From Acidobacteriota bacterium (GTDB lineage: Bacteria > Acidobacteriota > Terriglobia > Terriglobales > SCQP01), in assembly GCA_021818955.1 (NCBI GenBank), contig JAKASR010000009.1:1-64000 (forward strand): DNA of 64,000 bases, in the 5' to 3' direction. Positions 1 through 64,000 of this stretch are shown here, one piece after another (positions within the stretch are counted from its first letter, which is position 1; each line of letters begins with the position of its first letter). Below the pieces are notes generated by a model that saw nothing but the letters and a program-made list of their open reading frames with translations, was not told where the DNA came from and did no database searches. Made by a program: the position numbers and the translations under genes.

Positions 1-125
1 GATACTGGAACGGCTGCCGGACCATCCCATCAATCGTATCGCCGAACTGCTGCCCTGGAATCTGGCGGCTTCGGATGCTAGCAATTCTGTCGCCTAAATC
101 CCAACGGCCTTCAGCGGGCGCTTAC
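1..125 (+). mobile_element. Right end of an IS66-family insertion sequence (partial)
   Basis: The window opens inside the 3' end of an IS66-type transposase gene. About 10 bp after its stop codon comes a sequence ending GCGGGCGCTTAC. Read from the other strand this gives GTAAGCGCCCGCTGAAG, which matches the GTAAGCG start typical of IS66 terminal inverted repeats. The next 8 bp (GCCCAAGG) would be one arm of the target duplication. The left end lies outside the window, so neither the duplication nor completeness can be tested. Confidence 0.7.
2..97 (+). CDS. IS66 family transposase, C-terminal 31 residues (partial)
   Basis: Frame 2 runs from the first base to a TAA at 95-97 and ends with a segment containing LPDHPINRIAELLPWN. 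That is the characteristic C-terminal motif of IS66 transposases (HPxNRIxELLPWN). The protein would be the DDE transposase of the element, and everything before this tail lies outside the window. The IS-like inverted repeat right after the stop supports the call. It is too short to judge whether the transposase is intact. Confidence 0.7.
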   Translation: MLERLPDHPINRIAELLPWNLAASDASNSVA

Positions 126-144
126 GCCCAAGGGGCATAATTTT

Positions 145-513
145 TTAAAGTGATCGTGCAGTAACGACAACATAGACGGCCAGAATCAACCCGAAAATAG
201 CAGTCAGCGCGCCTAAAAAAGCGACAATGCCCCGAGCCGGCTTAAACTCACCACTCTCCAGCCGGCGCAGCGTATGGTAGTAGCGCAGCAGGGCAATCAT
301 CGCCATAAAAATACCCATGCTCATGAAGCCGACGCCGATGCCCAGCGTCAGGCCGCTGGAAGCGGCTTTTTCGCCTTGAAAACGCAGCAGTTGCCGCAGG
401 GTGATGCCGAATTTGGCGACCACGAAGCCGAAGACGACGATGCTGATGCTGGTCCGCACCCAAGCCAGGAAGGTGCGCTCATTCGCCAGGTAATCGCCGG
501 CATTAGCCGCCAT
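145..513 (-). CDS. DUF202 family inner-membrane protein (YidH-like)
   Basis: This 122-residue protein starts at an ATG followed by AANAGDYLANERTFLAWVRT. The NERTFLAWVRT block is the hallmark of the DUF202/YidH family. Three hydrophobic segments are visible at about residues 22-38, 53-77 and 94-118, so it is a small integral membrane protein. The molecular function of the family is unknown. It is transcribed divergently from gatB with about 80 bp between the starts, and it ends 20 bp from the IS66 end. Nothing suggests truncation. Confidence 0.85.
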   Translation of the reverse strand: MAANAGDYLANERTFLAWVRTSISIVVFGFVVAKFGITLRQLLRFQGEKAASSGLTLGIGVGFMSMGIFMAMIALLRYYHTLRRLESGEFKPARGIVAFLGALTAIFGLILAVYVVVTARSL

Positions 514-592
514 ATGCCGGCATTGTAGCAGGCCGGCAGTTTCTCATCACCTTTCTTCTGATTTCGGCCTTCCGCCTTCTGCGTTTGGTAGC

Positions 593-2095
593 ATGAAATG
601 CATGGCTATCCCGACCCCGAAGCCGGTTCGCGCTGATGCCGGGCAGGAATACGAACCGGTAATCGGACTCGAAGTGCATGTGCAATTGAACACCCGGTCG
701 AAGGCATTTTGCGCCTGCTCTACGCGTTTTGGCGCGCCGCCCAACAGCCAAACCTGCCCTGTCTGCCTGGGACTGCCCGGCGCCATGCCGGTGCTGAACC
801 GGGAAGCCGTGGTCAAGGCGGTCGCGGCGGGACTAGCGCTCGGCTGCAATATTGCGCCCCGTTCGATATTTGCGCGAAAAAACTATTTTTATCCCGATCT
901 GCCCAAGGGTTATCAAATCAGCCAGTATGACCTGCCCTTGGCCCAGCATGGCGGCCTGGAAATTCCCGATCCCGCGGGCAAGGACGCAGGCAAAACCAAA
1001 CGCATTGGCATCACGCGCGTGCACCTGGAGGAAGACGCCGGAAAAAGCATGCATGAGGGCCATGCTGATTCCGACCGTTACTCCTATGTGGATTTAAACC
1101 GCTCCGGCGTTCCCTTGATCGAAATCGTCTCCGAGCCCGATCTGCGCTCTCCGGAAGAAGCCCACGCCTACTTGACGCGATTGAAAGAAGTGATGCTTTA
1201 CCTCGATGTTTCCGATTGCAACATGGAGGAAGGCAGCCTGCGCTGCGACGCCAATGTCAGCATCCGGCCGCGCGGGTCGCGGGAATTCGGCGAAAAAATC
1301 GAAATCAAGAACCTGAACTCGTTCCGTTTTCTGCAGCAGGCGCTGGAACATGAAATCGAGCGGCAGGCGGAAGTCGTCACCGGCGGCGGCAAACTCAACC
1401 AGGAAACCCGGCTCTACGATCCCTCAACCGGCAAAACTTCGGTCATGCGCTCGAAAGAGCATGCGCATGATTACCGCTATTTCCCCGAGCCCGACCTGCC
1501 GCCGCTGGAAATTGCCGATGCCTGGCGCGACGAGATTGCCGCCAGCTTGCCGGAACTGCCGCAAGCCAAACGCCGGCGCTGGCAGCGCGATTGGAAACTG
1601 CCGGCCTACGATACCGAAGTGCTGACCTCCAGCCCGGCGCTGGCCGCCTACACCGAATCCGCCGCCGGGAAATCGAAAAACCCCCAAGGCGTCGCTCATT
1701 GGATCATGGGCGAGCTTTCCGCCGTGATGAAAGCCAGCGGCGGCGACTGGAGCCAGCCGCCGGCGCCGCCGGCGCATATCGCGGAGCTGGTGGAGTTGGT
1801 GGACGCAGGCACAATCTCCGGCAAGATGGCCAAGCAGATCTTTGAAACCATGGTGGCCCAGGGGCAATCTCCCCGCCAAATTGTGGAACAAAGCGGGGTT
1901 CGCCAGATCACCGATCCCGCCGCAGTGGATGCGATTATTGCCGAAGTCCTGGCGGCCAACCCGCGGCAAGTCGAGCAATATCGCAGCGGGAAAGTTGCCG
2001 TGCTGGGGTTTCTTGTCGGCCAAGTCATGAAAGCCTCGCGTGGACAGGCCAATCCCGGACTGGCGCAGGAGAGGCTAAAAGCGAAACTCGGCTGA
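593..2095 (+). CDS. gatB: Aspartyl/glutamyl-tRNA(Asn/Gln) amidotransferase subunit B
   Basis: GatB (500 residues, normal length) binds mischarged Glu-tRNA(Gln) or Asp-tRNA(Asn) and, with GatA and GatC, converts it to the amide form using glutamine-derived ammonia. The N-terminal part carries the family block YEPVIGLEVHVQL and the zinc-site cysteines (CACSTRFG, then CPVCLGLPG). Next come ARKNYFYPDLPKGYQISQYD, the conserved SLRCDANVSIRP and EIKNLNSFRF segments, and a C-terminal tRNA-binding YqeY-like domain from about residue 350. ATG at 593 and 602 are both usable starts. gatA and gatC are not nearby, so the subunits are not in one operon here. Confidence 0.97.
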   Translation: MKCMAIPTPKPVRADAGQEYEPVIGLEVHVQLNTRSKAFCACSTRFGAPPNSQTCPVCLGLPGAMPVLNREAVVKAVAAGLALGCNIAPRSIFARKNYFYPDLPKGYQISQYDLPLAQHGGLEIPDPAGKDAGKTKRIGITRVHLEEDAGKSMHEGHADSDRYSYVDLNRSGVPLIEIVSEPDLRSPEEAHAYLTRLKEVMLYLDVSDCNMEEGSLRCDANVSIRPRGSREFGEKIEIKNLNSFRFLQQALEHEIERQAEVVTGGGKLNQETRLYDPSTGKTSVMRSKEHAHDYRYFPEPDLPPLEIADAWRDEIAASLPELPQAKRRRWQRDWKLPAYDTEVLTSSPALAAYTESAAGKSKNPQGVAHWIMGELSAVMKASGGDWSQPPAPPAHIAELVELVDAGTISGKMAKQIFETMVAQGQSPRQIVEQSGVRQITDPAAVDAIIAEVLAANPRQVEQYRSGKVAVLGFLVGQVMKASRGQANPGLAQERLKAKLG

Positions 2096-2110
2096 TCGCC
2101 TGCGAAGGCG

Positions 2111-2125
2111 CGGGCCTCCGGCCCG
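2111..2125 (+). terminator. Possible terminator hairpin after gatB
   Basis: CGGGCC-TCC-GGCCCG forms a 6-bp GC-only stem with a 3-nt loop 15 bases after the gatB stop codon. It is followed only by TTCTTG, not a real T tract. It may act as a weak or Rho-assisted terminator. Confidence 0.35.
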
Positions 2126-2167
2126 TTCTTGTGATTGCACTAAGCCGCCAGCTCATACTTTTTCAAC

Positions 2168-2470
2168 ATGTTTGCGCAGCATTTAAGAATTCAACTCGCC
2201 GGCGAAACGTCTTCCCGTTCCTGCCCGCTGCGCTACCTCGACAGCTTCGCAATGCGCAGTTTTACCGGGGAAACGCGATTTGACGAAATCCTGCCGGTTG
2301 CTGACGGGCAGCTGGAAGCCGGGTTTCGCGTGCCGCTGGACGAATTGGGCGCCGCGCTGGAGGATTGGTTCAGGCGCAAAGGGTATTTAAACGCCGGAGA
2401 AAAAGTCGTTATCTCCCGCCTGGAAAACAGATGGGCGGCAAAAGACGCGGCGGAATCGAGCGCGCGATAA
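2168..2470 (+). CDS. Hypothetical protein, 100 residues
   Basis: I do not recognise this protein. It starts at an ATG without a strong ribosome binding site and contains no signal peptide or membrane segment. The middle (about residues 30-75) alternates acidic and hydrophobic residues with a GFRVPLDELGAALEDWF stretch that should be helical, and the tail is charged. It lies just after gatB and its stop codon is 4 bp before the ATG of the NUDIX reading frame, so the two are probably co-transcribed. Confidence 0.6.
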   Translation: MFAQHLRIQLAGETSSRSCPLRYLDSFAMRSFTGETRFDEILPVADGQLEAGFRVPLDELGAALEDWFRRKGYLNAGEKVVISRLENRWAAKDAAESSAR

Positions 2471-2474
2471 GCCG

Positions 2475-3170
2475 ATGGAAGCACAAGAGCATCGCCGAGG
2501 TGCGGCACGGCCGCTTTTACTTTTAGGCGCTGACGCTTTCGCCAAGGTCCGGCCGAAACCGGACGCAGGGCGAATACTCATGGCGGCCGAAAGTTTATTG
2601 TCGTTCATCGGCGCGGGACCTAATAGGAACCCCGCGCTTCGGCCTGCGATTTCGGACGAAGACTGCTGTCCGACTCGGCCGTTAACGCTTCTCGAGCGTA
2701 AAACCGGTTTGATTTCTTGGGAGCGGCTGGGGCCGAAGCTTTTCCACCTCGCCTCCGACGTGTTTACCGCGATTTATGGCCGATTTCCGGTTTTTGGAGA
2801 ACTGCGCTCCGCGGCAGGCATTATTTTTTCAGGAGACGCGGTGTGGATGGTCGTGCGCAGCGATGGCCGCGGGCGGTGTTTTCCCGGCGGCATATCCTCA
2901 TTTCGCGAAAACGAAGGAGTAACGCTGCGGCGGGAAGTGCAGGAAGAGACGGGATTGGAAATCGTCTCCAGCCGCTTGCTTTGGACCTACCACAGCCATG
3001 TTTATCTACCTAGCCAAGTTGCAGTATTTCTAGCCGAAGCCCAAGGCACGCCGCGCGATTCCTGGGAAGGCCGGGTGGAACTGGTACCCAGGTCCGAACT
3101 CCGCAAGAACCTGTTCGCTATCCATCAACCTATTGCGGACTATTTAGAAACCGGGGAAATGCACGCCTAA
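2475..3170 (+). CDS. NUDIX hydrolase with a repeat element inserted in frame near its N-terminus
   Basis: Residues from about 72 to 231 form a NUDIX domain, which hydrolyses nucleoside diphosphates linked to another group. The Nudix box is recognisable as GGISSFRENEGVTLRREVQEETG: the GX5E spacing is not perfect but the REVQEETG core is intact. The ATG at 2475 is 4 bp after the previous gene and encodes nine residues. Then exactly 63 codons of repeat R1 are read through in frame, then the NUDIX part. If the ancestral gene began at this ATG, the repeat is an in-frame insertion. Alternatively translation starts after the repeat (TTG at 2709) or within it (ATG at 2580). The catalytic part looks intact. 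Substrate unknown. Confidence 0.75.
   Translation: MEAQEHRRGAARPLLLLGADAFAKVRPKPDAGRILMAAESLLSFIGAGPNRNPALRPAISDEDCCPTRPLTLLERKTGLISWERLGPKLFHLASDVFTAIYGRFPVFGELRSAAGIIFSGDAVWMVVRSDGRGRCFPGGISSFRENEGVTLRREVQEETGLEIVSSRLLWTYHSHVYLPSQVAVFLAEAQGTPRDSWEGRVELVPRSELRKNLFAIHQPIADYLETGEMHA
2502..2690 (+). repeat. Dispersed repeat R, copy R1 (189 bp, inside NUDIX ORF)
   Basis: Full copy of the basic 189-bp form. It starts with GCGGCACGGCCGCTTTTAC and ends with CTCGGCCGTTAACGCTT. Three hairpins are visible: GCGGC-ACG-GCCGC at the 5' end, GTCCGG-CCGAAA-CCGGAC, and GCGCGGG paired with CCCGCGC around an ACCTAATAGGAAC loop. It is 63 codons long and open in the frame of the surrounding NUDIX gene. Confidence 0.95.
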
Positions 3171-3185
3171 TCGAGCTTCCAGGAG

Positions 3186-3372
3186 GCGGCACGGCCGCTT
3201 TTACTTTTAGGCGCTGACGCTTTCGCCAAGGTCCGGCCGAAACCGGACGCAGGGCGAATACTCAAGGATACCGAAAATTATTGTCGTTCATAGGCGCGGG
3301 ACCTAATAGGAACCCCGCGCTTCGGCCTGCGATTTTGGACGAAACTACTGCCCGACTCGGCCGTTAACGCTT
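3186..3372 (+). repeat. Dispersed repeat R, copy R2 (187 bp)
   Basis: Full-length copy in the same orientation as R1, starting 16 bp after the NUDIX stop codon. It differs by scattered substitutions and two single-base deletions, making it the only full non-degenerate copy whose length is not a multiple of three. With the following 170 bp it fills the gap to the zinc-ribbon gene. Confidence 0.93.
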
Positions 3373-3542
3373 CCGGTATAGAATGAATTGATTGCCGGCG
3401 ACCGGGGCTGCTTTTTCGCCGCAATCCTTGAAAAATGTGTATCTTTAGGGAAGCGGGAAATCCCCCGGAACGGATTGCAATCCCGCCAAAAATGCCAAAA
3501 AATTAGGGGGAGCATACCCCCGCCGGAAATGTAGGAGGCATC

Positions 3543-3827
3543 ATGGCTCTGTGTCCGAAATGTGAGGCCGATCTCGACCTGGACGAAGAGGAAGCGAGCG
3601 AGGGTGCAATGATTACCTGTCCCGATTGCGGCGCCGATTACGAGGTGGTGAACGCACAACCACTTGAACTGGAAGCGCAGGACGATGAGGAACTGGAGGA
3701 CGACGCAGAAGATTTGGACGAATACGACGACGATGATGATGATGATGACGACGATGATGAGGAAGATCTAGACGAGGACGAAGACGATTACGACGAAGAC
3801 GAGGACGAGGACGAAGATTACGGATGA
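3543..3827 (+). CDS. LysW-like zinc-ribbon protein with polyacidic tail
   Basis: The first 45 residues contain two CxxC pairs (CPKCEADLDLDEEEASEG, then CPDCGADYEVV), which should bind one zinc ion as a ribbon. The layout, including the following PLELE, matches the N-terminal part of the amino-group carrier LysW. Residues 46-94 are almost only Asp and Glu, with a run of eleven Asp encoded by GAT/GAC triplets. LysW ends in an EDWGE-type tail whose last Glu carries the substrate; here the tail ends DEDYG, so a carrier role is doubtful. It starts at an ATG with AGGAGG 6 bp upstream. The next gene overlaps its stop by 4 bp (ATGA). Function unknown; a soluble acidic zinc protein is all that can be said. 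Confidence 0.8.
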   Translation: MALCPKCEADLDLDEEEASEGAMITCPDCGADYEVVNAQPLELEAQDDEELEDDAEDLDEYDDDDDDDDDDDEEDLDEDEDDYDEDEDEDEDYG

Positions 3828-4222
3828 TTCGTCCACCGCGTAATCGTATACGGATTCGCCTGTCATTTGCGGCGGCCATTTTCATGCCCGTGCTGCTAGG
3901 ACTGCGCGGGGAGGCTCATCCCAAACCGAGAACCAGGCCGATCGCGGCCATCCATGGCGTCGTGTTCATGCCGAATGGGATGCTCGCCCCGGGAGCGCGC
4001 GTGAGCATTCATACCTTGCCGCGGGGCAAGCATTGGACCGCTTATACGGATGAGGCAGGAGATTTTCTGCAATCGGTGCCCGTCAAGCCGGCACGCTATC
4101 GCCTGCGCGCGACGGAACATGGGTTTGCGCCCGGCGAGGCGGAAGTCAGCGTTCCCGGCCCAATCATCGTTGATATTTTCATTCATCTGCACAAAAAGCC
4201 TGGAACTAAGGCGCACCACTGA
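3824..4222 (+). CDS. Small secreted carboxypeptidase-regulatory-like protein
   Basis: This 132-residue protein begins with basic residues and a hydrophobic stretch (about 12-30, ending near GEA), which is a plausible signal peptide. The rest is one beta-sandwich of the carboxypeptidase-regulatory type: AIHGVVFMPNGMLAPGARVSIH, then a TDEAGDF turn and RYRLRATEHGFAPGE. Such domains are non-catalytic and usually sit at the cell surface. It overlaps the zinc-ribbon gene by 4 bp, so translation is probably coupled, and it precedes a second protein of the same fold. Confidence 0.7.
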   Translation: MIRPPRNRIRIRLSFAAAIFMPVLLGLRGEAHPKPRTRPIAAIHGVVFMPNGMLAPGARVSIHTLPRGKHWTAYTDEAGDFLQSVPVKPARYRLRATEHGFAPGEAEVSVPGPIIVDIFIHLHKKPGTKAHH

Positions 4223-4235
4223 ACGTCGAAATTTC

Positions 4236-4586
4236 ATGAAGTCTTACCGTATTCGTAGCGTAGCCGGGGTCTGGCTGGTGATAACCTTAACCGCCTTAAC
4301 CGCCTTAACCGCCGCGGCTCAACACACCCGGACCGTGAGCGGTACGGTGCTGGATGCCCGGAACAATCCGGTCCCGGGCGCAATCGTTTATCTGAAAAAT
4401 GTCCGCACGCGCGCCATGCGCACCTATATTGCCGACGATCATGGCCGGTTTGTCTTTCATGCGCTGGCGGCCAACACCGACTACAACCTGCACGCCGCCT
4501 TTCACGGCAAAGCCGGCTCAGAGCGCATGATTTCCTCTTTCGATTCCCGGCGCCGGATTCACATGGACCTGAAAATACCGCGATAG
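4236..4586 (+). CDS. Second small secreted carboxypeptidase-regulatory-like protein
   Basis: The ATG at 4236 gives a 116-residue protein with a signal peptide ending near TAAAQ. One carboxypeptidase-regulatory-like domain follows: TVSGTVLDARNNPVPGAIVYLKN, then IADDHGRFVFHALAANTDYNLHA. The longer frame in the ORF track (from 4050) overlaps the preceding gene and would bury the signal peptide, so I reject that start. The leader contains a 9-bp unit repeated three times that encodes Leu-Thr-Ala. The gene starts 13 bp after the previous one and probably belongs to the same transcript. Confidence 0.72.
   Translation: MKSYRIRSVAGVWLVITLTALTALTAAAQHTRTVSGTVLDARNNPVPGAIVYLKNVRTRAMRTYIADDHGRFVFHALAANTDYNLHAAFHGKAGSERMISSFDSRRRIHMDLKIPR
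4285..4311 (+). repeat. 9-bp tandem repeat (x3) in a signal peptide
   Basis: CCTTAACCG occurs three times head to tail and encodes three Leu-Thr-Ala units in the hydrophobic core of the signal peptide of the preceding entry. It is in frame, so gain or loss of a unit would change signal-peptide length but not the reading frame. Confidence 0.8.
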
Positions 4587-4662
4587 CCTTTCCGGGGTGG
4601 TCCAAAACACAAACTGATAAGCTGCTATACTGAAATATCGGTTTATTAATAGAGGTGGATAG

Positions 4663-5076
4663 ATGACCCGCGCGCATTGGAAAATTGCCCTGGCAGTTGT
4701 CATCGTGCTGGCGACACTCGGCTGGCTTTCCTATACCGGCATCCGCGACAGCGCCAGTTATTACCTCACCATCAGCCAGCTCAAGCAGGTAAAAGCCGGC
4801 AGCCAACGCCGATATCGGGTCGCCGGCATCGTGGTGCCGGGCAGCATCCAGCGCCACGCCGGCAGCATGGATTTTGTGCTGCAACAAGGCAAATTAACTT
4901 TGCCGGTAAGCTATATCGGCACATCGCCCGTCCCCGATACTTTTGTCGCCAATGCGCAGGCTTTGGCAGAAGGACGCCTGTTGCCCGATGGTCAATTTCA
5001 AGCCACCGGGATTCAAGCCAAGTGCCCGTCCAAATATAAGGCAAAATCTTACGGCAAGCCGGCCTCGAGCATGTAA
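4663..5076 (+). CDS. ccmE: Cytochrome c maturation protein CcmE (CxxxY type)
   Basis: CcmE is the membrane-anchored heme chaperone that receives heme from CcmC and passes it to apocytochrome c. The 137-residue protein has one N-terminal membrane helix (about 7-25), the YYLTISQLKQ segment, and the OB-fold blocks RVAGIVVPGSI and PVSYIGTSPVPDTF. It ends with ATGIQAKCPSKY. The heme-binding motif is Cys121-xxx-Tyr125 instead of the HxxxY of proteobacterial CcmE. The ATG at 4663 has AGAGGTGG upstream. It is the first gene of ccmEABCD, with ccmA starting 14 bp after it. Confidence 0.93.
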   Translation: MTRAHWKIALAVVIVLATLGWLSYTGIRDSASYYLTISQLKQVKAGSQRRYRVAGIVVPGSIQRHAGSMDFVLQQGKLTLPVSYIGTSPVPDTFVANAQALAEGRLLPDGQFQATGIQAKCPSKYKAKSYGKPASSM

Positions 5077-5089
5077 ACGGCCGGCGCGC

Positions 5090-5764
5090 GTGGCAGATTC
5101 TCCCCACCAATTCGTGCTGGATTGCCGAGCCGTGACGCGCTATTTCGGCGACTGGCCAGCGTTGCGGCAGGTCAGTTTTCGCCTGCCGGCGGGCGCGCTG
5201 GTGTTGCTGCTCGGGCCCAATGGCGCCGGAAAAAGCACGCTCTTGCATATTCTGGCGGGAGCTTTACGCGCCTCCGAAGGCGAGGTCAAAATCGAAGGCC
5301 TGCCTATTGGCGATGGCCGCGCGCGGCAACGCGTCGGTTTGCTGGCGCACCGCAGCCTGTTGCATCCCGACCTTACCGTTCGCGAAAACCTGGCGCATTA
5401 CGCCGCACTCTATGGCCTGCAGGGCTCGGAAGTCACCTCCGGCCTGGACCGCGTGCACGCCGCCGCATTTGCCGATATGGCCGTGGCGGAGCTTTCACAA
5501 GGCATGCGCCAGAAAGCGGCGCTGGCGCGCGCGCTGCTGCATTCGCCTCGCGTGCTGCTGTTGGATGAGGCTTTTTCCAGCCTCGATCATCGCACCGTGG
5601 AAGAGCTGCGGGAGGTGCTGCAGGCGTTCCGCGCCGAAGGGCGCACCATCCTGGCCAGCACTCATACCGAGAGCCAGCTCAGCGATCTCGCCGATGGCGC
5701 ACTGGAATTGGATCGCGGCCGCTTACAACAGCGGCGCGGTTGCGTGGAGGCAGTACTCGCATGA
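5090..5764 (+). CDS. ccmA: Heme exporter ATP-binding protein CcmA
   Basis: CcmA is the ATPase of the CcmAB transporter, which drives release of holo-CcmE during cytochrome c maturation. The protein has Walker A GPNGAGKST, the Q-loop region near LLAHRSLLHPDLT, the signature LSQGMRQKAALARAL, Walker B VLLLDEAF and the switch His in STHTE. The ORF track opens at 4943 inside ccmE. I choose the GTG at 5090, 14 bp after the ccmE stop, which gives 224 residues as is usual for CcmA. The stop overlaps the ccmB start by 4 bp. Confidence 0.92.
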   Translation: MADSPHQFVLDCRAVTRYFGDWPALRQVSFRLPAGALVLLLGPNGAGKSTLLHILAGALRASEGEVKIEGLPIGDGRARQRVGLLAHRSLLHPDLTVRENLAHYAALYGLQGSEVTSGLDRVHAAAFADMAVAELSQGMRQKAALARALLHSPRVLLLDEAFSSLDHRTVEELREVLQAFRAEGRTILASTHTESQLSDLADGALELDRGRLQQRRGCVEAVLA

Positions 5765-6495
5765 GCGCGCCGATCTCCACCGCGTCTCGCCCTGGCACCG
5801 CGGCCGAGCGGCCGCCGGCGCCAAAATTCTGGCGGGTCTGGGCGCGAATCGTGCTGCGCGATATCAAGCTGGAATTGCGCAGCCGTGAAGCGCTACAGGC
5901 GATGCTGTTTTACGCGTTATTGATCATCATCATTTTCAGCTTCGCTTTCGAGGCCGGCGCGGAATTAACCTCGCGCGTCGGCGGCGCCTTGCTGTGGGTG
6001 GCCTTCCTCTTTGCCGGGCTGGTGGCGTTGGATCGCGTCTTCCTGCGCGAATTGCCGGAAGCCAGCCTGCTCGGATTTCAAATTTCACCGGCCAGCCGCA
6101 CCGCCCTGCTGGCGGGCAAATTCACCGCCAGCTTCCTGCTGATGATCGCGGTGGAACTGCTGTTATTGCCCCTGTTTGCCATCTTTTTCAATCCCCCGCC
6201 GGAAGCGCGCTGGGGGATGATTATTTTAGTTTTACTGGCCGGCACCTGGGCGTTAGCCGCCAGCGGCACGTATTTTTCCGCCCTCAGCCTGCATACCCGA
6301 TATCGCGCGCTGCTCTTGCCTTTGTTGTTGTTGCCTTTGGCGATTCCCGCCATCGTGGCCATGGTGCAGGCCACCCAGCACCTGCTCGATGGCCAGGGCG
6401 AGGTCGCCTATTGGCTCCGCCTCCTGGTTGGATTCGATATTCTATATACAACCCTCGGCTTAGCGCTGGCCGATGTGGTGATACAAACGGAGTAG
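5761..6495 (+). CDS. ccmB: Heme exporter membrane protein CcmB
   Basis: CcmB is the membrane partner of CcmA. The 244-residue protein has about six hydrophobic segments, for example LFYALLIIIIFSFAFEAG, VAFLFAGLVALDRVF and LLLPLLLLPLAIPAIVAM. It also has the N-terminal DIKLELRSREAL and central FLRELPEASLLGFQ blocks typical of the family. I start it at the ATG at 5761 (MSAPIS), which overlaps the ccmA stop codon as ATGA, rather than at the longer frame from 5740. ccmC follows 1 bp after the stop. Confidence 0.92.
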   Translation: MSAPISTASRPGTAAERPPAPKFWRVWARIVLRDIKLELRSREALQAMLFYALLIIIIFSFAFEAGAELTSRVGGALLWVAFLFAGLVALDRVFLRELPEASLLGFQISPASRTALLAGKFTASFLLMIAVELLLLPLFAIFFNPPPEARWGMIILVLLAGTWALAASGTYFSALSLHTRYRALLLPLLLLPLAIPAIVAMVQATQHLLDGQGEVAYWLRLLVGFDILYTTLGLALADVVIQTE

Positions 6496-6496
6496 C

Positions 6497-7261
6497 ATGG
6501 CATCGACCACTTCACAACCATCCCATGCGCAAGCACAGGTTGATTCGAAAGCACGCCAGACTGGGTGGACGGCGCTGATCATTCTTGCGCTGCTCTTGAT
6601 GGAGTGGGCACTGGTCGAAGCCCTGAAAATCGCCCCGCCGATTTCTATTGTGGCAAAACATCCCCACAAAATGGCGATTTATATGCGTATCTTTTACGTC
6701 CATGTGCCCGCCTTCATGGCGGGGTTTACCGCGTTTTTTGTGAATTTTCTCGCCAGCGCCGCCTATTTGTGGAAGCGCAGCCTGAAGTCGGACGCGCTGG
6801 CGATCGCGGGGGCCGAAGTGGGCGTGGTGTTTACCAGCATCGGGCTGATCACCGGTCCGATCTGGGCGAAACCGATCTGGGGGATTTGGTGGACATGGGA
6901 TCCGCGCCTGACGCTGACGCTGGTGCTTTGGGTCATGTATGTCAGCTATTTAATGCTGCGCCAGCTAACGCCGACCAATGAACAGCAGCCCCGCCTGGCG
7001 GCGGCGCTGGCCATTTTCTTCTTCTTCGACGTGCCGATTGATTACATGGCCATCCGCTGGTGGCGCACACAGCATCCCCAGCCCGTGCTTTTCGGCGGCG
7101 CCAATTCCGGACTCGACCCGAGAATGGCCACGGCCTTATGGTGCGGAGTCGCCGCCTTTTTATTGCTGGCCGGCCTATTGTTCCGCTTGCGGTATCGCCT
7201 GGAATGCGATCGCCAACGGATAGCGGTGTTGCGCCGTGAAGCCGCCCTGCGGGAAACCTGA
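6497..7261 (+). CDS. ccmC: Cytochrome c maturation protein CcmC (heme lyase)
   Basis: CcmC loads heme onto CcmE in the periplasm. The 254-residue protein has the tryptophan-rich heme-handling motif GIWWTWDPRLT in the middle. Conserved histidines flank it (FYVHVPAF before, RTQHPQPV after) between six membrane helices. Length and motif order are normal. It follows ccmB by one base and precedes a short ccmD. The ccmF, ccmG and ccmH genes needed for the ligation step are not in the window. Confidence 0.95.
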   Translation: MASTTSQPSHAQAQVDSKARQTGWTALIILALLLMEWALVEALKIAPPISIVAKHPHKMAIYMRIFYVHVPAFMAGFTAFFVNFLASAAYLWKRSLKSDALAIAGAEVGVVFTSIGLITGPIWAKPIWGIWWTWDPRLTLTLVLWVMYVSYLMLRQLTPTNEQQPRLAAALAIFFFFDVPIDYMAIRWWRTQHPQPVLFGGANSGLDPRMATALWCGVAAFLLLAGLLFRLRYRLECDRQRIAVLRREAALRET

Positions 7262-7276
7262 AGGAGCCTTGAATTT

Positions 7277-7396
7277 ATGACCAACGTGGTTGTGGCCTTC
7301 GCCGTAGCCTGGATCGTCCCCATGGCGTATTTATTGTCGTTGTCGTCGCGCCAGCGCCGGCTGCAGCGCGACCTGGAACGACTGCAGCAGAAGTAG
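7277..7396 (+). CDS. ccmD: CcmD-like small membrane protein
   Basis: This 39-residue gene is below the ORF-track limit. The ATG at 7277 lies 12 bp after an AAGGAG and 15 bp after ccmC. The product has one membrane helix (VVVAFAVAWIVPMAYLLSL) followed by a basic, helical tail rich in Arg, Gln and Leu. This is the plan of CcmD, the small protein that stabilises CcmC-CcmE-CcmAB complexes. Position at the end of the ccm cluster is the main support, since CcmD sequences are poorly conserved. Confidence 0.78.
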   Translation: MTNVVVAFAVAWIVPMAYLLSLSSRQRRLQRDLERLQQK

Positions 7397-7467
7397 ATTC
7401 GCAGTTTAATAAAAGCGGTTATACGTTTAGAAACGGAAAGAATCAAGCCGCCCACGCCGGTTTTTAT

Positions 7468-7689
7468 GCGGCACGGCCGCTTTTACTTTTAGGCGCTGAC
7501 GCTTTCGCCAAGGTCCGGCCGAAACCAGACGCATTGCAAATACTCATGGCTGCCGAAAGTTTAATGTCATTCATAGGCGCTGGACCTAATAGCAACCCCG
7601 CGCGAAAGCGGCCTGCGGGCATGGTTAGAGGCAATTTCTTTGAAATTGCCAAGGACGAAAACTGCTGTCCGACTCGGCCGTTAACGCTT
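7468..7689 (+). repeat. Dispersed repeat R, copy R3 (222 bp)
   Basis: Full copy. Compared with the 189-bp form it carries one extra hairpin unit (GCAATTTC-TTT-GAAATTGC) placed after the central hairpin. Its length is 74 codons and the plus-strand frame used in R1 is open through the whole copy. It lies 71 bp after ccmD. Confidence 0.94.
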
Positions 7690-7722
7690 TAAGCTATAGA
7701 TTCAGACAGGCCGGCTCGGCAA

Positions 7723-7800
7723 GCGGCACGGCCGCTTTTACTTTTAGGCGCTGACGCTTTCGCAAAGGTCCGGCCGAAACCGGACGCAGGGCGAATACTC
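7723..7800 (+). repeat. Dispersed repeat R, copy R4 (5' half only)
   Basis: Only the first 78 bases of the repeat are present, up to GCGAATACTC. The 3' half is replaced by unrelated sequence. It starts 33 bp after R3 ends, giving a direct tandem pair, and stops 15 bp before the start codon of the next gene. It therefore occupies the usual promoter and ribosome-binding region of that gene. Confidence 0.92.
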
Positions 7801-7815
7801 GCTGTTTTTCGCTAT

Positions 7816-9063
7816 ATGAATCATCTTCCTCCGGCGGTTTTGCCCGAGATTCAGAGTTTTGCCGCCTATGCAATATTCCTCGGCAGCTATCTGGTTTTTG
7901 CGCTCGGCAAATTTCCAGGCATGAAGATTGACCGGCCCGGAGCCGCCATTATCGGCGCAGTCCTGATGGTGGCATTTCGGATAATCCTGCCGGAGAATCT
8001 GCTTCGATGGATTGATTTCCGCACAATCGTGTTGCTGTTCTCGATGATGCTGATCGTGGGTTACCTGCGGCTGGCAGGTTTTTTTGAGTGGATTACCCGG
8101 CTGATACTGACCCGATTGAAGCCGCACCATCTGCTGCCCATGGTCATTTTTACCTGCGGGCTGCTCTCCGCCTTTTTTGTGAATGACATTATTTGCCTGG
8201 TCATGGTTCCGTTTGTGCTGTCCGCCACGCGAAAACTCGGGATGAAGCCGCTGCCCTACCTGCTCGCCGTAGCCACCGCTGCCAACATCGGCAGCGTTGC
8301 CACCATTACCGGCAATCCGCAAAACATGTTGATCGGCACGCTTTCAGGCATCCAGTACAGCTCCTTCCTGGCCTATCTTGCTCCGGTGGCCGTAGCGGGA
8401 TTGCTGCTGGACTGGCTAGTGTTGCATCTGGCATTTGCAAAGGCAGGCTTAAGGGACACCGTCGCGGAAATAACGGCGGCAGCGCCGGAAGCCAATCGCA
8501 CCTCATTCATCAAGCCGGGGATTGTCGTTTTGCTGGTGCTGGCAGGCTTTATTGCCGGCGTCGCTCCGGCTTTGATGGCGGCGCTGGGAGCGGCCATGAT
8601 GTTGATCACCCGCACGCGCGATCCCCGCGAGGCGTATGACCAGGTGGATTGGGGAGTGCTGGTGTTCTTTGTGGGATTGTTTGTCATCGTCGGGGGAGCG
8701 GAAAAGGCCGGGTTCCTAGAACACCTTGGGCATTTCGCACGAATTTGGGACTTTAAAAATCCGTGGATTTTTACCGTGCTCGTCGCGTCCCTCTCCAATC
8801 TGGTCAGCAACGTCCCGGCGGTCATGCTCTTGAAGACAGTCGTTCCCGGCTATACGAATCCACCTTTGGGATGGCTGATCCTGGCCATGGCCAGTACGCT
8901 GGCGGGCAATTTGACGATAACAGGCTCGGTGGCCAATATTATTGTGGTTGAACGCGCCAAGCCGGAAGTGGAGATCCGTTTCCGGGATTATTTTCGGGTT
9001 GGGTTGCCGGTGACGGTGCTGACGCTAGGCTTTGGCCTGGGGTGGCTCTTGCTGGTCAGATAG
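7816..9063 (+). CDS. SLC13/ArsB-NhaD superfamily permease
   Basis: This 415-residue membrane protein has about 11 hydrophobic segments. Two conserved clusters are visible: FFVNDIICLVMVPF followed by NIGSVATITGNPQNMLIG in the first half, and NLVSNVPAVMLLKT followed by AGNLTITGSVANIIV in the second. The repeated N-P-x-N/G-S-x-A-N pattern is typical of the ion transporter superfamily that includes ArsB, NhaD and the SLC13 dicarboxylate carriers. Substrate cannot be assigned from sequence alone; no ars genes are nearby. The ATG at 7816 has no Shine-Dalgarno sequence because half-repeat R4 ends 15 bp before it. Confidence 0.85.
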   Translation: MNHLPPAVLPEIQSFAAYAIFLGSYLVFALGKFPGMKIDRPGAAIIGAVLMVAFRIILPENLLRWIDFRTIVLLFSMMLIVGYLRLAGFFEWITRLILTRLKPHHLLPMVIFTCGLLSAFFVNDIICLVMVPFVLSATRKLGMKPLPYLLAVATAANIGSVATITGNPQNMLIGTLSGIQYSSFLAYLAPVAVAGLLLDWLVLHLAFAKAGLRDTVAEITAAAPEANRTSFIKPGIVVLLVLAGFIAGVAPALMAALGAAMMLITRTRDPREAYDQVDWGVLVFFVGLFVIVGGAEKAGFLEHLGHFARIWDFKNPWIFTVLVASLSNLVSNVPAVMLLKTVVPGYTNPPLGWLILAMASTLAGNLTITGSVANIIVVERAKPEVEIRFRDYFRVGLPVTVLTLGFGLGWLLLVR

Positions 9064-9098
9064 AGGCTTGTCGGCGGGATGAAAACCTGCGCGAAAAT

Positions 9099-9320
9099 GC
9101 GGCACGGCCGCTTTTACTTTTAGGCGCTGACGCTTTCGCCAAGGTCCGGCCGAAACCGGACGCAGGGCGAATACTCATGGCTGCCGACAGTTTATCGTCG
9201 TTAATAAGCGCGGGACCTAATAGGAACCCCGCACGAAAGCGGCCTGCGGGCATTGCTTGAAGCAATTTCTTCGAAATTGCCAATGACGAATACTGCTGTC
9301 CGACTCGGCCGTTAACGCTT
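9099..9320 (+). repeat. Dispersed repeat R, copy R5 (222 bp)
   Basis: Full copy with one extra hairpin unit (GCAATTTC-TTC-GAAATTGC) after the central hairpin, as in R3. A TGA interrupts the plus-strand frame within that unit. With the next 90 bp it fills the gap between the permease and the glycosidase. A CTATAGTTTATAG stretch soon after the repeat may hold a -10 box. Confidence 0.94.
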
Positions 9321-9411
9321 TCGGGAAACGGTTCTACCCCGCTATAGTTTATAGTTTCTGGTTCTTAGCTTTTCCAAGCCTAACTTTGGCGGACCGCGGA
9401 AAGGCGCATTT

Positions 9412-12400
9412 ATGCCGCTGTCAAAAGTCAGCTTCCCCCCCCAGATCCAGTTCATGGCCGGCATGCTGATTTTCGCCGGCCTGGGCATTCAACCCCGATT
9501 AGCCGCGGGTAAAACGGCAACGCCGCCCCAGGGGCGGATTGTCGTTTTTCAGCAAGCCGGATTTCCCACGCTGGAAAGCCGGCCAGTGACGCGCGCCGAC
9601 CTGGCCACGGCCTTGAAGGGCGAAGTGGTGGCATACGCGGATCTGCGCCAATTGCGCCAGCCGGCGACGTTAACCGGCGCGAGGCTGCTGATTTTGCCCT
9701 ATGGATCCGCGGCGCCGGCTTCCGCCTGGGCGGCGATACTTGCCTACCTGCGCCAAGGCGGAAATCTGCTGACGCTTGGTGGACGCGCGCTGATGATGCC
9801 TGTCTATCAGCGCGAGGGTAAGTTTGTGCCGGGGCGGGTGGCAGCGGCTTATGCCCGGGCGCTGGGATTTGAGTATAGCTATGCCGCGCCGCGCAGCGCC
9901 GGCTTGCATTTTGCCTGGAGCCGCCATGCGCCGTCTTTTCATCCACTCGCGCTCGATCCGCGGCGCGTCTTCGTGCTGGCATCCGAGGGCGGGGGCGCGT
10001 ATCACGGGCTGGGCTTTTTAGAGGATGCCGGCGGCAAGCGGCTGGCCGCGCCGGTTACACGGGTGGATTTCGACGGCCTGGGCCGCCGGGCGGCGCTGCG
10101 GGGCGACCGCTGCGTCTTCCTGAACTTTACTCCGGCCTACGGCTTCTGGCACAGCGCCGCCGGCCGGCAATTGATTCGGGACGCGGCCGACTATGCCCGG
10201 CGCGGCGCAACCGTGTTTATGGCGCGCATGCGCCTGGCAACGATCACGCCCAAGGAAAGGCCCGAACTGAGCCTGCGCCTGCGCTATGTGCTGGCGCAGC
10301 GCCAGGGCGGGCGGATGTCCCCAGCATTCCGGAATGCGGGGCTGCATGCGTCCACCGTGCGCATCACGACCTTTACAGGTCACCGGCAACTCGCCAGCTT
10401 GACACGCCATTGCCTGACAGCCAGTTGCGCCATCACGGCGCCGCTGCCGGCAACACCGCGGCCGGGTTTTTATCGCGTGTACGCACAGTTGCGCCAGGAC
10501 GGGCGCGTTTGGGAAACCGAACGCCTGGGTTACTGGCAGCGGGACCGGGCTTTGCTGGCATCCGGCGAGGCGCTCACCGCCGGGCGGCATTATCTGCACG
10601 CCGGCGGGAAGCCTTTTTTTCCGGTGGGCGCGAACTATTTTTCGACCGCCTGGTACGGCGGCGGATTTGACCAAGGCAATGCTCTAGCCTGGGAACGCGA
10701 TATGGCCGAGATGGAGCAGCGCGGGGTAAATTTCATCCGCACCGGGGTTTGGTTCGGACAAAGCCAGTTCCTGAACCCGCTGGGCGGAGCGAATCTGCAA
10801 TTCCGGCGCGGGCTGGAAGCCTTTCTGCTCTCCGCCGCCCGACACCGGTTGCAGGTCAATTTTACGTTTACCGCCTTCAATCCACGCATTGCTTCACGGC
10901 CGCCGCATGCGGCCGGACGCAATCCATATCTCAACCCGGCCGGCCTACAGGCCGAGCTGAACTATTACCGCTCGCTTGTCCGGCCGTTTCGGCGCGTGCC
11001 CTTTCTGAGCTGGGATCTGATCAACGAGCCCAGCTTTTCCAATCCGCTGGCGCCCTGGCAAGGCAATATTCCCAATAATGATCCGGTCGAGCGGCACGCC
11101 TGGGAGCAGTGGCTGCACGCCCGCTATCGCCGGCTGTCCCGCCTGGCGCGCGCCTGGAACACCACGCCCCAGGCGCTGGGCAGTTGGCGCGCGATTCCGC
11201 TTCCCTCCCCCGCCGACTTGAAGCCGGCACGGTATGGCAATTTTCACGAGGACCGGGCTTTCGATTACAACCTGTTCGCGCAAGCGCAGTTTTCTCGCTG
11301 GGTGGCGACCATGGTAGCCGCGATCCGCGCCACCGGATCGCGGCAACTGATCGACGTAGGGCAGGACGAAGGCGGCGTCACCAATCGCGTGCTGGATGCA
11401 TTTTTTGGCCAAGCCGGCGTCAGTTTCACCGTCAACCACACCTATTGGCAGGACAACGCGCTGCTGTGGGATGCGCTCGTCTCGCATGCGGCCGGACGTC
11501 CGGATTTTGTCGGCGAGACCGGCGTGCAGCCGGCCTGGAGGGCGGATAACGCCTGGCGCTGGAATGAATTCAGCGCGGCCGGCTTGATGGAACGCAAGCT
11601 GGCTTTGGGGCTGGCGGCGGGCAGTTCGGGGGCGCTGCTCTGGGACTGGGGCAATGGCGACGAATTTGGGATCAAGCGGCGGGACGGCTCGGAGAAGATC
11701 TGGGCGGCGATGCTGGGCGGAGTAGCCGATTTTGGCCGCCGCCTGGCGCCCTATGCCACCGGGGCGCGGCGGCCGGAAACAGCGATTGTGCTGCCGCAAT
11801 CATTGCAACTTTCCGTCTTCAACGATTACGCCATTCGCGCCCAGCAGCATGCCGTTCGCAGCTTGTACGATTACGCCCGCGGCACGGCCTATGCCATCGG
11901 CGAATACCAACTCGACGGCTTGGGCAACCCGCGGCTGATCATTGTGCCCTCGCCCTGGGTCTTCAGCCGCGCGGCCTGGGGCACGTTGCTGGGGAAAGTC
12001 AAAGCCGGAGCGACGCTGCTGATCTCGGGCCGCTTCGACCTTGACGCGCATTTTCACGCCACCCGGCGGCCGCACCTCATCGGCCTGGACTACACGCCGC
12101 AACCGCTGGCGCAGCGCATGATGCCGCTGCGCTGGCCCGGGGGCGCGGCATGGCTCAGCTACCCCGGCGAGGACACGAATTACCTGGAATATGGCGCGCT
12201 TCCGGGCGGAAAAACCTTCCAACGGCTGGCGGTGGGAAAAGGCCAGGTGCTGTACTTCGCGCCGCCCTTGGAGATGAACGCCAACTATCGCGCCCTGGGG
12301 CAGGTGTACGAATACGCGCTACGCCAAGCGGGAGTGAAACCGCTCTATCGCACGCATTGCGATGACCCCGGCATCACGATTGCGCCCACGCCATTCGCTC

Positions 12401-12570
12401 AGGCGACGCTGTATGTGGTGACCTCGGAAAGCGCGGCGGCGCGGCAGGTTTCATGGGTGGATAGGGCCAGCGGCAAGCGGCTGGAAACCAGGCTGGCCCC
12501 AGGGCGGGCGGCGCTGGCACTGGTCAGCCGGACGGGACAACTGCTAGCCAGCTACAATTGGCGTCCCTAG
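9412..12570 (+). CDS. Secreted glycoside hydrolase with GH5/GH42-like TIM barrel
   Basis: A 1052-residue exported glycosidase. Residues 1-32 form a signal peptide. Residues 35-290 look like a non-catalytic domain with a glutaminase-like fold (LAYLRQGGNLLTLGGR), followed by a small beta domain. The TIM barrel spans about 400-770: PVGANYFSTAWY, then SWDLINEPSF with the likely acid/base Glu539, then FVGETGVQP with the likely nucleophile Glu702, then GALLWDWGNGDEFG. These residues fit clan GH-A retaining enzymes. The C-terminal third resembles the trimerisation domain of beta-galactosidases plus a short beta domain. Substrate unknown; the carbohydrate genes around 30-36 kb suggest polysaccharide use. 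Confidence 0.82.
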   Translation: MPLSKVSFPPQIQFMAGMLIFAGLGIQPRLAAGKTATPPQGRIVVFQQAGFPTLESRPVTRADLATALKGEVVAYADLRQLRQPATLTGARLLILPYGSAAPASAWAAILAYLRQGGNLLTLGGRALMMPVYQREGKFVPGRVAAAYARALGFEYSYAAPRSAGLHFAWSRHAPSFHPLALDPRRVFVLASEGGGAYHGLGFLEDAGGKRLAAPVTRVDFDGLGRRAALRGDRCVFLNFTPAYGFWHSAAGRQLIRDAADYARRGATVFMARMRLATITPKERPELSLRLRYVLAQRQGGRMSPAFRNAGLHASTVRITTFTGHRQLASLTRHCLTASCAITAPLPATPRPGFYRVYAQLRQDGRVWETERLGYWQRDRALLASGEALTAGRHYLHAGGKPFFPVGANYFSTAWYGGGFDQGNALAWERDMAEMEQRGVNFIRTGVWFGQSQFLNPLGGANLQFRRGLEAFLLSAARHRLQVNFTFTAFNPRIASRPPHAAGRNPYLNPAGLQAELNYYRSLVRPFRRVPFLSWDLINEPSFSNPLAPWQGNIPNNDPVERHAWEQWLHARYRRLSRLARAWNTTPQALGSWRAIPLPSPADLKPARYGNFHEDRAFDYNLFAQAQFSRWVATMVAAIRATGSRQLIDVGQDEGGVTNRVLDAFFGQAGVSFTVNHTYWQDNALLWDALVSHAAGRPDFVGETGVQPAWRADNAWRWNEFSAAGLMERKLALGLAAGSSGALLWDWGNGDEFGIKRRDGSEKIWAAMLGGVADFGRRLAPYATGARRPETAIVLPQSLQLSVFNDYAIRAQQHAVRSLYDYARGTAYAIGEYQLDGLGNPRLIIVPSPWVFSRAAWGTLLGKVKAGATLLISGRFDLDAHFHATRRPHLIGLDYTPQPLAQRMMPLRWPGGAAWLSYPGEDTNYLEYGALPGGKTFQRLAVGKGQVLYFAPPLEMNANYRALGQVYEYALRQAGVKPLYRTHCDDPGITIAPTPFAQATLYVVTSESAAARQVSWVDRASGKRLETRLAPGRAALALVSRTGQLLASYNWRP

Positions 12571-12777
12571 GAAGCGAGCTTGAACTGTCACCAACTGTCA
12601 TCCAGATGAGACACGATGACGTTGACGCTCAAAGATAAATTCGCGCTATGTGACTGAAACCAAATAGTTTACCCATTGACTTGCCAGCGCACGGAAAGAA
12701 CAAGAGTGTCTCGGTGCAGTGACTGTCGTCCCTTAATGGAATATATATACACTACGCACTTCCTTAGCTATTCCGGA
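12571..12777. other. 207-bp gap between convergent genes, nothing recognised
   Basis: The stretch between the end of the glycosidase and the end of the Fis-like gene has lower GC than its flanks and stop codons in every frame. A short direct repeat AACTGTCA occurs twice near 12590. I see no strong terminator, RNA gene or copy of repeat R. Confidence 0.5.
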
Positions 12778-13011
12778 TTAATTGATCACAGGCCGGCGGC
12801 GGCGGGGGCGTTCGGATTTGCGCAGCGCGGCCAGTTTGCGCATGAGGGTATTGCGATGAATGCCGAGCGAGCGGGCGGCGTGGGTGAGATTACCGCGGTG
12901 ATTTTCCAGAACGCGCTTCAGGAAACGGCGTTCGAATTCCTGGCAGGCTTCCTCAAAAAAGATGCCCTTGTCGACCATTTGAGCAATGAGTGTATCCAAA
13001 GCTTCGCGCAC
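12778..13011 (-). CDS. Fis-type helix-turn-helix protein
   Basis: The 77-residue product is almost entirely a Fis-type DNA-binding domain: FERRFLKRVLENHRGNLTHAARSLGIHRNTLMRKLAAL. This is the helix-turn-helix normally found at the C-terminus of NtrC-family activators or in stand-alone Fis. No AAA domain precedes it. The start is uncertain: a GTG at 13011 gives 77 residues, while an ATG at 12978 would also keep the whole domain. It follows the CvpA gene by 21 bp and is probably its operon partner. A basic tail (RPRRRR) may add non-specific DNA contacts. Target unknown. Confidence 0.85.
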   Translation of the reverse strand: MREALDTLIAQMVDKGIFFEEACQEFERRFLKRVLENHRGNLTHAARSLGIHRNTLMRKLAALRKSERPRRRRPVIN

Positions 13012-13032
13012 GGGGGGTCTCTCAAAAGGGGA

Positions 13033-13578
13033 TTACAGTTGCAACGTTGCCGTCTTCCCGGGGAGCGGGCCAACGGGGCCGAAGCGCTGCCAACCCTGAT
13101 GAAAACGGCGGCGAATCGGAGGCGGCAGCACACGCACCATCCAGGCGCCGGCCTGCAAGAAGTCCGGCGCGAGGCGGGAATTGAACACCGCGTTTCCGGC
13201 AAGCGGAAAGGCTGTCAGTATAACCACCACGACCACGCAAATCAAGACACCGCGGACGAAACCCAGCGCCAGGCCCAGCAAGCGGTCGAACCAGCGCAGG
13301 CCGACGGCGGAGAGCAGCTTGCGCAACAGCGCGGTGACGATCCAGGCGATGAGAATGACAGCGAAGAAAACCAGCAAAAAGCCCAAACCATCACGGATTT
13401 CCGGATGGGCCACCCAGGAGCGAAACAGCCGGCCAGCGGCCTGATATTTCCAGGCGCCGAGGGCCAAGCCGGCGAAGGTGGCAACGAGCATGACAACTTC
13501 GGTCACGAAGCCGCGCAGCAGCGCCAGAAACGCGGAAATCGCGATGATGAAAAGCAAAAGCCAATCGAGCCAATTCAT
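13033..13578 (-). CDS. CvpA family inner-membrane protein
   Basis: I start this gene at the ATG at 13578 (MNWLDWLLLFI), giving 181 residues. The longer frame from 13662 reads through a low-complexity purine repeat. The protein has four hydrophobic segments, with the family features LLLFIIAISAFLALLRGFVTEVV and the central LLRKLLSAVGLRWFDRLLGLALGFVRGVL. CvpA is linked to colicin V production and envelope stress in Enterobacteria, but its role in this lineage is unknown. A Fis-type gene follows at 21 bp. Confidence 0.88.
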   Translation of the reverse strand: MNWLDWLLLFIIAISAFLALLRGFVTEVVMLVATFAGLALGAWKYQAAGRLFRSWVAHPEIRDGLGFLLVFFAVILIAWIVTALLRKLLSAVGLRWFDRLLGLALGFVRGVLICVVVVVILTAFPLAGNAVFNSRLAPDFLQAGAWMVRVLPPPIRRRFHQGWQRFGPVGPLPGKTATLQL

Positions 13579-13582
13579 AAAA

Positions 13583-13646
13583 ACAGGGAACAGAATACAG
13601 GAAACAGGATACAGAAGACAGAAGTCAGAAGACAGGAGAAAGGAGG
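13583..13646. repeat. Imperfect purine-rich short tandem repeat
   Basis: About 60 bases upstream of the CvpA gene consist of degenerate copies of a CAGAAxACAGGA-like unit. The stretch has almost no T on the plus strand. The ORF track reads it on the other strand as a false N-terminal extension of CvpA. I see no regulatory site in it. Confidence 0.6.
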
Positions 13647-13739
13647 GGGCCGTATCGGGCACAACACCCTCAGAAAGCTCATCAGCGCGAATTTAAAAAC
13701 GGCCGGACCAAAAGAGAAAAAGGGGGCAGGCAGAATACA

Positions 13740-13818
13740 GCGGCACGGCCGCTTTTACTTTTAGGCGCTAACGCTTTCGCAAAGGTCCGGCCGAAACCGG
13801 ACGCAGGGCGAATACTCA
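13740..13818 (+). repeat. Dispersed repeat R, copy R6 (5' half only)
   Basis: The first 79 bases of the repeat, ending GCGAATACTCA, the same breakpoint as in R4 and R12. It lies between two minus-strand genes (purC and CvpA), so its orientation is opposite to local transcription. Confidence 0.92.
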
Positions 13819-13821
13819 AAG

Positions 13822-13843
13822 AAAAAAGCCCCGGCTGCCGGTG
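13822..13843 (-). terminator. Possible terminator after purC
   Basis: On the minus strand an imperfect hairpin (CCGG-CAG-CCGG core inside GC-rich arms) is followed by CTTTTTTC. It lies about 70 bases after the purC stop codon. The stem is short and has mismatches, so the call is tentative. Confidence 0.4.
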
Positions 13844-13910
13844 GCGAACGCCAGAAACGCGGGCGAGACAGCCGCGCTCCCAGAGCCACGGCCAACTCAG
13901 GCTAAAGTTC

Positions 13911-14807
13911 TCAAGCTTCCGGCGGCAGGTCGCGGCCGGCGAGGCGGCGGTAAGCCTCGCGATATTTGGCGCTGGTGCGCTCGACCACCTCGCCGGGCAG
14001 ATTAGGCGCAGGAGGCTGTTTATTCCAGTCGAGAGTCAGCAGGTAGTCGCGCACGTATTGTTTATCGAAGGATGGCGGGGACTGACCCGAGCGGTATTCG
14101 GATATGGGCCAGAAGCGGGAAGAGTCGGGGGTCAGGACTTCGTCGCCGAGCACCAGGCGACCGCCGGCATAGCCGAATTCAAATTTGGTGTCGGCCAGGA
14201 TAAGGCCGCATTTTTGCGCATGCGCGGCGGCGCGGGAATAAAGTTGCAGACTCAGCCGTTCCAGTTCGCGAGCGACATCCGCGCCGACCAGTTGGGCGGC
14301 GCGGGCAGGGGAGATATTCTCATCATGGCCGGTGGCGGCCTTGGTGCTAGGGGTAAATAAAGGCTGCGGGAGCGGATCGGCTTCGCGCAGGCCGGGGGGC
14401 AAGGGGATGCCGCAAACCGTGCCCTGTTTGCGATATTCCAGCCAGCCCGAGCCGGCCAAGTAGCCGCGCACGACGCACTCGATCGGCACCATATCCAGGC
14501 GGCGCACGAGCATGGAGCGGCCGCGCAATTGCCCGGCGCAGGCGCGGGCGGCGGGCGGGAATTGGCCGACCTCCGCCGTAATTAAATGGTGGGGGCAGAC
14601 ATCAGCCAGATACTCGAACCAGAACAGGGAAATTTGAGTCAGCACCCGGCCTTTGTCGGGAATCGGGGTAGGCAGCACGACATCGAAGGCGGAGATGCGG
14701 TCGCTGGCGACCAGCAAAAGCGCGTCGCCGAGATCGTAGATATCGCGCACTTTGCCGCGCGAGAGCAGTTTCAGTCCAGGACAATCGCTAGAGACGAGCA
14801 CAGGCAT
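13911..14807 (-). CDS. purC: Phosphoribosylaminoimidazole-succinocarboxamide synthase
   Basis: PurC joins aspartate to CAIR in an ATP-dependent step of purine synthesis. The 298-residue protein has the opening RGKVRDIYDLGDALLLVASDRISAFD, the LVRRLDMVPIECVVRGYLAGSGW block, and the GLILADTKFEFGY and LGDEVLTPDSSRFW segments. Length fits the longer, yeast-like PurC type. It begins at the ATG at 14807 with only a weak ribosome binding site. It stands alone, with no other pur gene next to it. Confidence 0.96.
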   Translation of the reverse strand: MPVLVSSDCPGLKLLSRGKVRDIYDLGDALLLVASDRISAFDVVLPTPIPDKGRVLTQISLFWFEYLADVCPHHLITAEVGQFPPAARACAGQLRGRSMLVRRLDMVPIECVVRGYLAGSGWLEYRKQGTVCGIPLPPGLREADPLPQPLFTPSTKAATGHDENISPARAAQLVGADVARELERLSLQLYSRAAAHAQKCGLILADTKFEFGYAGGRLVLGDEVLTPDSSRFWPISEYRSGQSPPSFDKQYVRDYLLTLDWNKQPPAPNLPGEVVERTSAKYREAYRRLAGRDLPPEA

Positions 14808-14901
14808 AGAAATTTTCCAGGGAAGAAATGACCAGTATACAAGTTGACCGCCGTCAACCGCCAGTCACCGACAAAAAAAGAGCGCGGAAAGCAGCAGACC
14901 C

Positions 14902-15246
14902 GCGGCTCGGCCGCTTTTACTTTTAGGCGCTGACGCTTTCGCCAAGGTCCGGCCGAAACCGGACGTAGGGCGAATACTCATGGCTGCCGGGCATTGCCGG
15001 GCGCAATTCCTGCGGAATTGCCGGCTTGCCGGGCGCAATTCCTGCGGAATTGCCGGCTTGCCTGGCGCAATTCCTGCGGAATTGCTTGGTATTGTCGTTA
15101 ATAGGCGCGGGGCCTAATAGGAACCCCGCGCGAAAGCGGCCTGCGGGCATGGCTTGAGGCAATTTCTTCGAAATTGAAAATGTTTAGGCAATTTCTTCGA
15201 AATTGCCCATGACGAAAACTGCTGTCCGACTCGGACGTTAACGCTT
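14902..15246 (+). repeat. Dispersed repeat R, copy R7 (345 bp, expanded)
   Basis: The longest copy. Both ends match the other copies. The middle holds three tandem hairpin units before the central hairpin and two (GCAATTTC-TTC-GAAATTG) after it. Length is 115 x 3. It fills almost all of the gap between purC and the ADOP permease gene, which start divergently on either side of it. Confidence 0.94.
14993..15085 (+). repeat. Three tandem 32-bp hairpin units inside R7
   Basis: GCGCAATTCC recurs at 15001, 15033 and 15065, a period of exactly 32 bp. Each unit contains GCAATTCC-TGC-GGAATTGC, an 8-bp stem with a 3-nt loop. Units are nearly identical, which points to recent tandem expansion. Confidence 0.9.
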
Positions 15247-15278
15247 TACGGCGTTAATTGGCCGCATCTTTTTAGCGT

Positions 15279-17735
15279 ATGGGCGCGTATATAGGTAACA
15301 TGCGGCTGCAGAATGGGGTGAAACCGGCCTGGAGAGCGTTACGCGCCAATCCCGCCGTCAGCCTGATCGCCATGGCCACGCTGGCCTTGGGCATTGGCGC
15401 CAATACGGCGATATTCAGCGTGGTGGATGCGGTGCTGCTGCGTCCGCTGCCATACCCGCATCCCGGCCAGCTCGTTGAAGTGCGGGAACGGACGCCGCGC
15501 TTTTCCGCCATGTCGGATTCACTGCCCGACTATTACGATTGGCGAAAGCAGAACCAGGTCTTCAGCCATCTCGCCGCCTGGCAATGGGCGGGCTACAACC
15601 TGACCGGCCCGCGGCGGGAGCCCAAGGTCATTCAAGCGCTGAATGTCACCGCCAATCTTTTCCCGACGCTGGGGGTGCGACCCTACCTCGGGCGCAATTT
15701 CAAACCGGCCGACGACCAGCCGGGCGCGCCGCGGGTGGCGATGCTCGGCTACCGGCTCTGGTCGCGGGAGTTCGGCGCCAACCCGCGGCTGCCGGGCAAG
15801 ACCATCGTTCTCGATGGCCAGGCCTATAGCGTAATCGGGGTGATGCCGCCGGGCTTCGATTTTCCCGGCAAGACGCGGCTCTGGGTATCGCTAGGCGCGT
15901 TGCGGGCCAGCAACCCATGTTTGCACAGCCGGGGCTGTCATCCCGGCATCAGCGCCCTGGGACGGCTGAGGCCGGGGGTAAGCCTGGCGAGGGCGCAGAG
16001 CGAGATGTCGGCGATTGCGGCGCGGCTGGCGGCCGCTTATCCCAAATCCAACACCTCGGTCGGCGTAGAGCTGATGCGATACCAGCAATGGATGGTGCGG
16101 GGCTCGGCCAAGGGTTTATGGATGCTGCTGGGCGCGGTGGGGCTGATGCTGCTGATCGCCTGCGCCAACATCGCCAATTTATTGCTGGCGCGGGCGGAGG
16201 GACGGCGGAAGGAATTCGCCATTCGGGCGGCGTTGGGGGCAACGCGCTGGCAAATCGTTCGGCAACTGTTAGGCGAGAGCCTGGGGCTGGCGCTGGCCGG
16301 CGGCGGGCTGGGGTTAGTGCTGGCGTTGCTGGGGATGCATTTCGCCCAACCGCTTTTACCCAAAGATTTGCCGCGCGCCACCAGCCTGGGCGTGGATTGG
16401 CGGGTGTTGTTGTTCAGCCTGAGCGCGGCCCTGCTGTGCGGAATCTTATTCGGGCTGGCGCCAGCCTGGCTGCAAGATAGCCGGGGCTTAAGCGAGAGCC
16501 TCAATGAAGGCGGCCGGGAAAGCCATGGCGGCGGACACCGGCTCCGCGGAGCGCTGGTAGCGGGCGAGATGGCGCTGGCGCTGCTGCTGCTGGCCGGCGC
16601 CGGCCTGCTACTACGCAGCTTTTACCTGCTCATCGCCTCCGGCCCGGGCTTTGACCCGGCGCAGAAGTTGACCTTCACCGTGGGGCTGCCCGACCGGCAA
16701 TATCACCAAGACGCGCAGCAGATCGAATTCTATCGCGCAGCGTTGGCCAAACTCGCCGCCATTCCCGGCGTGACCCGAGCGGCGTTGATCATGCCACTGC
16801 CTTTCAGCGGCAGCGACTGGGAAAACACTTTTCAATTGCCGGACCGCGCGCCATTTCCGCCGGGCAAGGAACCGCTTACGGATTTTGCCATGGCCAGCCC
16901 GGGCTATTTTCGGGCAATGAAAATTCCCCTGCTGCGGGGACGGAATTTCCGCCCGACCGACACCGAGAAGGCGCCGCCGGTGGCCATCGTAGATACGGTT
17001 TTTGCCCGGCGTTATTGGCCGGGGCAAAGCCCGCTGGGCAAGCAGGTGGAATTCGGCCGCGGAACCAAAGATCAAAAGATCATGACCATTGTGGGGATGG
17101 TGCGGCACATCAAGCTCGAAGGCCTGGCGGGCAGCTCGATTGTCGACCGCCTGCCGGAGTTGTATGTCCCCTATCGGCAACAAGCCAACACCGCCATGAC
17201 CTTCGTGCTGCGCGCCGGAGGCGCGGTATCGCCGCTATCTTTACTGCGGCCGGCGGAGGAGCAAATCCACACGCTCGACCCCAATCTGGCGGTGGCCGAA
17301 ATGCATACGATGGGCGCGCTGCTTTCCACCGCCATGGCGCCACGGAGGCTGGCGTTGATCTTGACTTCCAGCTTCGCCGGCTTATCGCTACTGCTGGCAG
17401 CGGTGGGCATTTACGGAGTAATTTCCTACAGCGTGGCGCAGCGGCAGCACGAGTTGGGGGTGCGCATGGCGCTAGGCGCGCAGCGCGGCTCGATTCTGCG
17501 GCTGGTGCTGGGCGAAGCCTTGCGGCTGACTTGCATCGGCGCCGGCGCGGGCCTGGCGGCGGCGCTGGCGCTGGGAAAAACCCTGAGCAGCTTTTTATTT
17601 AGCGTCCACGCCTACGATCCGCTAACGCTCAGCGCGGGGCTGGGGTTTCTCTTCGCGGTGGCGGTGTTGGCCAGCTATCTGCCGGCCCGCCGCGGCGCCG
17701 AGAGCGACCCGGCGCGGTTGCTGAAAAGCCTGTAA
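15279..17735 (+). CDS. ADOP-type ABC transporter permease (MacB/FtsX-like)
   Basis: An 818-residue membrane protein of the acidobacterial duplicated orphan permease type. The N-terminal part holds [30 protein letters not shown], the usual first helix block. It is followed by a MacB-like periplasmic domain with [12 protein letters not shown] and a first FtsX unit ([29 protein letters not shown]). A second periplasmic domain and a second FtsX unit ([27 protein letters not shown]) complete it. No ATPase gene is adjacent, hence 'orphan'. ATG at 15279 and 15300 are both possible. Substrate unknown; related MacB systems export peptides or signal molecules. Confidence 0.92.
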
Positions 17736-17793
17736 CAGAAAGGCCAGAGGCCGGTCCAGGCTCATAGGCTGAGGCCGTTCGGGTCGTATTCAC

Positions 17794-20700
17794 TCAACTG
17801 GCAGCCAGGCGGCGAGCTTCTTCCATGCGGACCGAGACGATCCGGGAGACGCCGGACTGGGGCATGGTGACGCCGTAGAGCAGGGGGATAATTTCCATGG
17901 TGCGGCGGCTGTGGGTAATGATGACGAACTGAGTCGTAGCGCTCATTTCGCGCACCATGCGGGTGAAGCGGCCGATATTGGCCTCATCGAGCGGGGCATC
18001 GACTTCATCAAGGACACAGAAAGGGCTGGGCTGGAAGCGGAAGACGGCGATGAGCAGGGCGAGGGCGGTCATGGCCTTTTCGCCGCCGGAAAGCAAGAGC
18101 GCGTTCTGCAGTTTTTTGCCGGGGGGCTGAGCGACGATATCCACGCCGCCGTCGGGGTTGTTTTCCGCATCGGTAAGACGCAAAAAGCCCTGGCCGCCGC
18201 CAAACAAGGTCTGGAAAGTTTCCTGGAAGGAGGCGTTGATTTTTTCAAACGCCTCGGCAAACTGCTGCCGGGTGACCTGATCCAGTTCCTGGATGGTCTT
18301 TTGAGTATCGGCGATGGAATCCATTAAATCCTGGCGCTGAGTAGCCAGAAACTGATGGCGCTGTTCGGTTTCCTGGAATTCTTCGAGCGCCATCATGTTG
18401 ACCGGGCCGAGGGCTTCGATGCGGGCATGCAGGCCGGCGACGGTTTCCGACTCGGCCTGGAGCCAATCGGCGGCGGGCAGCTCGGCGGGGAGCAGTTCGG
18501 GCGCCAGCTCGAGTCCCAGTTCGTGCAGACCGGTTTCGCGGAGGTGCTGGAAATCGGAGGCGAGGCGGGCAAGGCGGACTTCACAGGCGTTGAGGCGCTG
18601 GCGGGCCTGATCGGCCTGCAGCCGGGCTTGCTGGATGCGGGGCTCCAGCTCGGCGGCGCGGGCGCGCCAGAGGGCCAATTGTTCGGTAGCGCGGGCGCGC
18701 AATTCGGCCTGCTGACGGCCGGCCTCGGCGGCGGCCGCGAGGGCGAGCTGGGCGGTTTCGCGGGCAGCGGCCCACTGGATCATTTCGGCGGCGGCGGCTT
18801 CGTCTTCGGCGGCGCGCGCGGCCTGCTGGGCGGCGAGTTCCTGCGCGTGGGCGCGCAGGCGTTCGAGCCGGCCGGTGGCGGCCTGGGCGCGTTCTTCCAT
18901 GCGGGCGGTAGCGGCGGCGGCTTCGGCTTGCCGCTGGGCCGCGGCTTCGCGCTGCTCGCGGGCATGGAGCAGGCGCTCGGCGGCGGCGTTTTGCTCGGCC
19001 AGCGCGGCCTGCTGGGCGGCTTCGGCGGGTTCCAGCTCGAGGCGCAATTCCGCCAAGCGGGTTTCGCGCTGGCGTAATTCGGCGCGGGCGCGCTCGTGTT
19101 CCAAGGCGCGGGCGGCACGCTGCGATTCCAGCCTTGCCGCTTCCCGGGCGAGATGTTCCAACGCCTGCCGCTCGCCGGCCAAGTCGCGATCCAGCGCGTG
19201 CACGCGCGCATCCAGTTCCCCTTCGGCGGCTTCCAAATTCTGGATTTCGAGCTCCAAGCCGGAGAGCCGGGTTTCGAGCGAGCGCAGGGATTGCTGGCCA
19301 AGGGTTTCCCGGCTGACGGTTTCGCGCAATTCGCGCTTGAGGGTAAGCGGGCCGACGGTCGAGCGGGCGCCGCCGCTGACGGTGAGGTTGTGGAACCATT
19401 CGCCGCCGGCCGTGAGGAAATAGGCTTGCGGGTTGTGGCGCGCCAAGCCGCACGCCTGCTCGGGGCCGGCGGCGATGTAGCCGCTGCCGAGCTTGGGCAA
19501 AATATGCTCCAGCGAACGGCCAAAGCCATTGAGCACGCGCACAAACTGGCGCAGCGGGCGGGGCTGGCCGCTTTCGGCCAGGTTGGGGGAGAAAGGGGCG
19601 CCGGCGGCCGGCTCGGCGGAAAACATCTTCAACTGGGAGTCATCGGGATGCACGAGGAAGGTGACGCGACCTTGCGCATCCTGGCGCACGACGCCCAAGC
19701 CGGCATCGGCGGCCGCCCAGTCTTCGACCACGACGTAGTTCAATTCCTCGCGCAGGAATTCCTCGACCACGGTTTCGTATTCAGGCTCGACTTCGAGGAA
19801 ATCGGCAAGCACGCCCTGGGGGCGAAAGCGGGTTTCGCCGCCGGCAAAAAGGCTGCGCACGGCCTCGCTGCTATAGCCGTGATGAGCAATCATTTCCTCA
19901 AGCGAGCGGCGGCGAGCGCTGGCTTCGGCGAGGCGCGCCTGCAACTCTTCGCGCTCGCACCGGCGTTCCTGGCGTTCGGCGCGCAAGGCGCGCAGCCGCG
20001 CGGCAATTTGACCGGTCTGGGCGCGGACCGCGTCGCAATCGCGCTGCTTGGCCTCAAAACTGAGGCCGAGCTGGCCACGGTGCAGCCCCAAAGCTTCCAA
20101 TTCGCCCTCCAAGCCTTGCAACTCCGACGCCTGGCGCAGAAGCTGGGCCTGGCCGGCAACCGTCACCGCTTCATGCTCGGCAATCTGCTGGCGCAGGATG
20201 GTGGCCTGATTCATGGCTTGCAGCATGCGGGCGCGGGCGGCTTCAATTTCGGTTTCCAGGGCCAGCACGGCGCGGATGACCTGTTCGCCGGCGGCGCGGG
20301 CGGCCAGCTCGTGGGCGCGGGCGGCGGCCAAATCGCGGCTGGCGGCTTCGTCATCGGCCTGAGCGGCGAGGCAGGCATCGGCGGCGCGGGCTTGTTGTCC
20401 GGCCAATTCAGCCAGGATGGATTGCAGCGCGGCGGCACGCCGGGCCAAATCCTGCTGCTGGCGCTCGGCCAGGACCAACTGCCCCTGCAAGCGCTCGGCT
20501 TCCAATTCGAGGCGGTGCAACTCGCTTTCCGCCTGACGCAGGCCGGCCTCGCCCGCCAGCGCCTGGCGCTGGCTGGCGGCGCGCTCGTTTTCCAACTGTT
20601 CGATTTCGCGCTGTCCGGCCTCGTTGGCCCGTTGCGCATCCTGGCGTTCCACTTCCATTTGCCGCCGATCGGCCTCCAGCAGGGCGGCGCGCGCCAGCAG

Positions 20701-21591
20701 CAGAGCGCGCTGGCGGGCATCGTATTCATCCTTCAATTCGCGATAGCGGCGGGCCTTGGCGGCCTGGCGCTTGAGCGAGTTCATCTGGCGCGTGACTTCT
20801 TCGAAGATGTCGTGAATGCGGGCCAAATTCTGGCGCGCCGACTCCAGCCGGGCTTCAGCCAGTTTTTTCTTCGCCTTGTACTTGGTCACGCCGGCGGCTT
20901 CCTCGATGATGGCGCGGCGCTCGTAAGGCTTCGAGCCCAGGATTTGACCAATGCGGCCCTGTTCGATGATGGCGTAGGTTTCCGGTCCCAGACCGGTGCC
21001 CATGAACAGGTCCTGGATATCGCGCAGGCGGCAAGGGCGTCCGTTTAAGCGGTATTCGCTATTGCCATCCCGATAGAGGCGGCGGGTGACAACGATCTCA
21101 CCGGCGCGATAGATGGGCGCCACGCGGCGGCGGCGGTGAATGGTGAGCACCACCCCGTGCTCCGGCGACTCGGAAGCGCCGGCGGGAGGGACGGCGGCCT
21201 CCGGCGGGTTTTCGGCAGACGCGGCAGTTTCGGGCTCGGCGGCAGGAGAAGCGGCGGCATCTTCCCAGGAATCCCCTGTCTCAATCGGCGGATCTTCGAC
21301 GTCTTCCGGACTGTTATAGACCTCAGGATCGACTAAAGTCAGCGAGACCTCGGCCATGCCGGTGGCGGGGCGGTCGCGGCTGCCGGCGAAGATGACATCT
21401 TCCATCCGCTGTCCGCGCAGGGATTTGACCGACTGCTCGCCCAACACCCAGCAGATGGCGTCGGAGACATTGGATTTGCCACAGCCGTTCGGGCCGACAA
21501 TACCTACCACGCCGGTACCGGGAAAGATCAACTCGGTACGGTCGCAAAACGACTTAAAGCCCTGAATTTGCAGTTTTTTAATTTTGAGCAC
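17794..21591 (-). CDS. smc: Chromosome segregation protein SMC
   Basis: SMC forms the ATP-driven condensin-like ring with ScpA and ScpB. The 1265-residue protein has an N-terminal head with Walker A (GPNGCGKSN), two long coiled coils rich in Ala, Arg, Glu and Gln, and a hinge around 580-720. The C-terminal head has the signature LLSGGEKAMTALALL and Walker B FCVLDEVDAPLDEANIGRF. A stretch of about 55 residues rich in Ala, Pro and Glu interrupts the N-terminal head after LTLVDPEVY (about residues 90-145). The start is the GTG at 21591 with AGGAG 7 bp upstream. It converges on the ADOP gene; scpA and scpB are not in the window. Confidence 0.96.
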   Translation of the reverse strand: MLKIKKLQIQGFKSFCDRTELIFPGTGVVGIVGPNGCGKSNVSDAICWVLGEQSVKSLRGQRMEDVIFAGSRDRPATGMAEVSLTLVDPEVYNSPEDVEDPPIETGDSWEDAAASPAAEPETAASAENPPEAAVPPAGASESPEHGVVLTIHRRRRVAPIYRAGEIVVTRRLYRDGNSEYRLNGRPCRLRDIQDLFMGTGLGPETYAIIEQGRIGQILGSKPYERRAIIEEAAGVTKYKAKKKLAEARLESARQNLARIHDIFEEVTRQMNSLKRQAAKARRYRELKDEYDARQRALLLARAALLEADRRQMEVERQDAQRANEAGQREIEQLENERAASQRQALAGEAGLRQAESELHRLELEAERLQGQLVLAERQQQDLARRAAALQSILAELAGQQARAADACLAAQADDEAASRDLAAARAHELAARAAGEQVIRAVLALETEIEAARARMLQAMNQATILRQQIAEHEAVTVAGQAQLLRQASELQGLEGELEALGLHRGQLGLSFEAKQRDCDAVRAQTGQIAARLRALRAERQERRCEREELQARLAEASARRRSLEEMIAHHGYSSEAVRSLFAGGETRFRPQGVLADFLEVEPEYETVVEEFLREELNYVVVEDWAAADAGLGVVRQDAQGRVTFLVHPDDSQLKMFSAEPAAGAPFSPNLAESGQPRPLRQFVRVLNGFGRSLEHILPKLGSGYIAAGPEQACGLARHNPQAYFLTAGGEWFHNLTVSGGARSTVGPLTLKRELRETVSRETLGQQSLRSLETRLSGLELEIQNLEAAEGELDARVHALDRDLAGERQALEHLAREAARLESQRAARALEHERARAELRQRETRLAELRLELEPAEAAQQAALAEQNAAAERLLHAREQREAAAQRQAEAAAATARMEERAQAATGRLERLRAHAQELAAQQAARAAEDEAAAAEMIQWAAARETAQLALAAAAEAGRQQAELRARATEQLALWRARAAELEPRIQQARLQADQARQRLNACEVRLARLASDFQHLRETGLHELGLELAPELLPAELPAADWLQAESETVAGLHARIEALGPVNMMALEEFQETEQRHQFLATQRQDLMDSIADTQKTIQELDQVTRQQFAEAFEKINASFQETFQTLFGGGQGFLRLTDAENNPDGGVDIVAQPPGKKLQNALLLSGGEKAMTALALLIAVFRFQPSPFCVLDEVDAPLDEANIGRFTRMVREMSATTQFVIITHSRRTMEIIPLLYGVTMPQSGVSRIVSVRMEEARRLAAS

Positions 21592-21922
21592 CGAATCACT
21601 CCTGATTCAGCCGACCGGGGCCACTCCGCCGCATCGGGCGCAGTACAGAATCATATCCCCCGTCAGGCATCGTAGCCGCAGCCAGCCTGGCAATCAAGCA
21701 AAAACATACAGTCTATAGAGTCAAAATAAAATTGACCCACAAGATGTCGTATCTGATTGCGCATCAACAAGAAAGCAGGGATAGAGCCAATGAAGGTTTA
21801 AGGAATTCGCGCCGGCATGACCGGAAATTTAGAGAAACCGCCAGGTTGTGAATGAGTTTAGCGAGTATCCCAAGAATAGTAAACCAAGATGAATCAATAC
21901 AGTAAACGAGCAAAGCGGCGAG
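21592..21922. other. Intergenic region upstream of smc, no gene found
   Basis: About 330 bp of clearly AT-richer sequence between the smc start and repeat remnant R8. It contains stops in all frames and should hold the smc promoter. An AAAACATACAGTCTATAG stretch and poly-A runs are visible. I cannot identify a specific promoter or RNA gene. Confidence 0.5.
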
Positions 21923-21985
21923 GCGGCGAGGGCGCTTTTATTTTTGGACGCTGGCGCTTTCGCAAAGGTCCGGCCGAAGCCGACC
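21923..21985 (+). repeat. Dispersed repeat R, copy R8 (degenerate 5' half)
   Basis: GCGGCGAGGGCGCTTTTATTTTTGG, then TGGCGCTTTCGCAAAGGTCCGGCCGAAGCCG, match the first 63 bases of the repeat with several substitutions. It lies in the gap between smc and the first receptor gene, again in plus orientation although both neighbours are on the minus strand. Confidence 0.75.
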
Positions 21986-21995
21986 GCGATCGCAA

Positions 21996-22031
21996 CCAAA
22001 AAGAAAGCCCGGCCAGGGAGCCTGGCCGGGC
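21996..22031 (-). terminator. Rho-independent terminator of the first TonB receptor gene
   Basis: On the minus strand GCCCGGCCAGG-CTC-CCTGGCCGGGC makes a perfect 11-bp stem with a 3-nt loop, followed by TTTCTTTTTGG. It lies 45 bases after the receptor stop codon. This is the clearest terminator in the window. Confidence 0.88.
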
Positions 22032-22075
22032 GAGAAACACGACACGGCAAAAATGGAACTACCGCCGAACTCGAG

Positions 22076-25000
22076 CTAGAAGGTGAAGCCGATATCGAAC
22101 TGGAAGGCACGGGCGATGCCAGCGGCAAACGGGCCGGTATTCAAGCCATATTTGCGCGAGCGGTTGCCCATGGTGGTATCGGTCAGCGAATTCGAGAGAC
22201 CGTAGTCGGTGGCCGCGCCGGGGACGTAGTTGGTGAGCAGCGTGCCGCTCATCACGTTGCCGGGCGGATCGTAGTTGGCGAAGTTGAAGACATTGAAGAC
22301 GTCAATGCGGGGGGTGATGCGGAAGCGCTCGCCCAGTTTAATGGGACGGGCGATGCTCAAGTCGGCATCCATGAAGTTACTGGGCAGCAACTCTCCAGGG
22401 GCGACGTGAGCGGAGATGTAGGGCATGGCCAAGCCGATGGTTTTGAGGTCGGCGGAGTTGGCCAGGCCGGCGGTCACCAGCGATTTGCCCGCCGGCGTGA
22501 GCGAGGTCGCGTAGTTCGCATTGTAGGAGTTAATCATGGACTGCAGTTGCTGCGGGCTGGAGATGGAACGGCCATAGGAGCCGACGTTGGTGTTAGGGAC
22601 GATATCGCCGGTCGAGCCGTCGCCGGTCCAGTCGGTTTGGAAAATCTCGGCCGCGCAGCCGCAAAGCTGCGACAGGCGGGGAGTCACCGGCAAGCCGCTA
22701 TCGAAATGGCCGACGGAAGAGATGCGGAAGCCGCCGGGCACGTAAAAGATGCTGCCGAAGCTCAACTGATTCAAGCGGTCATAGCCGTTGGGGCCATAAA
22801 ACATGCCGGGATTCACATTATCGGTAGCGCCGGGGCCGAAGGCCTGATCGAACTGAGTCGAGTTGTTGCGGCTCAAGGAATAGGACACGATCAGGTCGTT
22901 GGAGTGCAGCAAGCGAAGCAGGCGGCCTTTTTGGATGGTGAACCGGATCTGCAGCGCCTTATAGTCGGCTGAACCCAGGTTGCGATAGGTGGACATGTTG
23001 TTGTAGTTGGGGTTCACGCCACCGAAGGCATAATTCGGCGCGCCGAGGACGTAATTCGCGCCGGAGCCCAGCGAATCGCCGGAGGAATTAGAAGCCAGCG
23101 CACCCACCGCCGCGGCCTGCGTAATGCCGCCATTTTGCACCGCGGCGGCGATATTGTGCATCGTGCCGGCCGGAGTATTGCCTTGCGAGACCCCCAGGTC
23201 AGTGGCGGCGCCATTGATCGCGGCCGCAGCCACGGTCTTATTCAGGAAGCGAGAATCGCCGACGAAGTTGGTGTTTTGAATCATCAACAGGTGCAGGCTG
23301 CGATTCTTAATAAAGTTCACGGAGAGCACGACGCCGGGCGAGAACTGGTGCTGAACGCCAATATTGAACTGCTCGGAGTAGGGGGTGGTATAGGTGTTAT
23401 CGAACAGCGGGTTACCCCAGCCGGTGCCGGGAGTCAAAACGCCGGGGGCCGGGCTTTCGAAATCCAGCGGGGGCGCGAAAGCGCTCTGCGGCTGCGAGGC
23501 GTAACTGGCCTGCAATTGGGCCTGGGCAGCCACAATCTGCGGCGCCAGTTGCTGCAGGGATTCGGTATCGACGGCATCGCCGGTGCACATGAAGATGCAA
23601 TTGCCTTTGGCATCGAACAAAGGCGAGCCGGCATAAACAAAGGGGAAACCGGGGGCGATGCTGCTGCTGATGTAATCGGAGCGCTCGAACATGACATTAT
23701 TCCAGATATCGTTCTGGTAATAGATGCCATAGCCGGCGCGGATGGAGGTGGTGCCATGACCGAAGGGATCCCAAGCAAAGCCGATGGTCGGCGACCAGTT
23801 ATTGGGAATCGGCGCGAAGGTGGAATAATGCGGGCCGAAGGCGATGAGTGACGGCGGCTTTTTCAGGTCGGTATTGACTTCGCCCGGATCGCGCTCGAAG
23901 TGGACGCCGATATTCATAGCCAGCCGGGGGGTAATGCGCCAGTTGTCGGTGAGGTAAAAGGACTTGCGCGGATTATAGACGCCGCCAAACGGGTTGCCGT
24001 GCACCGGCAAGTTAGAGAAGTATCCCAAGCCATTGCCGAAGATCAAGAAGTTCCCCGGGCACTGCATGGGGTTGGTGGGCGCGGCACCTAAAAACTGCTT
24101 GCAAAAGTTGTAACTAGGATAGGCATTGACCCCGGACGAGAAGAACGAGGCATAGACCACGTTGGCGATATGGTTGTACTCGAAGCCATAGCGCAAGGTG
24201 TGATTACCCCAGAAGTAGCTGCCGTCGTAACGGAACTCGTCGTTGATCTGGAAGGTGTGCTGCGGGGAAAGCAGATTGGGGCCGAAGCTTTCGCCGGTAT
24301 CGAAGTTGACCGCGACGGGGAAGCTGGGCAAACCGGCCACGGGCTTGGTGAAGATGTGATTGAAGAAGCCCAGATGATCGTAATGGAACTGATGGGTGAA
24401 GTTGCCCTGCTGCCAGGTCAAGCCCACGATATTCAGATTGGTGATGTTCTCGTTGGTGAAGGGCTGCATGGTGGTGCCGCCGATGGTGGATGGCGGGACC
24501 AGGGCGAGACTGTCGTTGCGGATCTCATAAAACGCGCGCAGGCTGGAGCTGATATTCCAATCCAGGCGCGCCACACCGGTTTTGTCTTCGCCCGGAGCGG
24601 GGAAAAAGCCGTTATAAGAAGGGAAATCGGGCATGGAGACGGCCGATTCCTGATCGCGGGAATAACGCTCGCCGCTGAGGAACCAAAACAATTTGTTATG
24701 CAGAAACGGACCGCCGAAATCGAGGCCGTCCTGGTTCTGCTTGAAAGGCGGCTTCTGGCCGGAATTGCTGGGATTGGCGGCGAAACGATCGCTGCGATAG
24801 TTGGCGAAGCCGGAGCCGTGAATCTGGTTGGTGCCGCTCTTGGTGCTAACAAAAACCTCGCCGGTGTTACCGATATCGGAGGAGGTATCGAGGCTGGAGG
24901 TGGAAACCTGGAACTCGCGGATGGAGTTGTCGTTCAGGTTCATGGTGGTGGTGCCGACGGTCTGATCGGTGATATCGGCGCCATCGACGTTGATATCGGT

Positions 25001-25609
25001 GGTGCGGCCTTCAGCGGCGTCAATGGAAAGTCCGGCAAAGCCATTTTTGGTGGGATCGAAGTTGCCGCCGTCAATGATCTGCGCGCCCGGCTGAAGCTGT
25101 GCCAGATCGAGGAAGTTACGGCCGATCTGGGGAAGGTCTTTAATCTGGCGGGCATTGATCACGCCGCCGACGGTGGCGGTTTGGGTGTTGACTTGCACGG
25201 TGGCGGCGGAACCGGTGACTTTCACCGTCGTGGTGCTGCTGCCCAATTTCAATTGCGCGGGAGCATTGGTTACCTGACCGACACGCACGACGACCGGCTG
25301 GGTCAAGGTAGTGAACCCCTTGGCCTGCACCGTCAAAATATAATTTCCCGGCGTTAAGCCGGGAAAGGAATAGGCGCCGGTTGCACCGGTAACGACATTG
25401 AGATGCAAGTTGGTGGATTTGCGGTCCAGGTTCACCTTGGCGCCGACGACGACCGAGCCGCTGGGATCGGTCACGCGCCCATTCACCACGCCGGTGTAGG
25501 AAGTCTGGGCCCAGGCGCCAAGCGACAAGGCCAACAGCAAACCACCCAAACCCAATAAACCAAGGAAAGAAAAACGCACTGTTTTCGCAATCTCCAGAGC
25601 CTTATTCAT
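22076..25609 (-). CDS. Oar-like TonB-dependent receptor with N-terminal carboxypeptidase-regulatory domain
   Basis: An outer-membrane receptor of 1177 residues. A signal peptide (to about AWAQ) is followed by a carboxypeptidase-regulatory domain (GVVNGRVTDPSGSVVVGAKVNL). Then come a plug domain (INARQIKDLPQIGRNFLDLAQLQPG, later DGADITDQTVG) and a long beta-barrel ending in an aromatic strand (FQFDIGFTF). Such Oar-like proteins in Acidobacteriota probably import large substrates such as glycans. I choose the ATG at 25609 (MNKALE), which has GGGGAG 7 bp upstream; the ORF track starts five codons earlier. It shares only the overall plan with the next receptor, and both lie on the same strand. 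Confidence 0.9.
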   Translation of the reverse strand: MNKALEIAKTVRFSFLGLLGLGGLLLALSLGAWAQTSYTGVVNGRVTDPSGSVVVGAKVNLDRKSTNLHLNVVTGATGAYSFPGLTPGNYILTVQAKGFTTLTQPVVVRVGQVTNAPAQLKLGSSTTTVKVTGSAATVQVNTQTATVGGVINARQIKDLPQIGRNFLDLAQLQPGAQIIDGGNFDPTKNGFAGLSIDAAEGRTTDINVDGADITDQTVGTTTMNLNDNSIREFQVSTSSLDTSSDIGNTGEVFVSTKSGTNQIHGSGFANYRSDRFAANPSNSGQKPPFKQNQDGLDFGGPFLHNKLFWFLSGERYSRDQESAVSMPDFPSYNGFFPAPGEDKTGVARLDWNISSSLRAFYEIRNDSLALVPPSTIGGTTMQPFTNENITNLNIVGLTWQQGNFTHQFHYDHLGFFNHIFTKPVAGLPSFPVAVNFDTGESFGPNLLSPQHTFQINDEFRYDGSYFWGNHTLRYGFEYNHIANVVYASFFSSGVNAYPSYNFCKQFLGAAPTNPMQCPGNFLIFGNGLGYFSNLPVHGNPFGGVYNPRKSFYLTDNWRITPRLAMNIGVHFERDPGEVNTDLKKPPSLIAFGPHYSTFAPIPNNWSPTIGFAWDPFGHGTTSIRAGYGIYYQNDIWNNVMFERSDYISSSIAPGFPFVYAGSPLFDAKGNCIFMCTGDAVDTESLQQLAPQIVAAQAQLQASYASQPQSAFAPPLDFESPAPGVLTPGTGWGNPLFDNTYTTPYSEQFNIGVQHQFSPGVVLSVNFIKNRSLHLLMIQNTNFVGDSRFLNKTVAAAAINGAATDLGVSQGNTPAGTMHNIAAAVQNGGITQAAAVGALASNSSGDSLGSGANYVLGAPNYAFGGVNPNYNNMSTYRNLGSADYKALQIRFTIQKGRLLRLLHSNDLIVSYSLSRNNSTQFDQAFGPGATDNVNPGMFYGPNGYDRLNQLSFGSIFYVPGGFRISSVGHFDSGLPVTPRLSQLCGCAAEIFQTDWTGDGSTGDIVPNTNVGSYGRSISSPQQLQSMINSYNANYATSLTPAGKSLVTAGLANSADLKTIGLAMPYISAHVAPGELLPSNFMDADLSIARPIKLGERFRITPRIDVFNVFNFANYDPPGNVMSGTLLTNYVPGAATDYGLSNSLTDTTMGNRSRKYGLNTGPFAAGIARAFQFDIGFTF

Positions 25610-25740
25610 ATGCATTCTCCCCATTGCCGCTCAAATTCTCCGCAATTCCGAGTCATTTTCGATCGGTGAAGCTCACCATGAAAATAGCGAGTTCATAGAT
25701 AAAATTACAATCCGCTCAAAACCCGGGCCAGAATGGACAA

Positions 25741-25762
25741 GCCAGGGGCTTTCGCCCCTGGC
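25741..25762 (-). terminator. Hairpin after the second receptor gene
   Basis: GCCAGGGGC-TTTC-GCCCCTGGC is a perfect 9-bp stem with a tetraloop, 26 bases downstream of the stop of the second receptor gene. The minus-strand tail is TTGTCCATT, with few T residues. It may be a terminator or an mRNA 3'-end stabiliser. Confidence 0.55.
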
Positions 25763-25787
25763 TTGAAGCCATCCTTTTATTTACCGA

Positions 25788-28700
25788 TTACCAGTACAGC
25801 CGCAGGCCCAACTCGATATTGCGCGGGCTGTTGGCCTGGCCGTATTGCACGCCCCAATCCCATGGATCCTGAGCATCGAGGAAGGGATCGGACCACTGCA
25901 TGCTATTGAAGATGTTGAAGAACTGGGCAGTGAACTGGAGCCTGGTGCCTTCGCTCAGGTTGGTGGTCTTGGCGAGGGTCATGTTCACGTTCCAGTGCGG
26001 CAAACCGCGGAGGAAGCTGCCGCCGCCGCCGCTATTGGTATCGAGGCCGACCAGCGGCAAGCGCCAGGCGGCAAACGAAGTAATCGGGTTTTTGAAGTAG
26101 TTATGGCCGGAACCGGTATTGGTGCCATAGCCGCCGCAGGCAATGCACTGCGAGTTGGACGCTGCCGGCGCGCCGGTGGTAACGACATTGCTGCCAGCGG
26201 AATATACCTTGGTGGAAGACAACGGGATGGGTGTAAAACCATTCTCGCAGCAGGACGAGGAGCCGGTTTCACCCCAGGAGCCGCCGTACATTTCGATCGG
26301 CGTGCCGCTGGCCCATTGCCAGATGGGCGCCACCGACCAGCCGCCGATCACATGGTTCAGGAAGCCATTCTGGCCATGGCCGAAGGGCAGATTATAGAGG
26401 CTGAGCAAATTGAAGGTGAACTTGCGATCCCAATATGTCGGACCATAATCGGTGCCGATATTCCAGGGATTTTCCACCGTATCGAGCACGTATTCCTGGT
26501 TGATCCCGATGGTGTTGAAGTTATGCGCGTAGGTGAAGTTGGTATCGAGCGTCAGGCCGTGGCTGGCGCGGATGTTGTAGTTGATGAAGCCGGCGTTGTA
26601 GTTGGACCAGCCAAACGGGCCTTCGCCGTAGAGCGAGGCCGGGAATTGGGTGGTGTTGGGCAGCGCGGGGCCGAAGACCCAGTTACTATCCAACTCCGAC
26701 CAGACCTGCTCCACATTATCAGTGGTAAAGGGACTGGTGCCTTCATTCGCCAACACAGCCTGGGTACAACTGGTGAAACCGCTGCAGTAGGCGCTATTGG
26801 CGCCTCCCAGCGCGGTCTCGAAGAAGGGCTGGTTAGGAATGGCGGCCGGCTTAACGCCGCGCTTCAACTGCTGATAGATGTTAATGAAGGCCTGATTGAA
26901 GGCTTGGCCTCCCTGGCGCATCATCCACGGCACGGCCGAAAGGTCGATGCCCTGATACAGGTTGCGGGAACGATTGCCGACATAACCCAACTCCAGCAAA
27001 CCATGACCAGGCACGGTGCGCTGATAAGAGACGTCCCATTCATCGGTGTAGCCCGGCTTGTAGCTGGGATCGAGAAAGAAACCAAACGTGCTGGCCGGGG
27101 TGGTGCCGATGCCAGGCTCGACCGGCAAGGTCAAGGTTTGTGAAATCGCCGGCATCGGCGCGGTTTGACCATCGAAGCCGGCGCCGGTGGGACCAATGCG
27201 GAAGGCATCGGTTGGATTCACGGTCGAGTTATCGGTACACTGCCCGGAGGTGTTGGGGCCGACGCAGGAAATGGTCTGGCCGAAAGAGGGGCCGAGCAGC
27301 GGGGTCATGACCAGGGAGACGCCGGAGAGGCGATTGTAGATGCGGCTGTAGCCGCCGCGCAGCACGCCTTCATGATTGCCGAAGAGCGAGCTCAGCGGAC
27401 CGCTACTCACATTCGGATTCCAGCTCAGGGCGAAGCGAGGCCCGAACTGGTGATAATCGGTCTTGTAGGGCGAGGTCAGCCCCAACGCGCCCACCGGCTC
27501 AAAGCCGACGGTAGGATTGTAATTCTTGCCCGCCAGCGCCGCCTGCAGCTTGTTCTGCAGATATTGCTGCATGTAAATCTGATGGCCGCTGGAATCGACC
27601 AGGGTGGTCTGATTGCCGTTGGCTTCGGTAGGCGCCACTTCCACGGCCCAGGTCAGGCCGTAGTTCACGGTTAGCGACGGGGTCATGTGCCACACGTCGT
27701 TGAAATAGGTGTTGAAGTAGGGGTAGGTGTCGGTATCCTGCACCGGAGTACCGAACGGCTGCAGGCTCAGATTGCTACCCTTGCGGGTCACCAGGATATT
27801 GGTTTGAGAAACTATACCTAAAATATCGGCATAGTCACCATTCCAACTGCCCAACTGATTGGTCGGAATGCAATTGGGCTGATTACTGGCGGTACACTGC
27901 ACCGGCTGATAGGTGCCATTCATGACCAGCGCGCCGCTGGTAATCTGAGAAACCAGAGAGGGCACGCCACCGACGACCTCGTCGGTGCGGACGTGGTGAA
28001 TCCAGTAATGGGTCAGCGAGCCGCCGAACTGAAAGAGATGGTTGCCGGTCATCCAACCCACATCGTCGCGGTAACCCCAGTCGTGACCGTTCCAGATTCT
28101 CCAACGGGTATCCTGGGTATCGAGGTTAACCGGAATCAAAGCGCCGGTTTTGTTTTCGCCGCCGATTTCCAGGGCGTCCGGCGTGCCAGCCACCTGCGGC
28201 TTCCAGCCGCCGCGCTGGTAAGACCACCAATGGCGCAGATAGCTGAAGTGGAAGTCATTGGTGATCATGGGGGTGATCTGGCCGGTGAGGCCGACGACGA
28301 AGTCGCGCGGCTGGAAAGGATTGGACGAGAGCGAAGTGGGCACGCCCAGCTTATCGCCGGGATAGAGGCCGCCGATATCCACCTGGGAATCGGTCGGGGC
28401 CGCTTCCGAAAAGTAGCGATAGACGGCGTTCATGCGCCAGTTAGAGCCAAAGTCGTGATCGACGCGCATGACGGCGAAATTATCCACGATTGGCAGCGAT
28501 AAATTGGCGGAGTAAGTGCCGATATTGAGGCCATTGCCGACCGCATGCATCGGCTGATTGGGCAGCGGCATGTACTTATCCCAGATCGAGGCCACTTCCG
28601 GATTCAAACCCAGGCCGCGGGGATCGCAGGCCTGGCCCCCGGCGCCATTCGGGCCGGCGCACTGGGTAGAATTGTTCAGGTTGTAGGACACGACATTGCC

Positions 28701-29786
28701 GGCAGCGTCGGCAAACTTCACAGTGCCCAGGCGCATGCTGGCCGACGGCACCGAGTGGCTGTAGATTTCCTGGCGCGGGAAGCGGCGGCCTTCATAGTTG
28801 AAGTAGAAATAAGTTTTGCCGCCCAAAAATTTGGGGAGCATCGGGCCACCCAACGAGGCGCCAAAGCGGTTGCGGTGCATTTCCTGTTTCTGCACGCAAC
28901 CGGGGGTGCTCGGCGTATAGACATTATTGACATAACAGGTGTAATAATGCGTCTGGTTGAAGCCCCAGCCCTGGGCATTCAACTCGTCGGCCTGATAGAA
29001 ATCATAGACTGAGCCGTGCCATTTATTGGTGCCGCGCTTGGTGACCAGCGCCATCTCGCCGCCGGCGGAGGTGCTGAAGTTAGCGCCCATATTGTTGGTG
29101 GAGACGCGGAATTCCTGAATGCTCTCGACCGGGGTGGGAATGGCCGCCTCGCCGCCGGAGCCAAAGCTTACATAAGAGTTATTGCCTTCGGTGTCGGAGG
29201 AAGCATCGGCGCCGTCGAGGGTATAAGCGTTCTGATCCGACATCTGCCCGGCGACCTGGCCCGCCATCAAGTTATTTCCATTCGCCTGAGCCAGCGGCGG
29301 GGTGGTCATGGGCTGAGTCAGCAGAAGGCTGGTGACGTCGCGATTCTGGTTGGGGAGCAATTGCGCCAACTGACCGCTGAAGGCGGTGCCCACGGTGGCA
29401 TTGGTCATGCGCAGGTTGGTGCCGGCGGTGCTTTGCACCGTGACCGTCTGGGTGCTGGCGCCGACCTGCAGCGACACATTTTCGACCGCGGTATGGTTCA
29501 CGGTAACCGGGATACTGGTCACGGTCGTCGTTTGGAAGCCATTCGCGGTAATGGTCAACTGGTAAGTTCCCAGCGCCAAGCCGGGAAAGAGAAACCGGCC
29601 GCTGGAGTTGGTGGTCGCGGTTTTAACCGCGCCCGTCGCCGTATCCAGCAGTGAAACCTTGGCACCCACCACGACTGCGCCGGAGGGGTCGGCTACGCGC
29701 CCGGAAACCCCGCCGGTAGAGGCCTGACTCCAGGCGATGAGCGACATCAAGCCACACGCTACCAAAGCAACCCAAATTCGCCGCAT
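25788..29786 (-). CDS. Oar-like TonB-dependent receptor, 1332 residues
   Basis: The start has a strong ribosome binding site (GGAGAGGAGAAC before the ATG). A signal peptide ends near AWSQA. It is followed by a carboxypeptidase-regulatory domain (GGVSGRVADPSGAVVVGAKVSL), a plug region (SDQNAYTLDGADASSDTEG, then ESIQEFRVSTNNMGANFS), and a beta-barrel of about 1000 residues ending NIELGLRLYW with a terminal aromatic residue. It is probably an outer-membrane importer for a large ligand. About 180 bp separate it from the other receptor downstream, each with its own hairpin, so they may be separate transcripts. Substrate unknown. Confidence 0.9.
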   Translation of the reverse strand: MRRIWVALVACGLMSLIAWSQASTGGVSGRVADPSGAVVVGAKVSLLDTATGAVKTATTNSSGRFLFPGLALGTYQLTITANGFQTTTVTSIPVTVNHTAVENVSLQVGASTQTVTVQSTAGTNLRMTNATVGTAFSGQLAQLLPNQNRDVTSLLLTQPMTTPPLAQANGNNLMAGQVAGQMSDQNAYTLDGADASSDTEGNNSYVSFGSGGEAAIPTPVESIQEFRVSTNNMGANFSTSAGGEMALVTKRGTNKWHGSVYDFYQADELNAQGWGFNQTHYYTCYVNNVYTPSTPGCVQKQEMHRNRFGASLGGPMLPKFLGGKTYFYFNYEGRRFPRQEIYSHSVPSASMRLGTVKFADAAGNVVSYNLNNSTQCAGPNGAGGQACDPRGLGLNPEVASIWDKYMPLPNQPMHAVGNGLNIGTYSANLSLPIVDNFAVMRVDHDFGSNWRMNAVYRYFSEAAPTDSQVDIGGLYPGDKLGVPTSLSSNPFQPRDFVVGLTGQITPMITNDFHFSYLRHWWSYQRGGWKPQVAGTPDALEIGGENKTGALIPVNLDTQDTRWRIWNGHDWGYRDDVGWMTGNHLFQFGGSLTHYWIHHVRTDEVVGGVPSLVSQITSGALVMNGTYQPVQCTASNQPNCIPTNQLGSWNGDYADILGIVSQTNILVTRKGSNLSLQPFGTPVQDTDTYPYFNTYFNDVWHMTPSLTVNYGLTWAVEVAPTEANGNQTTLVDSSGHQIYMQQYLQNKLQAALAGKNYNPTVGFEPVGALGLTSPYKTDYHQFGPRFALSWNPNVSSGPLSSLFGNHEGVLRGGYSRIYNRLSGVSLVMTPLLGPSFGQTISCVGPNTSGQCTDNSTVNPTDAFRIGPTGAGFDGQTAPMPAISQTLTLPVEPGIGTTPASTFGFFLDPSYKPGYTDEWDVSYQRTVPGHGLLELGYVGNRSRNLYQGIDLSAVPWMMRQGGQAFNQAFINIYQQLKRGVKPAAIPNQPFFETALGGANSAYCSGFTSCTQAVLANEGTSPFTTDNVEQVWSELDSNWVFGPALPNTTQFPASLYGEGPFGWSNYNAGFINYNIRASHGLTLDTNFTYAHNFNTIGINQEYVLDTVENPWNIGTDYGPTYWDRKFTFNLLSLYNLPFGHGQNGFLNHVIGGWSVAPIWQWASGTPIEMYGGSWGETGSSSCCENGFTPIPLSSTKVYSAGSNVVTTGAPAASNSQCIACGGYGTNTGSGHNYFKNPITSFAAWRLPLVGLDTNSGGGGSFLRGLPHWNVNMTLAKTTNLSEGTRLQFTAQFFNIFNSMQWSDPFLDAQDPWDWGVQYGQANSPRNIELGLRLYW

Positions 29787-30267
29787 GCTGTTCTCCTCTC
29801 CCTATCCTCTTAAACCGCGATTCGAAGAGCCGATCTGTTGCTACCGCTATTGCCTGATCCCTGCGCGTTCCGCCGCCATGCCGCGGCCCAACACGCCGCG
29901 CGGGTTACAAACCCGCGGTTAGTGGAGCATGCTACTGAAAAACCCAGCATGCTGTCAATCACAAATCATGCAACGACTGTCACTGACTGGCGTGATCCGC
30001 GTCATTCATTCGGCAAACCACACTTCCGGGCATTAACTAGAATGCAACCCGGCAAGGATATTTGAGCATGCAGGCAACCAAAGCAGGAAATTGTAAGTAG
30101 CTGAAAACCAAGGACGATAATCTGCCAACACCGGATAATCTTCCATATTTCATACAATTCGACGGCAGGCGTCCCAAAAATGGGAAACCCGACAGTTGAA
30201 AGGTTGCTTTCGCAGAGGTACACGATTAGTTACCCAGCCGCAGGCCGGAGCGGGATACAAAACCGCG
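29787..30267. other. 481-bp intergenic region upstream of the receptor gene
   Basis: No credible coding frame. A perfect hairpin CGCGGGTT-ACA-AACCCGCG lies at 29899-29917. Two copies of the palindrome AGCATGCT flank a 12-bp spacer near 29925-29950. A short GAGCATGCAGGCAA at about 30064 resembles the linker between hairpin units of R9 but is too short to call. The region should hold the promoter of the minus-strand receptor gene. Confidence 0.5.
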
Positions 30268-30486
30268 GCGGCACGGCCGCTTTTACTTTTAGGCGCTGAC
30301 GCTTTCGCAAAGGTCCGGCCGAAACCGGACGCATGGCGAATACGCATGGCTGCCGGGCTTGCCAGGCGCAATTCCCGCGGAATTGCCAATGCTGCAGGCA
30401 ATTGCTTCGAAATTGAGCATGCTGCAGGCAATTTCTCCGAAATTGCCATTGACAAAAACTGCGGTCCGACTCGGCCGTTAAGGCTT
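30268..30486 (+). repeat. Dispersed repeat R, copy R9 (219 bp)
   Basis: Full copy in which the central GC-rich hairpin has been replaced by three tandem hairpin units of about 30 bp joined by GAGCATGCTGCA-like linkers. The first unit has the stem GCAATTCC/GGAATTGC and the third GGCAATTTC/GAAATTGCC. The plus-strand frame is open throughout. Its end is 12 bp from the stop codon of the debranching enzyme gene. Confidence 0.92.
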
Positions 30487-30497
30487 CCGGAAGGTCT

Positions 30498-32744
30498 TTA
30501 ACCACGCACCGGCGGGTTAATCGAGCGATTGGGGCGGAAGTCGAGGGTCACGTTGAGCGGGTCGCCCTGGACATCGAGCAGATTGCAAAAGGTGCGATGG
30601 CCGCGGCGGCTAAATTCGAGCGAGACGCGGGAATTACCGACCTGGAGATGATTCAGCCGCAGCCAGTCGAGCGGGGCCGGCAGACGGGGATTGACGATGT
30701 GCAACTCATGGCGCACGGCCTGGGGGCGCAAGCCGAGCAGGCTGGTTAAGAGCAGGAACCAGGCGCCGGAGGCCCAGGCCTGCGGCGAGCAGGAGACGGG
30801 ATAAGGCACCGGCTCATCCCACTCGCGGCGTTCCACGCCGACGAACAGCTCCGGCAAGCGGTAATCGCGGAAAAAACGCGCGGCTTGAAACAAGCCGGTG
30901 AAGACGCGTTCCAGCGGCGCGGGAAACCCGCAGAGGGCGAGGCCATGCGCCAGCAGCGAATTATCATGCGGCCAGACGGAGCCGCGGTGATAGCTAAGCG
31001 GGTTGAAGACGGGCTCGTCGGCGGCGAGGGTGCGCACGCCCCAGCCGGAGAACATGCCTTCGCGCAGCAGGCGGGCGGCGACGGCGCGGGCGTGCTCGGC
31101 GGGCGCGATGCGGCTCCAGAGCAGGTGGCCGGCATTGGAGGCCACGCCCCGCACCGGCCGCCAGCCGGGGGGATGGCCGGAGGGGGAAGCATCGAGCGCC
31201 AGGGCGTAGTAGCGTTCCTCGGGCAGCCAGAATTCGCGATCGAAGCGGCGGGCGAACTCGGCAGCCTGGCGGCGCTGGCGGTCGGCTTCGGCCGGCTCGC
31301 CGAGCTGGCGCAACAGGCGCGACCAGCGATAGCGGGCGTCATAAGCATAGCCCTGCACTTCGCAGAGGGCGATGGGGGGGGAAGCGGGCTCGCCGTTGCG
31401 ATGCAGGATGGCGTCCCAGGAATCTTTCCAGCCCTGATTGACCAGGCCGCGCTCGGCCTGGCGCTGGTAGGCGAGCCAGCCATCCTGCGCGGCGCAGGCG
31501 CGATCGATCCAAGCCACGGCCCGCCGGGCGGCGGGCGCGAGTTCTTCCAGCAATTGCACATTGCCGGTCCATTGAAACCACTCGCTGAGAAGAATGAGAA
31601 ACAACGGGGTGGAATCAATCGAGCCGTAATAAGGGTCGAAGGGCATTTCGCCGGTACGGGTCATCTCGCCCTGGCGCAGCTCGTGCATAATCTTGCCCGG
31701 CTGCTCGTCATTGCGTTCGCAATCCCGGCGGCCCTGATAGCGGGCGAGGAAGCGGAGGATATCGGCGGCCAACTGCGGCTGCAACATCAGCGCCTGATAG
31801 CCGGCAAGGAGGGAATCGCGGCCGAAGGGGGTGGCGAACCAGGGAATACCGGCGGCCAGCGCGGGCCCGGCCTGGGTATCGGCGGCGGGAATGCGGAGCG
31901 CGAAAAAGTCGCTGACCGCGGTTTCCCAGCAGGCATTCCAGACATCGTCGGAGGATTCCAGCGAAGTGGAAGCCGCCAGCCAGCGGTGGTATTCGTTACG
32001 GCGGCGCTGGCGAGCGGCATCGAGACTGGAGTCCACCTGGGCGGGAGGGCGGCCTTCGGCGCGCGGTTCGATTTCCAACTCGATGGTCAACGACTCGCGC
32101 GGGGCGAGGCGCAAGCTATAGCCGGCGGCGGCGGCGCTCAAGCACCGCGGCGCCGGATGGAAGCGCAAGCGGGTTTCGCGGGTAACGCCGTCGAGCCCGC
32201 GATAGGCGAAACGGACCGAGTCGGCTTCGACCTGGGAGGGCAGATATTCGCCGCCGCGAGGGCGGCGCATACCCCGCACCTGGAAGACGTCGAAAAAATC
32301 GGCGGCAAAGCGGTATTCCAGCTCCAGCGACGCCGGCTGCAACTGGTAGTTTTCGACGGTGAGGCGGTCGAAGAGGCGCCCGCCCAACACCTGTTCGCGG
32401 CGGATGTGGACGGTATTGTCGGGCAAATCGAGCGATTCGCGGGCGGCATCGCCGCGCGTGGTCAAATCGATTTGGGAAGCCTGATTGGCGCGCGCCGAGG
32501 CGGAGAGCACGACGGTGCGGTGCCCGTTCACACACAGCTCGAGGTGGCTGAGAAAGCGCGTGTCCTGATAGAAGAAGCCGACATCGGGCGAGCCGGCGGG
32601 CTGGATGTCGCCGGCCAGCGTGGTGGCCAGGAAGATTTTACCTTCCAGCAGCGTGAGGTTGTTGACCCGGCGCGGCCCAGCCGGCATGGTATCGGCGGCG
32701 CCAACTGGAGGAAGCGAAGAAGTAGTGGAAGCAGAGAGAGCCAT
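30498..32744 (-). CDS. Glycogen debranching enzyme-type amylo-alpha-1,6-glucosidase family protein
   Basis: A 748-residue cytosolic-type protein. Residues 25-230 form the N-terminal beta domain of bacterial debranching enzymes (NLTLLEGKIFLATTLAGDI, then GFFYQDTRFLSHLELCVNG). Residues 260-720 form a six-hairpin alpha/alpha barrel, with PWFATPFGRDSLLAGYQAL, KIMHELRQGEM and NPLSYHRGSVWPHDNSLLAHGL. The family hydrolyses alpha-1,6 branches or related linkages in glycogen-like glycans. The first gene of a minus-strand carbohydrate block, though at about 100 bp from the next gene it may have its own promoter. Exact substrate is inferred from family only. Confidence 0.88.
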   Translation of the reverse strand: MALSASTTSSLPPVGAADTMPAGPRRVNNLTLLEGKIFLATTLAGDIQPAGSPDVGFFYQDTRFLSHLELCVNGHRTVVLSASARANQASQIDLTTRGDAARESLDLPDNTVHIRREQVLGGRLFDRLTVENYQLQPASLELEYRFAADFFDVFQVRGMRRPRGGEYLPSQVEADSVRFAYRGLDGVTRETRLRFHPAPRCLSAAAAGYSLRLAPRESLTIELEIEPRAEGRPPAQVDSSLDAARQRRRNEYHRWLAASTSLESSDDVWNACWETAVSDFFALRIPAADTQAGPALAAGIPWFATPFGRDSLLAGYQALMLQPQLAADILRFLARYQGRRDCERNDEQPGKIMHELRQGEMTRTGEMPFDPYYGSIDSTPLFLILLSEWFQWTGNVQLLEELAPAARRAVAWIDRACAAQDGWLAYQRQAERGLVNQGWKDSWDAILHRNGEPASPPIALCEVQGYAYDARYRWSRLLRQLGEPAEADRQRRQAAEFARRFDREFWLPEERYYALALDASPSGHPPGWRPVRGVASNAGHLLWSRIAPAEHARAVAARLLREGMFSGWGVRTLAADEPVFNPLSYHRGSVWPHDNSLLAHGLALCGFPAPLERVFTGLFQAARFFRDYRLPELFVGVERREWDEPVPYPVSCSPQAWASGAWFLLLTSLLGLRPQAVRHELHIVNPRLPAPLDWLRLNHLQVGNSRVSLEFSRRGHRTFCNLLDVQGDPLNVTLDFRPNRSINPPVRG

Positions 32745-32850
32745 GCCGGAGATAGCCAGTTAGATGCCCGCCCGCCAGCCCCCGCTTCCAGGAAAATAAA
32801 AGCCACTAGCGGCGCGCTCAAGGAAAGCCATTTCAATTACGCCAAGCCGC

Positions 32851-33711
32851 TTAGGTCAGGCGGCGCAGATAGGGCAAGCTGGCTTCCATCATGGGCAGGC
32901 TCATTTCCAAAAAATAATTGCGCACGCCGGCGCGGCGGGCGGCATGGAAAATGCGCGGCCAGTCGAGCGAATCTTTGGGCGGATGGGACTGGCCGAGGGG
33001 CACAATCCGGCGGGTTTTCGCCGACCAGCCCTGCAGATGCAAGGAAATGAAGCGACCGGGATAGCGGGTCAGATAGGTGAGCGGCCGCATGCCGAACTGG
33101 AGGGCGCTGATCTGGTACTGGAATTTGACCAATTTCGGATCGAGATATTGGAACAGCAGGTCGTAAACCCGCCGCTGGCCGACGAAGGCGTCTTCAAAAT
33201 TTTCATTATGCAAACCCTGCTGGATGCCGGCACGGGCGGCGCGCTCGGCGATCTGGTTGTATTCGCCGGCGGCCCGCTTGACGTCCTCGAGGGTGGGATG
33301 CCGGGGACCATCGAGCGAGGGCACCAGCATCTGGGTCAGGCCCAACTCGCGCGCCCAATCGAGGCGCGCGGGCTGCTGGGCGCGCAGTTCCTGAATGGTG
33401 AAATGCGAGCTGAAGCAGCGCAAGCCGGCCTCGGCGATAATGCGCCGCAACTGGGCGGGCTTATAGCGCGCCAGCCCGCCAAAGCCGTTATCGGCGTAAC
33501 CGACGGGGGAGCACAACTCGATATCCTGAAAGCCGGCTTGGGCCAGGAGGCGCAGCGTGCCGGGAAAATCGGCGGCAATGCGCCGGCGCACCGGCCAGGT
33601 CTGGCAACCGATGGGCAAGCCCAGGGGATTGGCCTCGAGCGGCAGCGCGGCGGCGGCGCAGCCGGTGGCGAAGAGGGCGGAGCGGAAGAGGAATTCGCGG
33701 CGAGTCGTCAT
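32851..33711 (-). CDS. Tat-exported sugar phosphate isomerase/epimerase-like protein
   Basis: The ATG at 33711 gives 286 residues beginning MTTRREFLFRSALFATG, a twin-arginine signal. The remainder is a xylose-isomerase-like TIM barrel (GCQTWPVRRRI, then FQDIELCSPVGY, HNENFED and FISLHLQGW) with His and Glu residues where the metal site of this family lies. The ORF-track start 39 codons upstream would bury the signal peptide. It follows the Gfo/Idh/MocA gene on the same strand. This pairing is common in Planctomycetes and Acidobacteriota and suggests work on the same sugar derivative outside the cytoplasm. Confidence 0.85.
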   Translation of the reverse strand: MTTRREFLFRSALFATGCAAAALPLEANPLGLPIGCQTWPVRRRIAADFPGTLRLLAQAGFQDIELCSPVGYADNGFGGLARYKPAQLRRIIAEAGLRCFSSHFTIQELRAQQPARLDWARELGLTQMLVPSLDGPRHPTLEDVKRAAGEYNQIAERAARAGIQQGLHNENFEDAFVGQRRVYDLLFQYLDPKLVKFQYQISALQFGMRPLTYLTRYPGRFISLHLQGWSAKTRRIVPLGQSHPPKDSLDWPRIFHAARRAGVRNYFLEMSLPMMEASLPYLRRLT

Positions 33712-33824
33712 AGGAAGTTTCCCATCATCAGTTATCCGCCGGCGTTTGCCCATTGTCAATTTTCCACAGATGCCTCGCAAGGAGAGCGGGCGCCATGGCG
33801 GTGCGCGGGCAGGCCGGCGCGGCG

Positions 33825-35384
33825 TCAAGATTGCAGGGCATCCAGGGTCCAGGGGGCGCGGCGGGGCGGATTCAATTGGGCATTGGCGGCGGCCAGCGCG
33901 ACGGCGCGCGCGCGCGGGTGGGGCCGTCCGGCGGCGTCCAGGCCGGTAATGCGCTTGTTTTCCGCATCCCAGGTTAATTTGGTGGAAGCGCGCACGGCGA
34001 TGCAGCCGAGCAATAGCGCCTCGACCACGGCCTGCTCGAATTCATAATTGGCCCGCGGCGGCGGGCCGCCGCGGATGGCATCGAGCCATTCGCGATAAGC
34101 GCCGGGAGAAGGCGGCAGATTATCGGGGGGCGGAGTGAAGGCGCGCATGCGGCGGGAAGGAATCAGGCGCGGGTTTTGGCCTTCGAAGCCGCAGAGAATT
34201 TTGCCCTGGTCGCCGACAAACAGCAGGCCCTCGCCATCCTCGGGGCTATTCATCAACTCGCCGGCCGCCAGTTCCCGGGGCCGGGGCGGGCGCAGGTGCG
34301 CATCGTACCAGTAGAGATCGACGGGGGCGCGACCGGCGCGGGCGGGAAACTCCCAATGCACCAGTTCCGCCACCGGCCAGGACTCGGGAAAGCGGGGGGT
34401 AGAGCTGGCCTCGACCGCAGCGGGCGCGGTCAGCGCCAACACGCGAAAGATGGTATCGAAGCTATAGTTGGCCATATCGCCGATGGCGCCCTCGCCGAAG
34501 TCGTACCAGCCGCGCCAGACGAAGGGCAGATAGATATGGTTAAACGGGCGCGCCGGCGCGGGGCCCAGCCACAGATCCCAATCCAGGCCGTCGGGCACCG
34601 GCTCAGCTTGCGCCGGGCGCGCCAGGCCTTGCGGCCAATAGGGGCGCTGCGACCAGTTGTGCACCTGGCGCACCTGGCCAATTACGCCGGCGGCAATCCA
34701 TTCGGCGAGGTGGCGAGTGGCGACGGAAGCCTCATTCATGACCGCGACTTGAGTCGCCAGCCCGGTTTCGCGCGCCGCTTTGGCCATCAAGCCGCATTCG
34801 TAGATGGTATGCGCCATCGGTTTCTGGCTGAACACATGCTTGCCCTGGCGCAGCGCGTATAAAGCAATGTGGGCGTGCCAGTGGTCGGGCGTGCAGACGA
34901 CGACCGCATCCAGATCGCGCTCCTGGGCGAAGAGCTGGCGAAAATCGTTATAGGCATTGCACGCGCGCTCGCCGGACAGAGGGCGCACCTGCCGGTAATA
35001 GGCATCCACCAGGCGGCGCGCGGGCTCGCGGCCGCAGGTGGGGCCTTGCCAGCCGGCGCCCCAGGCGGGATCGTTCAACAACTTGCGTTCCTTGCCCAGC
35101 AACTCGCCCGGGCTCCATTCGGAATAATCGGCGCTTTCGCGATTCACATCGCAGACGGCCACGACGCGCACGTCAGATAACTTCAGGAAATCCATCATCA
35201 CGCGCGTGCCCTGCGCGCCGACACCGATGCAAGCGAGGTGGATGGGCTGATTGGGCGCCAGCCGCCGCGGGGCGGGAGAGGGCGCTTTCAGCAGCAGCGA
35301 ATAAGCGGCGGCGGATGCGCCGGCGCCGAGGAAGTCGCGCCGCGAAATGCCCGGCGTGGCGGCAGACTCATCGGAGAGGGACAT
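33825..35384 (-). CDS. Tat-exported Gfo/Idh/MocA family oxidoreductase
   Basis: I start it at the ATG at 35384, which has AAGGAAT upstream, giving 519 residues. A twin-arginine signal (SRRDFLGAGASAAAYSLLL) is followed by a Rossmann NAD-binding domain (LACIGVGAQGTRVMMDFL, then VVAVCDVN and VVVCTPDHWHAHIAL). The C-terminal alpha/beta domain binds substrate. The usual EKP catalytic motif reads QKP here (HVFSQKPMAHTIYEC). Such exported enzymes oxidise or cleave sugars with tightly bound NAD. It precedes the sugar-isomerase-like gene by 113 bp. Substrate unknown. Confidence 0.88.
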   Translation of the reverse strand: MSLSDESAATPGISRRDFLGAGASAAAYSLLLKAPSPAPRRLAPNQPIHLACIGVGAQGTRVMMDFLKLSDVRVVAVCDVNRESADYSEWSPGELLGKERKLLNDPAWGAGWQGPTCGREPARRLVDAYYRQVRPLSGERACNAYNDFRQLFAQERDLDAVVVCTPDHWHAHIALYALRQGKHVFSQKPMAHTIYECGLMAKAARETGLATQVAVMNEASVATRHLAEWIAAGVIGQVRQVHNWSQRPYWPQGLARPAQAEPVPDGLDWDLWLGPAPARPFNHIYLPFVWRGWYDFGEGAIGDMANYSFDTIFRVLALTAPAAVEASSTPRFPESWPVAELVHWEFPARAGRAPVDLYWYDAHLRPPRPRELAAGELMNSPEDGEGLLFVGDQGKILCGFEGQNPRLIPSRRMRAFTPPPDNLPPSPGAYREWLDAIRGGPPPRANYEFEQAVVEALLLGCIAVRASTKLTWDAENKRITGLDAAGRPHPRARAVALAAANAQLNPPRRAPWTLDALQS

Positions 35385-35597
35385 GCTCGATTCCTTTCGC
35401 GGAGAGCGCAGATGCGACCTATTCTGAACGCAATCGGAAGCCACAGGCAAGCCGGGATGCGCCGCCGGCCGCGCATTCATCCTCGGCACGAATATTCCGC
35501 CGGGCAGTTTACAGCCCGCCCACGCCGGCCGGCGGGTTCACTTACCCAAGCGCGAACCGCAATTATGCCGCCGTGGCGGTGGGTTTGACGGCGGCGG

Positions 35598-35786
35598 GCG
35601 GCACGGCCGCTTTTACTTTTAGGCGCTGACGCTTTCGTAAAGGTCCGGCCGAAACCGGACGCATTGCGAATACTCATGGCTGCCGAAAGTTTATTGTCGT
35701 TAATAGGCGCGGGACCTAATAGGAACCCCGCGCTTCGGCCTGCGATTTCGGACGAAAACTGCTGTCCGACTCGGCCGTTAACGCTT
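35598..35786 (+). repeat. Dispersed repeat R, copy R10 (189 bp, overlaps GT4 gene end)
   Basis: Full copy of the basic form, almost identical to R1. On the minus strand its 3' part is read as the last 22 codons of the glycosyltransferase gene, and a TAG inside the repeat ends that gene. Length is 63 codons. Confidence 0.95.
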
Positions 35787-36804
35787 GGGAAGTGGCGGCG
35801 AGCATGTGGCAATAGATGCGCTCGTAATCGGCCACCATGCGTTCCAGGCTGAAACGGGCGGCGACCCAGGCGCGGCAGGATTCGGCGGCGATTCCGGGCA
35901 CGGCGGCGCGGCGGGCCATTTCCGCCACATCACGACAGAGCCAGCCGGAAACTCCGGGAGCGATCACCTCGGGAGCGGCGCCGCGGGGAAAAGCCAGCAC
36001 CGGCGCGCCACAGGCCATCGCTTCCAGCATGACCAAGCCAAAGGGCTCTTCCCATTCGATCGGAAACAACATGGCGAGGGCCCCGCCCAGCAAGGCATTT
36101 TTCTCTTCCAGCCCGACCTCGCCCACATATTGGATGCGGCCATCCAGTTGCGGACGAATTTGCCGTTCCCAATACTCGCGAAAGATGGGCTGAATTTCGC
36201 CGGCAATTTTCAGCGGCAACCCGGCGCGCCGGGCAACTTCGATGGCAAGATGCACGCCCTTGATGGGGGCGATGCGGCCGAGAAAAACCAGCCATTCGCG
36301 CCGGCCACCGCCGAGGCGATAGGAGTTCAGGTCGATGCCGTGCGGCACCACATGCAGATGGGCAAAGCCGCGATAGGCGGCGCTTTGCGCCTGGCTGATG
36401 GCGATGAAGTGGACATCGGGGAAGTGCCGGTAGAACTCCGCCAGCGCCGGCTCCCAGGGGTGATGCAGAGTGTAGGCGACCGGGCCGGTGAAGAAGCGGG
36501 TGAAGGCCAGACCGGGGGCATTGTGCAAGTGGATTAAATCGCAATCGGCGGCCTCGCGGCAGGCCCAACTGGAATGATTCAAATCTTTTAAACTGCTGTG
36601 CAGATTATCGTGAATGGGCCATTCCGAGCGCGGATACAGGTAGCGCAATTCCACCTTCAAGCGGGACTCGCCGTTGGTATAGACGACGGGGTGGTGTCCA
36701 CGCCGGCGCAGCCCGAGCGCCAGATGCGCCAAATGCAGTTCCGTGCCGCCATAGCGAGGCGGGGGAACGGAAATGAACGGCGGAGCGATCAGGGCAATTT
36801 TCAT
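35716..36804 (-). CDS. Glycosyltransferase family 4 protein, C-terminus supplied by repeat R10
   Basis: The ATG at 36804 (MKIALIAPPFISVPPPRYGG) gives 362 residues; the ORF-track start 56 codons upstream is unsupported. The protein has the two Rossmann-like domains of GT-B enzymes: ADCDLIHLHNAPG and VVPHGIDLNSY in the first half, WLVFLGRIAPIKG and EEPFGLVMLEAMACGAPVLAF in the second. It transfers a sugar from a nucleotide donor. The last 22 residues after LAATSQ are the translated minus strand of repeat R10, ending at a TAG within it. The catalytic domains are unaffected, so it may still be active. Confidence 0.88.
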   Translation of the reverse strand: MKIALIAPPFISVPPPRYGGTELHLAHLALGLRRRGHHPVVYTNGESRLKVELRYLYPRSEWPIHDNLHSSLKDLNHSSWACREAADCDLIHLHNAPGLAFTRFFTGPVAYTLHHPWEPALAEFYRHFPDVHFIAISQAQSAAYRGFAHLHVVPHGIDLNSYRLGGGRREWLVFLGRIAPIKGVHLAIEVARRAGLPLKIAGEIQPIFREYWERQIRPQLDGRIQYVGEVGLEEKNALLGGALAMLFPIEWEEPFGLVMLEAMACGAPVLAFPRGAAPEVIAPGVSGWLCRDVAEMARRAAVPGIAAESCRAWVAARFSLERMVADYERIYCHMLAATSQALTAESDSSFRPKSQAEARGSY

Positions 36805-36971
36805 GGCCACCTTCCCGGGCGAGAATCGAGGCGGCGCTCTCAGGCCAAGGCGCAAACTCTTTCGCATCGGGTATAGATGGACTGATGCCCCCGCGCTAGG
36901 GGCAGGCTGCATCGGCTTGACCGGCGAAGCGGCGCGGCCGGAGCCCGCCGGGGGGCGGGGCGGGCGCAGCA

Positions 36972-37388
36972 CTACCAGGTGTTATAGGCCGTGCCTTCGA
37001 GCGAGATCTGGCGGCTGCCGCTATGCACGTCCACGATTCCGGGCTGTTGCTGATCGACGCTCATGAGCGTATCGTCGGTGACCGGCACCCAGGTTTTATC
37101 GGAACGAGTAAACGGATCCACCGGCAACTGGCGCAGGTAGCCGGCGGTGACCAGGTCATCGAGCGATTGCGGCGCCTGCTGCTTATCGAGCGTGTACTGG
37201 TTAATGAGGCTGCGCATTTGATAAAGATCATCGCGCAAAACCGCCTCTTGCGAGCGCACCACGCTGGTGCGGTAGATGGGAATGCCGATGGACAGCAGCA
37301 CGAGCATGATGGCGATGACCACCATCAGCTCGACCAGGGTAAAACCGCGGCGGGAGCGGGAAGCGGAGCATGCGAAAGGAGACAACAT
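36972..37388 (-). CDS. GspG-like type II secretion pseudopilin (second of pair)
   Basis: A 138-residue prepilin-like protein. The cleavage site and helix read RRGFTLVELMVVIAIMLVLLSIGIP. A GspG-type domain with YTLDKQQAPQSLDDLVTAGYLRQLP and a terminal GTAYNTW follow. GspG is the major pseudopilin of type II secretion. Its ATG overlaps the stop codon of the preceding pseudopilin (TAATG), which indicates translational coupling. No other secretion or pilus gene is in the window, so the assembly machinery must be encoded elsewhere. Confidence 0.88.
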   Translation of the reverse strand: MLSPFACSASRSRRGFTLVELMVVIAIMLVLLSIGIPIYRTSVVRSQEAVLRDDLYQMRSLINQYTLDKQQAPQSLDDLVTAGYLRQLPVDPFTRSDKTWVPVTDDTLMSVDQQQPGIVDVHSGSRQISLEGTAYNTW

Positions 37389-37918
37389 TACCAATCCTTG
37401 TAGGGGGTGCCGTCGAGCGCGGTGCCCTGACTGCGCGTATAAACGTCAAACACGTTCTGGCCGCCCCAGGAATCGGCATGGGGCGAATCCTGGTCGGAGC
37501 GCAGGCCCCAATCGAAGGAATTCGTCATGGGGTCTTTGGGGATACGGCGGAGGAAGCGGTAGCGCTTGCCGCCGGCATCCACGCCGCGCACCAGCGTTTG
37601 CAGATTGGGCGGATAGCCATCGGAATCCACCGCGACGCGAAACGCGCCCTGGTCGGCGGCGTCCTTATAACGATCGATGGCGCTGCGAATCTGATGCAGA
37701 GCATGCCGCAGCCGCTGTTCTTTTTCCCGCTGCACAACCACGCGCGCCATGGGCAGCGCCATCGAGGTCAGCACCAGCAGGATGGCGGTGGCCACGATCA
37801 ATTCAACCAGGGTCATGCCGTTCCGCCCGCGCCCGGCCGAACGCGGGCGCGAACACAGGCGAGCGCCCGACAAAGATGAAATCCGCAAGCCGCGGGATGG
37901 AGTGGATATGGGCTTCAT
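37388..37918 (-). CDS. GspG-like type II secretion pseudopilin (first of pair)
   Basis: A 176-residue protein with an unusually long basic leader (about 34 residues) before the prepilin site NGMTLVELIVATAILLVLTSMALP. The globular part has the GspG pattern IDRYKDAADQGAF, then YPPNLQTLVRGV and FLRRIPKDPMTN, and ends GTALDGTPYKDW. It starts at the ATG at 37918. The two adjacent pseudopilins are similar in plan and probably arose by duplication. Confidence 0.86.
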   Translation of the reverse strand: MKPISTPSRGLRISSLSGARLCSRPRSAGRGRNGMTLVELIVATAILLVLTSMALPMARVVVQREKEQRLRHALHQIRSAIDRYKDAADQGAFRVAVDSDGYPPNLQTLVRGVDAGGKRYRFLRRIPKDPMTNSFDWGLRSDQDSPHADSWGGQNVFDVYTRSQGTALDGTPYKDW

Positions 37919-38013
37919 GGAAAACTGCGCCCCGCCGGGCGGGGCCGCCCGGAATTGAAAAGCTGGGTTTCATTTTAAACGATTCCGCCGGAAAAATCCG
38001 GCTTCCGGCAGCG

Positions 38014-38169
38014 GCGGCGCGGACGCTTTGCTTTTTCGGCGCTGACGCTCGCCCCATCCAGCCCCTTCCAAGCGCAGCCGGGTGAGGACTCCGACTTTGC
38101 CTTTCCGGGCGCACGGCTCGCGAAATTGCCTGGGACAAGAACCACGGCCCGACCCGGCCGTGAACGCTT
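38014..38169 (+). repeat. Dispersed repeat R, copy R11 (degenerate)
   Basis: A worn copy. GCGGCGCGG, then GCTTTTTCGGCGCTGACGCTCGCC, match the 5' end, and CCCGACCCGGCCGTGAACGCTT matches the 3' end, with GCGAAATTGCC in between. The central hairpin and GAATACTC are not recognisable. A TATAAT at 38178-38183 just after it may be the -10 box of ppc, but no -35 is visible. Confidence 0.7.
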
Positions 38170-38249
38170 CAGGTTTCTATAATGTAAAGGTAAGGGATCG
38201 AAACGCGGCGGGAGAGGGTCGCGCGCCATGAGGAGCCGAAAGGAAACGC

Positions 38250-41090
38250 ATGCAACCTGCCGCATTCCGCCGAGCCGATGAGCCGCTGCGGCGTGAAATT
38301 CACGCATTAGGCGCCCTGCTGGGGCGCATTCTGGCGGAGCAGGAAGGGCCGGCGACGCTGGCGCTGGAGGAGGAGATCCGCGGGTTGTGCAAGCAGGTGC
38401 GCGCCGGCGGCGAGCAGGCCGAGGGCCTGGAACGCGAGCTGGCGGCGCGCCTGGAAGCGCTCAATGGCGCGGAATGCATCCATATCGCCCGCGCCTTCAT
38501 GATCTATTTCCAACTGGTGAATCTGGCGGAACAGCGCCATCGCATCCGCCGGCGGCGGGAGAGCGAGCGTCAGGGACGGCAGCAACGCGGATCGCTGGCC
38601 GAAACGCTGCTGGAATTGCGCCGGCAGGGCTGGCCCGCGGAGGCGGCGCGCGAATTATTCGAGCGCCTGCGGCTGGAGCTGGTACTGACCGCACATCCGA
38701 CCCAGGCGCTGCGGCGCACCGTCTTGCATCGGCTGGACGAGATCGGGCGGCTGCTGGAGGCCGCCGAACACCGCTCGGCGCACTGGAGCCGGCGCGAACG
38801 CGAGGCTCAGGAGGCGGGCCTGCTGGAACAGATCGAAAACCTCTGGCTCACCGATCCCCACCGGGCCGAGCGGATGGCGGTGGAAGAAGAAGTGCGCGGC
38901 ACGCTCTATTATTTCGAAGACGTGTTCTTTCCGGTGATCGCGGAGTTTTATACGGAACTGGAGGCGGCCTGGCAACTCGCCTGGCCGGGAGCCCCGCCCC
39001 CGGCCGGCGCTCAACTCTTGCGATTCGGGTCCTGGGTGGGAGGCGACGCCGATGGCAACCCGCACGTCGGCGCCGCCAGCGTGCGCGCCACCGCGGCGCT
39101 GCACCGCCAAATCGCGCGCCAGCTGTATATGCGCCGGCTGGATAGCTTATTTTTCGAACTGGGCCAGGCGGCGGCGTTATTTCAGGACCCGCGCGTGCCC
39201 GCCAACCGCGAACTGCAGGCCCGGCTGGAGGATTACCGCCGGGAGTTAGGCCCGGCAAGGGCACGCTGGCAGGCGGAACCGGCGCGGGAATGGATTGTCT
39301 ATATGCACCGCCGGCTGCGGGCGGAGGACGCGCCGGCTTACGCCAGCGCCGCAGCCTGGGGAGAGGATCTGGATCTGCTCTACCGCGCGCTGGCGCGCGC
39401 GGACGCGCCGCCCGGGGTCGGGCCGGGCGCACGCCGCTCGGCCACGCGCCTGCGACACCTGCACTGGCAATTGACCACGTTCGGCTTTCATCTGGCCACG
39501 CTGGATGTGCGCAATAATGCCCAGGCCCACGCGCGCGCCTGGTCGGAGCTGGCGGGCGAGGCCGCGCCCGAAGCGAGCGCCGCCGGGCAATACTATCGCG
39601 CGGCCGCCGGCCGCGCCCAGGACCGGGGCGAGGCGCATCCGCAACTGGATTTTTTCCGCGCCATCGCGGAAGCACAGCGGGCCGGCGGGCGGCAAGCGAT
39701 CGCCAACTACGTGATCAGCCTAACGCGCAACGCGGGCGACGTCTGGGCGGTGATTGCGCTGGCGGCGCGCGCCGGGCTGGCGCGATGCACCGGCTCGGGG
39801 CTGGAACTGCCGCTGCACCCGGTGCCGTTGTTTGAGACGCTGGAAGACCTGGAGGCGGCGCCGAGGGTGCTGGACGAACTGCTGGCGGACCCGCTCTATC
39901 GCGGCTACCTGCGCCACCACGGCGAAATGCAGCAAATCATGGTGGGGTATTCCGACAGCAACAAAGATGGCGGCTACCTGCCCTCGCACTGGCGCTTGTA
40001 TCAGGCGCAGATCGCCATGACCGAGAGGGGGCGGCGGCATGGCGTGCGCCTGGAATTTTTTCACGGCCGCGGCGGCACCGTGGCCCGCGGCGGCGGCCGG
40101 GCCTATGAAGCGATCCTGGCCCTGCCGCCCGGCACGGTGCAGGGACACCTGCGCATTACCGAACAGGGCGAGGTGATCCACAGCAAGTACGGCGATGCCG
40201 GCCTGGCGCTGCGCAATCTCGAGCTGGCCATCTCGGGGCTGGCGCGGTTCAGCGCCGCGGAGGAAACCGCCGCGGCGCCGGCCGATGCAGTCACGGCGAC
40301 TCCGGCAGCGGCGGCGCCGGCGAGCGCAGCGCGCCATCCGGCAACGAAACCGGCGGCGGCAGTCGTCCCGACCGCCCGCAGGCCCGCCGTCATGCCGCCC
40401 GCCTGGCAGGAGATGCTCGAGCAACTCAGCCAACGCGCGCTCGAGGCGTATCAGCAACTGGTGCACGGCGACGCCGACCTGTTACGTTTTTTCTGGCAGG
40501 CGACGCCGATTGGCGAGTTGGGCGAGCTCAACCTGGGCTCGCGCCCCAGCTTTCGCAAGGCGGAAGCCGATTTTCAGCAGTTGCGAGCGATTCCCTGGGT
40601 TTTTGCCTGGACCCAAACCCGGGCGCTCATGCCCGCCTGGTATGGATTAGGAACGGCGCTCGAGCCGGAACTGCAGCATCGCGACCGCCGGATGCGGCTG
40701 CGCAGCATGTACCGCCGCTGGCCTTTCTTTCGCGACCTGTTGGACAATGCCGAAATGTCGCTGGCCAAAGCCGATATGCGCATTTTCGGCCGCTACGCCC
40801 GGCTGGCGCCCGACCCGGAATCGGCGCTGCGAGTCGCCAGCCGGCTGCAGGAGGAGTACGCGCGCACCCGCCACGCCCTGCTCAGCCTCAGCCAGCAACC
40901 GCACTTGCTGGCGAAGAATGCCATGCTGCGCCGCTCGATCCGGCTCCGCAATCCCTATGTGGACCCGCTCAGTTATTTGCAGGCGAGCTTATTGGGCGAG
41001 AAGCACCGCCAGCGGCTGACGCCGGAAAAAGAAACCGCGCTGCGCCTGACGATACAAGGCATAGCCGCCGGGATGCGGAATACCGGCTAA
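38250..41090 (+). CDS. ppc: Phosphoenolpyruvate carboxylase
   Basis: PPC fixes bicarbonate onto phosphoenolpyruvate to form oxaloacetate, feeding the TCA cycle. The 946-residue protein has the catalytic histidine motif LVLTAHPTQALRR, the GYSDSNKDGGYLPS block, the mobile-loop motif FFHGRGGTVARGGG, and the C-terminal GMRNTG that closes the active site. The ATG at 38250 has AAAGGAAA upstream. A run of about 35 Ala/Pro-rich residues interrupts the conserved region after ISGLARFSA (around residues 672-710), an addition not found in typical PPC. It stands alone, preceded by repeat remnant R11. Confidence 0.96.
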   Translation: MQPAAFRRADEPLRREIHALGALLGRILAEQEGPATLALEEEIRGLCKQVRAGGEQAEGLERELAARLEALNGAECIHIARAFMIYFQLVNLAEQRHRIRRRRESERQGRQQRGSLAETLLELRRQGWPAEAARELFERLRLELVLTAHPTQALRRTVLHRLDEIGRLLEAAEHRSAHWSRREREAQEAGLLEQIENLWLTDPHRAERMAVEEEVRGTLYYFEDVFFPVIAEFYTELEAAWQLAWPGAPPPAGAQLLRFGSWVGGDADGNPHVGAASVRATAALHRQIARQLYMRRLDSLFFELGQAAALFQDPRVPANRELQARLEDYRRELGPARARWQAEPAREWIVYMHRRLRAEDAPAYASAAAWGEDLDLLYRALARADAPPGVGPGARRSATRLRHLHWQLTTFGFHLATLDVRNNAQAHARAWSELAGEAAPEASAAGQYYRAAAGRAQDRGEAHPQLDFFRAIAEAQRAGGRQAIANYVISLTRNAGDVWAVIALAARAGLARCTGSGLELPLHPVPLFETLEDLEAAPRVLDELLADPLYRGYLRHHGEMQQIMVGYSDSNKDGGYLPSHWRLYQAQIAMTERGRRHGVRLEFFHGRGGTVARGGGRAYEAILALPPGTVQGHLRITEQGEVIHSKYGDAGLALRNLELAISGLARFSAAEETAAAPADAVTATPAAAAPASAARHPATKPAAAVVPTARRPAVMPPAWQEMLEQLSQRALEAYQQLVHGDADLLRFFWQATPIGELGELNLGSRPSFRKAEADFQQLRAIPWVFAWTQTRALMPAWYGLGTALEPELQHRDRRMRLRSMYRRWPFFRDLLDNAEMSLAKADMRIFGRYARLAPDPESALRVASRLQEEYARTRHALLSLSQQPHLLAKNAMLRRSIRLRNPYVDPLSYLQASLLGEKHRQRLTPEKETALRLTIQGIAAGMRNTG

Positions 41091-41185
41091 TGCGGCGCGG
41101 CCGCGGCGGCGGGCCGCTCGTGCCCGCGCCTTATTCACGTTATTCACGTTCATTCAGGAAAACGAGTCAACCCCGCCGGATCGCA

Positions 41186-41359
41186 TTACCGATTCAGGTC
41201 CGCGCTCACGACCAGCCGCCATTCCGGCGTATCCGGCTGGCGAAAGGCATTGAGACGATCCAACTCGCGGTCCGCTTCTTCTTTACGCTCGTAAGCGCCA
41301 CAGCACTCCGGCTGCTGTGAAGCAGATGGGTAACGCACTAACCAATATTTTTCTGGCAT
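41186..41359 (-). CDS. Small hypothetical protein, 57 residues
   Basis: This frame is below the ORF-track size limit. It starts at an ATG at 41359 with GAGG 5 bp upstream and ends at a TAA. The product is hydrophilic, with YWLVRYPSASQQPECCGAY, a charged helical middle (ERKEEADRELDRLNAF) and PEWRLVVSADL at the end. The regular polarity pattern and the ribosome binding site suggest a real gene. I do not recognise a family. It is convergent with ppc. Confidence 0.5.
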   Translation of the reverse strand: MPEKYWLVRYPSASQQPECCGAYERKEEADRELDRLNAFRQPDTPEWRLVVSADLNR

Positions 41360-41489
41360 AACCGCCTCATTTCACGCTCACCCCTATTGCACCTCCGCGG
41401 AGGCGGCATAGCCAATGCAAAATTTCGATGCTAAGTATTTGGAAAAGCGCGCGGTCCCGGGAGCCACTTTCTTCCGAAAAATTTTGATC

Positions 41490-41568
41490 GCGGCTCGGCC
41501 GCTTTTACTTTTAGGCGCTGACGCTTTCGCAAAGGTCCGGCCGAAGCCGGACGCATGGCGAATACTCA
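41490..41568 (+). repeat. Dispersed repeat R, copy R12 (5' half only)
   Basis: The first 79 bases of the repeat, starting GCGGCTCGGCCGC and ending GCGAATACTCA, exactly as in R6. It sits 28 bp beyond the trpS stop codon, with orientation opposite to trpS. Confidence 0.92.
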
Positions 41569-41596
41569 ACGCTGGGGGGAATTTTCCGGAGAAGCT

Positions 41597-42592
41597 TTAA
41601 CGGACGCCCACCGCGCGGCGAACCTCGTCGAGCAGCCCGGCGGCCAAGGCGCGGGCGCGCTCGCCGCCATCAGCCAGCAGGCGATCGAGCTCGGGCTCAT
41701 CGGCCAGCAGTTGCTGATAGCGCCGGCGGGGCTCGGCGAGCTGGCGTTCGAGAGCATCGGCCAGCGCCTGTTTCACCACGGCCCAGCCTAATCCGCCAGC
41801 GCGCAGCCGGGCGGCCAGCTGGGCGCTTTCGTCAGGCGCGGCAAAGCAACGGTAGATCTGGAAGACCACGGCCTGATCGGGATCCTTGGGCGCCTCGACC
41901 GGGCTGGAGTCGGTTTGAATCTGGAAGACGCGTTTGCGCAGCGCCTGCGGGGGGGCGAACAAGGGCAGCGTGTTGCCGTAACTTTTGCTCATCTTGCGGC
42001 CATCAATGCCGGGGATGGTCTGCACCGCGGCCTGGATCAGCGGCTCGGGCGGAGTGAGGATATCGCCATAGACATGGTTGAAGGCCAGGGCGATATCGCG
42101 GCAAATTTCAACGTGCTGTTTCTGATCGCGGCCGACGGGGACGGCGTGGGCGCGAAAGGCAAGAATATCGGCGGACATCAGCACCGGGTAGAAATGCAAG
42201 CCGGCGCTGACTTCCTGATTTTTCGCGCGCGCGTCTTTGAAGGCATGAGCGCGGTCGAGCAGCCCCTTGGGAGTAAAGCAGCTCAGAATCCAAGCCAGTT
42301 CGGGAATTTGCGGCACATCCGACTGGCGATAAAGCAGCGTACGCTCCGGATCGAGGCCCAACGCCAGCCAGGTGGCGGCGATGACGCGCGTCAGGCGACG
42401 CAGCTCGGCGCCATCGTGAAGCGTGGTCAGGGCGTGATAGTCGGCAATGAAGTAGAACGTGCGGTAATTGCCGGCCAGCGCCAGGGCGGGGCGAATCATG
42501 CCCAGGTAGTTGCCGAGATGCGGCTCGCCGCTCGGCTTGATGCCGGTCAAGGCGATGAGATCAGGATTAAGAGTGGGTCGCCCGGCGGCCAT
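41597..42592 (-). CDS. trpS: Tryptophan--tRNA ligase
   Basis: TrpS charges tRNA(Trp). The 331-residue class I synthetase has the HIGH-like motif PHLGNYLG near residue 24 and the KMSKS motif GRKMSKSYGN near 195. Typical blocks between them include FIADYHALT, the DRAHAFKD helix and LMSADILAF. Length is normal. It starts at the ATG at 42592. The end codon is followed closely by half-repeat R12. tRNA-Arg lies just upstream on the same strand. Confidence 0.96.
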   Translation of the reverse strand: MAAGRPTLNPDLIALTGIKPSGEPHLGNYLGMIRPALALAGNYRTFYFIADYHALTTLHDGAELRRLTRVIAATWLALGLDPERTLLYRQSDVPQIPELAWILSCFTPKGLLDRAHAFKDARAKNQEVSAGLHFYPVLMSADILAFRAHAVPVGRDQKQHVEICRDIALAFNHVYGDILTPPEPLIQAAVQTIPGIDGRKMSKSYGNTLPLFAPPQALRKRVFQIQTDSSPVEAPKDPDQAVVFQIYRCFAAPDESAQLAARLRAGGLGWAVVKQALADALERQLAEPRRRYQQLLADEPELDRLLADGGERARALAAGLLDEVRRAVGVR

Positions 42593-42621
42593 GGTGGCAG
42601 TATCTGATTCGTAGTGGAGTA

Positions 42622-42699
42622 TGGTACGCCTGGCAGGATTCGAACCTGCGACCTTTCGCTCCGGAGGCGAACGCTCTATCCAGACTGAGCTACAGGCGC
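42622..42699 (-). tRNA. tRNA-Arg (anticodon CCG)
   Basis: Read on the minus strand, GCGCCTG pairs with CAGGCGT as acceptor stem (one G-T pair). The D stem is GCTC/GAGC, the anticodon arm TTCGC-CTCCGGA-GCGAA places CCG at positions 34-36, and the T arm is GCAGG-TTCGAAT-CCTGC. The 3' CCA is encoded. All four arms pair, so the gene should be functional. CCG reads the Arg codon CGG. Confidence 0.97.
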
Positions 42700-42924
42700 G
42701 CAGAAATATAAGGCCACGCGCGCAGGCGCAATTTCTATACTACTCCACCGCCAAGGCCACGCGCGCGGGGGGAACGGGGCGAAACCGCGGGAGGGGAAGA
42801 GGGGGTACGTTTTTGTCCCTTTTTGTAACATTCAAGCCATGTTCCTGTTCAGTAATCTTTTTAGGGTTCCAAATCGGAAAAAGTGCATACAGTTTTAAGC
42901 GTTCTGAGTACAATCGCATCATAT

Positions 42925-44238
42925 ATGAGTACAGAGCAGCAATCGCGGACCCCAATGAGCCCACGAGACAGAGCAAGCGACGGCCGCGCCGAAAATCATT
43001 TTCGAGGCTTACAGCCGGCGTTGGTGCTAATGCTGCTTGCGATGGTGGCGCTGCCGGCATGGCCGACCAAACGCGGCACCGCGGCCAAGCCGCAGCATGC
43101 GGTATGGCGTGCCTGGATCCGGCGGCGGGCGCATCAGCGCTATTTGGCGCACCTGCGATATTTACGCCGCCTGCGCGAACGCCGCGCGCGTCACCACGCC
43201 TGGTTACAGCGGGTGCGGCTGGAGCGCGAAGGCTACCTGTACGGCGGCCAATACTGGACCACCAGCCCGATAGCCCATGATCTGAACCTGCACGACATTA
43301 CCGGCGGCGAAGATCCGATGGTACGGGCGGCGGCCGTGCGGGCGCTGGGCGACCGCAACGGCACGGCGGTGGTGGTGAACCCCAATAATGGCCGCATTCT
43401 GGCGATGGTGAACCAATCGCTGGCGTTATCTTCCAGTTACCAGCCCTGCTCGACGACCAAGCTGGCCATTGCCGTGGCCGCGCTCAACACCGGGCTGATC
43501 AATGAAAACACGCTGGTGAAAATTCCCGGGGGACGCCGCTATAACCTGACCACCGCGCTCGCCTATTCCATCAACGCCTATTTTGAAACGCTCGGCCGCC
43601 GCCTGGGTTTCCGCACCGTCAGCAGCTATGAACGCCTGCTGGGGCTGGGGCGCCGGGTCGGCTACGATATCCGGGGCGAGTCGCCCGGCATTTATCCGAT
43701 GGCGCCGGGCCGCGGCGGCGTCGCCAAATTGTGCAGTTTCGGCCAGGGGATCCATATCACGCCGCTGCAACTGGCCTCGCTGGTTTCCACGATCGCCAAT
43801 GGCGGCACGATCTATTACCTGCAGCATCCCACCACGGCCTGGCAGGCGGCGCATTTCAGGCCGCGCGTCCGCCTGAAACTGCGGTTGAGCGGCATCACGC
43901 CGGAAATAGAAGATGGCATGATGGCGGCCGTGCGTTATGGCACCGCGCGCAGCGCCTGGACACCGGGCTTCAATGTGCTGGGGAAAACCGGCACCTGCAG
44001 CCGTGGCACCACCCGCTATGGCTTGTTTGCTTCATTTATGGGCGTCCGCAAGCCGCGCCTGGTGGTGGTGGTCGTACTACGCGGCAATCATCTGGTGTAT
44101 GGGCCACTGGCGGCGAAAATCGCGGGCAATATTTACCGTTCGCTGTACCATACCGGCTATTTTGACGATCACGGCTGGCTGGTTCGCAATCGGAAACATT
44201 CCGGCTGGGAAGATTCTCATGCCGGGCGAAGCCGTTGA
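42925..44238 (+). CDS. Penicillin-binding protein transpeptidase-like protein
   Basis: A serine transpeptidase domain that would cross-link peptidoglycan outside the membrane. The three active-site motifs are present and in order: SxxK as CSTTK (about Ser176), SxN as YSINAYF, and KTG as LGKTGTCS (about Lys354). The N-terminus has a hydrophobic segment (LVLMLLAMVALPAW) that may be a signal peptide or anchor, then a very basic stretch of about 60 residues rich in Arg and His. I prefer the ATG at 42925; a GTG at 42883 is also open. It is shorter than a full class B PBP and lacks a visible dimerisation domain. Confidence 0.82.
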   Translation: MSTEQQSRTPMSPRDRASDGRAENHFRGLQPALVLMLLAMVALPAWPTKRGTAAKPQHAVWRAWIRRRAHQRYLAHLRYLRRLRERRARHHAWLQRVRLEREGYLYGGQYWTTSPIAHDLNLHDITGGEDPMVRAAAVRALGDRNGTAVVVNPNNGRILAMVNQSLALSSSYQPCSTTKLAIAVAALNTGLINENTLVKIPGGRRYNLTTALAYSINAYFETLGRRLGFRTVSSYERLLGLGRRVGYDIRGESPGIYPMAPGRGGVAKLCSFGQGIHITPLQLASLVSTIANGGTIYYLQHPTTAWQAAHFRPRVRLKLRLSGITPEIEDGMMAAVRYGTARSAWTPGFNVLGKTGTCSRGTTRYGLFASFMGVRKPRLVVVVVLRGNHLVYGPLAAKIAGNIYRSLYHTGYFDDHGWLVRNRKHSGWEDSHAGRSR

Positions 44239-44311
44239 TGGAATATTTTTTAAGCCTGCCGCAACCCGGGCGCTAAAGCTGTCGCCGGCGCCGCCCGCCG
44301 AGCGCGGATAG

Positions 44312-44342
44312 TTCAGCGGCGGCGCGTTTCTACCTTTATAAT
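44312..44342 (+). promoter_or_regulatory. Possible promoter upstream of rpmH
   Basis: A perfect TATAAT at 44337-44342 lies about 140 bp before rpmH in the only non-coding gap of that cluster. The expected -35 position shows only a weak TTCAGC. The location fits a promoter for rpmH-rnpA-yidD-yidC-khpB, but the call rests on the -10 box. Confidence 0.35.
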
Positions 44343-44479
44343 AGTGAATTACCGCTTGGCCGCGCGTCATGGCCGGTCTTCATGGCGCCGCGCATGCCCT
44401 GCCCGGAGCGGCCGACCGGAATGACCCCGCAGCGAGAACACCCACACCGCCGGGCTCGGGGGAGCGGAGAACGTGAATC

Positions 44480-44635
44480 ATGCCCAAAAGAACATTTCAA
44501 CCCAACCGCCGGCACCGCGTCAAAACCCACGGGTTCCGGCGCCGGATGCGGACCCAATCGGGGCAAGCCGTGCTGGCGCGCCGCCGCAGCAAGGGCCGCA
44601 AACGTCTAACCGTCAAGCCCGGTTATCGCGATTGA
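44480..44635 (+). CDS. rpmH: 50S ribosomal protein L34
   Basis: This gene is too short for the ORF track. The ATG at 44480 opens a 51-residue, strongly basic protein beginning [19 protein letters not shown] and continuing through a conserved [18 protein letters not shown], which is L34. The track lists a different frame here as the start of rnpA. It is the first gene of the conserved cluster with rnpA, yidD, yidC and khpB. In many bacteria dnaA lies just upstream; here a transpeptidase gene does. Confidence 0.96.
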
Positions 44636-44658
44636 ACCTTTCATGCCTGCCGCCGGCC

Positions 44659-45015
44659 ATGCGATTGCGGCGGCGGGCGGAATTCTCGGCGGTCTATCGC
44701 CGGGGAAAGCGCTTCGCTTTGCCTGATTTTCAGCTTATCGCCCTGCCGCCCGCCGCCGCCGCGGCACCGCGGCCGCCCCGGTTTGGCATCACCGTACCGC
44801 GGCAGGCGGGCAACGCGGTGCGGCGCAACCGTTTGCGCCGCCGCACGCGCGCCCTGCTGGCCCAATCCGCCGCCACCGTGCCCGCCGGATGGCAAATCGT
44901 AGTTCATCCTCGCGCCGGCGTGGCGAAACAGAATTTTCAGGAATTGCGCGGCGAACTGGAAAGCGGGCTGCGGCGCCTGACCCAACCGCGGCAAGAGCCG
45001 GCACAATGCTGCTGA
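44659..45015 (+). CDS. rnpA: Ribonuclease P protein component
   Basis: RnpA is the protein subunit of RNase P, which removes 5' leaders from tRNA precursors. I start it at the ATG at 44659 ([19 protein letters not shown]), 23 bp after rpmH, giving 118 residues as is normal. A TTG overlapping the rpmH stop would add nine residues. The RNR motif region [16 protein letters not shown] is present, preceded by [11 protein letters not shown]. The longer frame in the ORF track (from 44473) is a shadow of rpmH. Confidence 0.94.
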
Positions 45016-45025
45016 CCCCGCGCTC

Positions 45026-45277
45026 ATGATGAAATTGCGGCAAATTACCCAGGGATTGGCGGCCGCCGGCCAAAGTTTGCTGCTCAGCCTGTTGCGCGGC
45101 TATCAGGTTGCGATTTCTCCGCTGCTGCCCCCCGCGTGCCGGTACGTTCCGACTTGCAGCGAGTTTGCCCACCAGGCCATTGAACAATATGGCTGCTTAC
45201 GCGGCGGCTGGATGGCGCTCCGCCGGCTGGCGCGCTGCCATCCCTTTCATCGCGGAGGATTCGATCCTGTCCGCTGA
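45026..45277 (+). CDS. yidD: Membrane protein insertion efficiency factor YidD
   Basis: An 83-residue member of the YidD family, which assists YidC-mediated insertion. The family pattern is clear: [35 protein letters not shown], followed by [22 protein letters not shown], with the conserved cysteines. It starts 10 bp after rnpA and ends 24 bp before yidC, the usual order. Confidence 0.95.
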
Positions 45278-45301
45278 CGGCCAAGCGCCTGTGTCAACGC
45301 C

Positions 45302-47050
45302 ATGAATGATGATTTCAATATGGAACGCCGGCTGATGCTGGCGTTTCTGTTATCCGCCGTGCTGATGATTTTACTGCTGCGGCCCTGGTCCAATCCGAAG
45401 ACCGCCCCGCAAGCGAAGCCAGCCGCCAAGCCGGCCGTGGCGGCTTCCGCCGGCCCGCTTGCCAGCGCGCCGGCGAAAGCCAAAGCAGCGGTGAAACCGG
45501 CCCAAGCGGCTGCGGCGCCGATAGCCGCCTCCCACGCCGAGCGGGTGACGGTCAACACGCCGGTTTATCGGCTGGAATTCAGCAACCGCGGCGCCAGCGC
45601 CCGCAGCTGGATCCTGAGCCGGTATACCGACCAGTATTGGCACCCGTTGGATCTGGTGGACGCGAAATTTTCGCAGCGTCATGGGTATCCCTTCGAATTT
45701 TGGAGCGCCGATGCCGGCCTGCGCAAGCAATTGGCGCAGGCGCTGTACCAAGTCAAGCTCAGCCAACTTTCCGGCGGGCGGCAACAGTTGACCTTCCGCT
45801 GGGCGGGCAATGGCTGGAGCGCGGTCAAGCGGTTTGAATTCGGCCGCGGCTACGAATTTCAAGTCAGCACCGAGTTGACCCACAATGGCCAGGCCCAGCC
45901 GCATGGCTTGGCGTGGCCCGGAGCCTTTGCCAGCTCGAGCGCGGAAAACGATTTTGTGACGGAGCGAATTTTCGCGCGCCAGCCGGGCAAGTTATTGAAA
46001 TGGGAGCCGAAAAACATCGCCGGAATCAGCAGCCCGCTGCGCGAAGGCTACGAATACGCCGGGCTGGAGAACAAATATTTTGCGCTGGCGTTTCTGCCCA
46101 ACAACACCCCCGAAATTGAGCTGACGCGCATGAAAACCAGCTATCACCCGCTGGTGATGAGCCATGGGCGCGAAATCGCCGGAAAACCCGCAGAAACGCT
46201 GGGGGTGGCGATTGGCGGCAGCCCGCAATGGCGCGTCTTTATCGGCCCCAAGCGGCTGGCGCTGTTGGGCCGGGTAGCGCCGCATCTTTCCGAACTGGTG
46301 CACTTTGGCTGGTTCGGCTTCGCCGCCAAGCCGCTATTTTTGTGGATGCGCTGGACCTACGAGCACATCGTCCACAACTACGGCTGGGTAATTCTCATCG
46401 TCACCTTCGTGATCACCATGATCATGTATCCCTTCCGGCTGAAAGCCCAGAAGACGCAGGTGAAGATGATCGCGCTGCAGCCGCGCATCAAATCGATCAA
46501 CGACCGCATGAAAAAACTGCCGCTGAAAGACCCGCGGCGCATGCAGTTGCAGCAGGAAATGATGAAGCTGTATCAGGAAGAAGGCATCAACCCGCTGGGC
46601 GGCTGCCTGCCGATGTTGATTCCGCTGCCGCTGATCTACGCTTTTTATGAAGTGCTGGAAACCTCAATCGAGCTGCGGCACGCGCCCTGGCTGTTCTATT
46701 ACCACGATCTTTCCGCGCGCGATCCCTACCTGATCATGCCCATCCTGCTGGTGGCGACCCAGTTCTGGTTTATGGCGCTGGTGCCGATGGCGGCCGGCCA
46801 GGATCAGATGCAGGCCCGGCTGATGAAATGGATCATGCCGCTCGGCATGGGCTATATTTTCTTTTTTCTGCCCACGGGCGTGAATCTATATTACCTGGGC
46901 AGCACCTTAATCATGGTCAGCCAGCAATACGTCATTAATCGCCACTACGCCCCGCTTAAAGGCGCCGCGCCGGCGGCGGCGGCAGCGGCGGGCAAGCCGC
47001 GCGCCGGAACCCCGGCGCCGGCGGCACGCAAGCCGCGAGGCAAGCGTTAA
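45302..47050 (+). CDS. yidC: Membrane protein insertase YidC
   Basis: YidC inserts proteins into the inner membrane with or without the Sec translocon. The 582-residue protein has an N-terminal anchor (LMLAFLLSAVLMILLL), an Ala/Pro/Lys-rich linker, and a large periplasmic beta domain (about 80-340). The C-terminal insertase region follows: YGWVILIVTFVITMIMYPF, then a cytoplasmic loop, NPLGGCLPMLIPLPLIYAFYEVL and later helices. The tail is basic and Ala-rich, as in other YidC proteins that contact ribosomes. Starts at the ATG at 45302. Confidence 0.96.
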   Translation: MNDDFNMERRLMLAFLLSAVLMILLLRPWSNPKTAPQAKPAAKPAVAASAGPLASAPAKAKAAVKPAQAAAAPIAASHAERVTVNTPVYRLEFSNRGASARSWILSRYTDQYWHPLDLVDAKFSQRHGYPFEFWSADAGLRKQLAQALYQVKLSQLSGGRQQLTFRWAGNGWSAVKRFEFGRGYEFQVSTELTHNGQAQPHGLAWPGAFASSSAENDFVTERIFARQPGKLLKWEPKNIAGISSPLREGYEYAGLENKYFALAFLPNNTPEIELTRMKTSYHPLVMSHGREIAGKPAETLGVAIGGSPQWRVFIGPKRLALLGRVAPHLSELVHFGWFGFAAKPLFLWMRWTYEHIVHNYGWVILIVTFVITMIMYPFRLKAQKTQVKMIALQPRIKSINDRMKKLPLKDPRRMQLQQEMMKLYQEEGINPLGGCLPMLIPLPLIYAFYEVLETSIELRHAPWLFYYHDLSARDPYLIMPILLVATQFWFMALVPMAAGQDQMQARLMKWIMPLGMGYIFFFLPTGVNLYYLGSTLIMVSQQYVINRHYAPLKGAAPAAAAAAGKPRAGTPAPAARKPRGKR

Positions 47051-47062
47051 CAAGGAGAAGGA

Positions 47063-47593
47063 ATGCCGAGGGATGCGATGTGGGCAGAGGTGGAGCCGCA
47101 GTTACGCGAACTGCTGGAACTGATTTTCACGCGCGCCCGCCTGCGGCTGAGTTACACCCTGCTGCCTCCGCCCGAGACCGATCCGGAAGCCGGACGCATT
47201 CTCAATTTTGAAGGGGAAGACGCGCTGCTGCTGCTGGAACGCCATGAGGATCTGCTGCACGCAATCGAGTACCTGGTGCGCGAATGCCTGCGGCTTACGG
47301 GCGAGCGCGCACGCCTGATCAGTTTCGATTGTCTCGGCCGCCGGCGCCTGCGCGCCGACGAACTGGCGACCTCGGCGCGGCTGGCGGCAGACAAAGTGCT
47401 CCGCACCGGCCAGTGGTACGCCTTCGGCCCGATGTCCGCCCACGATCGCCGCATCATTCACCTGGCGTTGCGCGATTTTGCCGGCGTTCGCACTGAAAGC
47501 GAAGGCGAAGCCCGCGAGCGCCATATCGTCCTTCACCCCGCGAACGCCCAACGCCAGCCCGCGCCCAAGCGGCGCGAAAGCCGGCGGCTATAA
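47063..47593 (+). CDS. khpB: RNA-binding protein KhpB/Jag (KH-R3H)
   Basis: A 176-residue protein with a KH-like domain (about 75-125; GRRRLRADELATSARLAADKV) and an R3H domain (about 126-170; FGPMSAHDRRIIHLALRDFAGVRTESEGE). KhpB/Jag binds RNA and affects cell division and wall synthesis in Gram-positive bacteria. The N-terminal Jag-N domain of the longer homologues is missing, replaced by about 70 residues with an acidic helix. A strong GGAGAAGGA precedes the ATG. The position after yidC is conserved across bacteria. Confidence 0.9.
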   Translation: MPRDAMWAEVEPQLRELLELIFTRARLRLSYTLLPPPETDPEAGRILNFEGEDALLLLERHEDLLHAIEYLVRECLRLTGERARLISFDCLGRRRLRADELATSARLAADKVLRTGQWYAFGPMSAHDRRIIHLALRDFAGVRTESEGEARERHIVLHPANAQRQPAPKRRESRRL

Positions 47594-47620
47594 GCTGCGC
47601 CGCCGGGCAATTTTTACCCT

Positions 47621-48529
47621 ATGCGCATCGGACGCTATAGCGAGCACGGCAAGACCTCCCTATTCTGGCAATTCACTACCGCCGCAGGCGATGCCTGGAT
47701 CGATGGCCAGGCATTGCTACCACTGGTTTCAGCCAGCCTGCGCGCGCGGTTTGAAACGGCGCTGGCCGGCGGCGATGCCGAGCTTTGCCGGGTCTTACCG
47801 GAACTGGAAACCGCGCTGGCGGGGATTGAAAAAAAGCCGGAAATCTCGACTCGCCTCGCGCCCGGGCTGCCGCAAAAGCTGCAGCCGCCCGCGCATCCGC
47901 GCAGCCTGATCTGCGTGGGCTTGAATTACCTCGACCACGCGCGCGAATCCGGAACCGAGCCGCCCAAGCAGCCGCTGCTTTTCGCCAAAACCGGCAATGC
48001 CCTGGCCGCGCATGGCCAGCCGGTTCGCCTGCCGCCCGACAGCACGCAAGTGGATTACGAAGCCGAACTGGCGGTGATCATCGGCAAGGAATGCCGGCAG
48101 ATTCACGCCGCGCAGGCGGGGGAAGCGGTCGCCGGATTTTGCTGCGCCAACGATGTCAGCGCGCGCGATTTCCAATTCGGAGATAACCAATGGTATCGCG
48201 GCAAAAGCGCCGACGGCTTCGGCCCGCTCGGGCCGGTAATGGTTACCCCGGCGGAAGTTGGCGATCCACACCGCTTACGCATCAGACTGCGGCTGAATGG
48301 CCGCACGCTGCAGGATTCGAATACTTCCAATTTGATCTTTTCCGTTCCGGAATTGATAACCTACATATCCCGATCCATCACTTTATTACCGGGGGATGTG
48401 ATCCTGACCGGAACGCCTCCAGGCGTGGGGTTTGCCCGTAAACCTCCCATCTATCTACAGCCCGGGGACGAAATGGAGGTGGAAATTGAGAAACTGGGAA
48501 TACTGTATAACCCTGTAGTGGCTGGATAA
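47621..48529 (+). CDS. Fumarylacetoacetate hydrolase family protein
   Basis: A 302-residue protein. Residues 1-85 form a variable N-terminal domain and about 90-300 the FAH catalytic fold: ICVGLNYLDHARESG, the metal-binding VDYEAELAVIIGKE, CCANDVSARDFQFGD and the substrate-side WYRGKSADGFGPLGPVMV. Members hydrolyse or decarboxylate acylpyruvates and related 2-oxo acids with Mg or Mn. Exact substrate cannot be assigned and no aromatic degradation genes are nearby. Confidence 0.9.
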   Translation: MRIGRYSEHGKTSLFWQFTTAAGDAWIDGQALLPLVSASLRARFETALAGGDAELCRVLPELETALAGIEKKPEISTRLAPGLPQKLQPPAHPRSLICVGLNYLDHARESGTEPPKQPLLFAKTGNALAAHGQPVRLPPDSTQVDYEAELAVIIGKECRQIHAAQAGEAVAGFCCANDVSARDFQFGDNQWYRGKSADGFGPLGPVMVTPAEVGDPHRLRIRLRLNGRTLQDSNTSNLIFSVPELITYISRSITLLPGDVILTGTPPGVGFARKPPIYLQPGDEMEVEIEKLGILYNPVVAG

Positions 48530-48590
48530 GACCCGCTCAAAATGGCCTCTGGCGTGCTTGCTTATTGGGCACGTTAGGGGGTTTTGCTAT

Positions 48591-48758
48591 ATGATGAGCA
48601 ATCTGATGGATTTGGGAATCGGCGTTCTAGCCGCCGGCGTTACCTGCACTTTTGGCTTTTTAACCACGAAATTCGTGATGTTTGGACTGGGGCGAAGCCT
48701 ACGCGCGGCCGGCTGGGAACGGGAAATTTCGAATCAGAAGCACCCGGCAGCAGATTGA
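48591..48758 (+). CDS. Small membrane protein, 55 residues
   Basis: From the ATG at 48591 the product is MMSNLMDLGIGVLAAGVTC followed by a hydrophobic stretch to about residue 30 and a polar tail (SLRAAGWEREISNQ). It has one likely membrane helix. Its TGA overlaps a TTG start of the M23 peptidase gene (GATTGA), so the two are probably translationally coupled. I do not recognise a family. The ORF track extends it upstream to 48558 without support. Confidence 0.5.
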   Translation: MMSNLMDLGIGVLAAGVTCTFGFLTTKFVMFGLGRSLRAAGWEREISNQKHPAAD

Positions 48759-50080
48759 AACAACTATTAGCCAAACCGACACTATTTTACTTGTTGATCG
48801 GAATTGTAATAATTCTTTTGTCAACAGAATGGTTTTGGCTGGGGCATCGGGTCAAACAAGCCCGCCAAGTTTATCATCAGCAAACCTTAAAGGCCCTGCC
48901 GCCGCGAAAGCCGGCCCTGCGCCGGTTAGGCGGTAGAATCCCGCCGCGGAGCAACTTCACTCAATACCTTGAAAAGTTGGGTATTTCCGCCGGCAGCGCC
49001 GGACAACTGCTGGCGGACGCAAAGCCAATCTACAATCTGGCGCGCATTCGCGCCGGCAACCAGTTGTATGTATATGAAACGCCCCAAGCCGTTATACAAC
49101 AGCTTCGGTATCAAATTAATTTGGATCATCAGCTATGGCTTACCCGATCCGGCAATGACTATCGAGCCCAGTTGCATGCCTTGCGCTATCGCTATCAGTG
49201 GGTGGGAGTCAGCGGAACGGTAAGCGATTCCCTGTTCAATGCCGTACAAGCGGCCGGCGAACACGATCAACTCGCGCTGATGCTGGCCGGCATCTTCGGC
49301 TGGGACATCGATTTCAACACCGATACCCGGCCTGGCGACAGCTTTCGCGTGCTGGTGCAGAAGCGCTTCCGGCATGGGCAGTTTGCCGGATACGGGCAGA
49401 TCATGGCGGCTGAATATGTCAACCGCGGGCACGCATACCAGGCGCTGCATTATAGCTACCATCGCGACGGTCATTTGCAAACAGCTTATTTTCAACCGGA
49501 TGGGCGGCCGCTCAAGCGGGAATTTTTAAGCTCACCGCTGCGTTTCGCCGCCCCCATAACGTCTCCCTTCAGTTATCACCGTTTTCATCCCATTTTGAAA
49601 ATTTACCGTCCGCATTTGGGCATAGATTTTGGCGCACCCTATGGCAGCCCGGTACAGAGCATTGGCAACGGGACGGTGGTATTTGCCGGCTGGGACGGAG
49701 AAGCCGGACGACTGATCAAGATTCATCATGCCAATGGATACCTGACGTTATACATGCATCTGTCGCGCATCCTGGTCCACCGCGGCGAGCATGTGCAGCA
49801 AGGGGAATTGATCGGCCGGGTGGGGTCCACCGGATTATCGACCGGGCCGCATCTGGATTTCCGCATCGAGCACGACGGCACTTTCGAGAACTTCGAAGTG
49901 GTGCGCCGCCACTTGCCGCCGGCGGCTCCATTACCCCACCGCGATCTGCGCGGCTTGCAGCAGGAGTGGCGGGCCACCGTACCGCTTATGGCATCGCTGA
50001 ATAATCGGGGGGAAAAAATCCTCAGTGTTGCCAGTTTGCAGTCCGCAACCTTGCCGCCGGAAATCAGCCGGGGCCATTAA
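48755..50080 (+). CDS. M23 family peptidase (LytM-type endopeptidase)
   Basis: A membrane-anchored peptidoglycan endopeptidase of the MepM/LytM type. I choose the TTG at 48755 (LKQLLAKPTLFYLLIGIVIILL), which opens directly with the anchor; the ORF-track start at 48584 reads the previous gene out of frame. A LysM-like or OapA-like region (about 60-230) precedes the catalytic domain (about 280-400). That domain has the zinc motif HLGIDFGAPYGSPV and the LSTGPHLDFRIEH segment, in which the usual HxH reads HxD. The HxD form is common in this subfamily, so activity is not excluded. Confidence 0.85.
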   Translation: MKQLLAKPTLFYLLIGIVIILLSTEWFWLGHRVKQARQVYHQQTLKALPPRKPALRRLGGRIPPRSNFTQYLEKLGISAGSAGQLLADAKPIYNLARIRAGNQLYVYETPQAVIQQLRYQINLDHQLWLTRSGNDYRAQLHALRYRYQWVGVSGTVSDSLFNAVQAAGEHDQLALMLAGIFGWDIDFNTDTRPGDSFRVLVQKRFRHGQFAGYGQIMAAEYVNRGHAYQALHYSYHRDGHLQTAYFQPDGRPLKREFLSSPLRFAAPITSPFSYHRFHPILKIYRPHLGIDFGAPYGSPVQSIGNGTVVFAGWDGEAGRLIKIHHANGYLTLYMHLSRILVHRGEHVQQGELIGRVGSTGLSTGPHLDFRIEHDGTFENFEVVRRHLPPAAPLPHRDLRGLQQEWRATVPLMASLNNRGEKILSVASLQSATLPPEISRGH

Positions 50081-50160
50081 TAAAAGACAGCATACCGCAG
50101 GCAGAAATCTCCACACTCCATCCAGCCACCGCCAAGGGGCGGGAAATGAAAGCCTGGCTT

Positions 50161-50370
50161 TCAGAGAACAATGCGCCGCAGGATGCGCCCGGCCAGAACG
50201 CTAAGCGCGAAAGCCGCGCCCAGGCTCAATTTCCAATGGCGCGCCAGCAAGTCACGCATCTCCATGCGCTGGCGCAGGCGCAGACGTAAAGCGGTCGCCG
50301 TAGTTTCGATTCGCTGGCGCTGCACATCGATGCGCTGATTCATTTCAGTTGTGCTGGGTTGAGTAGCCAT
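50161..50370 (-). CDS. Small membrane protein, DUF3618-like
   Basis: 69 residues: a polar, helical N-terminal half (MNQRIDVQRQRIETTATALRLRLRQRM) followed by a single hydrophobic segment (LSLGAAFALSVLAGRIL). The helical half with R-I-x-x-T-R/A-x-x-L spacing resembles DUF3618, found in envelope and stress-related clusters. It follows another small membrane protein by 57 bp. Function unknown. Confidence 0.6.
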   Translation of the reverse strand: MATQPSTTEMNQRIDVQRQRIETTATALRLRLRQRMEMRDLLARHWKLSLGAAFALSVLAGRILRRIVL

Positions 50371-50427
50371 GTTCCATCCTCGCGCTCGCAGCCTGGAAAA
50401 AGCAGGAGTCTGAATCCCGCGCCAGGA

Positions 50428-50688
50428 TCAGCCGCGGCGGCCCAGGGTCAGGCCCAACACCAAACCCGCCGCCACCACGCCGCCCAGCAGCCAGCCGATA
50501 TTGCGCTTGCGGCCTTGGGGGGATTGTAAATGGCGCCAAAATTTTTCGGCGCTCCGCCAGACATATTGAGCTTGCCGGGTTTGAAGGCGCAGGCGCGCCG
50601 CCCAGCAGCCGAGAGCGTGGCCCCAGTGTTCGGCTTGCGGCTGCCAGCGGGAGGCGGGCAAAGAGATGGGTGGAGGTAGAGTGCTCAT
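50428..50688 (-). CDS. Small membrane protein, 86 residues
   Basis: A basic N-terminal two-thirds (many Arg, Gln, Trp) and a C-terminal hydrophobic helix (GWLLGGVVAAGLVLGLTLG) ending in RRG. No family recognised. It lies between the CDP-alcohol phosphatidyltransferase and the DUF3618-like gene on the same strand, which suggests one transcript. An overlapping 155-codon frame (50345-50812) has no such features and is probably a shadow. Confidence 0.55.
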   Translation of the reverse strand: MSTLPPPISLPASRWQPQAEHWGHALGCWAARLRLQTRQAQYVWRSAEKFWRHLQSPQGRKRNIGWLLGGVVAAGLVLGLTLGRRG

Positions 50689-50729
50689 GATCGCAAATTC
50701 CCGTTGCCTCTATGGATGCAGCCGGAGGG

Positions 50730-51386
50730 TCAAGCGATGATGCCGGTGTTTTCGATTCGCCAGGCGCGGTATCTATGCCCGCAGAGCAGCGCGTAATGGC
50801 TACCGGAGGCAAAAATCAGGATCCAAGCGACGATCCAAAGCACCTGCACGAAGATGAAAAGCCACGCCACAGGCCAGAGCAGATAAAACAGAGTGGCCGA
50901 TGCGGTCACCATTTCCATGAAGGTATTCAGCTTGCCCAGGCGGCTGGGGCGAAAATCGGAGAAGCCGGTGACGAAATACAACACCAACGCGACGGTCACG
51001 ATGCTGAAATCGCGAACCAAGCCCAAAAGGGTCAGGCGCAAGGGAAATGCACGCAGCAGGGTGAGGCTGATAAACAATGTCGACATCAGCAGTTTATCGG
51101 CGAGAGGATCCAGCACCAAGCCAAGCCGGGAAACTTCGCCCCGACGCCGCGCCAGCCAGCCATCGGCGCCATCGCTGAGCGCAGCCACGGCAAAACAGGA
51201 GGCCGCCCATCCGGGACGATGCAGCCAGAAAAAAGTCGCCATCAAGGGAGTTAACGCCAAGCGCAGTTCGGTGACCAGATTCGAGGGCAGCAGCCAGACA
51301 CGCTGCGGAGTAGAAAGCAGGCGGGCGGAGGAGGCATGGCGCTCAGGCGAGGCGGGCAGCGAATTGGGAGGCTGGCTTTCGAGCAT
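50730..51386 (-). CDS. CDP-alcohol phosphatidyltransferase family protein
   Basis: A membrane enzyme that swaps CMP in a CDP-alcohol for another alcohol during phospholipid synthesis. The catalytic motif DG(x2)AR(x8)G(x3)D(x3)D is complete: SDGADGWLARRRGEVSRLGLVLDPLADK. Five or six hydrophobic segments follow, as in phosphatidylglycerophosphate synthase (PgsA) and cardiolipin-type relatives. I use the ATG at 51386; a GTG ten codons upstream is also open. The alcohol acceptor is not determinable, though PgsA is the most likely role. Confidence 0.85.
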   Translation of the reverse strand: MLESQPPNSLPASPERHASSARLLSTPQRVWLLPSNLVTELRLALTPLMATFFWLHRPGWAASCFAVAALSDGADGWLARRRGEVSRLGLVLDPLADKLLMSTLFISLTLLRAFPLRLTLLGLVRDFSIVTVALVLYFVTGFSDFRPSRLGKLNTFMEMVTASATLFYLLWPVAWLFIFVQVLWIVAWILIFASGSHYALLCGHRYRAWRIENTGIIA

Positions 51387-51500
51387 CTTTTTTCGGCAGC
51401 AGGAGCCGACGACCACCGGCCGGCGGGTTCAATCCCAGGAATGATCCTGGCCAAGCACGCGCGGCGGCGATAATTAATTTTAGAGGCAGCGAGAACTTTC

Positions 51501-52031
51501 ATGGCGGAAACACAATCCGATTGCCCGGCGATAAGCGGAGCGCCGTGGCGGCTGCGCCCGGCGGTGGCAAGCGATTTTGACTCGCTTTGGGCACTGGATC
51601 AGGTCTGCTTCGCGCCCGAACTGGCATATTCCCGGCGGGAGATGCGCGAGCTTATGTCCATGCGCAATGCCGCCACGTGGCTGGCTGAAAGCCAGCCGGA
51701 GACAGCCACGGGAGAGCCGGCAGCCAAGCCGGCGCCGCTAGGCTTTATCGTTTTGCACGCCGCAGGCACGACCGGACATGTCATCACGCTCGATGTCGCA
51801 CCCCAAAGCCGCCGCCAGGGGCTGGGAGCCGCCCTGCTCGCAATAGGCGAACTCTACAGCCGACGGCGGGGCGCCCGCCGCATGCGGCTGGAGACAGCGG
51901 TCAACAATGACACCGCTTTACGCTTTTATAAGCGGCAGGGGTATCAGATCACGAACCGGCTCAACGGCTACTACACGCGCGAACTCGACGCCTGGCAGCT
52001 CGAAAAACCGCTTGAAATAGGCGCAAAGTAG
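51501..52031 (+). CDS. rimI: GNAT N-acetyltransferase, RimI-like
   Basis: A 176-residue GNAT protein. The acetyl-CoA binding motif A reads ITLDVAPQSRRQGLGAALLAIGE, and motif B the RMRLETAVNNDTALRFYKRQGYQI block typical of RimI, which acetylates the N-terminus of ribosomal protein S18. The N-terminal RPAVASDFDSLWALDQVCF also fits RimI-type enzymes. Not next to the tsaB/tsaD genes with which rimI often travels, so another protein target is possible. Confidence 0.8.
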   Translation: MAETQSDCPAISGAPWRLRPAVASDFDSLWALDQVCFAPELAYSRREMRELMSMRNAATWLAESQPETATGEPAAKPAPLGFIVLHAAGTTGHVITLDVAPQSRRQGLGAALLAIGELYSRRRGARRMRLETAVNNDTALRFYKRQGYQITNRLNGYYTRELDAWQLEKPLEIGAK

Positions 52032-52215
52032 GCAAAATTCCCATTGCGCCAGCGTTGTTCCAACGTGCCGCAGGCGCTGGGATGATTATGCCAATTCCAA
52101 CTGCCACACCCTCCTATTTAATTCATAAACATGGCTATAATCCATTGAAAACCGGCGCGCATAGCAGAAAGGATCGCGATAACGGATACTAAGCCATTAT
52201 TTTTTAGTATCCAAT

Positions 52216-52578
52216 TCAAAGAAGCATCCTGGCATTGATCCGCTGAGGCGCCACCAGCAAGGTTGAGCTCCGCGAGCCATAGATGGCGAAACAATGCCAA
52301 AAGCGCGGAGCCAGCACACCCAAACTCCGGGCTTCGTAATAAGAAAACCGGGATTTCAACCGAGGGCTGATCACCGCCACATCGGCAATCCCCCGGGGCG
52401 GTTTGCGCGGTCCCCATTGCCCAGCCGATTTACAACCGACGAAAGGCACCCGTACCTTCGCCAGAGAAACAGGGGCGGAGCGTTGCGCGCTCAAGGCCGC
52501 CGGCCAGCACAACGCCGCCATGACCGCGAATCCGCCCGCCGTATTTCTCCAACATCGCGCCGTAGTCGATCGCCGCAT
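52216..52578 (-). CDS. Small secreted protein, probably truncated
   Basis: About 120 residues. An ATG at 52521 would start a good signal peptide ([13 protein letters not shown]); the ORF-track start is 19 codons upstream. The mature part runs [16 protein letters not shown], then [18 protein letters not shown] and [16 protein letters not shown] recall this VPFVGC...GQ.GP...LAPR.W.CF..YGS pattern from longer secreted proteins. Here the frame stops soon after in AT-rich sequence, so the gene is likely a C-terminally truncated remnant. Function unknown. Confidence 0.5.
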
Positions 52579-52694
52579 GGCTGCCCTTGCCTTTACACAA
52601 TGCCCGCGTGCTTGCGATAATAAATTTTCGCGTATTTACAGCGCAAGCGGCGCGCTTTCGAGGCGCGGCCCATTCCAAAAGAAAAGCAGGCGAC

Positions 52695-53258
52695 ATGGCG
52701 ATCTCCGCCACGCAAATCCGTCCCGGCATGGTGATCATGCATGAGCGGGAACTCTACTCGGTATTCAGCATTACCCATCGCACGCCCGGCAATCTGCGCG
52801 CGTTCGTGCAGGCCAAGCTGCGCAATCTGCGCACGGGCGCGATGATGGAGCACCGATTCCGCTCGGAAGACCGCATCGAGCGCGCCGTACTGGATGAAAC
52901 CGAGATGGAGTATCTTTACCGCGATGGCAGCGACTACCATTTCATGAACACCGAGACCTACGAACAGGTGCATCTTTCGGCCGAGGTCCTGGGGGAAGCG
53001 GTTGAATACCTGATATCCAATCTGCGCATTCAGGTCGCTTTTTATGAAGGCAAGCCGGTTTCGATCGAGCTGCCGCCAACGGTGGATATGGAAGTCATCG
53101 AAACGGAACCGGGGCTGAAGGGGGCAACGGTATCGAACGTCACCAAGCCGGCCAAAATGGAGACCGGGGTGGTGGTGCAGGTGCCGAGCTTCATTAATGC
53201 CGGCGAAAAGATTCGGGTGGATACGGCGGAAGGCAAATACCTGGAACGAGTCAAATAG
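52695..53258 (+). CDS. efp: Elongation factor P
   Basis: EF-P rescues ribosomes stalled at polyproline stretches. The ATG at 52695 ([14 protein letters not shown]) gives 187 residues as usual; the longer track frame is wrong. Three domains are visible: a KOW-like domain 1 (1-65), the OB domain 2 with [20 protein letters not shown], and domain 3 with [25 protein letters not shown] and [25 protein letters not shown]. In the loop tip of domain 1 the sequence is [10 protein letters not shown], so the site normally holding a modified Lys or Arg is Asn33. Confidence 0.97.
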
Positions 53259-53341
53259 CCTGCCCCGCGGCAGGGCTTGATAGCCGGCGGCATCGAATTT
53301 AGACCGCATCATTGATTGAGGATGCATCAGGGGCAGCGGTC

Positions 53342-53827
53342 ATGCTGGTGGGCGACATTCTAAGCGGGCGGCTGCTGACGGTGACTCCGCAAATGACGGT
53401 GCGGGAGGCGGCGCAGCGGATGCGCGGCGCCGACGTGGGCGCCGTTCCGGTGCTGGCCGGCTCACGCCTGCTGGGCGTGCTGACGGATCGCGACATTGTT
53501 TTGCGTTGCGTGGCCGCCGGCCGCTCGCCCGAACAGTGCCGCGTGGTCGATATTCTTACTCCCGGCGTGGTGACGGTGGCCGCCGACACGCCGCTGGATG
53601 AAGCCGCGCGGCTAATGGCGCAGCATCGCATTCGCCGGCTGCCGGTGACGCGCTCGGGGCGGCTGGTGGGGATGATCTCGCTAGGCGACTTGGCGCTGCG
53701 GCATCCGCTCAAGCAGGGGGTAGCGGCGGCGCTGGAAGGCGTCAGCCAGACAAGGCGCAAAGCACAAGGCGCAAAGCCGAAAGAGCACACTTCCAAGCTC
53801 AAGACGAAACAAGCCAACCCCGGCTAA
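53342..53827 (+). CDS. CBS-domain pair protein
   Basis: A soluble protein of 161 residues made of two CBS motifs: LVGDILSGRLLTVTPQMTVREAAQRM with VPVLAGSRLLGVLTDRDIV, then VVDILTPGVVTVAADTPLDEAARLM with LPVTRSGRLVGMISLGDLA. CBS pairs bind adenine nucleotides and regulate partner proteins. I start at the ATG at 53342; the track's 53312 start is a TTG. The C-terminal 30 residues are basic and disordered. It lies 83 bp after efp and may be co-transcribed. Partner unknown. Confidence 0.88.
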   Translation: MLVGDILSGRLLTVTPQMTVREAAQRMRGADVGAVPVLAGSRLLGVLTDRDIVLRCVAAGRSPEQCRVVDILTPGVVTVAADTPLDEAARLMAQHRIRRLPVTRSGRLVGMISLGDLALRHPLKQGVAAALEGVSQTRRKAQGAKPKEHTSKLKTKQANPG

Positions 53828-53918
53828 AACCAGCAAGAATTTATCTTGGCTCCCCGCCCCAACGGATAAGCGAAAGGCGGATGCAAAGCTGAAATCTCAA
53901 AGCGGATAGGGACGGCTT

Positions 53919-55247
53919 TCAGGTCAGGCCGCCGGGTTTGGCAGCGAACGTTTCGGGACGGGAGGCCGTTTCGATCGCCGCTACTTTGGGTAGCATGATC
54001 CGCACGTCGGTGCCCTCGCCCACACGGCTTTCGATATCCAGCCTGGCGGCGGCGCCATACAAGACGCGCAGGCGCTCGCGAACGTTGGCCAAGCCGATGC
54101 CGCTGAGCGGCGCGCCCGCGCCGGGGGCATAGCCCACGCCATCATCCTTGATCTCAATCCGCACCTGGCCATCCGTCTGCCAGGCGCGCACGGCGATGGC
54201 TCCGCCCTGCAGCTTGGGCGAGAGGCCGTGGCGAATGGAGTTTTCGACAATGGGCTGGAGCAGCATGCTGGGCACCAGGCAATCGAGCGCTTGCGGATCG
54301 ATGTCGTAGGTCACGCGCAGCTTTTCCGGGCCGAAGCGCTCCAGCTCGATCGCCAGATAATCCTGGATGAAAGCCACCTCATGGCGCAGCGGCACATGGT
54401 TGTCGTGGGTTTCGAGCAGGCGGCGCAGGATGTTGGATAGCTGCACAATCAGGCGCCGCGCCCGGTCCGGGTTGAGGCGGATGAGCGAGGCAATCGAGTT
54501 CAAGGTATTGAACAGGAAGTGAGGATTGATCTGGCTGGTGAGCGCGTCCAGGCGCGCCTGCACCAGCAGGCGTTTTTGCTCATCGAGCTGGCGCTCGATG
54601 CGGCTGTTATTCCAGATCTTGATGGGAATGGCCACGGTCAGCACGGTGGTGAAGACCACGACCGCGACACCCCAGGCGTTCACCGGACGGATGGCATAGA
54701 GCAGGCGGGGAAAGGCGTGGGCCAACTCCAGCTCGGCGAGGGTGAGCAGGATCAGCACGGCAAAGAGCAGCGCCTGCCAATCGCGGAAGGGGCGGTCGAG
54801 GCGATTGCGCAGCCAGCGCCACAGTTCCAGATCGATAAAGGGCGAAAAGGCCCAAATCTCGTCGTAATCGGGGGCGACACGGCGGCACAAACCACCGCAC
54901 CAGCCGGCCAGCAGCGCCATGGGCAAGCTCAGCCATTCATGCACCCAAAGCGCCGGCAGCGCAATCACCGCGCCGCCGGCCAAGCCGGCAATCTGCCCCG
55001 CCAGCAAGCCAATCAGCATAGCGCCCGGGACGGTCAAGTCGGCCATGCTGAAACTTTTCACCAGCAGGCGAATGCCGACGCCGCCAGCCAGCGGAATGGT
55101 CAAATATAAGACGAAAATCAGCTTTTCGCGCAGGCTCCGCTCTTCTTTATAGAGGTAGCGCTTGAACAGCACCGAGCGCACCAGCACGCTGGCGATAGCC
55201 GCGATCAAGGCCAGTTTGAGCAGCAAAGCTACCAGCAGGAGGCGCAT
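53919..55247 (-). CDS. LytS-type sensor histidine kinase
   Basis: A 442-residue membrane kinase. Residues 1-205 hold about six hydrophobic segments of the 5TM-LYT type. A coiled linker (SRIERQLDEQKRLLVQARLDAL) leads to the HisKA_3-like dimerisation motif SQINPHFLFNTLNSIASLI with phospho-acceptor His243. The ATPase part has the N box VENSIRHGL and G box DDGVGYAPGAG followed by GIGLANVRERL. It would phosphorylate a LytTR response regulator, but none is in the window. Confidence 0.93.
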   Translation of the reverse strand: MRLLLVALLLKLALIAAIASVLVRSVLFKRYLYKEERSLREKLIFVLYLTIPLAGGVGIRLLVKSFSMADLTVPGAMLIGLLAGQIAGLAGGAVIALPALWVHEWLSLPMALLAGWCGGLCRRVAPDYDEIWAFSPFIDLELWRWLRNRLDRPFRDWQALLFAVLILLTLAELELAHAFPRLLYAIRPVNAWGVAVVVFTTVLTVAIPIKIWNNSRIERQLDEQKRLLVQARLDALTSQINPHFLFNTLNSIASLIRLNPDRARRLIVQLSNILRRLLETHDNHVPLRHEVAFIQDYLAIELERFGPEKLRVTYDIDPQALDCLVPSMLLQPIVENSIRHGLSPKLQGGAIAVRAWQTDGQVRIEIKDDGVGYAPGAGAPLSGIGLANVRERLRVLYGAAARLDIESRVGEGTDVRIMLPKVAAIETASRPETFAAKPGGLT

Positions 55248-55442
55248 GAAAGATCCTTGACAGTACCATCATGTCCGAATCGCATGGAACGCGCCAGCCC
55301 GCGGGTGTATGGCCGGCGGTGAATAAACCGCGCCCTGGACATTGAGCGCACTATAGAATTGATTCAACGACACAACGGCACTTCATCTTAACCATTTCAC
55401 CTCGACGCCGCCGCAGCGGAGGGGCCGGTATAATAAGGAGAG

Positions 55443-56078
55443 ATGGCCGCCCCCGAAACCGCAATCACCGGCATACAGCCGGCCGCCGAGGCCGATTTCC
55501 CCACCCGCTGGGGGCATTTCCGGCTCTACGGTTTCGAGGCCGATCTGGGCTCCGGAGTCGAGACCGCGCTAGCGCTGCGCATCGGCCCGCTCGATACGCC
55601 GCTGGTTCGCATCCATTCGCAATGCCTGACCGGCGATGTCTTTCATTCGCTGCGCTGCGACTGCCGCGACCAACTCGAACTGGCATTGGAGGCGATCGCC
55701 GCTTCCGGCAACGGCTTGCTGATCTATGAAGACAAGGAAGGCCGCGGCATTGGGTTGATCAACAAACTGCGCGCGTATCAACTGCAGGACCGCGGCGCCG
55801 ATACCGTCGAGGCCAATGAGCGGCTCGGCCTGCCCAAGGATGCGCGCGATTACCGCCTGCCAGTGGAGATTCTGCACTGGTTTGGGATTGGACGGCTAAA
55901 GCTATTGTCAAACAACCCGGAGAAAATCCAGGCACTGGCCGCCGCGGGCATCGAGGTAGCCGAGCGGATTGCCTGCCAACCGCCGGCGGCTTCCTCCCAT
56001 GCCGAACGCTATCTGCGCACCAAGCGGGAAAAGATGGGACATCTACTGGAAGAAAACAGCGATAAAGCAAGGCGATAA
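55443..56078 (+). CDS. ribA: GTP cyclohydrolase II
   Basis: RibA opens GTP to the first intermediate of riboflavin synthesis. The 211-residue protein has the zinc-site cysteines HSQCLTGDVFHSLRCDC and the catalytic segment IYEDKEGRGIGLINKLRAYQLQD. A GADTVEANERLG loop and the C-terminal LKLLSNNPEKIQAL also match RibA. It is a stand-alone RibA, not fused to RibB. A TATAAT lies only 10 bp before the ATG, which would give a very short leader. No FMN riboswitch is visible upstream. Confidence 0.95.
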   Translation: MAAPETAITGIQPAAEADFPTRWGHFRLYGFEADLGSGVETALALRIGPLDTPLVRIHSQCLTGDVFHSLRCDCRDQLELALEAIAASGNGLLIYEDKEGRGIGLINKLRAYQLQDRGADTVEANERLGLPKDARDYRLPVEILHWFGIGRLKLLSNNPEKIQALAAAGIEVAERIACQPPAASSHAERYLRTKREKMGHLLEENSDKARR

Positions 56079-56151
56079 GCATCTTACCGCGGCATTTTCC
56101 ACCAAAGAAAAATACTCAAGCCCCCTCCGCCCGACAAGCCCTGCAAAGCAA

Positions 56152-56370
56152 GCGGCTCGGCCGCTTTTACTTTTAGGCGCTGACGCTTTCGCAATGGTCC
56201 GGCCGAAACCGGACGCTTTGCGAATACTAATGGAGACCGAAAATTTATTGTCGTTAATAGGCGCGGGACCTAAAAGAAACCCCGCGCTTCAGCTTGCGGG
56301 CATGGCTAGAGGCAATTTCTCCGAAATGGCCAATGACGAATACTGCTGTCCGACTCGGCCGTTAACGCTT
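56152..56370 (+). repeat. Dispersed repeat R, copy R13 (219 bp)
   Basis: Full copy with one extra hairpin unit after the central hairpin (GGCAATTTC-TCC-GAAATGGCC, one mismatch). Both ends are intact and the plus frame is open for all 73 codons. It lies between the convergent ribA and GH144-like genes, 28 bp from the latter's stop. Confidence 0.94.
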
Positions 56371-56398
56371 GACGGATCCTTCCAACGTCAGCTCAGGC

Positions 56399-57769
56399 TT
56401 ACACCAGATTCAGTCCGACGCGCGCCATGGCGCGGCGGGGGGCGGGATGGTGCATGAACCATTGCCAGGGGCGGCCGGAGCGGAAGTTTTCCGCGCTGAG
56501 GAGGGTGATGCCCTGATTAATGCCCAGCACATAGGGGCTGGCCCAACCGGTGAGCGGGTTGAAGGCGTCACAGAAGCCGTAACGTCCCCAGATTAGCGGC
56601 AGGCGCGGGCCCCAGGCATGGAGCATGTGGCTCATATCGCGCAGGCAAAGCCGCGGGGTAAACATGAGCGAACCGGCGGCGGCGCAGGGGACGATGGTGC
56701 CATCAATCGCCGCCTCGCTTACCGGCCCCGCCGGCGGGCCGCCCCAGGCGACATAGCCGTCGCGGCTCTCGGAGGCGGTAATGCCCCAGGTCTGACTGCC
56801 ATAATCGCGAAAGCGGCGGCCGAGCGTGGCGCACCAGGCGCGTTGCGCGCGCGTGGCGGCGATGGAATTTGCGAAATAATTCAGCCGTTCGCCCCGCGTG
56901 TCGCGCCGATGGCGGTAATCCACCCAGGCGTGCGAGTACTGATGGATGAACAGCGGCGCAGCGCCGGCGACATAACGAAAGCCGGCAAATTCGACCCAGG
57001 GGCGGTCAATCGCCTGCCAGGCTTCGGCCGGTATGGGATGCGACTCGGAGCCGATCGCCAGCAGATAGAGCAAAGTCTCTTCACAATAACTATCCCAGCG
57101 AGCGGCGAGAAAGCCGGAACCGGAAAGCCAGCCCATGGAAAGGCGATGGGGATCACCGGCCAGCATCCAGCGAAAATCGACGCGGCGGTAAACCGCCTCG
57201 GCCAATTGAGCCAGGCGCGGCTGGGCGGGAAAGGCGGCGCCAGCGGAAAGCATGCCGGCCAGCAGCAACGCCGTATCCATGGAGGAGACTTCACTGCCGG
57301 GCGCCGGCCGGCCGCCGGCCATGTCGTAATAGTGGTAAAACCAGCCGCGTTGATGGCGGGCATCGGCGGCAAAGAATTCGAGCGTGGCCAGCGCGCGTTG
57401 CTCGGCCAGCGGGCGCGGCACCCAGCCGCGGGCAGCGGCAATGGCCAGCGCGGTCAAGCCGAAGCCAGTGGCGGCAATGCTGGCCAAGTCCAGCCCGGCA
57501 CTCGCGCCACGGGCCAAAGCGCGATCGCGCACCAAGCCGGTGCGCGCATCGGCGTTTTCCCAGAAATAGCGAAACGCGCGGCGCGAAAGTTCTTCCAGAA
57601 AAGCGTCATTGGCCGGCAGCAACGGCGCCGGCTTGGCGGCCAGGTGTAAGGGAATGGTGGAATTCGAGTTCGGCAGGAGGCGGTCTTTCAAGGCCGGCGA
57701 GATTTGGCCTTTCAGTCCGAGGGCGGCCAGGCCCAGCCCGGCGCCGCGCAGAAACGAGCGCCGCGGCAT
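56399..57769 (-). CDS. Tat-exported GH144-like beta-1,2-glucanase family protein
   Basis: The ATG at 57769 gives 456 residues beginning MPRRSFLRGAGLGLAALGL, a twin-arginine signal; the ORF-track start reads in frame through repeat R14. The mature part is a single glycoamylase-type alpha/alpha barrel (PF10091): AFRYFWENADARTGLVRDRA, then SSMDTALLLAGM and SHAWVDYRHRRDT, ending YGFCDAFNPL and LGINQGITLLSAENFRSG. This fold includes GH144 endo-beta-1,2-glucanases. The GT84 protein upstream on the same strand makes beta-1,2-glucan chains, which supports a role in turnover of such glucan in the periplasm. The biochemical specificity is inferred. Confidence 0.8.
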   Translation of the reverse strand: MPRRSFLRGAGLGLAALGLKGQISPALKDRLLPNSNSTIPLHLAAKPAPLLPANDAFLEELSRRAFRYFWENADARTGLVRDRALARGASAGLDLASIAATGFGLTALAIAAARGWVPRPLAEQRALATLEFFAADARHQRGWFYHYYDMAGGRPAPGSEVSSMDTALLLAGMLSAGAAFPAQPRLAQLAEAVYRRVDFRWMLAGDPHRLSMGWLSGSGFLAARWDSYCEETLLYLLAIGSESHPIPAEAWQAIDRPWVEFAGFRYVAGAAPLFIHQYSHAWVDYRHRRDTRGERLNYFANSIAATRAQRAWCATLGRRFRDYGSQTWGITASESRDGYVAWGGPPAGPVSEAAIDGTIVPCAAAGSLMFTPRLCLRDMSHMLHAWGPRLPLIWGRYGFCDAFNPLTGWASPYVLGINQGITLLSAENFRSGRPWQWFMHHPAPRRAMARVGLNLV

Positions 57770-57821
57770 CGGACGACCACCGTTGGCCTGAGCCGGAGAG
57801 TCCGGTTCGGCGGGGCAAGAC

Positions 57822-58040
57822 GCGGCACGGCCGCTTTTACTTTTAGACGCTGACGCTTTCGCCAAGGTCCGGCCGAAACCGGACGCATTGCGAATACTCA
57901 TGGCTGCCGGGCATTGCCGGGCGCAATTCCTGCGGAATTGCTTGGTATTGTCGTTCATAGGCGCGGGACCTAATAGAAACCCCGCGCTTCGGCCTGCGAT
58001 TTCGGACGAAAACTGCTGTCCGACTCGGCCGTTAACGCTT
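57822..58040 (+). repeat. Dispersed repeat R, copy R14 (219 bp)
   Basis: Full copy with one extra hairpin unit (GCAATTCC-TGC-GGAATTGC) placed before the central hairpin. On the minus strand it is open and in frame with the GH144-like gene 52 bp away. A terminator lies about 115 bp beyond its 3' end, so a plus-strand transcript through it could be ended there. Confidence 0.94.
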
Positions 58041-58155
58041 AATGATGTAAGAGAATCCGGGCAACTGCCGCTGGCGCGCAGGCGCTTGCCGCAGGCCTGT
58101 TTCGCATCGGCCATGGCGCTTACCGGACCTCAGCTTAGCCGCACGACATGCGCCC

Positions 58156-58194
58156 ACTCGCTCAGGGAAAAGCATTAGATTGAGCGAGTTTTTT
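58156..58194 (+). terminator. Rho-independent terminator, plus strand, no gene upstream
   Basis: ACTCGCTCA pairs with TGAGCGAGT around a 16-nt loop, followed by TTTTT. The structure points to plus-strand transcription, yet all neighbouring genes here are on the minus strand. The only plus-strand element upstream within 400 bp is repeat R14. Confidence 0.7.
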
Positions 58195-58323
58195 CGTTTA
58201 AAGAAAAAGCTACCAGCTACCAGCGCCAGCTCAAGGAAGAATTGCTTGCATGAAGGCAAGGCTGAACTTGCCACGATTGCGAGGCTCTCCAGCGCATAGG
58301 AGAGGATCAGTTAAAAACCCGGC

Positions 58324-58743
58324 CTATTTCCTGCTTTGAAGAATATTCCTGAGCACGGACGCCAATTGCTCAGCGAGATGGCCTGTTTTAGCGATCGATT
58401 CGAGCTGCCTATATATATCCTCGGCATCGCCCTGTTTCCGTGCGCCGACACTACATACGACGACGACGTGATGCTGCGCATAAATGCGGTAAACGGCGCG
58501 ATGGTTTCCGAACTGGTGCTTCCAATAGCCAGCTAACGAGCCGCGCAACGGCAGGCTGTACCCTTCAGGGTCAATGGCGAGCTTTTTCTCCAACACTTTG
58601 CGAAATTGATTACGCACGCTGCCGTCGAGAGCCTTAATGTCCGCCGCAGCGTCTGGCGTATATCTAAGCTCGAAGAGAGGCCTTAGAGGCGGCTCTTCTC
58701 GCAATGGCGCAGTCGGGTGCGGCTGTTTTCGCCCTTTGGTCAT
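58324..58743 (-). CDS. RelE/ParE superfamily toxin
   Basis: 139 residues. After a proline-rich N-terminal 25 residues, the fold follows the RelE/ParE plan: ELRYTPDAAADIKALDGSV, KLAIDPEGYSLPLRGSLAGYWKHQFGNHRAVYRI and HHVVVVCSVGARKQGDAED. RelE members cut mRNA in the ribosome and ParE members inhibit gyrase; I cannot separate the two here. Its ATG overlaps the antitoxin stop by 4 bp, the usual coupled arrangement. The pair lies in a stretch of visibly lower GC than its flanks. Confidence 0.85.
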   Translation of the reverse strand: MTKGRKQPHPTAPLREEPPLRPLFELRYTPDAAADIKALDGSVRNQFRKVLEKKLAIDPEGYSLPLRGSLAGYWKHQFGNHRAVYRIYAQHHVVVVCSVGARKQGDAEDIYRQLESIAKTGHLAEQLASVLRNILQSRK

Positions 58744-59048
58744 GCGTCAAAAACGTCGGTTGTTCTAAGCAGGCGACCAGCCACAACGTCGTCGTCAATG
58801 GTTTTCGACAAAGTCAGCAAGCGATCAGTAAGTTCGCGGTCGGCGAGAATCTCCAAAGTAGCAAGCATGGATTCACGCTCATGCATGAGGGAATCCAGAA
58901 ATTCCTTGTCCACCAAATACTTCGATGGCTGCCGGCGGTTCTCGACCAAAATGACCCGGTTTGCAGTCGCTTCTTTCAAATATGTTTTGAGCCTGTCTCG
59001 AAGATTGGTCGCTGTGACCCTCTTAACGGCGATGGACGCCTTTGGCAT
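58740..59048 (-). CDS. Phd/YefM-like antitoxin
   Basis: I start it at the ATG at 59048, which has GGAG 6 bp upstream, giving 102 residues. The N-terminal part reads VTATNLRDRLKTYLKEATANRVILVENRRQPSKYLVDKE, the pattern of Phd-type antitoxins that bind DNA and fold over the toxin with their C-terminus. The stop overlaps the toxin start (ATGA). Such operons are normally autoregulated. The pair is flanked by repeat R14 and remnant R15. Confidence 0.8.
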   Translation of the reverse strand: MPKASIAVKRVTATNLRDRLKTYLKEATANRVILVENRRQPSKYLVDKEFLDSLMHERESMLATLEILADRELTDRLLTLSKTIDDDVVAGRLLRTTDVFDA

Positions 59049-59131
59049 CGGAATCTCCATTACGTACGTTACACGCATGCAACTGTACATTAAACGGAAA
59101 AGGCTGTCAAACGAGAACGCCGGTTATTTGA

Positions 59132-59234
59132 GGCAATTCAATTTTTCGAAATCAAGCATGCTGAAGGCAAATATAATTCTGCGAGATTGAGCCTGCCCAG
59201 CCGAAAACTACTGTCCGAGGCGGCCGTGAACGCT
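59132..59234 (+). repeat. Dispersed repeat R, copy R15 (3' remnant)
   Basis: Two worn hairpin units (GGCAATTCAATTTTTCGAAAT, then GGCAAATATAATTCTGCG) joined by AAGCATGCTGAA, as in R9. After them CCGAAAACTACTGTCCGAGGCGGCCGTGAACGCT matches the 3' end. The 5' half is absent. It ends 7 bp before the stop codon of the GT84 gene. Confidence 0.75.
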
Positions 59235-59241
59235 AAGCGAG

Positions 59242-62200
59242 CTAGGACCACTCGGCGGCAATGGCTCCAAGCAGGGCGCCGCACCAGCGCGGCGTCCAGC
59301 GCAGCAGGGCGGGCGGTTCGGCGGCTTCGCCCAGGGGTTTTTCCATTGGCGGCTCAACTTCCGGCAGCCGCTCGTGCAGCAGGATTTCGGCGGCTTCGAC
59401 CTGCGGCTCGGCATGGAAATAGCCCTGAAAGAGCTGGCCGCAGAGGAAATTGGCCAGCGCCAGCAGGCTCATGCCCTGATGGTGCGCCATCCAGCTACGG
59501 ACGATGATGGGACGGCCGCTGCGCCAGTCGGCGCTTTCGAAAAAGCCGTATTCACCGAACCAACCCAGGCGCCGCATATGCAGCAGGTTTTCCAGCGCGC
59601 GGGGCGGGTCGAACCCCAACGCCAGAAAACTGGAGTAGGGGGAGACGACAGCCTCGGGTTTCATGCGCTTCATAGCCAGTTGCGGCAAGCCGAAGGGGCC
59701 ATAGCCGCAGCCGTTGGGGTGCACGCAAGCCGATTCGGAAAATCCCCAGGGAATAGCGTGACGGCGGGCGTACTCGGCCTGCGCTTCGATCGCGGCACGG
59801 GCACTCTCGGCCGCGAGGGTGCGCGACGGATGCCGCATCCAGATGCCGGGCAAGAGATATTCGAACAGGGTGCCTGTCCAAGAGAGCAGAGCGCGACGGG
59901 GGCGAGCGCGGGCCCGGCCCAGATAGATCCAGGCCTCGGCCGGAATATCGCCTTTGGCGATGGCAATGAAGGTGGCCAGGCGCGATTCGGAAGTGAATAA
60001 ATCGTAACAGGCGGCATAGCGCTCGCCGCGGGCGGCGTCATAGCCCACCGAAAGCGCGCGCCGGTGGCGGGAATACAGGAAACGGAAATCCATCGCCGCG
60101 ACCAGGCGCTCGCAATCGGCGGCGATTGCGCGGCAGGCGGAGCCACAGGCGGCATCCTGCGCCCGCGCCTGGCAGGCTTGTTTCAAAGTCCACAGGGCGG
60201 CGACGAGATTGCCGCTATCGGCCGTGGAAACGAAGCGCGGCTGCAGCGGCGCCAGGGTGTCGAGATCGTACCAGTTATAGAGATGGCCGCGGAATTTTTC
60301 CAGCGCCAGAACGGTATTGAGCGAAGCGCGAGTCGCGGCGACGAATTCCCACAAGCTGAGCTGGCGCAGGTGCAGGGCGGCGATCCGGGCATTGAGCAAG
60401 ACGGCCAGATTGGTGGGAGAAAGGCGGCGATCGCTGCCGCCATCTTCGCGCACGCTATCGGGAATCAAGAAGTGGATTTCGGCGGTGCTCCATTCCCGGA
60501 AAAAGCGGCAAAGCCGATGGGCACTGGACATGAGCATTGCCCGCTGCGCGGGAGCGGGAGCGAAGCAGACCGACTGCGGCGCGGGGCGATCGAGCCAAGC
60601 CGTACAGACGGGGGCCAAGGCCCACAGCAACGTCAAGGGGGCGGCCACGACCAGCGCCGCCGGCCGGGCAAGGGCCACCAGCGCCAGCAACGCCAGCGCC
60701 GCCAAGGGCGACCAGCGCAGGCAGGTATCGACGACGGCGCGGCGGCCGCGGGCTTCGGCTTCGGCGGCGGTTTCCCACTCCAGCAGCCGGCGATGGGAAA
60801 AGAAGACGCGATAGAGCGAACGCGCCGCGGCATCAAGCGCCAGCATGGCTTCGGGCAACAGCAGCGCCAGGCTAAGGCCGCTCAGCCTGGCGGCGCGGCC
60901 GAGATGCAGACCCGCCTTTTTAACACCGGCGAGCCACTCGCCGCGCCCGCGGGGGCGCCGCCACAGCCCCAACCCCGACGCCAACAACGCCGGCGCCAGC
61001 AACAGGCCCAGCGCCGCCGCCAGCCAGCGCGCCGGATGCTCGAGCCAGAGCCAGCTTCCCACGAGCAGGGCGAGCAGCGCCGGCTCGAAGAAGCTGCGGC
61101 GCAGGTTATCCAAAATCTTCCAGCGCGCAATGGGCAACAAGGGATTAGGAATGACGCGACCGCAGCCATCCGGCACCCGGCTTCCGAGCCAGCCGATCAG
61201 TTGCCAATCCCCGCGCATCCAGCGGTGTTTGCGCCGGCCCAAGGCACTGTAGTGCGAGGGGAAACCATCTTCCAACTCGATATCGCTGGCGAGCGCGGCG
61301 CGGGCGTATAGGCCCTCGATCAAATCGTGGCTGAGCAGCGCGTTTTCAGGAAAACGGCGTTCCAAGGTGGCGCGGAAGGCATCGACGTCATAGATGCCTT
61401 TGCCGGTGAAGTTGCCCTCGCCAAACAGATCCTGGTAAACGTCGGAAACCGCGCGGGTGTAAATATCAAAACCGGCGGCCCCGGAAAACAACTCCGCCAG
61501 GCGACTGCGCCGGGCGGAGTGGAATTGCACGCCGATACGAGGCTGGATAATGCCATAGCCTTGCGTAACGGTTAGGGTTTCGGGATCGAGCACGGCGCGA
61601 TTCAAAGGATGGGCCATGGCGCCCACCAGCCGGGCGGCGGTTTCCGGCGGCAAGCTGGTATCCGCATCCAAGGTAAGGACGTAGCGGATCTGGCGCAGGC
61701 CGCCTTCATCGCCGGCGAGCAATTCAAAGCTATGGCTCTCGCCGCGCAGCAGGCGATTGAGCTCGATCAGCTTGCCGCGCTTCCGCTCCCATCCCATCCA
61801 GCGGCCTTCAGATGGATTGAAGCGCCGCCGCCGGTGCAGCAGCAAAAACGGGGCGACGCCCCGGCGCGCATGACGCCGGTTCAATTCCGTAATCAGGCGG
61901 GCGCAGAGGCGACTCAGGCGGTCGCGCTCATCCGTTTCGCAATCGGCGTCAGCCGGATCGGTGAGCAGCGCAAAGCGCAAATTCGGGTCGCGATTGGCGA
62001 AATAACGGACCTCCAGGTCGCGCACCAGGGCGCGGGTTTGCCGTGCATCGAGCAACAGCGCAGGCACCGCGACCAGGGTGGCGCAGCCGGCGGGAATACC
62101 CTCGGAGAAATCGAGTTTGGGCAGGGTGCGCGGCGGCAACAGAGAGTTCACCAGCCGGTGGATGCATTCCACCGCGGCGGCCGCCGCCGGGAGCAGCAGC

Positions 62201-63342
62201 AAGATGCCCGCCAGCACCGCCTGCCCCACGGGCAAGGGCCGGACAAGCAGGAAGACGAAGGCCACCGTCAGCACCGCGATGCCGCCCAAATAACCGGCGG
62301 TGGGGAAAGCCAGGAGCTGCTGCCGCAGCCGCTCGCCCAGTCCCGGGCGGTAGCCGATGGCGGCACGCAGTGCGGCCAGGCCGGCATCCACCAGGTAATA
62401 GCCGACATGAGCGCGCCGCGCCGACGCCGATTCCGCCGCAGTCAGAGGATAGCCCGCTGCCCGGCCCGCCAGGCGCGGGCCGGGCAGGGCATGCGAATTA
62501 GCCTGGCTCGCTTCCGGGGCATCTTCCCCCGGGCATGCGGCCAGGCGCAACGCTTCTTCGGCGATGGCCACTTCGCTCAAGCGCGAGCGCTTGGCCAAGG
62601 CCGCCACCGTCTGGCGATAGAGGTCACGGCTGTCGGCGGTCATCGCCGCATAGGCGCCCGCCGGGTCGCGCTCGAGCACACGGTCCACGTGACTGAGCCA
62701 TTCAAACAACGATTTCCAGTCGGCTTCCAGAACGCCGCGAATGCTGGTGAACAATCCCGGCCAAGCCACGGCGGCGCCGGCCAGAATCCGATCCACCAAC
62801 TCCAGTTGCAGGGCCGAGCGCAGCGACCAGATTTCGCTCACTTTCAGGGCGCGCACCGCTTGAAAGCCTTCCACGAACTCGGCAAAGGCGGCATCGCAAA
62901 ACTGATCACGGGCGCGATCGAGGTAGGCGGCGACGAGCAGCGCAATCCGCGGCTGATGGACGCCAGCCACGACGACCCAGGGCAAATGCCAGCGATGCGC
63001 CAGCACCGGCCGGCTCTCCCGCTCCGCAGCCTGCAACAAGCGCACATTATCGAGCAGCCATTCGGCGTCACCGCCGTGCTCACCGGCGCGCACCTGCGCA
63101 ATCAAATTCTCCAGGCGCGCGCGCCGGCGCTGGAAATGCGGCCGGCGAGGGACATGCGGCATATAGGTCTGCGCCACCGTGCCCGCCAGGCGAGTCCCCG
63201 CCTGACGCCACAAATCGCGCTCGCGCTCGCTTAAACGGATGGCATCTTCGCCGCCGTCCCAGACAGGGGCGCCGCGTTCATCGCGGCGCAATTCCGCCGG
63301 CGATGCAGCCCATTCCAAAACCGATTGAGTCCTACTCGACAT
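59242..63342 (-). CDS. Cyclic beta-1,2-glucan synthase-like protein (GT84 plus glycoamylase-type domain), lacks phosphorylase domain
   Basis: A 1366-residue membrane protein similar to the first half of NdvB/Cgs. It has an N-terminal helical region with membrane segments (about 340-400) and a GT84 domain from about 430 to 700. That domain shows LTLDADTSLPPE, GYGIIQPRIG, SHDLIEG and the HRWMRGDWQ motif. More helices follow, then a glycoamylase/GH189-type domain (about 950-1330; WMAHHQGMSLLALANFLCG). Canonical Cgs proteins continue with about 1000 more residues of GH94 phosphorylase that sets chain length. Here the protein ends about 60 residues after the second domain, 7 bp from repeat remnant R15. 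Confidence 0.85.
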   Translation of the reverse strand: MSSRTQSVLEWAASPAELRRDERGAPVWDGGEDAIRLSERERDLWRQAGTRLAGTVAQTYMPHVPRRPHFQRRRARLENLIAQVRAGEHGGDAEWLLDNVRLLQAAERESRPVLAHRWHLPWVVVAGVHQPRIALLVAAYLDRARDQFCDAAFAEFVEGFQAVRALKVSEIWSLRSALQLELVDRILAGAAVAWPGLFTSIRGVLEADWKSLFEWLSHVDRVLERDPAGAYAAMTADSRDLYRQTVAALAKRSRLSEVAIAEEALRLAACPGEDAPEASQANSHALPGPRLAGRAAGYPLTAAESASARRAHVGYYLVDAGLAALRAAIGYRPGLGERLRQQLLAFPTAGYLGGIAVLTVAFVFLLVRPLPVGQAVLAGILLLLPAAAAAVECIHRLVNSLLPPRTLPKLDFSEGIPAGCATLVAVPALLLDARQTRALVRDLEVRYFANRDPNLRFALLTDPADADCETDERDRLSRLCARLITELNRRHARRGVAPFLLLHRRRRFNPSEGRWMGWERKRGKLIELNRLLRGESHSFELLAGDEGGLRQIRYVLTLDADTSLPPETAARLVGAMAHPLNRAVLDPETLTVTQGYGIIQPRIGVQFHSARRSRLAELFSGAAGFDIYTRAVSDVYQDLFGEGNFTGKGIYDVDAFRATLERRFPENALLSHDLIEGLYARAALASDIELEDGFPSHYSALGRRKHRWMRGDWQLIGWLGSRVPDGCGRVIPNPLLPIARWKILDNLRRSFFEPALLALLVGSWLWLEHPARWLAAALGLLLAPALLASGLGLWRRPRGRGEWLAGVKKAGLHLGRAARLSGLSLALLLPEAMLALDAAARSLYRVFFSHRRLLEWETAAEAEARGRRAVVDTCLRWSPLAALALLALVALARPAALVVAAPLTLLWALAPVCTAWLDRPAPQSVCFAPAPAQRAMLMSSAHRLCRFFREWSTAEIHFLIPDSVREDGGSDRRLSPTNLAVLLNARIAALHLRQLSLWEFVAATRASLNTVLALEKFRGHLYNWYDLDTLAPLQPRFVSTADSGNLVAALWTLKQACQARAQDAACGSACRAIAADCERLVAAMDFRFLYSRHRRALSVGYDAARGERYAACYDLFTSESRLATFIAIAKGDIPAEAWIYLGRARARPRRALLSWTGTLFEYLLPGIWMRHPSRTLAAESARAAIEAQAEYARRHAIPWGFSESACVHPNGCGYGPFGLPQLAMKRMKPEAVVSPYSSFLALGFDPPRALENLLHMRRLGWFGEYGFFESADWRSGRPIIVRSWMAHHQGMSLLALANFLCGQLFQGYFHAEPQVEAAEILLHERLPEVEPPMEKPLGEAAEPPALLRWTPRWCGALLGAIAAEWS

Positions 63343-63389
63343 AATTCAAGCCCAACTCGCGACCCAACATGCGCGCCCGGCCGCCTCGC

Positions 63390-64000
63390 TCAGCGGTAGC
63401 CCGCAGCCTGCATTTCGAACATTTCCGAATACAAGCCGCCGCGGGCGACCAATTGCTTGTGATTCCCTTCTTCGGCCACCTGGCCAGACGCCAAAACCAG
63501 AATTCGATCGGCCATGCGCACGGTGGAAAAGCGATGGCTGATCAACAGCGCCATGCGGCCAGCGCACAAATCGGCAAAATGCCGGAAGAGCTCGTATTCC
63601 GAGGGGGCATCGAGCGCCGCCGTGGGCTCATCAAGCACCAGCAGTTGCGCGTCGCGCAAATAGGCGCGCGCCAGCGCCAGCTTTTGCCATTCGCCGCCGG
63701 ACAGATCGACGCCGCCGACAAAGCGGCGGCCCAGCAACTGCTCATAACCGCCGGGCAGGCGCTCGATAACGGCATGGGCGCGGCTGGCGCGCGCGGCTTG
63801 TTCCACCCGCGCGGGGGTACAGAGATCGAGGCAGCCGACGGCAATGTTTTGCCGCGCCGTCATTTCGAAACGGAAGAAATCCTGAAAGATGACACCGATC
63901 TGGCGATGGAGGCTGTCCAGGTCGTACTCGCGGAGATCGACCCCATCCAGCAAAATCCGGCCTTCGGTGGGATCGTAGAGCCGGGTCAACAGCTTCACCA
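63390..64000 (-). CDS. ABC exporter ATP-binding domain, C-terminal part (partial)
   Basis: The C-terminal nucleotide-binding domain of a fused ABC exporter; the membrane part and Walker A lie beyond the window. Visible are the Q-loop (GVIFQDFFRFEMTARQN), the signature DLSGGEWQKLALARAY, Walker B LLVLDEPTAALD and the switch His in LISHRFS. The Y-D-L-D-S-L-H-R pattern is typical of exporters. It lies 47 bp upstream of the GT84 gene on the same strand. A glucan exporter such as NdvA is possible, but the sequence seen here does not show it. Confidence 0.88.
   Translation of the reverse strand, partial: VKLLTRLYDPTEGRILLDGVDLREYDLDSLHRQIGVIFQDFFRFEMTARQNIAVGCLDLCTPARVEQAARASRAHAVIERLPGGYEQLLGRRFVGGVDLSGGEWQKLALARAYLRDAQLLVLDEPTAALDAPSEYELFRHFADLCAGRMALLISHRFSTVRMADRILVLASGQVAEEGNHKQLVARGGLYSEMFEMQAAGYR

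What the first reader, a model, noticed from the sequence alone, without database searches (positions are those of the whole stretch)
2475..3170. Repeat inserted in frame into a NUDIX gene; element lengths are multiples of three
R1 is exactly 63 codons and sits between a nine-residue start, 4 bp after the previous gene, and the NUDIX domain. Full copies measure 189, 187, 222, 222, 345, 219, 189, 219 and 219 bp: eight of nine are divisible by three. The plus frame used in R1 is open in R3, R9, R10, R13 and others, and a minus-strand frame is open in most copies. This parallels Rickettsia palindromic elements, which enter genes in frame and are translated.
Basis: partly seen in the sequence, partly recalled or inferred. 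Interest (0 to 1): 0.78.

Follow-up and report, generated by a model that had tools for sequence, protein, structure and literature searches.

The report
Strand-polarised mobile hairpin element inside genes
A bacterium (probably an acidobacterium) carries more than 300 copies of a small hairpin-rich DNA element that almost always point the same way relative to DNA replication; most sit between genes, but a few, apparently including the one reported here, have slipped into protein genes without breaking the reading frame.

Summary
R1 (2502-2690, 189 bp) lies in frame between nine codons and a NUDIX domain, and none of ten relatives' orthologues has the 63 codons. Three other copies in this genome sit in frame in conserved genes whose orthologues lack them (222 bp in an FG-GAP/ASPIC protein, 78 bp in a PMT_2 glycosyltransferase, 78 bp in a peptidase signal peptide). 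So the Rickettsia-element parallel holds for behaviour.

The "multiples of three" argument fails genome-wide: 19 of 66 distinct lengths are divisible by three (chance). Two open frames in 189 bp is not rare (10% of shuffles), there is no synonymous excess, and the frame is closed in relatives. What is conserved is hairpin structure, with compensatory changes.

The element is mobile, non-autonomous and restricted to one bacterial family (334 left ends here). It inserts cleanly, without target duplication, four bases before a G (94% of 217 right flanks), and is oriented with replication: 315 of 328 ends lie on their block's majority strand, and skew indicates the lagging-strand template. No Y1 transposase was found in the host, so the mobilising enzyme is unknown. 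Whether R1 itself is translated from 2475 is undecided.

The parts
2475..3170 (+). ORF with the in-frame insertion: 9 codons, 63 codons of R1, then the NUDIX protein (231 aa)
2168..2470 (+). Small ORF upstream of NUDIX (downstream of a GatB-like ORF), same arrangement in G001 and G004
2502..2690 (+). R1, 189-bp copy of the element; left end GCGGCACGGCCGC, right end CGGCCGTTAACGCTT
2691..2694 (+). Target-side motif NNNG (CTCG) directly after the right end
2580..2582 (+). Alternative ATG start inside R1 (weak SD-like GCAGGG upstream)
   Evidence: one search lists it one base late, as 2581
2709..2711 (+). Alternative TTG start after R1, giving M-ISWERLGPK, comparable with G001 MKRLGPK
2805..3128 (+). 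NUDIX domain (PF00293, residues 111-218)
3186..3372 (+). R2, 187-bp copy 15 bp after the NUDIX stop; R1 and R2 bracket the gene as direct repeats
7468..7689 (+). Copy, 222 bp, with extra internal hairpin
7723..7800 (+). Solo A unit, 78 bp ending GCGAATACTC, followed by GCTG
9099..9320 (+). Copy, 222 bp
13740..13817 (+). Solo A unit, followed by AAAG
14902..15246 (+). Copy, 345 bp, extra internal modules
30268..30486 (+). Copy, 219 bp, degenerate right end
35598..35786 (+). Copy, 189 bp, best match to the covariance model
41490..41567 (+). Solo A unit, followed by AACG
56152..56370 (+). Copy, 219 bp
57822..58040 (+). Copy, 219 bp, open antisense in a 572-aa ORF but upstream of that gene's likely true start (MPRRSFLRG...)

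Best explanation
R1 is one copy of a non-autonomous mobile element made of short hairpins. Shown: it occurs as a 78-bp unit (A) or as A plus a core, a right end and a variable number of extra hairpins (commonly 189, 219, 222, 249-252 bp). It inserts precisely, with no target duplication and, in the clearest empty site, no loss, four bases 5' of a G in the target. Nearly all copies in a given stretch of chromosome share one strand, independent of gene direction. [quoted passage not shown] Insertions that break genes are purged, so most copies are intergenic; a few survive inside genes because the element happens to have one forward and one reverse open frame. R1 is most likely such a survivor, adding 63 residues between the start and the NUDIX domain of a gene that lacked them. 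The added peptide is probably a tolerated linker, not a functional domain.
For: Copy number and sharp borders. Modularity and solo A. Target: G at +3 in 204 of 217 right flanks (p 4e-86) and 40 of 48 solo A units (p 1e-13); all complete right ends sampled in G001, G003 and G004 also fit. No target duplication: left and right flanks do not match at any offset in 89 copies. Clean empty site: G000 joined flanks GYPLELAAN-PPRYDY against G001 GYPRQIAYH-PARYDY, and 8 relatives lack the inserted residues. Further in-frame insertions absent from orthologues: PMT_2 glycosyltransferase and S10 peptidase signal peptide, MRYRAYARSR[26 aa]LAFLFLMSAAWA against G001 MRLRKLCPLATLAAFFFSAPLWS. Strand polarity: 315 of 328 ends on the block majority, simulated maximum 228 of 328; flanking gene strands near random (ss 64, oo 57, so 39, os 35). 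Replication link: genes codirectional with the elements have GC3 skew -0.008 against -0.124 for opposed genes (p 2e-15), same sign in 15 of 17 contigs. Structure conserved: 9 pairs with double changes against 3.8 shuffled, 95.6% of cells paired. Restricted to 5 of 80 genomes in the order, all in one family. R1: 10 orthologues without the 63 codons.
Against: No mobilising enzyme is linked: PF01797 is absent from the host genome, its presence in the family does not track the element, and no Y1 gene found is flanked by element ends. No multicopy autonomous relative appeared in 1.2 Mb of sampled sequence. The lagging-strand inference rests on nucleotide skew in unoriented contigs; C4 and C22 go the other way. 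For R1, the nine residues are not conserved, ATG2475 has no good Shine-Dalgarno (-2.2 kcal/mol), and alternative starts exist at 2580 and 2709.
Confidence: 0.75

Rival explanations
1. R1 is not translated: the NUDIX gene starts downstream of (TTG2709) or inside (ATG2580) the repeat, and R1 is wholly or partly an insertion in the 5' untranslated or translation-initiation region, like most other copies.
For: G001 orthologue starts at MKRLGPK, at a point downstream of the insertion. Most copies lie outside called genes, several just upstream of genes; the C6:57822 copy is also open into an ORF but upstream of its likely start. ATG2475 has a weak SD; ATG2580 has a somewhat better one.
Against: G004's protein (MTETRSNLWRRWGPG) extends upstream of the G001 start and aligns with LISWERLGPK, so the ancestral N-terminus probably began upstream. 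ATG2475 is 4 bp after the upstream ORF's stop, the conserved position. No ATG lies between R1 and the domain.
Confidence: 0.35
2. The copies are RPE-like protein-coding inserts selected for length divisible by three and for an open frame.
For: Frame +0 open in 35 of 35 distinct 189-bp copies, with 0 stop-creating variants against 3.5 expected (P 0.02); several in-frame insertions.
Against: Synonymous variants 37 against 33.7 expected (P 0.28). Distinct lengths 19 of 66 divisible by three; at least two open frames in 9.6% of shuffles. Forward +0 frame closed in all G001/G004 copies tested. Two further gene-internal insertions (C14:1626, C29:278483) look disruptive.
Confidence: 0.08
3. The repeats are primarily a functional, replication-oriented chromosomal signal or structured RNA, kept by selection, with mobility secondary.
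For: Strand polarity of 96% over long domains; structure conserved with compensatory changes.
Against: Absent from sister genera of the same family; insertions inside genes that all relatives lack; a target-site motif on the host side; no Rfam match at threshold; length and modules vary widely.
Confidence: 0.15
4. The elements are REP/REPIN-like sequences moved by a RAYT (TnpA_REP, Y1 HUH transposase) that the host has since lost or that falls in the missing part of the assembly.
For: Hairpin ends, no duplication, lagging-strand polarity as expected for Y1 enzymes (PMC6006769). G001 and G003 do have Y1 genes.
Against: No PF01797 hit in a 96% complete host genome with low-divergence copies (mean about 4% from consensus); G004, 89% complete, also has none; no element ends near any Y1 gene.
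Confidence: 0.3

Closest known systems
Rickettsia palindromic elements (RPE)
   Same: Small repeat of 100-200 bp inserted in frame into unrelated genes and apparently compatible with the proteins (as reviewed in PMC10969869)
   Different: Here gene-internal copies are a small minority, the frames look accidental, the encoded peptide is not conserved in relatives, and copies are strand-polarised; sequence homology was not tested
REP/REPIN elements with RAYT (TnpA_REP)
   Same: Hundreds of intergenic hairpin copies, variable composites
   Different: 189-bp multi-hairpin unit, no inverted REP pair arrangement seen, no Y1 transposase in the host
IS200/IS605-derived non-autonomous elements (PATE-like)
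   Same: No target duplication, hairpin ends, fixed target-side motif, polarity towards the lagging-strand template
   Different: Motif is a single G four bases after the right end rather than a tetranucleotide left of the left end; no tnpA or autonomous parent found
Enterobacterial RU-1/RU-2/RU-3 small mobile sequences
   Same: Similar size; intergenic repeats with open frames found fused into genes (PMC2759123, abstract)
   Different: Unrelated host phylum; strand polarity and a target motif are not mentioned in the abstract, which is all I read
Pneumococcal BOX elements
   Same: Modular A / variable middle / end design (from general knowledge)
   Different: Different sequence and host; here also a solo A unit

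Membership tests
RPE | Inserted in frame within protein genes | tested here: met
   (three genes) and R1
RPE | Element encodes a conserved peptide | tested here: not met
   sense and antisense frames both used; no synonymous excess; frame closed in G001/G004
RPE | Sequence homology to RPE families | not tested
   no RPE sequence compared
REP/REPIN-RAYT | Y1_Tnp (PF01797) gene in the genome | tested here: not met
   no tracking in the family
REP/REPIN-RAYT | High-copy intergenic hairpins | tested here: met
IS200/IS605-type ssDNA element | Insertion without target duplication or loss | tested here: met
IS200/IS605-type ssDNA element | Orientation tied to replication, lagging-strand template | tested here: met
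   skew-based, contigs not closed
IS200/IS605-type ssDNA element | Conserved tetranucleotide immediately left of the left end | tested here: not met
   only weak A preference at -2 and -1; single G at +3 on the right
IS200/IS605-type ssDNA element | TnpA or related autonomous copy | tested here: not met
   (the latter covers 1.2 of 3.8 Mb)
Classical DDE MITE | Target-site duplication | tested here: not met
Known Rfam RNA | Match above gathering score | tested here: not met
   one search covers R1 and R2 (2000-3600); the only hit is outside them and below its gathering score

The most novel reading that the evidence does not exclude
A family-specific modular hairpin element that is inserted almost exclusively into the lagging-strand template, at a site defined mainly by a G at fixed distance, by machinery other than Y1 (IS200/RAYT) transposases, and that seeds short linker peptides into conserved proteins in both reading senses.
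Probability: 0.35. Interest if true: 0.75.

Novelty: new variant of a known kind. Interest (0 to 1): 0.58.

Why it matters
In-frame insertion of selfish repeats into proteins is best known from Rickettsia; here it happens in a member of another phylum (probably Acidobacteriota), with exact empty sites in relatives, so the process can be dated and tested. The 96% strand polarity with a near one-base target rule and no recognisable transposase makes the mobilising mechanism an open, directly testable question. The element orientation could also help order contigs by replichore.

Tried and rejected
Rfam search of 2000-3600: nothing relevant. Y1 transposase as mobiliser: absent in the host, no association in the family. 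The only RVT_1 gene in the host is an RT-Cas1 fusion by inspection, with no element ends nearby and no Rfam hit. Viral contigs and plasmids: no match. Multicopy autonomous element in 1.2 Mb: none, only local tandem repeats and one pair of element clusters. Integron attC: considered from the GTTAAC end, rejected by inspection because GTTAACG does not fit GTTRRRY and copies are dispersed on many contigs. Target duplication and coupling-sequence ideas: no flank match, and the C10 empty site has no extra codon. Coding selection on the element: not supported. A fuzzy-regex artefact (best-match mode skips copies) affected; counts were redone with a plain mismatch scan from then on, and the conclusions use the redone numbers, except the target-duplication test, which used the 89-copy subset, and the gene calls, which do not depend on it. 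Structure prediction was not run: the insert lies outside the Pfam domain and a model would not decide translation.

Full report
What was claimed. R1, a repeat at 2502-2690, was said to be inserted in frame in a NUDIX gene; full copies were said to be multiples of three in length; the pattern was likened to Rickettsia palindromic elements.

The locus. ORF 2475-3170 (231 aa) reads MEAQEHRRG, then 63 codons that are exactly R1, then LERKTGLISWERLGPKLF and a NUDIX domain at residues 111-218. It begins 4 bp after a small ORF that follows a GatB-like ORF. A second copy, R2 (3186-3372), starts 15 bp after the stop.

R1 and its orthologues. Ten relatives of the same family have the NUDIX gene and none has the 63 codons. 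In the nearest (G001, 70% identity) the gene starts MKRLGPK; in G004 it starts MTETRSNLWRRWGPG, which aligns with LISWERLGPK of the host. The stretch upstream of the domain is therefore variable, and R1 sits in it. The nine residues are not conserved. ATG2475 is where the gene would be expected to start by synteny, but it has a weak Shine-Dalgarno, and ATG2580 (inside R1) or TTG2709 are alternatives. I judge translation through R1 likely but unproven (about 0.6).

Stronger cases elsewhere. A 222-bp copy lies in the antisense frame inside a 1197-aa FG-GAP/ASPIC protein (contig C10). In eight relatives the residues on either side are adjacent or nearly so, and against G001 (about 79% identity) the joined flanks align without gain or loss: GYPLELAAN-PPRYDY against GYPRQIAYH-PARYDY. 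A 78-bp copy lies inside a PMT_2 glycosyltransferase whose G001 orthologue lacks it. Another 78-bp copy splits the signal peptide of an S10 peptidase, absent from the orthologues examined. In 1.2 Mb screened for copies whose joined flanks are coding on both sides, six copies qualify: four keep the frame (C10, C12, C19, C22) and two (C14:1626, C29:278483) look disruptive. Most copies are outside called genes: 176 of 234 do not overlap a gene and 15 lie inside one, while about 82% of the sequence is coding.

Length and frame. Among 163 distinct copies, 91 lengths are divisible by three, but most belong to a few high-copy classes (189, 219, 222, 249). Among the 66 distinct lengths, 19 are divisible by three, which is chance. 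The 189-bp consensus has two open frames; dinucleotide shuffles do as well or better in 9.6%. Frame +0 is open in all 35 distinct 189-bp copies, yet variants show no synonymous excess (37 against 33.7; P 0.28), and the lack of stop-creating variants (0 against 3.5, P 0.02, one of six frames tested) is weak. In G001 and G004 copies the +0 frame has stops. So the frames look accidental; survivors inside genes are those that happened to fit.

What the element is. The host has 334 left ends and 269 right ends, with none in reversed controls. Anatomy: unit A, 78 bp, GCGGC[A/T]CGGCCGC...GCGAATACTC; a core with GGCGCGGGACCTAATAGGAACCCCGCGC; a right end with a TCGGAC...GTCCGA hairpin and CGGCCGTTAACGCTT; and a variable number of extra hairpins of the types GCAATTCCTGCGGAATTGC and GGCAATTTCTTCGAAATTGCC. 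Unit A also occurs alone with its own end (48 candidates). Relatives G001, G003 and G004 carry diverged versions. A covariance model finds it in 5 of 80 genomes of the order, all in one family and three genera. Structure is conserved with compensatory changes: 9 of 32 pairs, 28 cells against 8.8 in shuffles; slid structures do far worse.

How it inserts. Flanks show no target duplication. The right flank has G at the fourth base in 204 of 217 (94%) and in 40 of 48 solo A units, with weaker A/T then G preference before it and A at -2 and -1 on the left. The complete right ends sampled in G001, G003 and G004 fit the same rule. Copies within a stretch of chromosome share a strand: 315 of 328, against at most 228 of 328 in 5000 simulations. 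Flanking genes are oriented near randomly. Genes codirectional with the elements have a higher GC3 skew (-0.008 against -0.124, p 2e-15), in 15 of 17 contigs. This places the element's top strand on the G-rich, leading-sense strand, which is the strand exposed as lagging-strand template (established knowledge of GC skew). That polarity, precise insertion and hairpin ends are what single-strand transposition of the IS200/IS605 type would give (PMC6006769). But no Y1 transposase is found in the host, its occurrence in the family does not track the element, and none is flanked by element ends. The enzyme is therefore unknown.

Conclusion. The finding points to a real and interesting thing. The in-frame entry is real, best shown outside the window; the Rickettsia parallel holds as behaviour, not as membership; the multiples-of-three argument should be dropped; and the strand polarity with a near one-base target rule and missing transposase is the more surprising feature.

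Noticed in passing
G000 contig C28 about 104.0-106.1 kb, minus strand (L285 220-2316): 698-aa ORF with a reverse transcriptase domain (RVT_1 E 1.7e-30) whose second half looks like Cas1 by inspection: an RT-Cas1 fusion; a 369-aa ORF beside it looks Cas6-like.
   Followed up: partly
G000 contig C29 270-290 kb (L235): Six element copies on the minus strand while the rest of C29 sampled is plus: a local inversion or a misassembly.
   Followed up: no
G000 contig C12 between about 220 and 270 kb: Element orientation switches from plus to minus: a candidate origin or terminus region.
   Followed up: no
window 2502-2690 and 3186-3372: R1 and R2 bracket the NUDIX gene as direct repeats, so recombination between them could delete it.
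   Followed up: no
L174 (G000 C12, glycosyltransferase gene 17695-19434): The same gene that carries a 78-bp insert also ends inside another element copy, which supplies its C-terminal residues and stop.
   Followed up: partly
G000 C22:179-678 and C43:7472-7971: Two 500-bp clusters of element modules, 88% identical, suggest that composites can move or duplicate as a block.
   Followed up: no
L247 3668-5915 (G000 C12, about 273.7-275.9 kb): A stretch of about 2.2 kb with internal tandem repeats of about 276 bp, 85-87% identical.
   Followed up: no
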